Origin: a virus
IMG/VR virus record: IMGVR_UViG_3300043436_000378
Span: 1 to 21,522 of that record
DNA: 21,522 nucleotides
Strand: one strand, 5' to 3'
Below are positions 1 to 21,522 of this stretch, piece by piece. The stretch's first letter is position 1. Each line of letters begins with the position of its first letter. The notes beneath the pieces are model-generated. The model was not told the origin of the DNA, ran no database searches, and worked only from the letters and a program-made list of their open reading frames with translations. The translations under genes were made by a program, and so were the position numbers.

Positions 1-140
1 TTAGTAGCTTTACCATAGCAGTCATAAAGTCGTTGTTTTAAATCCTGTACATCCGAATGTGTATAATAAAGCCAAATAGCTAAAACTCCCGTCGCTCCTT
101 GCTTCTTAATTACTGAAAAAATTTGGTTTAAATCTATCAC
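1..140 (-). CDS. Small hypothetical protein with one hydrophobic segment, partial (possible holin-like)
   Basis: The first 46 codons of a gene that runs off the left edge. It starts with GTG at 140, and this GTG overlaps the TGA stop of the upstream connector gene (GTGA), so translation is probably coupled. The visible protein starts MIDLNQIFSVIKKQGATG, followed by a short hydrophobic stretch (VLAIWLYY) and a charged, helix-forming part (DVQDLKQRLYDCYGK). Small proteins with one membrane segment and a following coiled coil are common at the end of head genes or near lysis genes in Bacteroidota phages and are sometimes called holin-like. That role is an inference from shape and position only. 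The hydrophobic stretch is short for a membrane span and the C-terminus is missing. Confidence 0.55.
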   Translation of the reverse strand, partial: MIDLNQIFSVIKKQGATGVLAIWLYYTHSDVQDLKQRLYDCYGKAT

Positions 141-691
141 AATATTAAAATTTGGTTGTTATATCCGTTTCCGTTTTCGTAGTTACAAGTTCCGTGACAG
201 CATCCCGTACATCCGTGACAATCTATCATTGGTCGTAAATCCGTATCTCTATTCTCTTCAGAAATAAATTCAGGGAAAAGCTTTTTGTTTTTGATTAGGT
301 ATTTAATTAGTCGTTGTTCAAAGAACGAAGCCTTTTGTGCGTAGTGTTCCATTCCAAAAGCAACCTCTCGTTGACTTACCGAGCTTGAATAATCACCGTT
401 TTGTAATTGAAGTCCTTTGTTTTTAAGTTGATAGGTCAATCCGAAAACCGCATCTTCAGCAGAACGCCAAGCCACAATAGGCTGAATGAATTTAATTAGC
501 GTAGCTTCGTCGTTTGTTGCCGTTTGGTCGTTATAGACTTCAAGCATATAATTAAAGAAAGTAGTTCCTAAGATAGGCATTACTCTTAATTGCGCTTGGG
601 TTGCTATGTATGGAGTAACATCCGTAACGTCTACATTTGCCGTTATGGGTGTGTTCGTCTTTAGGTAGTTTTCAGTTATAAAGTAAAGCAT
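137..691 (-). CDS. Head-tail connector (neck/adaptor) protein with a cysteine-rich tail
   Basis: A 184-residue, mostly helical protein placed directly after the portal gene, with its ATG overlapping the portal stop by one base (TAATG). Position, size and helical character fit the gp6-like head-completion/adaptor proteins that bind the portal ring after packaging; in Bacteroidota phages this slot holds a DUF6712-like family. The N-terminal part (TQAQLRVMPILGTTFFNYM) and the central 'IKFIQPIVAWRSAEDAVFGL' helix are the most family-like parts. Unusual is the C-terminal tail, where five cysteines and two histidines crowd into 'CHGCTGCCHGTC', perhaps a metal site or disulfide cluster. The function is inferred from context, with no catalytic motif to confirm it. 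Confidence 0.7.
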   Translation of the reverse strand: MLYFITENYLKTNTPITANVDVTDVTPYIATQAQLRVMPILGTTFFNYMLEVYNDQTATNDEATLIKFIQPIVAWRSAEDAVFGLTYQLKNKGLQLQNGDYSSSVSQREVAFGMEHYAQKASFFEQRLIKYLIKNKKLFPEFISEENRDTDLRPMIDCHGCTGCCHGTCNYENGNGYNNQILIL

Positions 692-2013
692 TATACTGCG
701 GGTGTTTCGGGGTTATTATTTGGTACAATATCACCGCCTTCAATCGGTGGTAACGATGCTAACGCTCTAATTTCGTTTGGAGTCATAGAACCCAAAACTT
801 TTGTAGCAACTAAAGGGCTTAAAGAGTTTAAAGCATCGCTTGTTTTACTTGCGCTTTCTTCAACCTCAACGATAGTCTCGTTAATGATTTGAAAGTTATT
901 AATGACTAACTCACCTTTTACCTTTGCGATGTGTAATAATTCATTGAAAATATCCTGTACGATTTCACGCAATGGTTTAACTACGTTTTTCTCAAATATA
1001 ACGTACGCTTGTTTAATGTCCGAACCCGAACCCAAAGAACCCGTAGTTCGTACACCCATTAATATAGGGTCAATTGTATGAGCAAAACAAATTTGTTCCG
1101 TGTTTAACGCTGAAGCTTCTTGAAATAACTTGTCGTTTGAATTTGTTGGTAAACTTTCAATCTTTGGCATCTGTTCCGCTGAGTTAGCAAAGAATGCAAC
1201 CGCTTTACCTGCGTTTTCCGCTCCTTTAAGCTTGTCAATAGTTCTACGTAGTACGTTTTTTTCTTCTTCGCTTTGTGGACGCTTAGGAAACATCATAGCA
1301 AAAGACGGGAAAACCGCGTTTTGAATGTTTGATTTCGCTAAATAACTAAGTTCACCACTTAAAAAAGCAAAGTTTAACGCACTTGAATACTGCGGTAATG
1401 GGTAATAGTCCTGTCCAATACACGGCAACTCATAAATAAACAGCTGCTCGTACTCATTACTTAACGGATGATAAGGTGTTATTTCAAAAACATCTATTCT
1501 CGATGCCCAATCGTCGCAAATAAAGTAGGTTTTACCGTCCTCTGAGCGTCTTAATTTCTCGGGTGAAAGGTTTTCAATCTTAGTAAGTTTTCCACGCTCT
1601 GAAAAGCACAATTTAAAGTATACCCTATTATGAATTACAAGTTGCTTTGTAGTAATATGAGCGACTTTTTTAAGTTTAATCTTCTTTTCGAATGCGTAAA
1701 GTTCTAATTTCTCTTCGTTTGTTAGCTTTTCAGTTTGAATTGTAAACCCACCACCGATTACCGCATTGACTTTGTAGTCTACAATTGCACCGTGTAATGG
1801 CGAAGTGTAATACATTTGGTTAAGGATTTCTGGATAAAGGTTATCCTGACCGAAAGGAATGTAACCAGCAACCTGATAACGCCCATTTACATAAGGTAAT
1901 GCGAGATTTGCACCGCCAACTTTAGCAAAAGGTGTGCTAAAACTATGATAACCTTCCACAACCTCGATAGACGTTGCTTCATTTTGTTTACTAAAAAAAT
2001 TATACCACGCCAT
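691..2013 (-). CDS. Portal protein
   Basis: A 440-residue portal protein, the dodecameric ring at one capsid vertex through which DNA is packaged and the tail attaches. The N-terminal part carries 'HGAIVDYKVNAVIGGGF', typical of the portal wing domain. The middle includes a long charged helix region (KRPQSEEEKNVLRRTIDKL) and 'DPILMGVRTTGSLGSGSD', a portal-like clip/stem region, followed by the helix 'AYVIFEKNVVKPLREIVQ'. Length fits small portals of siphoviruses. It starts at ATG 2013, one base into the stop of the upstream gene, and its own stop overlaps the next start, so three genes are tightly coupled. Its place after capsid and tail tube, rather than next to the terminase, is unusual. 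Identification rests on motif impression and gene context. Confidence 0.85.
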   Translation of the reverse strand: MAWYNFFSKQNEATSIEVVEGYHSFSTPFAKVGGANLALPYVNGRYQVAGYIPFGQDNLYPEILNQMYYTSPLHGAIVDYKVNAVIGGGFTIQTEKLTNEEKLELYAFEKKIKLKKVAHITTKQLVIHNRVYFKLCFSERGKLTKIENLSPEKLRRSEDGKTYFICDDWASRIDVFEITPYHPLSNEYEQLFIYELPCIGQDYYPLPQYSSALNFAFLSGELSYLAKSNIQNAVFPSFAMMFPKRPQSEEEKNVLRRTIDKLKGAENAGKAVAFFANSAEQMPKIESLPTNSNDKLFQEASALNTEQICFAHTIDPILMGVRTTGSLGSGSDIKQAYVIFEKNVVKPLREIVQDIFNELLHIAKVKGELVINNFQIINETIVEVEESASKTSDALNSLSPLVATKVLGSMTPNEIRALASLPPIEGGDIVPNNNPETPAV

Positions 2014-2354
2014 TAATCGTATATTGAATTAACAATCGCACCCGAAACAACCATACGCCCCTCTTCAATTACTTGACCCGTCGTATCTTCTATTGTTACT
2101 GGTGGCACTAATGATTCATAAACCGAATATGTAAACTGACCTTTTACCAATTCAACATCTACGGGTTCGTCCAATAAGAATTGATTATATCTTTCTGGAT
2201 ATGCCGAAATATCGGTAGTAGTGAATAAAATTGGGTCGGATTCGGGATTCATTTCGTTTTGAAACACGAACAAATAATAAGGATTCGTTAATGTACTAAC
2301 TTCGCTTAACGTCAACACTATATTATTTACTTCGTCTTTGTTTATGTATATCAC
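2013..2354 (-). CDS. Hypothetical phage protein between tail tube and portal genes
   Basis: A 113-residue, probably beta-rich acidic protein (MIYINKDEVNNIVLTLSEVS...). The start is GTG at 2354, as no in-frame ATG lies near it. It is preceded by the A/T leader TTTAATATAG rather than a Shine-Dalgarno sequence. It is the first gene after the strong terminator at 2386-2411, so it and the portal, connector and holin-like genes depend on read-through or an unseen promoter. Proteins of this shape (an N-terminal 'NNIVLTL' strand, an aromatic 'YYLFVFQNE' strand, and a C-terminal segment with 'TYSVYES') recur in structural clusters of Bacteroidota phages. I know of no assigned function. A minor virion or tail accessory protein is the likeliest reading. 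Confidence 0.7.
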   Translation of the reverse strand: MIYINKDEVNNIVLTLSEVSTLTNPYYLFVFQNEMNPESDPILFTTTDISAYPERYNQFLLDEPVDVELVKGQFTYSVYESLVPPVTIEDTTGQVIEEGRMVVSGAIVNSIYD

Positions 2355-2385
2355 AACTATATTAAATTAGTTCGTCTTTTTGTTT

Positions 2386-2411
2386 AAAAAAAAAGCACCC
2401 CGAAGGATGCT
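2386..2411 (-). terminator. Intrinsic terminator after the tail tube gene (UUCG tetraloop)
   Basis: On the minus strand a 7-base-pair stem, AGCATCC with GGGTGCT (one T-G wobble), closes a TTCG loop and runs straight into nine T residues. A C(UUCG)G tetraloop with a long U tract is a textbook strong rho-independent terminator. It lies 22 bases past the tail-tube stop codon and before the 113-residue gene, inside what otherwise looks like one late operon. Confidence 0.93.
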
Positions 2412-2433
2412 AATTTTCTTGGAGAAGATACTA

Positions 2434-2949
2434 TTAAATAACCGCTAAAACGGCAGCTTCTGTAACCTCATAAGATAAATACTCCTCTTCAGACGTCAAA
2501 GTAACGGAATATTTACTACCATCCGCACGAGCAGTACCCGAACCCTCACCCGCAGCTGTTAACTGCATATAAGGGAAGTACCAATATTTTCCGTTAGCGT
2601 CTTGAACGATAACAACTAAATATTGTTGACCAGCACCCAATACTTTAATAGCTTGTGACTTAGATTGGTCACGACGATGAAACATCAACGTAACTGTTTT
2701 AGTATAATAAGAAGAACCATTTACAAGGTCTATAGCAGCGTCTTCTGTATACGAACCTGTATTTCTTCTAATTTCAAACTCAGTAAAGTTAGTTGGCGTT
2801 ACTAAGTTAATTTGGTCAATTGTCCACGTCAATGTTGGGTTTACATCTACGCTATCAATTTCTTCTTGTTGGTTTATCCACACTTTGTAGATACCACCTG
2901 AATTGTTGTCACACGACTTTACAATTCCTTCTAATGCTTCACACGACAT
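2434..2949 (-). CDS. Major tail tube protein
   Basis: A 171-residue beta-rich protein (MSCEALEGIVKSCDNNSGGI...). Its start, with the short Cys-containing N-terminus followed by '(D/N)N.GGI..VWI', is typical of tail tube subunits in Bacteroidota siphophages. The hexameric rings stack to form the tube through which DNA passes. The body shows alternating strands, including 'KTVTLMFHRRDQSKSQAI' and 'GQQYLVVIVQDANGKYW', as expected for the tail-tube fold. The gene stands alone between two intrinsic terminators (2975-3004 and 2386-2411), right after the major capsid gene, so it is probably expressed at high, separately tuned levels. The start is preceded by AAAAAATATATAAAA and no Shine-Dalgarno sequence. 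The call rests on N-terminal pattern, size and place. Confidence 0.78.
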   Translation of the reverse strand: MSCEALEGIVKSCDNNSGGIYKVWINQQEEIDSVDVNPTLTWTIDQINLVTPTNFTEFEIRRNTGSYTEDAAIDLVNGSSYYTKTVTLMFHRRDQSKSQAIKVLGAGQQYLVVIVQDANGKYWYFPYMQLTAAGEGSGTARADGSKYSVTLTSEEEYLSYEVTEAAVLAVI

Positions 2950-2974
2950 TTTTATATATTTTTTTATGTTTTAC

Positions 2975-3004
2975 AAAAAAGGGTGGCGTTTATTGCACCA
3001 CCCT
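2975..3004 (-). terminator. Intrinsic terminator after the major capsid gene
   Basis: On the minus strand a stem of nine pairs, AGGGTGGTG with CGCCACCCT (one wobble near the loop), encloses a CAATAAA loop and is followed by TTTTTT. It starts 24 bases past the capsid stop codon. No complete TTTG/TAnnTTTG promoter is visible between it and the tail-tube start at 2949, so downstream expression seems to need read-through. Confidence 0.92.
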
Positions 3005-3028
3005 CGAACCTATTTATTAACTTACTAA

Positions 3029-3961
3029 TTAATCAAAACAAGCTGCCCAAACAGCGATTTGAGATGGGTTAGTATAATAGAAACCAGCTTTAACATTCGC
3101 ACGAGTACGGATATATGGCTCAGCTACGGTGTCAGTTAAGTTAACCGCTTTCAATGCTTTAGAATCACCTTCAGCGTCGAATGCATAAACTAAATCGTCT
3201 TTCAAAGAAGCTACGATTGTGTTGTCAGGCATACCCTCACAAACAACAACTTTAATTCCTAAGTAAGTAGATTGCAATGGAGCAGTAACATAAGTCAAAG
3301 TGTTACCAGCAGCAGCAGCAAGTTCGTAAGCAGCAGCAACGTTAGAAGAAACACGGATTCTTAAATCTGTTTTCTTGAATCTAACTGATGCAGGAAGTCC
3401 ATTAACTACTAAGTTCAAAGTAGCAAGTACGTTTGTAGAGTCAATAGCACCACCATTAGTGTAAGCCAAGTTAGCTGAATCACCACACAATTTAACTAAG
3501 TAACCATCACACAAAGCTAAAAGAGGGTTTTCGCTTCCCGTATCACCTTGCCATCTGATTAACTCGATGTCCTCTTCGATTTGCTTAGCCATTTCTCCCC
3601 AATAGTAGTTCATAAATGAAGGCACTGAAAAGTCACCGTTAGAACCTTGTGTCATTTGCAAAGCAACAAAAGATTGCTCTAAGTCGAACTGACAAATTTG
3701 TGCCATTGCAGAAAACGCACAAACGTCAATCTCGATAGCGTCCAAAGTATCCGTAGGCGCTTCGAAGTTACACGTAGATGCTTTAAGGATTGAACCGAAA
3801 GCAACATTAGCCAATTTAGTTTTTGATTTAATACCAGGCAAAGCGCGGTAAGTATCAGCAACATCAGCTGTTAAATAAGCACGAGAATAGAACTCGTTAG
3901 GGTTAGGACAAAGTAACGCGTTTGCTTCAATGTCAAGGTCGAATTTTAATTTTCTTTCCAT
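3029..3961 (-). CDS. Major capsid protein
   Basis: A 310-residue protein in the capsid position, directly after the protease/scaffold gene. It is likely the HK97-fold coat subunit of the icosahedral head. Supporting features are its length and its high Ala/Thr/Asp content. Further support comes from segments resembling the E-loop and spine helix (MNYYWGEMAKQIEEDIELIR, about residues 116-135) and from the C-terminal P/A-domain strands ending in 'YYTNPSQIAVWAACFD'. The N-terminus (MERKLKFDLDIEANAL) is short, which fits a scaffold supplied by the upstream gene instead of an N-terminal delta domain. Several cysteines are present (LLCP, STCNF, DVCAF, AQICQF). The leader ATCAAATAAAAACAAAA precedes ATG, and a strong terminator follows. 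Confidence 0.88.
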   Translation of the reverse strand: MERKLKFDLDIEANALLCPNPNEFYSRAYLTADVADTYRALPGIKSKTKLANVAFGSILKASTCNFEAPTDTLDAIEIDVCAFSAMAQICQFDLEQSFVALQMTQGSNGDFSVPSFMNYYWGEMAKQIEEDIELIRWQGDTGSENPLLALCDGYLVKLCGDSANLAYTNGGAIDSTNVLATLNLVVNGLPASVRFKKTDLRIRVSSNVAAAYELAAAAGNTLTYVTAPLQSTYLGIKVVVCEGMPDNTIVASLKDDLVYAFDAEGDSKALKAVNLTDTVAEPYIRTRANVKAGFYYTNPSQIAVWAACFD

Positions 3962-3979
3962 TTTTGTTTTTATTTGATT

Positions 3980-4423
3980 TTAGTTATTACTTAATTTAGT
4001 TAATGCGCTGAATTTTTCAGCAATACTCATTTTTACTTCCGACTTTAATTCGATTTCGTCTTCAGCTTTTTCCGCTAACATCTCTTCCATTTGAGATTTT
4101 AAGTCAGCAATAATTTTAAGAAGATTATTAACTTGCTCTTCAAGTACGGGAGCAACGATAGCTAAAACAGCTTCCGCATCCGTAGCAACGTCAACCGCCA
4201 TTTTAACTTCTTCTTTAACCTCTTCTTTTACTTCTTCAAGTTCTTCGGGTGCTGGTTGCTCATCGATAGGCTCAGTTTCAGTCGTAACGTCTTCTTCAAC
4301 TACCGTGTCGCTTTCCATAGCCACTTCTTCTTTAGGTGCATCCTTAATCTCGATAATCTCACCGCCTTTTACAACGTAGATTTTACCTTCGATTAGGTGT
4401 TCCCCATCTGGTAATTTGTTCAT
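3980..4423 (-). CDS. Candidate internal-start scaffold protein inside the protease gene
   Basis: An in-frame ATG at 4423 (Met188 of the protease/scaffold gene) would give a 147-residue protein beginning MNKLPDGEHLIEG and containing only the acidic linker and coiled coil. The bases upstream, AATCAAATAAATAAATATAA, closely resemble the leader of the major capsid gene (AATCAAATAAAAACAAAA) and look unlike ordinary coding sequence. Lambda makes its Nu3 scaffold from an internal start within the protease gene C, so the arrangement has precedent. Separate translation here is inferred, not shown. Confidence 0.5.
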   Translation of the reverse strand: MNKLPDGEHLIEGKIYVVKGGEIIEIKDAPKEEVAMESDTVVEEDVTTETEPIDEQPAPEELEEVKEEVKEEVKMAVDVATDAEAVLAIVAPVLEEQVNNLLKIIADLKSQMEEMLAEKAEDEIELKSEVKMSIAEKFSALTKLSNN

Positions 4424-4984
4424 ATTATATTTATTTATTTGATTACTTAATTTAAGACCTAAAAACCCTTCAATAGAAAACCCAACTTGGTCTTCTTTTA
4501 CTAACTCGGAATAATAATCTTTATCGGTTACTTGCGCCGTAATCATTAAAGTACCTTTAGGAACTTCAATTCCAAAAGTGCTAAATGCTTTATCTTCTTT
4601 TGGATTATCTACTATCCACGATTCAAGAATATATGCGGGAACTTGTTTAGCTTGGTCGTGTTCTAAATTAAAAATGTCTCGGTTTTTTAAATCCTGCATA
4701 AACTTAGCGTGGATTTGCTCGATAGTTTCCGCCGTGAATTGCACGTAGTATTCTCCCGTTTCATCGTCGCGTCTATAAATCTCCATTGGAATCATAGCGG
4801 GTGCTGTAATCCGATATTTTAGGTCATCTGAAAATACTAAACGCTCTGAATTAAACGCCATTCCTTTAACCTTAATAGCAGGATTTGATGTAAACGCTAT
4901 TTGTTCGATTCCTAAATCTTCGCCATCGGAATAAGCAGGGTCAATCGTGATTTTGTAAATAGGTAAATCCTTTGTCATTCTCAC
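3980..4984 (-). CDS. Prohead protease fused to scaffold domain (XkdF / S78-like)
   Basis: A 334-residue protein with two parts. Residues 1-180 resemble XkdF/S78_2-type prohead proteases: 'AFTSNPAIKVKGMAFN' near the N-terminus, a likely catalytic His109 in 'FNLEHD', and a likely catalytic Ser170 in 'QVGFSIEGFLG'. Residues from about 188 form a scaffold-like tail: a small strand region 'LPDGEHLIEGKIYVVKGG', a very acidic Glu/Val-rich linker (about 215-260), then a coiled-coil part (about 265-325) ending in LSNN. Such enzymes cut scaffold and capsid subunits during head maturation. The gene is the first of the head block and diverges from the plus-strand cassette at 5025. It contains an internal start (see 3980-4423). 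The leader TCTAATATAGTGAGA lacks a Shine-Dalgarno sequence. Confidence 0.85.
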   Translation of the reverse strand: MRMTKDLPIYKITIDPAYSDGEDLGIEQIAFTSNPAIKVKGMAFNSERLVFSDDLKYRITAPAMIPMEIYRRDDETGEYYVQFTAETIEQIHAKFMQDLKNRDIFNLEHDQAKQVPAYILESWIVDNPKEDKAFSTFGIEVPKGTLMITAQVTDKDYYSELVKEDQVGFSIEGFLGLKLSNQINKYNMNKLPDGEHLIEGKIYVVKGGEIIEIKDAPKEEVAMESDTVVEEDVTTETEPIDEQPAPEELEEVKEEVKEEVKMAVDVATDAEAVLAIVAPVLEEQVNNLLKIIADLKSQMEEMLAEKAEDEIELKSEVKMSIAEKFSALTKLSNN

Positions 4985-5000
4985 TATATTAGATTTTGTT

Positions 5001-5008
5001 TATATTTG
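5001..5008 (+). promoter_or_regulatory. Possible -7 promoter element of the inverted cassette
   Basis: TATATTTG matches the Bacteroidota -7 consensus TAnnTTTG exactly and lies 17 bases before the ATG at 5025, leaving a very short leader. The -33 half is weak: the nearest TTTG is at 4971-4974, a spacing of 26 bases instead of about 18-20. The call is therefore tentative. No clear promoter for the diverging minus-strand head genes is visible in the 40-base gap 4985-5024. Confidence 0.4.
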
Positions 5009-5024
5009 TTCAAAAATTATAGTT

Positions 5025-5567
5025 ATGATTGAAGTATTAGGAAGGCAAATAGCCAACAAAATGAATGAAATTACGGTTGAAGAATTTGAAAAGATTTCAG
5101 CTATTCACAACAACAAAGAACTCGATAACATCGAAAAGCAAATTAAAGTTTTCGAAGTTGTAGGAATAGAAGAGGACGAATGGGATGACTTTAATTACTT
5201 TGTTGAAAAGACTAAAGAGTTTAACACGGATAATTATGAAGCTAAAGACGCTATCGAAGAAATAGAAATAGACGGATTTACTTATAAAGCCGAAATGAAA
5301 CTATCCGTAAAAGACACAAAGCTAATCGAGAAAATAATTGTTAAAGAAAATAAGCATTCGGTTTCGGATATTATGGCATTGATGTTTAAACGAACGGATT
5401 TAAGCAATACGGAACACTACGATTCAGCGCATTTAAAACACAAATCAAAGTTGTTTAGAACACAAGCCGCTGAAATTGCAATCCCATATCTTAATTATGT
5501 CACAACAACAATCTCAAACCACGCTCAAAAACAAGCTGCCGATAGCGTGGAATCAAATAACGATTGA
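5025..5567 (+). CDS. Tail assembly chaperone-like protein A (inverted cassette)
   Basis: A 180-residue acidic, helical protein encoded against the direction of every other gene here. The N-terminal segment (residues 14-46, 'NEITVEEFEKISAI' then 'KQIKVFEVV') repeats a pattern found in the next protein (19-50, 'NQITIETFIELRSL' then 'YQIDVLCTL'). The second halves also match in layout, a 'YK' strand followed by an 'IMALMFKR'/'IIAILYRR' helix, so the two genes look like diverged copies. Genes between tail tube and tape measure in siphoviruses usually encode tail assembly chaperones that coat the tape measure protein, and this pair sits beside the tape measure/tail-completion block. Function is inferred from place and shape. 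The last 71 bases overlap the next gene in another frame. Confidence 0.65.
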   Translation: MIEVLGRQIANKMNEITVEEFEKISAIHNNKELDNIEKQIKVFEVVGIEEDEWDDFNYFVEKTKEFNTDNYEAKDAIEEIEIDGFTYKAEMKLSVKDTKLIEKIIVKENKHSVSDIMALMFKRTDLSNTEHYDSAHLKHKSKLFRTQAAEIAIPYLNYVTTTISNHAQKQAADSVESNND

Positions 5568-6261
5568 AACATTTATTGAATTACGAAGTCTATCGCAAGA
5601 AGATGGAATGTTCAATTATCAAATTGATGTGCTTTGCACGTTGTTAGATTGCTATCCCGAAGATTTTGATAACATTACATTAGATGAACTTGAAGAACTG
5701 CTATTAGAAGTTAAATTTATACGCGATGAACCGCCTAAAAACTACAAAACGTCTATTGGTAAGTATAAACTAAAGCCATTTAATAAAATTACACTCGGTG
5801 AGTTCATTAGTTTAGAAGCATATTTCTCCGATAACTACATTGAAAAGCTACTTAATATTATTGCTATTCTTTATCGTCGAGTTCGTGTTAATGAATGGGG
5901 TGACGAAATACTGGAATCTTATAATTATCATTCAAATGATAGGTTAGATTGGTTTTTAGACTTTGCAATTACGGACGTTTTCGGATTACTACCCGAATAC
6001 ATTAAATTTCGGGAAGGTATTATAGACCAATACAAAAACTTAATGACCGAATCCTATGAAGACGATTTCGAACTTGACTCTAATATGGATGCCGAAGATT
6101 TAAAAGCGGTTGAAGAGGAAAAGAAACAAAAGAAATGGGCTTGGGAGCAACTTATTTGGATGTTGTGTCAAGAAGACTTAACCAAATTTAATGCCGTTTG
6201 TGAACTTCCGTTAATACTCGTCTTTAACTTTTTAGGAATGAAAAAAGAATTGAATGTTTAA
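5497..6261 (+). CDS. Tail assembly chaperone-like protein B (inverted cassette)
   Basis: A 254-residue protein. The open frame extends to a TTG at 5476, but ATG 5497 (MSQQQSQTTLKNKLPIAW) is the natural start. It overlaps the previous gene by 71 bases, one base ahead in frame (+1). The N-terminal 'WNQITIETFIELRSL' and the following 'YQIDVLCTLLDCYPEDFDNI' are typical of small Bacteroidota phage proteins found near the tape measure gene. The middle holds 'KLLNIIAILYRR', and the end is acidic then Lys/Trp-rich (EEEKKQKKWAWEQLIWML). A tail chaperone role parallel to lambda gpG/gpGT is plausible, though this downstream frame has its own start and the -1 slippage geometry is absent. Its TAA stop shares bases with the stop of the converging gene at 6258. 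Confidence 0.65.
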   Translation: MSQQQSQTTLKNKLPIAWNQITIETFIELRSLSQEDGMFNYQIDVLCTLLDCYPEDFDNITLDELEELLLEVKFIRDEPPKNYKTSIGKYKLKPFNKITLGEFISLEAYFSDNYIEKLLNIIAILYRRVRVNEWGDEILESYNYHSNDRLDWFLDFAITDVFGLLPEYIKFREGIIDQYKNLMTESYEDDFELDSNMDAEDLKAVEEEKKQKKWAWEQLIWMLCQEDLTKFNAVCELPLILVFNFLGMKKELNV

Positions 6262-6671
6262 TACTCCAATTCTCCCCAAAACTCACCAAATAACGGATTG
6301 AAGTCGTAGATTACGTTTTGCTTTTTACGTAGCATTCCCGCAACTTGTACTAATGGATATTTACCCGAAAGCCATTCGATGTATTGCGCATACATTTCTG
6401 AAATAATACCTTCGGATTCTAATCGTAAATTGAATGACCTAACAAGGTCGTAAGGTTCTATTGATATTGTGCCGTTATTTAAGAACCCAAAATAATAAGC
6501 CGCAAGTATTTCTATTCTTAGATTGCCTTCCGTTGTGAATTTAGCGTTAATACGTACAGAATCGTAAAGCGTACCCGTGTCTATTAATCCATCTTCAGCA
6601 ATTACTCGCTTTAGAACTTTCGCTGCTTTATTTCTTATTTTGTACTTAAGTTTAAATTCTTTATCAGGCAT
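6258..6671 (-). CDS. HK97 gp10-like neck / tail-completion protein
   Basis: A 137-residue protein resembling the HK97 gp10 family of head-tail joining proteins. An N-terminal basic helix (KYKIRNKAAKVLKRVI) is followed by the diagnostic 'GLIDTGTLYDSVRINA', which matches the 'ts.TG.L..SI' pattern of that family, and then 'YYFGFLNNGT', matching its 'Y....e.GT' pattern. These proteins help join the finished tail to the head. The leader AAATAATATAGAAT precedes ATG. The gene ends face to face with the plus-strand cassette with no spacer. Confidence in the family is moderate to good from the two motifs. Confidence 0.72.
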   Translation of the reverse strand: MPDKEFKLKYKIRNKAAKVLKRVIAEDGLIDTGTLYDSVRINAKFTTEGNLRIEILAAYYFGFLNNGTISIEPYDLVRSFNLRLESEGIISEMYAQYIEWLSGKYPLVQVAGMLRKKQNVIYDFNPLFGEFWGELEY

Positions 6672-6685
6672 ATTCTATATTATTT

Positions 6686-7138
6686 TTAATCTTCGCTTTG
6701 TTCGGGAACTTGACAATTCGTGTAATTATTAATTGAACACGTTATAGTCATTAACCACCCCGCCGCATAATCTAACAAATCATTGTTTAACGGTGTCATA
6801 GTTGGCACTCCTACAACATCAAAGCTATAATCGTCCGAGTTTAAAAACCAATTGTAAAGGTCGTTTAAAATTAAATGGCAATCACTTAAAATCACGTTTA
6901 TGTTTGCTCGGTCTTTTTGTATAATATCAAAGCAATAGATTTCTAAATTAATCTCGGTAGTAAAACCCATTTCACTCGGAGCAGCATCCAACGGGCAAAT
7001 GTAAACCAAAGGATATTTCTCGTCTTTAGTAGCAAAGTTTTCTAATTGCTCACGGAAGTCAGAACCTACTTTTTTAACCTGTAGGTGATTATCATAAAAA
7101 TTAATAATCTTATTTATTAAACTTTGGTAACTTATCAT
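6686..7138 (-). CDS. Probable tail terminator / minor tail protein
   Basis: A 150-residue mixed alpha/beta protein (MISYQSLINKIINFYDNHLQ...). An N-terminal helix is followed by strands such as 'YPLVYICPLDA', 'EINLEIYCFDII' and 'WLMTITCSINNYTNC'. This layout matches tail terminator (lambda gpU-like) or minor tail proteins that cap the tail tube. The gene overlaps the start of the tape measure gene's stop by four bases (ATGA), so the two are translationally coupled, and the HK97 gp10-like gene follows 14 bases later. The assignment is from size, strand pattern and neighbours, with no unique motif. Confidence 0.6.
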   Translation of the reverse strand: MISYQSLINKIINFYDNHLQVKKVGSDFREQLENFATKDEKYPLVYICPLDAAPSEMGFTTEINLEIYCFDIIQKDRANINVILSDCHLILNDLYNWFLNSDDYSFDVVGVPTMTPLNNDLLDYAAGWLMTITCSINNYTNCQVPEQSED

Positions 7139-9297
7139 AGTGTTGCGTTTTCGTTTATTTTAGTTATCTTATTTTGAGTGTTCGTGATTTCGGTTTCACT
7201 TACTACGGCGTTAACCGTTATTTCGTTTGTTTGTGTTTGTTGTGCGCCTACGTTATTCATATCATTGCCTTGCCCAAATAAATTAAAGGCAGGAGCAGCC
7301 GTGCCAGTTGTTGACGATGAAGACGCGGCAGGAACACCACCACCACCAACACCACCACCACCCGTTGACGTGAATTGTGTTTGTGCAATTTTACCAATAT
7401 TGACAGCCGATGTTGTTATAGCCGTAGCTAATGAAGCAATACCGAGCGGGTTAGGAAAAGGACCAATTGCTAATGGAGCGGATGCTAAAGATGCGGTAAC
7501 GGCTTTACCAGCGTCAATTATTGCACCAGCTAATTGCATATTTTTATTGAACTTAAATTGTTTTTTAGCTAACTCTTCTTCTTCTTTGCTTCCTTTTTTA
7601 ACTTTTGACATTTTAGCGGCAAAAGCAATATCACCAATGTTTTGTATCGATTGAGTTGTTTTATCAGCTAACTCCAAAGCGGCGTTTGCTGTATCTAATT
7701 GCGCCTGACGTTTTTTAGCTTCTTCTTCTTCTTTTATTTTAACACGAGCGTCTGCGGCATCTTTGTCTATTTGATTTAAATCCGATTGGTATTGTGTTGT
7801 TAACGCAGCAATCAACGCTTGGTTTTCACCTGCTTCCGCTATTTCATTATCAAATTGTACCGCTCGTTTATCTTTTAATAATTGTATTTTTTCATCTTCA
7901 GTTTTAGCAAGTAATTCTTGTAATTGTATTGCTTGTTTATCCTGAAGTTCATATTGCTTTATTAATCCCGCGTTATACTCTTCTAAAAGTTTCTTTTGTT
8001 TTTCCTTTTCCGCGTCTATAACGGTTTGTTCTTGTTTCTTTAGGTCTGCCTCTAATTGAAGTCTATAAAGTTCCGCTAATCGTGTTTTTTCTGCTGCCGT
8101 TAATGCTTCGTTTTTTTGTAAATCCTGCATTTGTCGGACGTACTTTTCATTTATCGTAGCTATCTCACGTTCGTTATCATTTTTAATTAATGCGATTTCT
8201 AAATCCGCTATCGTTCTTTGCGCGTTTAATCTATCTTCAGCGAATTTCTTTGCTGCATCTGCTGCTTTTTTAGCTGCATCCGCATTCGCTTTAGCTATTT
8301 TTTCGTTATTTTGTTTTTGTAGGTCAAGTTCCTTTTTAGCGTCTTCTTGTTTTTTAACCCTATCTTCAGCAACCATTGCATTTCGATTTCTACGCTCATC
8401 TAAAATAGTTGCGTTTTGTTCTTTAATCGAATCTTTTAATTTCTTAACCTCTTCTTTGTTTGCTTTGTCGCCTAATGCTAATTGTGCATCTAATGCATCC
8501 TGATTAGATTTTAATCGCTTTTTAGCTTCAGTCCCGATAAATTTACTTTTGTCAAGTTCTAATTGTAATGTATCCTGCCCGTATATTTTAGCCATACGGA
8601 TTTCATAGTCCATACCTCCGACAACTTTCTCTTGTCGTTCCTTTGAACTTGCCATTATCTTTTCATTTGCCGCTACCATTTTTTCGGCGTTTTCTTCTGC
8701 GGCATAACTCGTTAACCCTAACCAATCCGTTAAGTCTTTAAAGCCTTGAATCAAATCATTAATAGGTTTCATTAAAAAATCAATGACCTTTTTAAGAATT
8801 CCCATTTTATTAAGCAACAAAAGAATAGCGGCAACAATTGCAACGATAACCGCAACTAATAAAAATATCGGGTTAGCTAATAGCGATAATCCAAAAGTTA
8901 TAAATTGTTTTGTCAGTACACCAACGGCAGAGCCTAAAGACATTAATACAGAACCGAATCCTTTGAATTGCGCGGCAAACTCCGCTGGATTAATTCCTTT
9001 TAAAGTTGTAGTTAATAGTTTGGCTTTACCCGCAGCTTCTTGAAAATCCAAAGACATTATAGAATCCTTAATCGAACCTAAGTTATTACTAACTTGCTCA
9101 AACTTTGAACCAGAAGCAAATATTGCTACCTGTTCATTTGCATCCGCTAATTGGTCTTTTAGTTCACCCGCTCGTTGCGATAACTTTGCAATAGATTCCG
9201 AATCCGTAGCATTTGCTAACTCGCCTTTTAAATCGCGTAACTCTTTTTTTATCGCACCTATGCCGGTGACTTTTATTGGAACTTCTATTTCATTCAT
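7135..9297 (-). CDS. Tape measure protein
   Basis: A 720-residue tape measure protein that sets tail length and is ejected with the DNA. The N-terminus (EVPIKVTGIGAIKKELRDLK) starts a helical region. Residues about 131-162 form a long hydrophobic membrane segment (NPIFLLVAVIVAIVAAILLL). About 200-600 is a Lys/Glu/Ala-rich coiled coil, followed by an Ala/Gly hydrophobic helix (about 595-640). A Gly-rich linker (TGGGGVGGGGV) and an Asn/Thr tail (ETEITNTQNKITKINENATL) end it, a C-terminal layout common in Bacteroidota phages. At the usual 0.15 nm per residue the tail would be about 110 nm long, a siphovirus. This is the clearest tail call in the window along with its baseplate neighbours. Confidence 0.9.
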   Translation of the reverse strand: MNEIEVPIKVTGIGAIKKELRDLKGELANATDSESIAKLSQRAGELKDQLADANEQVAIFASGSKFEQVSNNLGSIKDSIMSLDFQEAAGKAKLLTTTLKGINPAEFAAQFKGFGSVLMSLGSAVGVLTKQFITFGLSLLANPIFLLVAVIVAIVAAILLLLNKMGILKKVIDFLMKPINDLIQGFKDLTDWLGLTSYAAEENAEKMVAANEKIMASSKERQEKVVGGMDYEIRMAKIYGQDTLQLELDKSKFIGTEAKKRLKSNQDALDAQLALGDKANKEEVKKLKDSIKEQNATILDERRNRNAMVAEDRVKKQEDAKKELDLQKQNNEKIAKANADAAKKAADAAKKFAEDRLNAQRTIADLEIALIKNDNEREIATINEKYVRQMQDLQKNEALTAAEKTRLAELYRLQLEADLKKQEQTVIDAEKEKQKKLLEEYNAGLIKQYELQDKQAIQLQELLAKTEDEKIQLLKDKRAVQFDNEIAEAGENQALIAALTTQYQSDLNQIDKDAADARVKIKEEEEAKKRQAQLDTANAALELADKTTQSIQNIGDIAFAAKMSKVKKGSKEEEELAKKQFKFNKNMQLAGAIIDAGKAVTASLASAPLAIGPFPNPLGIASLATAITTSAVNIGKIAQTQFTSTGGGGVGGGGVPAASSSSTTGTAAPAFNLFGQGNDMNNVGAQQTQTNEITVNAVVSETEITNTQNKITKINENATL

Positions 9298-9301
9298 ATC
9301 G

Positions 9302-12103
9302 TTATGGATAAACTCTTATTTCTATTGTGTTGTTATTTAAAGCACCATCTAAAGCACTTCCCGTAAAATCGTAATACCTTATAACTACCTCATCTGTTCC
9401 GTTGTTATCAAAATACGCAATCCCATAAGTGCCACCTGTTTGATTTATGATACAATATGTTTTAGTTTGAACGGGAAAAGCACCAACTAATGTGCCTAAA
9501 TAAAACCCTATACCAATCCGTGTCCAAACAATATCACCAATTGTATTCTCTAAAACCGTAACTACAGGGTCAAGAATTCCCGTTTGAGTTACATTTGCTA
9601 TGTATTTTTTATAAGTTGGTAGTATCGTGTTTACGGATTCACCATTTATTGTTTCGGTAACCGTTAAATTACTTGTTGTTAAGCCACTTTGCGTTACGCT
9701 TTGATTATCGCCTATAACGATTCCTTTTAAACCGCTTGGCACTACATTACCTTTTCCGTATATTTCTACGTTACCCGCGCTTAAATTAACATTTGATTGT
9801 TGTTTAATAGATAATACTGCCGTTTCCGAACTTATATAGCTTTGCTCATCACCAATATAACGCGGTCTTTTTATAGGAAAGTTAGCTAAATCAATTTCAG
9901 TATCAATACTTATTAATTCAACTTTGGTTAAAGCCTCATCGTTGGCGTTGTAATCAATTACTTTATTTATATTCCACCAACTATTATCAATCCGTATTTT
10001 GTCATTAAGTTTTAATGTTTGAATATCTGCTTCATTCAAATAGAAAGAAGCTATTAGCATTCGCCCTACATTAATTTGGTTAACGGTTCTACGCCAATAT
10101 AAGTTATAAAGATTATTGTTCGTTAAAACGCTTGTTTGATAGAAGTAATAATCACAAACACCAAAGTTAATATCAAAAGTTGGAGTTAATGCATCGTTGA
10201 AATGTCCCGTTTGTGGGTACGATGTAAGTCCCGTTACGCCCGTTGTTCCTTGCTCGTAAATATTAAATGATTGACAAGTCTTATTACCCGCATCGTATAG
10301 GATTCTAATATTTGTTTTTGGCGCTATTCCATCAATTGTTGGAAGGTAAGCATCAAATGAAGTTTTATTTACGGGAGTAGGTGAGAATAATAGTTCTTTT
10401 GTGTCCGTGTCTTTGACATATTCGTTATCAAAAGTATATTCTAATTGACCATATATTTCGTTTGTAGCCTGAAAATATACTTTATTAGCTGAATCCTCAT
10501 CCTGTTTGTAGGTAAGTTTTAACTTTTTCTTTTGAATATCTGGTAAGAAGATTAGTTGTTGTTCTTGGTTCTTTGCAAGTTTAGTAGACCAATTTTTTTC
10601 CGTTCCCGAATCATACCACTCATCACGCTGAACTAATATTAATTTATTCGGTTGGTTTGTATCGGGATAGGCGTAAAGATTATACATCTGAAATACAGCC
10701 TTTACAAAATCCGATTGCTTAATCTTTTGCGGTATAAAGTCATTAACAACTTGAGTACCTGTAATTATTTGAATATTATTTGAAGGCACTATGTCTACAA
10801 TCAACGAACTGAAATCAACTTGTGGGTTTACTTGAACATTTGAGCCGCCACTCGTTGCATTTGTACTACGCCAAACAGCATCGCTACCAAAATTATATAA
10901 CGATGTTACGTTAACACCTACTTTTATTTCTACAATATCGGAAGCCGTTATATTAATCGGAATCGGAATTGTAGTTGTTCCCGAAGCTGTTAAAACTGAT
11001 AATGAAGTTGAAGGTGGAATGCTAATAGTTGTAATCCCATCACCGACGATAACATCGTCCGATGCCTGAACAAAACCAACGCCCGAACCATTAACCAACA
11101 ATTCAAATTGAAGATTATATTGTATTTGAGCGTTTTGATATAATAAAGTCGTATTATCTTGAACTTTTAAATAAGCGGTAAAAGGTGGCGACGTACTCGC
11201 GTTATCTAAAATTATTTCATACGCATACGTAAAATTAAAGAAATACGTTTGACCTTGCGCCGTATCCGAATTAAATGGCGTATTGTATTCGCCCGTTGAT
11301 GGATTAAATAAATTTTGAACATCGAGCGTTTCAGTCCACGTTGTAACCTGCTCGGTAAAGGATTGATTATAACCAGGATTCGGTTGTGCATACGAACTTA
11401 AAAATGTTGTATCCGCTGTTACTCTATAATCCGTGTAATCAAAGTTATTTACATCGCCATTATAAGGGATTAATAACTTGTCAAAATGAAAATCAGTTAA
11501 GTTTGCCCAATCGTAAGTAAATCCCGCATTTGCAAAAATTCTATCAAAATAACTTTTGGCGTAAATAGCGGGTTTAAAATGATTAATCGTGTAATTTGCC
11601 GTGTCATTAAACGGCATTATATATTTATAATGGTCGCTTTGACTATGAGCCCAACTATCGGTAATTGCCGTAATACTAAATTCGTGATTACAATCGCTAA
11701 AATCTAAATTAGTTAGTTCTAAATTAGTAATCGTTGTGTAAAATTCGGCTTGTGAATCCTTAACTAAAACCTCGTATTCTACGCCCTGCTCATAAGCATC
11801 CGTTAATTGTACTTTTTTTACGTTTACTAATTGAAGTAAAGCATTTGTTATAATCGGAATGCCATTTTGTAATACCGTGCATTTGGTGATTTTGTTTATG
11901 TCGAAAGTTCCCGCGCTTATATTTACATCGTAATAGTTGTTTAAAAGCGTGTTATTGTTCTTTGAGCCAGTTAGGGTTATGGTCTTTGAGAAAGTACCTT
12001 TGCGTTTCGTTAAATCGCGAATATCGCCCACTTGAAAGTTAAGCGGAAAATTAGTGCCTTCTTTGACATCTAAATAACCCGTTTCAATTTGTATCCTAAC
12101 CAT
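9302..12103 (-). CDS. Large baseplate / tail tip protein
   Basis: A 933-residue, beta-rich tail protein, the largest in the window. The N-terminal domain (MVRIQIETGYLDVKEGTNFP, 'KGTFSKTITLTGSKNN') is the kind found in baseplate hub/tail tip proteins of Bacteroidota phages. The 'DFVKAVFQMYNLYAYPDTNQ' region (about 463-482) and 'KLKLTYKQDEDSANKVYF' resemble the central hub domains of tail-associated gp27-like proteins. The C-terminus (about 745-933) looks like a separate fibre-like extension, with 'VEIYGKGNVVPSGLKGIVIG' followed by 'VTETINGESVNTILPTYKK'. It lies between tape measure and the next tail protein and overlaps the upstream gene by eight bases. Exact role within the tip is inferred. 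Confidence 0.75.
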   Translation of the reverse strand: MVRIQIETGYLDVKEGTNFPLNFQVGDIRDLTKRKGTFSKTITLTGSKNNNTLLNNYYDVNISAGTFDINKITKCTVLQNGIPIITNALLQLVNVKKVQLTDAYEQGVEYEVLVKDSQAEFYTTITNLELTNLDFSDCNHEFSITAITDSWAHSQSDHYKYIMPFNDTANYTINHFKPAIYAKSYFDRIFANAGFTYDWANLTDFHFDKLLIPYNGDVNNFDYTDYRVTADTTFLSSYAQPNPGYNQSFTEQVTTWTETLDVQNLFNPSTGEYNTPFNSDTAQGQTYFFNFTYAYEIILDNASTSPPFTAYLKVQDNTTLLYQNAQIQYNLQFELLVNGSGVGFVQASDDVIVGDGITTISIPPSTSLSVLTASGTTTIPIPINITASDIVEIKVGVNVTSLYNFGSDAVWRSTNATSGGSNVQVNPQVDFSSLIVDIVPSNNIQIITGTQVVNDFIPQKIKQSDFVKAVFQMYNLYAYPDTNQPNKLILVQRDEWYDSGTEKNWSTKLAKNQEQQLIFLPDIQKKKLKLTYKQDEDSANKVYFQATNEIYGQLEYTFDNEYVKDTDTKELLFSPTPVNKTSFDAYLPTIDGIAPKTNIRILYDAGNKTCQSFNIYEQGTTGVTGLTSYPQTGHFNDALTPTFDINFGVCDYYFYQTSVLTNNNLYNLYWRRTVNQINVGRMLIASFYLNEADIQTLKLNDKIRIDNSWWNINKVIDYNANDEALTKVELISIDTEIDLANFPIKRPRYIGDEQSYISSETAVLSIKQQSNVNLSAGNVEIYGKGNVVPSGLKGIVIGDNQSVTQSGLTTSNLTVTETINGESVNTILPTYKKYIANVTQTGILDPVVTVLENTIGDIVWTRIGIGFYLGTLVGAFPVQTKTYCIINQTGGTYGIAYFDNNGTDEVVIRYYDFTGSALDGALNNNTIEIRVYP

Positions 12104-13595
12104 TGATGTTGTCCTGATTTGCTAAACGAACTTGAATCGAATGTTTAATTAAGTTTTTGTTTCTTTGTTGGAAAATTTCGTAGTTCGTGTTTGTGACTAT
12201 TACGGGTTGATATTCCGTGCTTTCGGGTATTCTTAAAGGACATCCACCCTCGTCTTCGGGATAAAGCCAATTTTCCGTATTTGTGTACGATGCTAACTTT
12301 AAATAAACTTGCGGCGACGTTATCAACTCTTCGAAATATCGATTCATTGATTCGGTCATCCAATTGGTATTTAATTCAATCGTCTTTTTAACATTGATAT
12401 TAAAAGACTTAAACCCGTTTTCGATAGTGCTGTAACTCCATTGGTCAACACTTGGTATTGTATTTATAAATCCCGTTACATCCTGATTATACTCATCGCG
12501 TGAAACCTCACCGCGTTCGTAATTCTTTAACTGAAAAGCAAATGAACTAAAAGAACCTAACCTATCTAAAAACAAACAATGATATTCGGATATTTGAACC
12601 CTTGTATCTAAATTAATTCTATAAGTTAGAGATTTTTCAATTGGCGTTCCCGTGTTTGCGGTTGAATAATACACATCGTAATGCGTAGTGTCGGTCTTTA
12701 TCATTGGTAAAGTTGCCGCACCTATCGGAGTTAACACCCCATAATTATTCGCACCTACAGCAATTTGATAACCAGTTGCAGTTCCCGAAATAGTTTTATA
12801 GAAATACTCGCCATTTGAGTTTTTAAATATTACGTAGTCGGGGCTTCCCGTTGGATTTAACACGTTTAAATAAATGTCTTGCCCTAATGTACTATAAAAG
12901 GTTGTGGGTTGGTTTGTGAGTAATCTTTTTGTATCCGCCGTTAAACTAAAATCAGTATAATCCCAAACAGGAAAATCTAACCAACGGAAAGCGCCATTAA
13001 ACACCGCCTTTGTATATTCAGAACCAAAAACATACGTTTTTCGATTATCCGCATAGGTAATCGTTCCATCAATTGTCGTATTTGTTACCAATGACCAAAG
13101 AGAATTAACTACGATATAAGAACCCGTTGCGCTTAACACGGTAAACAAACCCTCTAAGTATGGGTTAGCCGTTCCGCCATCCGCTTGTTTGATGTTTATT
13201 CTATCACCAGCCGCAAAACTATTTGTTACATTAATACGCACGTTACCCGAACTATTTACTAATGTACTCGTATAAGATACTCTTGTTGTGTATTCTTCGC
13301 CTACTTCAACTTTATAGGTATAAAATGAATTGTTAGCCGCGTAATAGTTTGTAGACGTAGTGTCCAAATCAAACGAAACGTAATTGCTTAATAACTTAGA
13401 TAAATCCTGCTCACCGTATCCCGTTCCGAAACTTGGCAAAACACGATATTCAGCGATGACATTACTTAAAGAATCTTTTACTTTATAGACATAGCGAAAG
13501 CCATCAAAGTTTTTAACATTTGAATCTATAATCCATTTAATCGGATTGTATGCGGGTGTTATGTCCTGCGGTCTCGCTATTAAAGTTATTGCCAT
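12096..13595 (-). CDS. Tail tip / distal tail structural protein
   Basis: A 499-residue beta-rich protein (MAITLIARPQDITPAYNPIK...). The opening 'ITPAYNPIKWIIDSN' and 'FRYVYKVKDS' strand pattern, followed by 'LPSFGTGYGEQDLSKLLSNY', are typical of tail proteins placed between the baseplate hub and fibre genes of Bacteroidota siphophages. The C-terminal 'RYFEELITSPQVYLKL' and 'YQPVIVTNTNYEIFQQRNK' suggest a final domain that packs against neighbouring tail components. Together with the 933-residue protein it probably forms the adsorption tip. It overlaps the next gene by eight bases and the previous one by one (TAATG). No enzymatic motif is seen, and the precise role is unknown. Confidence 0.65.
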   Translation of the reverse strand: MAITLIARPQDITPAYNPIKWIIDSNVKNFDGFRYVYKVKDSLSNVIAEYRVLPSFGTGYGEQDLSKLLSNYVSFDLDTTSTNYYAANNSFYTYKVEVGEEYTTRVSYTSTLVNSSGNVRINVTNSFAAGDRINIKQADGGTANPYLEGLFTVLSATGSYIVVNSLWSLVTNTTIDGTITYADNRKTYVFGSEYTKAVFNGAFRWLDFPVWDYTDFSLTADTKRLLTNQPTTFYSTLGQDIYLNVLNPTGSPDYVIFKNSNGEYFYKTISGTATGYQIAVGANNYGVLTPIGAATLPMIKTDTTHYDVYYSTANTGTPIEKSLTYRINLDTRVQISEYHCLFLDRLGSFSSFAFQLKNYERGEVSRDEYNQDVTGFINTIPSVDQWSYSTIENGFKSFNINVKKTIELNTNWMTESMNRYFEELITSPQVYLKLASYTNTENWLYPEDEGGCPLRIPESTEYQPVIVTNTNYEIFQQRNKNLIKHSIQVRLANQDNING

Positions 13596-13846
13596 TAGCT
13601 AAAAGGTGGTGGTGTTGGTTTTGGTTTATATTCAATTAATGGTAAATCTTTAACCCAAAGAAAGTCGGGGTTTACACATTGCTCCATTTCTTCTATTGAA
13701 ATTACCCAATTATTATCTGCATCCTCAATTGGATTGAAATACGAATCAGGTGCATACCATTGACCTACTAATTCGTCTTTTTGTAACTCAGTAAGCAAGC
13801 CTACATAAGTTGTTCTTTGTTCTGCTGTTAGTTCTGTTAGTTTCAT
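13595..13846 (-). CDS. Small hypothetical protein downstream of the lectin-like fibre
   Basis: An 83-residue acidic protein (MKLTELTAEQRTTYVGLLTE...) with a proline-rich end (KPKPTPPPFS). Its ATG overlaps the stop of the upstream fibre-like gene by four bases (ATGA). It shares the low CpG content of that gene, so the pair may move together. A small gene directly after a receptor-binding protein is often a fibre chaperone or accessory virion protein. That role is only a guess. The segment 'AEQRTTYVGLLTELQKDE' looks helical, and the middle 'PIEDADNNWVISIEEMEQ' is acidic and resembles a calcium-binding loop but is not a clear EF-hand. Confidence 0.65.
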   Translation of the reverse strand: MKLTELTAEQRTTYVGLLTELQKDELVGQWYAPDSYFNPIEDADNNWVISIEEMEQCVNPDFLWVKDLPLIEYKPKPTPPPFS

Positions 13847-14667
13847 ACTTGTCGTCCTAATGTTGTTTGGAATGCTTGTACTGCTGTTGTTAAATTACCA
13901 ACTTCAGCGGCTGTTAATGTTTCTCCTATATATTGAAAAGCGTGTTGCCTTGAATTGTATGAACTTGCACTGCCTCCAGGATTATTTCTTGCACCAACAT
14001 ATACATTCAAGTTTACAGCTGTATTACTTGTACCACCTTGTGTTCCTAATGAAATACCATTTCTATAAACTACCTTTGTATTAACTCCTGATGTTCTTGA
14101 AACAACAAACATCCCGCGAGTATCTGAAACAAAATTTCCTGCACCATTACCTACAAAATCATTAACTGCGTAATAAGTGTTATTATCTGTGAATTTAATT
14201 GCTAATTGTAAACCATTAAACGCACCATCAACCGCACCAAATTCAGAACCAGCATTAACACCTGATGTTCTTGAATAAACACCAGCAGAAATATTACTTC
14301 CTGTATTATTTACTGAAATATTATATCCTGTATTACCATATCCATTAACACCACCAAATAAAACACCATTATTAGACCAAGTTACTCCACCATTCCAAGT
14401 AATCTGAAACTGAGCAGGGTTTTTAAGATTGTAACTTGTGCTTGAACTTGTGCCACCAACATAAGGATAGATAGCTTTCATTTTAGTCCAAATGTTATAC
14501 CCTTTCAAGTCAACTACTAATTGATTAATCGCACTTTGTTGAGTAGGGTTAGTTATTGAAGCAGCTGTTATGAATGCTTGTGCATCGGGGTCAATACCTC
14601 CGCCACTTGCAGTTCGTGCTAAAATTCCGTGCGTTGCTAAGAACATACTATTGCCGTATCCATACAT
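13843..14667 (-). CDS. Lectin-like receptor-binding tail protein
   Basis: A 274-residue protein. A short N-terminus (MYGYGNSMFLATHGILARTA, then Gly-rich) is followed by a helix (FITAASITNPTQQSAINQLV, about 32-51), 'LKGYNIWTKMKAIYPYVGG' and a Gly/Asn/Ser-rich beta domain to the end. This layout is that of a concanavalin A/LamG-like lectin domain of phage receptor-binding proteins in Bacteroidota, which bind surface glycans. The 'RTSGVN' stretch occurs twice (about 133 and 191), showing repeated strands. The DNA of about 13860-14580 is poor in CpG compared with both sides, while the first 60 bases of the gene are not, which suggests a swapped C-terminal domain on a conserved attachment end. Role as adsorption protein is inferred. 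Confidence 0.65.
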   Translation of the reverse strand: MYGYGNSMFLATHGILARTASGGGIDPDAQAFITAASITNPTQQSAINQLVVDLKGYNIWTKMKAIYPYVGGTSSSTSYNLKNPAQFQITWNGGVTWSNNGVLFGGVNGYGNTGYNISVNNTGSNISAGVYSRTSGVNAGSEFGAVDGAFNGLQLAIKFTDNNTYYAVNDFVGNGAGNFVSDTRGMFVVSRTSGVNTKVVYRNGISLGTQGGTSNTAVNLNVYVGARNNPGGSASSYNSRQHAFQYIGETLTAAEVGNLTTAVQAFQTTLGRQV

Positions 14668-14669
14668 AA

Positions 14670-14942
14670 TTAACCTAAAACTAATGCGACACTACCCGAA
14701 GTTAAATCTACTCCGCTAAATTGTAAATCCGAAGTTGGGGTTATAATTGCTCCCGCTTTAACTGCAGTTGCAGGTGTTCCGATATAATTCGCTTTTACGT
14801 CCGTTCCCGCTATTTTAATAGCATTGAAAACCGTGTCTTCTAAAACTACAATCATATCGATAACCGCAGTTTTTTCCGTTGTGTTGTTTAAAATGAAAGT
14901 CCCTCTGTTAGCGACTAATTCGCCCATTAAATTTGTACTCAT
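14670..14942 (-). CDS. Small beta-rich virion protein
   Basis: A 90-residue protein (MSTNLMGELVANRGTFILNN...) rich in Thr, Val, Ala and Gly, with the strand pattern expected for a small fibre or decoration domain ('VIDMIVVLEDTVFNAIKIAG', 'SGVDLTSGSVALVLG'). It lies between the long tail fibre gene (12-base gap) and the lectin-like gene (2-base gap), both in the same direction, so it is almost certainly a virion component. Whether it trims or links the fibre, or decorates the head, cannot be told. It keeps the normal CpG level of the phage, unlike the following gene. Confidence 0.65.
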   Translation of the reverse strand: MSTNLMGELVANRGTFILNNTTEKTAVIDMIVVLEDTVFNAIKIAGTDVKANYIGTPATAVKAGAIITPTSDLQFSGVDLTSGSVALVLG

Positions 14943-14954
14943 TATTTATCTATT

Positions 14955-16157
14955 TTAAGTTGTTAAATCTCCTGCTAAATACCACTCATTAGTGCCTCTC
15001 TTTATCAATGTAGCCATAGCATATTGTGCGGCTGTCTTAGTCTTACCTCCACTTGAACGTAGTGTAACTCCTACATCAGGAACTACAGTAACTTGACCTG
15101 CTCCATATTGTGATAGTATTATCTGAGCGCCAATAGGAAAGGGTTGCGCCGTGTTAGTTGGTATTATAAGTAAGTTACTTGCTAAGAAGTTAAGTTCTAT
15201 GAATTTAGAGTTATCTCCTGTTACTAATGTATATTGTAAAGTCTTAGTGTCAATAGTTACATCTCTTGGGGCAGGTGTATATCCTAAAGCCGTTGCTATG
15301 GTTTTATTTTTCCATAACTGAGTAGAACTTTCGTAAATTAAAGCGTCATTATCAGCAAGTGTTCCCGTGTTTATGTATACGTTATGAAGTTCATCCAACT
15401 CCCATCCGTTCATTATCTTAACGTATATTTTTCCGTGATTAACGTGGGCATATTCTACGTATCCAATTACTACAATATGAGCAGTTGCTGCCGTTGGTTT
15501 AATGTTTGTAATTGCTCCTGGTATTGTAGAAGATAAATAAAGAACGTCACCATCTACCCAAGTTTCACCTTGTAAGCTTCCCGTTGTGTTTATGTCTTCA
15601 ATTTGTCCTACCGTAATAATAAACCCCTCTTGGTTCGTTGCAATCGTTTCTGTAACTAATCCGATTGTATCCGCTGAATTGTTATCGTTGTTAGCTTGAG
15701 CATATGCAACGGCTAATCTTTGACCTTGCGCACCCGAAACACGAACTGCCGTGTAATTAGCTTTTGTTAATGTAGCATTCGGAGTGACCTTATTAACTAC
15801 TCGAGCGACTAAGTCAACGCCATTTTTAAGAATTACCGAACCGCCCTTTAAAGTTGTTTCTGAACTTCCGAGCGTATTATTCCATCGCGTCGTTCCTACT
15901 GCAGCCGTTCCCGTTGGCGAAACATCTAAAGTTAATTGACCTGCTTTTAATTCATATTCACCTAAGTCTACGTTTTGAGTTGCTCCCGTGTAAGGAACAT
16001 AATCACTACCTACGCCATTAATTATTTCTTGACCTGTAATAGACTTAGTTACATAAGAACCGCTTTCTAATGTACTAACTTCAATTAAATCTGTAGCCTC
16101 TAAATCTGCTCCTTTCGGAGTCATTTGACTAATTTTTTGTCTTTCGCGGTAAGCCAT
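14955..16157 (-). CDS. Tail fibre protein
   Basis: A 400-residue fibre-like protein. The N-terminal 'KISQMTPKGADLEATDLIEV' segment and the 'YVPYTGATQNVDLGEYEL' motif (about 54-71) are hallmarks of tail fibre and adhesin proteins in phages of Bacteroidota. A middle domain follows (LKNGVDLVARVVNKVTPN up to about residue 250), then 'TLADNDALIYESSTQLWKNK', a common linker in fibres, and a beta-rich C-terminal tip (about 290-400). It is the first gene after the large terminase, in the slot where the portal is normally expected. It has the leader AAATAATATTGGT and the repeated word AAACACGAA just upstream. It likely binds the host surface. The C-terminal third is CpG-poor like the next receptor-binding cassette. 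Confidence 0.75.
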   Translation of the reverse strand: MAYRERQKISQMTPKGADLEATDLIEVSTLESGSYVTKSITGQEIINGVGSDYVPYTGATQNVDLGEYELKAGQLTLDVSPTGTAAVGTTRWNNTLGSSETTLKGGSVILKNGVDLVARVVNKVTPNATLTKANYTAVRVSGAQGQRLAVAYAQANNDNNSADTIGLVTETIATNQEGFIITVGQIEDINTTGSLQGETWVDGDVLYLSSTIPGAITNIKPTAATAHIVVIGYVEYAHVNHGKIYVKIMNGWELDELHNVYINTGTLADNDALIYESSTQLWKNKTIATALGYTPAPRDVTIDTKTLQYTLVTGDNSKFIELNFLASNLLIIPTNTAQPFPIGAQIILSQYGAGQVTVVPDVGVTLRSSGGKTKTAAQYAMATLIKRGTNEWYLAGDLTT

Positions 16158-16186
16158 ACCAATATTATTTTTTTTCGTGTTTATGT

Positions 16187-17338
16187 TTAGAACGCAAAGT
16201 AACTATCGTCGGTGTAATATTCTTGTCTAATGTGAGTAACCGCGTATCTAATCGCATCCATTGCATCGTCAAATAGTTTTATAGGTTCATCCGTGATTAT
16301 GTCACCTACCTTTTTCCATTTGTAGTTATCATATTCCTTCTTAATCTCTTTTGAATCCTCACAAAACACACCAAACGTTTTAATGTTATCAATTCCTTTT
16401 TTAACTACCTTATTCGCATTTTGAACGTCAAACCCTGCGTTGTTCATTTCGGCAATTATTTCGGGACGTGAGTAATCCGCTAATATCGTAACGTGTTTTT
16501 CCACGCCTAACTGATTCATTTTGTCGATTAGGTTCGTAGTAGTTAAATAGCTTTCATAAATTACCTTTTCGATAAAGATATCGTTATCTACCCAATAAAC
16601 CCGAACTAATGCCGTAGGGTGGTTATATCCAAAGTCTAACCCGTAAACGTAATTAACGAATCTCGCGGGGCGATGGTTAATAAAATTCCAATTCGAATAG
16701 ATGTTTGATTTACTGATTGCCTTTTCGCCGAGTGCATAGATTTGATATAACGCCTCATCGGTACGTTTTAAATCCTCTATTTGCTTTTTAATGCTTTCAG
16801 GTAAAAACGGATTATCTTTATAAGTTGACTTAATTAATAACGATTCGTCTTTTGGTAACTCGTAAAGCCAACTTGAACTCTCAGACGGGTTATAATCAAA
16901 TATCAACTTGTTTTCGGTTCTCATATTAAGTTGGGTAAAGTCATCGTAGTAAAGTTCATTCGCTTCATTACACCAAGCTACGTCACGTTTGCGCCCTCGT
17001 ATCTTTTGCTCGTCATCTACGCTAAAGAATTCTACTATTGAACCATTATCAAAAGTATATATGTGTTCCGACTTGTTATGGCGTTCCTGTGAGTAGATTT
17101 CTAATTCTTTAAGTATTTCGAAGAAGTCACGCATCACCGTAGCACGTAACGCGGGAAAAGTCTTTCTAATAATACTAACTACCTTTTGGGGATTCTGTAA
17201 AGCGTAAACGATTAGCAATTGACAAAGCGAATAAGTTTTACTTGACCTACTCCCACCTTCATTAATAACAAAACGCACCCCTTTATTTTGGAGCGCGTTA
17301 AAGTTCTTTTCAAAGATAATAGTAGAATTTAATTCCAT
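16187..17338 (-). CDS. terL: Terminase large subunit
   Basis: A 383-residue DNA-packaging motor of the Terminase_3 type, slightly short for the family. The ATPase domain shows Walker A GGSRSSKT (residues 28-35), the Q/adenine region near 'SIIRKTFPALRATVMRDF', and Walker B 'VAWCNEANE' (120-128) with the catalytic Glu. The 'FDYNPSESSSWLYE' coupling segment is near 147-160. The RNase H-like nuclease has Asp235 (GLDFGYNHPT), Asp288 (LADYSRPE) and the final acidic cluster DDAMDAIRY near 358-366. It cuts concatemers and pumps DNA into the prohead. The start ATG 17338 follows a TAA eight bases upstream, so it is firm. A tail fibre gene follows instead of the portal. Confidence 0.95.
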   Translation of the reverse strand: MELNSTIIFEKNFNALQNKGVRFVINEGGSRSSKTYSLCQLLIVYALQNPQKVVSIIRKTFPALRATVMRDFFEILKELEIYSQERHNKSEHIYTFDNGSIVEFFSVDDEQKIRGRKRDVAWCNEANELYYDDFTQLNMRTENKLIFDYNPSESSSWLYELPKDESLLIKSTYKDNPFLPESIKKQIEDLKRTDEALYQIYALGEKAISKSNIYSNWNFINHRPARFVNYVYGLDFGYNHPTALVRVYWVDNDIFIEKVIYESYLTTTNLIDKMNQLGVEKHVTILADYSRPEIIAEMNNAGFDVQNANKVVKKGIDNIKTFGVFCEDSKEIKKEYDNYKWKKVGDIITDEPIKLFDDAMDAIRYAVTHIRQEYYTDDSYFAF

Positions 17339-17385
17339 TTGCTTACATTTTGCACACTTTGGGAATACTCACCCCATAGATGCAT

Positions 17386-17832
17386 TTACAATTCGTTCGT
17401 ATTTGTGTCACTTGGCTTAATGATATTGACCTTTATTTCGTTTATCGATTCGCCATTCGTAGTAACATCGCTACTATCTTTTATTCCAAGTTTACGTGCA
17501 ATTAAATTAGGGTCAAACAATTTAACCGCTGCTCCTTTAAAGTTATGCGTAAAACAAAACTTTCTTATATACGCGATGATGGGGGCATAATCCGAATATC
17601 TACCTTCTTTATTCTTTGAATAATCTCCTAAGTCATTAATAATTTCATTGTCGGCTAACCATATTTCAAATTCATCAAATGTTACTGGAGTTTCAAGTGG
17701 TGTTTTAACTTGTTTTCCGTCTTTTCCTACGTAGTCTATTCTATACATAGGATTTTCAGCTGAATGTTTTACGTATTGTTTAAATAGTGTAAGTAACTTT
17801 TCAGGTGATTCAATATATTTATGTTTTGCCAT
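17386..17832 (-). CDS. terS: Terminase small subunit
   Basis: A 148-residue DNA-recognition subunit, placed 47 bases before the large subunit. The segment 'FTHNFKGAAVKLFDPNLIAR' followed by 'KLGIKDS' is highly characteristic of P22 gp3-like small terminases of Bacteroidota phages. The N-terminus (IESPEKLLTLFKQYVKHSAE) and 'PVTFDEFEIWLADNEI' form the helical DNA-binding part, and the Lys-rich linker and Asn/Thr tail end it. It selects the packaging site, which may lie within or near this gene, though no site can be pointed to. The leader is ACTAAAACACGAACT before ATG, sharing the word AAACACGAA with other genes. Confidence 0.9.
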   Translation of the reverse strand: MAKHKYIESPEKLLTLFKQYVKHSAENPMYRIDYVGKDGKQVKTPLETPVTFDEFEIWLADNEIINDLGDYSKNKEGRYSDYAPIIAYIRKFCFTHNFKGAAVKLFDPNLIARKLGIKDSSDVTTNGESINEIKVNIIKPSDTNTNEL

Positions 17833-17842
17833 AGTTCGTGTT

Positions 17843-18043
17843 TTAGTTAGGGTTGTATGAATAATCGTTAAATTCTTGTTTTGTAACAGGATGAAATTCT
17901 AAATAGTCTTTATTGTAGTCTATAAAAATACAGTAGTTTATTTCAGCTACGTTCATAATTAACCTCATTGCGTTCCATTCGTGTTTATGTTTGTTTGGAT
18001 TCATAAAGACGATGTAATAATCGCTTTTAAGAATTACACTCAT
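17843..18043 (-). CDS. Small hypothetical protein
   Basis: A 66-residue protein (MSVILKSDYYIVFMNPNKHK...), rich in Asn and Tyr, whose ATG overlaps the stop of the previous gene (ATGA). 'HKHEWNAMRLIMNVAEINY' looks helical, and the end is 'KQEFNDYSYNPN'. It contains the word AAACACGAA within its coding sequence (17978-17986). No domain is recognised. Small genes between a sigma-like gene and terminase are common in these phages and of unknown role. Confidence 0.6.
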   Translation of the reverse strand: MSVILKSDYYIVFMNPNKHKHEWNAMRLIMNVAEINYCIFIDYNKDYLEFHPVTKQEFNDYSYNPN

Positions 18044-18276
18044 TCAGCTTTTTTTCTTCGTCTTTTTGGTTTTTCAGCTTGTTCTTCGGTTGGTTCCTGG
18101 TCGATACCCGTGTAATTGATTGCTTCAGGCTCAAACAAGTATCCAAGTCCGATTGATTGATAGTAATTAAATCGAGTTGGGTCTAATTTGTCAACTTCGA
18201 TTCGCTTTTGCCCTAATACACTATCGTATTTTACAATCACTTTGCCTTTAAATTCGTCTTTAATTTTCATTTTCAA
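18040..18276 (-). CDS. Small hypothetical protein with basic C-terminal tail
   Basis: A 78-residue protein (MKMKIKDEFKGKVIVKYDSV...) ending in a strongly basic 'KPKRRRKKAE' after an acidic Glu stretch. The beginning looks like a small beta-strand domain (GKVIVKYDSVLGQKRIEVDK), then 'NYYQSIGLGYLFEPEAINYT'. Proteins of this outline occur beside terminase genes in Bacteroidota phages, without known role. The start overlaps the previous gene's end by 17 bases; a second ATG at 18270 (Met3) would reduce this to 11. The basic tail might touch DNA or RNA, which is only a suggestion. Confidence 0.65.
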   Translation of the reverse strand: MKMKIKDEFKGKVIVKYDSVLGQKRIEVDKLDPTRFNYYQSIGLGYLFEPEAINYTGIDQEPTEEQAEKPKRRRKKAE

Positions 18277-18853
18277 GTTTTATTCGTTTTAAATCTTCTT
18301 TTATTTCTTTAATCCAATAGTGAGCCGTTGTAAATGGTAGGTCGAAATACTTTCCCATTGCTCGGGCTGTTGTGTATCCTTTATCGTAGTATGCTTCAAA
18401 TATAATTAACTTAATTCTGTCTTTAATCGTGTTTCTGTATATCTCAATACAAGACTTGTATAACTGATATTTGCGCTCCTGCTCTATCTTATATATTAAG
18501 TCGGAATCGTCATTCGTTTCATTCGGCTCGTATTCCAATGCCGTAACTAACTCTTCTTTGTTACTTTGGGATGTATTCCAAATGATTTGTTTTTTGATAG
18601 TGTTTAATAGATAGCTTTTAACTTCGTTTTCCGTGTTTAATTCGGGGTTTAACTTGACTAAGTATAAGTAAGAATTGTTTATTACGACATCCGCGCTTAT
18701 AGTGCTATTCATTCGTACCAAAAAATAGTTAGTGTATTTTCTAATCTCAGCGTAATTCGTGTTTATGTATTTGTCAAGAATTGCTTTCAAACCATTGCAT
18801 AAAATCCTTGAACCATACCCTCCTACGAACATTTGAACAAAAGCATTCGCCAT
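18260..18853 (-). CDS. Sigma-70-like / helix-turn-helix regulator
   Basis: A 197-residue protein with the layout of a small sigma-like factor. Residues about 30-75 (DKYINTNYAEIRKYTNYFLV and 'NNSYLYLVKLNPEL') resemble region 2. A connecting helix 'VKSYLLNTIKKQIIWNTS' follows, and the C-terminal 'YYDKGYTTARAMGKYFDLPF' then 'TTAHYWIKEIKEDL' (about 152-187) is a clear helix-turn-helix like region 4. It could switch transcription to the late genes just downstream. The start is uncertain. ATG 18853 makes an 80-base overlap with the previous gene in another frame, and its first residues would be a frame shadow. TTG 18790 gives a 176-residue version that still keeps the recognisable part. Confidence 0.65.
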   Translation of the reverse strand: MANAFVQMFVGGYGSRILCNGLKAILDKYINTNYAEIRKYTNYFLVRMNSTISADVVINNSYLYLVKLNPELNTENEVKSYLLNTIKKQIIWNTSQSNKEELVTALEYEPNETNDDSDLIYKIEQERKYQLYKSCIEIYRNTIKDRIKLIIFEAYYDKGYTTARAMGKYFDLPFTTAHYWIKEIKEDLKRIKLENEN

Positions 18854-18977
18854 CCTTTTTTCCCGTTTTTAGTTCCTTAATCTTTTTTAACTTATTCAAA
18901 CTAACCTTTGAATACTTAATAACGTCCTGCGAAGCGTTTATTTCGTTTACTACTTCGAGTTCAGCCTGTTCAAACAT
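18774..18977 (-). CDS. Small CFC-motif protein
   Basis: A 67-residue protein. A helical Lys-rich first half (KYSKVSLNKLKKIKELKTGK) precedes a compact end 'ECFCSNVRRRVWFKDFMQWF', a pattern repeated in small proteins of Bacteroidota phages (CFC followed by basic residues and 'KDFY.WY'-like aromatics). Its start lies 28 bases inside the end of the membrane protein gene, and its end overlaps the possible N-terminus of the sigma-like protein. Two cysteines could bind metal or form a disulfide, but only two are present. The function is unknown. I believe the frame is real because of the conserved-looking C-terminus. Confidence 0.6.
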   Translation of the reverse strand: MFEQAELEVVNEINASQDVIKYSKVSLNKLKKIKELKTGKKDGECFCSNVRRRVWFKDFMQWFESNS

Positions 18978-19204
18978 ATATCAATTATAAAAGCAATTAA
19001 CGCACCTAAACAAGCTAATTGAAAACTACCGGTATAAAGTAACGTAGTCCAAAAACTCCAACACTTCCAACAACCTAAAGACGAATGAACGTAATTCGAT
19101 AGGTGAGTAATCTTAATCTGTTTAAATATAAAATCAAAAAGCAGCTGCAAGGGTTCGAAATTAACAAACCACCAAGCAACTGCAACTAAAAATACTAATT
19201 CCAT
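18950..19204 (-). CDS. Small membrane protein
   Basis: An 84-residue very hydrophobic protein (MELVFLVAVAWWFVNFEPL...) with an N-terminal membrane segment (residues 2-16 or so) and one or two more at about 45-78 (SFWTTLLYTGSFQLACLGAL and 'IAFIIDICL'). A 'CWKC' pair lies just before the second segment. Small membrane proteins with this CxxC-then-span plan are frequent in Bacteroidota phage genomes. Their role is unknown; host takeover, superinfection exclusion or lysis timing are possibilities with no direct support. It starts five bases after the stop of the zinc protein and overlaps the next gene by 28 bases. Confidence 0.65.
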   Translation of the reverse strand: MELVFLVAVAWWFVNFEPLQLLFDFIFKQIKITHLSNYVHSSLGCWKCWSFWTTLLYTGSFQLACLGALIAFIIDICLNRLNSK

Positions 19205-19208
19205 AGTC

Positions 19209-19568
19209 TTAAATTTCGACTAAGTTATTTAATTTTTTCTTATAATTAATTAAACGTCCTAACGCCCGTGAGCAAGTGTCTAATCTATCCACGTATTTAT
19301 CAGCTAATTCGTGCAATAATCCTTTCTTTAACTGCATAATAAATCGTGAATGCCCATTCATTCGAATATGCATACCTTCAATCATATCGTTAATCTCTTC
19401 TATACGTTCTTTAACTAATTCAGTGTCTAATTCTTCTCCCGTTCCCGTGCAACTCATACATTCGTAGTCAACTATATCCTGTAAATAAGGAATTTCAGTT
19501 CCGTTGTGTTCTATCGTGATAGTTCCCCATCCGTTACATTCTTGGCAATCTCTTAATAAATCTTTCAT
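19209..19568 (-). CDS. Zinc-binding protein with DnaJ-type CxxCxGxG motifs
   Basis: A 119-residue protein. Cys8 and Cys11 (CQECNGWG) and Cys37 and Cys40 (CMSCTGTG) are two CxxCxGxG motifs like those of the DnaJ cysteine-rich domain, enough for one zinc ion. The rest (about 45-119) is helical, a charged coiled coil with 'ERIEEINDMIEGMHIRMNGH'. It is the first gene behind the clear promoter at 19598-19627, so it leads the middle block. The leader AAAACACGAATT lies right before ATG. Phages often carry such stand-alone zinc proteins. What it binds is unknown. Confidence 0.75.
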   Translation of the reverse strand: MKDLLRDCQECNGWGTITIEHNGTEIPYLQDIVDYECMSCTGTGEELDTELVKERIEEINDMIEGMHIRMNGHSRFIMQLKKGLLHELADKYVDRLDTCSRALGRLINYKKKLNNLVEI

Positions 19569-19597
19569 AATTCGTGTTTTTAATTGTTTAACGTCTA

Positions 19598-19627
19598 CAA
19601 ATATATTAATTAATATAATACAACAAA
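19598..19627 (-). promoter_or_regulatory. Bacteroidota-type promoter for the middle/late block
   Basis: On the minus strand TTTG (19627-19624), then 18 bases, then TATATTTG (19605-19598). This is an exact match to the Bacteroidota housekeeping consensus TTTG/TAnnTTTG, with the expected spacing. The start of transcription would fall about 20 bases before the ATG at 19568. It lies just after the terminator of the upstream block, so expression restarts here. Confidence 0.8.
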
Positions 19628-19628
19628 C

Positions 19629-19660
19629 AAAAAAGCGGAATTTTTTACGTTCCGCCTTAA
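19629..19660 (-). terminator. Intrinsic terminator after the HTH gene
   Basis: On the minus strand AAGGCGGAA pairs with TTCCGCTTT (nine pairs, one G-T), with a CGTAAAAAA loop, and the 3' arm merges into TTTTTT. It begins a few bases past the HTH stop codon at 19662. Its U tract directly precedes the -33 TTTG of the next promoter, so the early block ends where the middle block begins. Confidence 0.88.
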
Positions 19661-19661
19661 A

Positions 19662-19865
19662 TTATTTACTAAAGAACTCACCCAGCTTTTCAATTGACTT
19701 GCTGGATAAAGTGTTTCCGCTCATAAACTTATGTAAGTTAGGTTGTCTTATACCTACTAACTTAGAAAAAGCGTTAAGGCTTAATTCGTGTTTTTGTAGG
19801 TAGTGTTTAACCATTAACCTCGTTAACTCATTTGCTTCGCTTAAAACCTTTGCTTGTTGTTTCAT
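19662..19865 (-). CDS. Cro/XRE-family helix-turn-helix regulator
   Basis: A 67-residue regulator. The helix-turn-helix is seen at about residues 28-62 (LSLNAFSKLVGIRQPNLHKF, then 'MSGNTLSSKSIEKLGEFF'), the normal XRE/Cro arrangement, with the recognition helix around 'RQPNLHKFM'. At 67 residues it has no extra sensing domain. It is the last gene of the early block, with an ATGA overlap to the SSB-like gene and a terminator after it, next to the promoter at 19598-19627. A role in repressing or timing that promoter is plausible from the position. There is no diverging partner gene, so it is not a classical lysogeny switch. Confidence 0.85.
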   Translation of the reverse strand: MKQQAKVLSEANELTRLMVKHYLQKHELSLNAFSKLVGIRQPNLHKFMSGNTLSSKSIEKLGEFFSK

Positions 19866-20110
19866 ATACCATTTAAAAAGTCATCAAACTCCTTGTTTCC
19901 GTACGTTGGTTTACCGCCTGTTGGCTTTGCTTGTTCTTGAACTGGTTTAAAACTTAGGCTTTGAAACTTGCCTTTTTGTCCGTCTTTTATCCAAGCTGAA
20001 ACATAATAATCAACTCCGCCTATTGTAGCTTTTCCTTGATAATGTGGATGCGTTTCCTTTTCTCTTTTGTCGTTAGTAAATAACGCTCCTGAATTGTCTC
20101 TTTTTTCCAT
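19862..20110 (-). CDS. Small single-stranded-DNA-binding-like protein
   Basis: An 82-residue protein of the type 'NSGALFTNDKREKETHPHYQGKA...', where 'GALF.N..K....HP.Y.G' leads into a short beta-strand domain (ATIGGVDYYVSAWIKDGQKG, 'KFQSLSFKP'). A flexible Gln/Pro/Gly linker and the tip 'NKEFDDFLNGI' follow. The acidic, aromatic C-terminal tip resembles the protein-docking tail of SSB proteins. Small phage proteins of this outline are often placed among replication and recombination genes, and here it lies three genes after the exonuclease. ssDNA binding is an inference from fold impression, tail and context; a DUF736-like protein without that role is the alternative. Confidence 0.6.
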   Translation of the reverse strand: MEKRDNSGALFTNDKREKETHPHYQGKATIGGVDYYVSAWIKDGQKGKFQSLSFKPVQEQAKPTGGKPTYGNKEFDDFLNGI

Positions 20111-20122
20111 TTTACTTATTTA

Positions 20123-20455
20123 TTATTTATTAATCCAAATTCCATCTTTACCGCCATTCTTTTTTATTTCGTCTTTTGCGTAATTAATACGGTCTAACGT
20201 CGTGTCTAAGTCATCGGTTATAATCATTCGTGTAAACCCAAACTCATCGCCTATATCCTTTTTAAATAAAGATGCTTCATAATGAAACCACATTGTTTCG
20301 TTTAAAGGTGATGCACCAATATAATAAACTACTTCTTCTTCGCGTTTATATGCTTCGCTTTCTTTTAGCAGCTTATAAATATCGTTTACAAATTGAAAAT
20401 AAGCCTCATTGTTTATAATACCTATAAACTCTTCTTCGTTAATTGTCTTTTCCAT
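20123..20455 (-). CDS. Hypothetical protein
   Basis: A 110-residue acidic protein (MEKTINEEEFIGIINNEAYF...). Helical segments 'FQFVNDIYKLLKESEAYKRE' alternate with short strands 'VVYYIGASPLNETMWFHYEA' and 'FTRMIITDDLDTTLDRI'. No domain or motif is recognised. It is spaced 12 bases from the next gene and 2 bases from the previous one in the early recombination block, so it may act with the exonuclease/annealing pair, but nothing in the sequence shows how. Confidence 0.6.
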   Translation of the reverse strand: MEKTINEEEFIGIINNEAYFQFVNDIYKLLKESEAYKREEEVVYYIGASPLNETMWFHYEASLFKKDIGDEFGFTRMIITDDLDTTLDRINYAKDEIKKNGGKDGIWINK

Positions 20456-20457
20456 TT

Positions 20458-20643
20458 TTACTTTGTTTTAATATATAACCTTTTAAATCTTTCAACTGAA
20501 CAGCAAAACTCTTTTATTGTGTTTGCTTCATCTTGTCTTATTGTTTCATACCAAAGTTTATCTCTTTTAAAGTCTTTGATTTGTACGATTTGCTCTCGGG
20601 TCGTGTTTTTGTAGTAACCCATTACTTTTAAATCTTCATTCAT
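20458..20643 (-). CDS. Small hypothetical protein
   Basis: A 61-residue basic protein (MNEDLKVMGYYKNTTREQIV...), helix-rich, ending in 'SVERFKRLYIKTK', with adjacent cysteines in 'KEFCCSVE'. Its ATG overlaps the exonuclease stop by four bases (ATGA), so it is probably translated with it. Phages commonly carry small genes of unknown function here. I recognise nothing in it. Confidence 0.6.
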   Translation of the reverse strand: MNEDLKVMGYYKNTTREQIVQIKDFKRDKLWYETIRQDEANTIKEFCCSVERFKRLYIKTK

Positions 20644-21311
20644 AGTTCTAAAATTAAATTGTTATAATATTCTCTTGCTAACTCTATTCGTTCTTTAATT
20701 TGTTCTATTACGCTTTCGTCTTTTGCTATTTTAAAGACTTTTAAACGCTTTTCTTTTGGGATGTGGTCAAAGTTATGTTTCTTTTGTACAAAGTCTCTTA
20801 CATCTAAACTTTCATCTATTAGGTTTTGTTTCCAATGTTCACGCCTAACCTCGTCTTCTACTATTTGAAAAGGTGTATTAACAAGGCAGTAACATAAAAG
20901 TGCTTCGGTTTTGCCAGTAAGCCATAAATACCCTTGTAATTGATAATAATAATCTTTGTTTGGAATTTCATCTTCGAAAAAAGGGAAGGTTGTAGCGTCC
21001 CAAGAAGTTTTTACGTCCAAAAGTATTTCATTCGTGTTTACATCGGGTGTTCCCGTTATCCATTCGTTTGTTATGTTTTCTTCATTTTTGTAAATAAACC
21101 CTAAATTCAAAACATCGTTAACGAGTTCAATAGCTTCGTCTTCGCATTCGTTTCCTTTGTCGGTGTACCTACTCCAAAATTCCTTACGGATTCCGTAGGT
21201 GTTTTCGATTGCTAACTCCTGTAAGTAAGTTTTGCAAGTCTTAGATAAAACCTCGCCCTTTGTTTTGGGCGAAGTCATTATTTTACCTAATTGCGATGCT
21301 CGGATTTTCAT
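20640..21311 (-). CDS. PD-(D/E)XK exonuclease (YqaJ/lambda Exo-like recombinase)
   Basis: A 223-residue nuclease of the YqaJ/lambda-exonuclease type. The catalytic set is visible: Glu57 in 'GNECEDEAIEL', Asp90 in 'GTPDV', Asp99-Val-Lys101 ('LLDVKTSW', with Asp in place of the commoner Glu of the ExK pair), and Gln124/Gln126 in 'YYYQLQGYLW'. The N-terminal 'RASQLGKIMTSPK' is the usual start of this family. Such enzymes chew one strand of a double-strand end so that an annealing protein can pair it; that partner is the ERF-like gene immediately upstream, which ends in an ATGA overlap. The length is normal for the phage branch. Confidence 0.85.
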   Translation of the reverse strand: MKIRASQLGKIMTSPKTKGEVLSKTCKTYLQELAIENTYGIRKEFWSRYTDKGNECEDEAIELVNDVLNLGFIYKNEENITNEWITGTPDVNTNEILLDVKTSWDATTFPFFEDEIPNKDYYYQLQGYLWLTGKTEALLCYCLVNTPFQIVEDEVRREHWKQNLIDESLDVRDFVQKKHNFDHIPKEKRLKVFKIAKDESVIEQIKERIELAREYYNNLILEL

Positions 21312-21522
21312 ACTAATAACAATGATTTCTTTTGAACTTCGTTTAAATCAAACTTTGCTTGTAGTTCTTCGGCTGTAAATTCACCGTTACGGATAGCTTC
21401 TACTGCTTTTAAGAATCGTTCACCTTGTATTGTAGGCTTTTTTACTACATTAGTTGTTTTAACGCTTGAGCCATCAGTGTCTTTATCGGTAACTATTCCT
21501 AAAATAGCGCTTAAAGCATATC
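21308..21522 (-). CDS. ERF-like single-strand annealing protein, C-terminal part
   Basis: The last 70 codons of a gene that runs off the right edge. The visible start 'YALSAILGIVTDKDTDGS' matches the end of the ERF-family core, where '.YAL...LGI...DD(D)G' is conserved. The remainder is a linker and the C-terminal helices 'GERFLKAVEAIRNGEFTAEE' and 'LQAKFDLNEVQKKSLLLV', a common small tail domain of such proteins. ERF proteins bind and anneal single-stranded DNA in phage recombination. The stop TGA overlaps the exonuclease ATG (ATGA), which makes the pair a two-component exonuclease/annealing unit. A RecT-type protein is the main alternative, as the N-terminus is missing. Confidence 0.75.
   Translation of the reverse strand, partial: YALSAILGIVTDKDTDGSSVKTTNVVKKPTIQGERFLKAVEAIRNGEFTAEELQAKFDLNEVQKKSLLLV

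Follow-up and report, generated by a model that had tools for sequence, protein, structure and literature searches.

Putative short and long tail assembly chaperones encoded without frameshifting by an inverted pair of overlapping phage genes

Most phages make both forms of the tail assembly chaperone from one gene by means of a ribosomal slip. Lambda gpG/gpGT and other tail assembly chaperones made by -1 frameshifting were reportedly described by Xu, Hendrix and Duda in 2004, and in 2022 Vladimirov, Gautam and Davidson are said to have given genes 26 and 51 as the chaperone genes of T4. According to a passage of PMC10885494, which cites Vladimirov et al. 2022, some T4-like phages encode their short and long chaperones in separate genes, and a passage of PMC11659878 has the phages of Microbacterium subcluster EA1, such as Figueroism, using two chaperone genes. 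The locus described here resembles lambda gpG/gpGT in having a short and a long form with a common N-terminal domain and a further C-terminal domain in the long form, in its place among tail genes, and in the presence of a -1 slip site in a cousin locus. In contrast to gpG/gpGT, its genes A and B carry no frameshift and are two genes with two starts in overlapping frames, inverted against all others. We consider it very likely that A and B encode the short (TAC-N) and long (TAC-NC) tail assembly chaperones of a small phage lineage, probably infecting Bacteroidota, that makes them without frameshifting. This identification follows from the content of the two genes, A having only the short domain and B having both domains of its cousins in one frame.

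The window, by which we mean the whole 21,522-nucleotide stretch of IMG/VR virus record IMGVR_UViG_3300043436_000378 that was analysed, contains the features listed in Table 1. A and B are its only clear rightward genes, all other clear genes running leftward, and no further open reading frame on the plus strand looked gene-like. The first-pass annotation had described two rightward genes that overlap by 71 bases in different frames, and its coordinates, strand and overlap were all correct. On one side, the divergent protease gene starts 40 bp from A, and at the other end B faces the gene g137. B ends convergently on the stop codon of g137, with an overlap at 6258-6261 that recurs in nearly all relatives scored and that leaves no space for a terminator between the opposing transcripts. 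An alternative start of B at TTG 5476 was rejected in favour of the ATG at 5497 because this ATG is conserved in relatives.

Table 1. Positions of the chaperone-like genes, their domains and the adjoining intergenic region in the window
Feature	Positions	Strand	Description
Gene A	5025-5567	+	180 aa; putative short tail assembly chaperone (TAC-N, lambda gpG-like), from profile match to B and to the short domain of the frameshift family
Gene B	5497-6261	+	254 aa; putative long tail assembly chaperone (TAC-NC, lambda gpGT-like), with short and C-terminal domains in a single frame
A/B coding overlap	5497-5567	+	71 nt; B in +1 frame of A in every relative
Short-form domain of B	5497-6000	+	residues 1-168; hhalign to short domain of the frameshift family, Prob 97.6, E 4.2e-12
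C-terminal (T-like) domain of B	6001-6258	+	residues 169-254; hhalign to -1-frame peptides, Prob 97.3, E 1.8e-11; gap-free junction
Divergent intergenic region, 40 bp	4985-5024	.	between protease gene (-) and A (+); holds candidate A/B promoter
TATATTTG	5001-5008	+	matches TAnnTTTG, the Bacteroidota -7 element

A Foldseek search with the model of B returned uncharacterised viral proteins, including I6R9M9 of Nonlabens phage P12024S (E 4.2e-7, probability 1.00). The P12024S gene that matches I6R9M9, by length and profile rank, is gp38 (JQ823122, 23136-23663, 175 aa). The protease, major capsid protein (MCP), tube candidate, portal, DUF6712 protein, TerL and tape measure protein (TMP) of the two phages all match, and P12024S is thus a true cousin of the window phage. 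In P12024S, gp38 lies directly after TerL and contains an in-phase T9 run (T TTT TTT), overlapped by a -1-frame ORF, part of which is annotated as gp39. Positions 23136-23830 of that genome hold an unannotated signature of -1 programmed frameshifting, and gp38 and gp39 are annotated as separate hypothetical proteins; their PHROGs, phrog_32199 and phrog_38404, are both listed as "unknown function". A scan of IMG/VR collected 63 loci with relatives of gp38 down to about 25% identity. In all 62 assessable relatives, the T run is kept in phase and the -1 frame after it is open. The -1 ORF has no ATG ahead of its WxW motif in 37 of the 42 distinct loci where this ORF is complete, so that a slip would be required to make the -1 domain. 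The cousin gene is single-copy and always codirectional with TerL and the tail genes. Tail chaperone genes usually lie directly upstream of the tape measure gene; gp38 of P12024S does not. Judged from sequence, the cousin locus is of the canonical lambda G/GT -1-frameshift design. At loci L303-L346 (e.g. L318:1987 onward), the zero and -1 frames both stay open for about 85 codons past the slip site. The short form is therefore little shorter there than the long one (248 versus 255 aa), and two frames apparently encode the C-terminal stretch.

Both products of the cousin gene have counterparts in B, gp38 being homologous to its short domain and the -1-frame gp39 to its C-terminal domain, whereas P12024S differs from the window in that its one, single-copy gene has a slip site and runs in the direction of TerL and the tail genes. 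In B the two domain matches (Table 1) directly adjoin each other where the cousins have the slip site; a joint alignment has no gap at this junction, which falls between FF and LSFR in the cousins and between EY and IKFR in B, at residue 169 (base 6001). When the window was searched with the cousin profiles, B was the only significant match, and it was likewise the sole significant match to the T-domain profile. A showed modest similarity to the cousin short domain (E 2.2e-5), compared with E 0.15 for the T domain. Strong sequence and gene-structure evidence therefore points to A as the short domain alone and to B as the short and frameshift-encoded domains joined in one frame. An N-terminal domain is common to A and B, and a C-terminal domain is extra in B; this second domain had no part in the first-pass account of the locus.

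The resemblance between A and B is not visible by BLASTP (E 0.35), and hhalign with shallow profiles did not detect a relation between them. With deep profiles enriched with about 280 loci, hhalign aligned A and B over 119 collinear columns (Prob 80%, E 1.4e-5). Among 6671 distinct ORFs, the best 87 non-A matches to the A profile were all B proteins, and the best 129 non-B matches to the B profile were all A proteins. AlphaFold models, of which that of A is weak (pLDDT 72, pTM 0.49; B, pLDDT 81), place their elements in collinear order over residues 1-180 of B, and B has four extra C-terminal helices. Profile comparison and predicted folds thus bear out the earlier suggestion of a diverged duplicate pair, and A and B are confirmed at this level as diverged paralogues. 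One detail of that suggestion is not supported, namely that HYDSAHLKHKSKLF and ESYNYHSNDRLDWF pair up as an aligned motif; the profile alignment between A and B extends only to around residue 129 of the A profile.

Scans of A and B against Pfam, NCBIfam and PHROGs gave no convincing family, HMMER found no significant match to an annotated chaperone, and searches of the PDB by sequence and by fold returned nothing significant. Just below the family matches of the A model, the named proteins in the structural search included several tail assembly chaperones, at E values of only 0.6-1.2, and the B model had a weak structural match to R9VW65 of Flavobacterium phage 6H (E 5e-3). In the absence of a significant match to a named chaperone, the assignment rests on the frameshift gene structure of the cousins, the two-form architecture and the neighbourhood. 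Next to A and B come g137, whose HK97 gp10-like match falls slightly short of the Pfam cut-off, and g150, and then the TMP gene. The -1 frameshift signature is absent from the window lineage, which does not disqualify A and B as tail assembly chaperones, as frameshifting is usual and not defining for these proteins and T4-like phages are a reported exception (PMC10885494). The first-pass annotation had proposed a G/GT role for the pair, made from two starts in an inverted unit, and this proposal is upheld by the cousins with their one-gene -1-frameshift form, of which B would represent both domains and A the short one. The host is presumably a member of the Bacteroidota, as suggested by P12024S and by the -7 motif.

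Protein searches of IMG/VR yielded hundreds of relatives of A and B. A survey of related phages found the same inverted two-gene state throughout: in all 186 distinct cassettes, B overlaps A in its +1 frame, on the strand opposite to the neighbouring genes, with an overlap of 17-80 nt by nearest-ATG calling. In every fetched locus with scorable neighbours, the pair is on the opposite strand and is flanked by the protease/MCP genes on one side and by g137/g150/TMP on the other, and in four near-complete relatives (29-37 kb) that are otherwise one-directional, A and B are the sole recognised genes running counter. As A or B served as the bait for these loci, they speak only for phages that have the pair. 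Both genes are under strong purifying selection, with dN/dS values outside the overlap of 0.03-0.08 for A and 0.06-0.085 for B. A scan with a divergent B returned 80 loci, among which there were no same-strand or single-copy intermediates. A tblastn search of INPHARED phages gave no match to A or B, and a genome_contigs search gave one match, in a contig of a metagenome-assembled genome (MAG), so that hosts could not be read from prophages. The contig RFPL01000047.1 (locus L206) belongs to the phage lineage and is filed in a Sphingomonadaceae MAG, probably through mis-binning. At locus L056:1131-2303, A and B form one open frame that lacks the N-terminus of B, which is probably an assembly deletion and could be a natural fusion. 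Loci L085 and L118, which are on the same contig, have g150 alone on the plus strand, perhaps through misassembly or a local inversion.

Upstream of A, the Bacteroidota -7 element TAnnTTTG, which TATATTTG fits, occurs about 22-25 nt before the start in 121 of 121 distinct upstream regions, where shuffling predicts 13. An exact match to TATATTTGTTC occurs just once in the window, and we found no -33 element at the spacing expected from TATATTTG. The region 4985-5024 is very conserved and has CTATATTA about 12 bp before TATATTTGTTCAAA, possibly as overlapping divergent promoters of the head genes and the A/B cassette. That it is conserved does not prove an A/B promoter, because the leftward genes may make use of it too. 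A promoter function of the motif for A and B is likely but unproven, given the missing -33 element and the double use of the region as leader of the divergent genes.

Other readings of the pair were weighed against the tail chaperone assignment. A and B adjoin the protease gene on one side and lie near the capsid genes, as would suit head-side assembly factors such as scaffold or head-completion chaperones, but the cousin genes sit beside TerL and the tail genes g150/g137, away from the protease and MCP, and the two-form -1-frameshift design that they display, to which the fused C-terminal domain of B corresponds, is typical of tail chaperones. A head-side role is accordingly very unlikely. 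It is extremely improbable that A and B are accessory cargo (anti-defence, exclusion or regulatory) inserted into the structural operon on the other strand, even if the opposite strand and a promoter-like motif of their own are typical of such cassettes: they have homology to a single in-operon gene of the cousins, they evolve under strong purifying selection, and they hold the same place in every fetched locus, albeit in loci for which A or B was the bait.

The invariant frame offset of the 186 cassettes could also mean that A and B are joined by a programmed frameshift (+1/-2) into a fusion that acts as the functional long form. We judge this highly improbable, as B has its own conserved ATG in the copies examined, the protein from B is complete without A, having both the short and the C-terminal part, and there is no slip heptamer within the A/B overlap of the window.

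Among the described systems, the proposed chaperone genes 26 and 51 of T4 resemble A and B in being separate genes for a short and a long (fusion) chaperone and in the size of their products, 208 and 249 aa. Membership of A and B in the T4 gp26/gp51 family (Pfam T4_baseplate) was considered and rejected for lack of detectable homology: the Pfam scans of A and B had no match to T4_baseplate, and hhalign with single T4 sequences gave Prob <=0.5% for all pairs of gp26 or gp51 with A, B and the cousins. The A/B case therefore looks independent, and it would apparently be the second case of separate short and long chaperone genes, independent of T4. T4 genes 26 and 51 are on opposite strands from each other, whereas A and B stay together, both opposite to everything else; strand switching around split chaperone genes is thus seen in both lineages. 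At L418:103-1529, the T4 genes 26 and 51 are adjacent and on opposite strands. The earlier claim that no such chaperone organisation had been described holds only in part. Separate short and long genes are reported for some T4-like phages (PMC10885494) and for EA1 phages (PMC11659878), with no inversion reported for EA1. What stands is the inversion: in the open-access subset of the literature that was searched, we found no description of both chaperone genes inverted as an overlapping cassette in a one-directional genome, which does not establish that none exists.

On this reading, cousin phages have one gene, with the long form made by a -1 ribosomal frameshift at the T9 slippery site. The window lineage has the gene twice: copy A retains the short form alone, and in copy B the short and C-terminal domains are continuous in one frame, joined where the cousins have their slip site. 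By analogy with lambda, the tape measure protein may be coated by many short-form and fewer long-form subunits, the tail tube protein may be recruited by the C-terminal domain of B, and both chaperones may be released during polymerisation of the tube. Relative use of the two translation starts, and not slip frequency, would determine the A:B ratio; since the start of B lies inside A and out of frame, ribosomes translating A would pass over it. As to the order of evolutionary events, the split between A, B and the cousin family is three-way and unrooted, so that either the one-gene or the two-gene form may be ancestral. An independent escape from programmed frameshifting is quite possible, although we stop just short of favouring it: a duplicated chaperone gene would have given rise to a short and a long gene, with the ratio controlled by overlapping starts and with an inverted promoter under independent control.

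It is a long-standing question why the frameshift that yields two chaperone forms in a fixed ratio is so widely retained among tailed phages, and the window lineage and its frameshifting cousins provide a natural paired comparison, in which the same two domains occur with and without the slip. A likely function can also be assigned to a protein family listed in databases as unknown, and to the unannotated frameshift of P12024S. That the inversion is conserved suggests a regulation of chaperone dose separate from that of the structural operon. If the reading as an independent escape is true, the timing or dose of the chaperones would have become independent of the operon with all the other genes.
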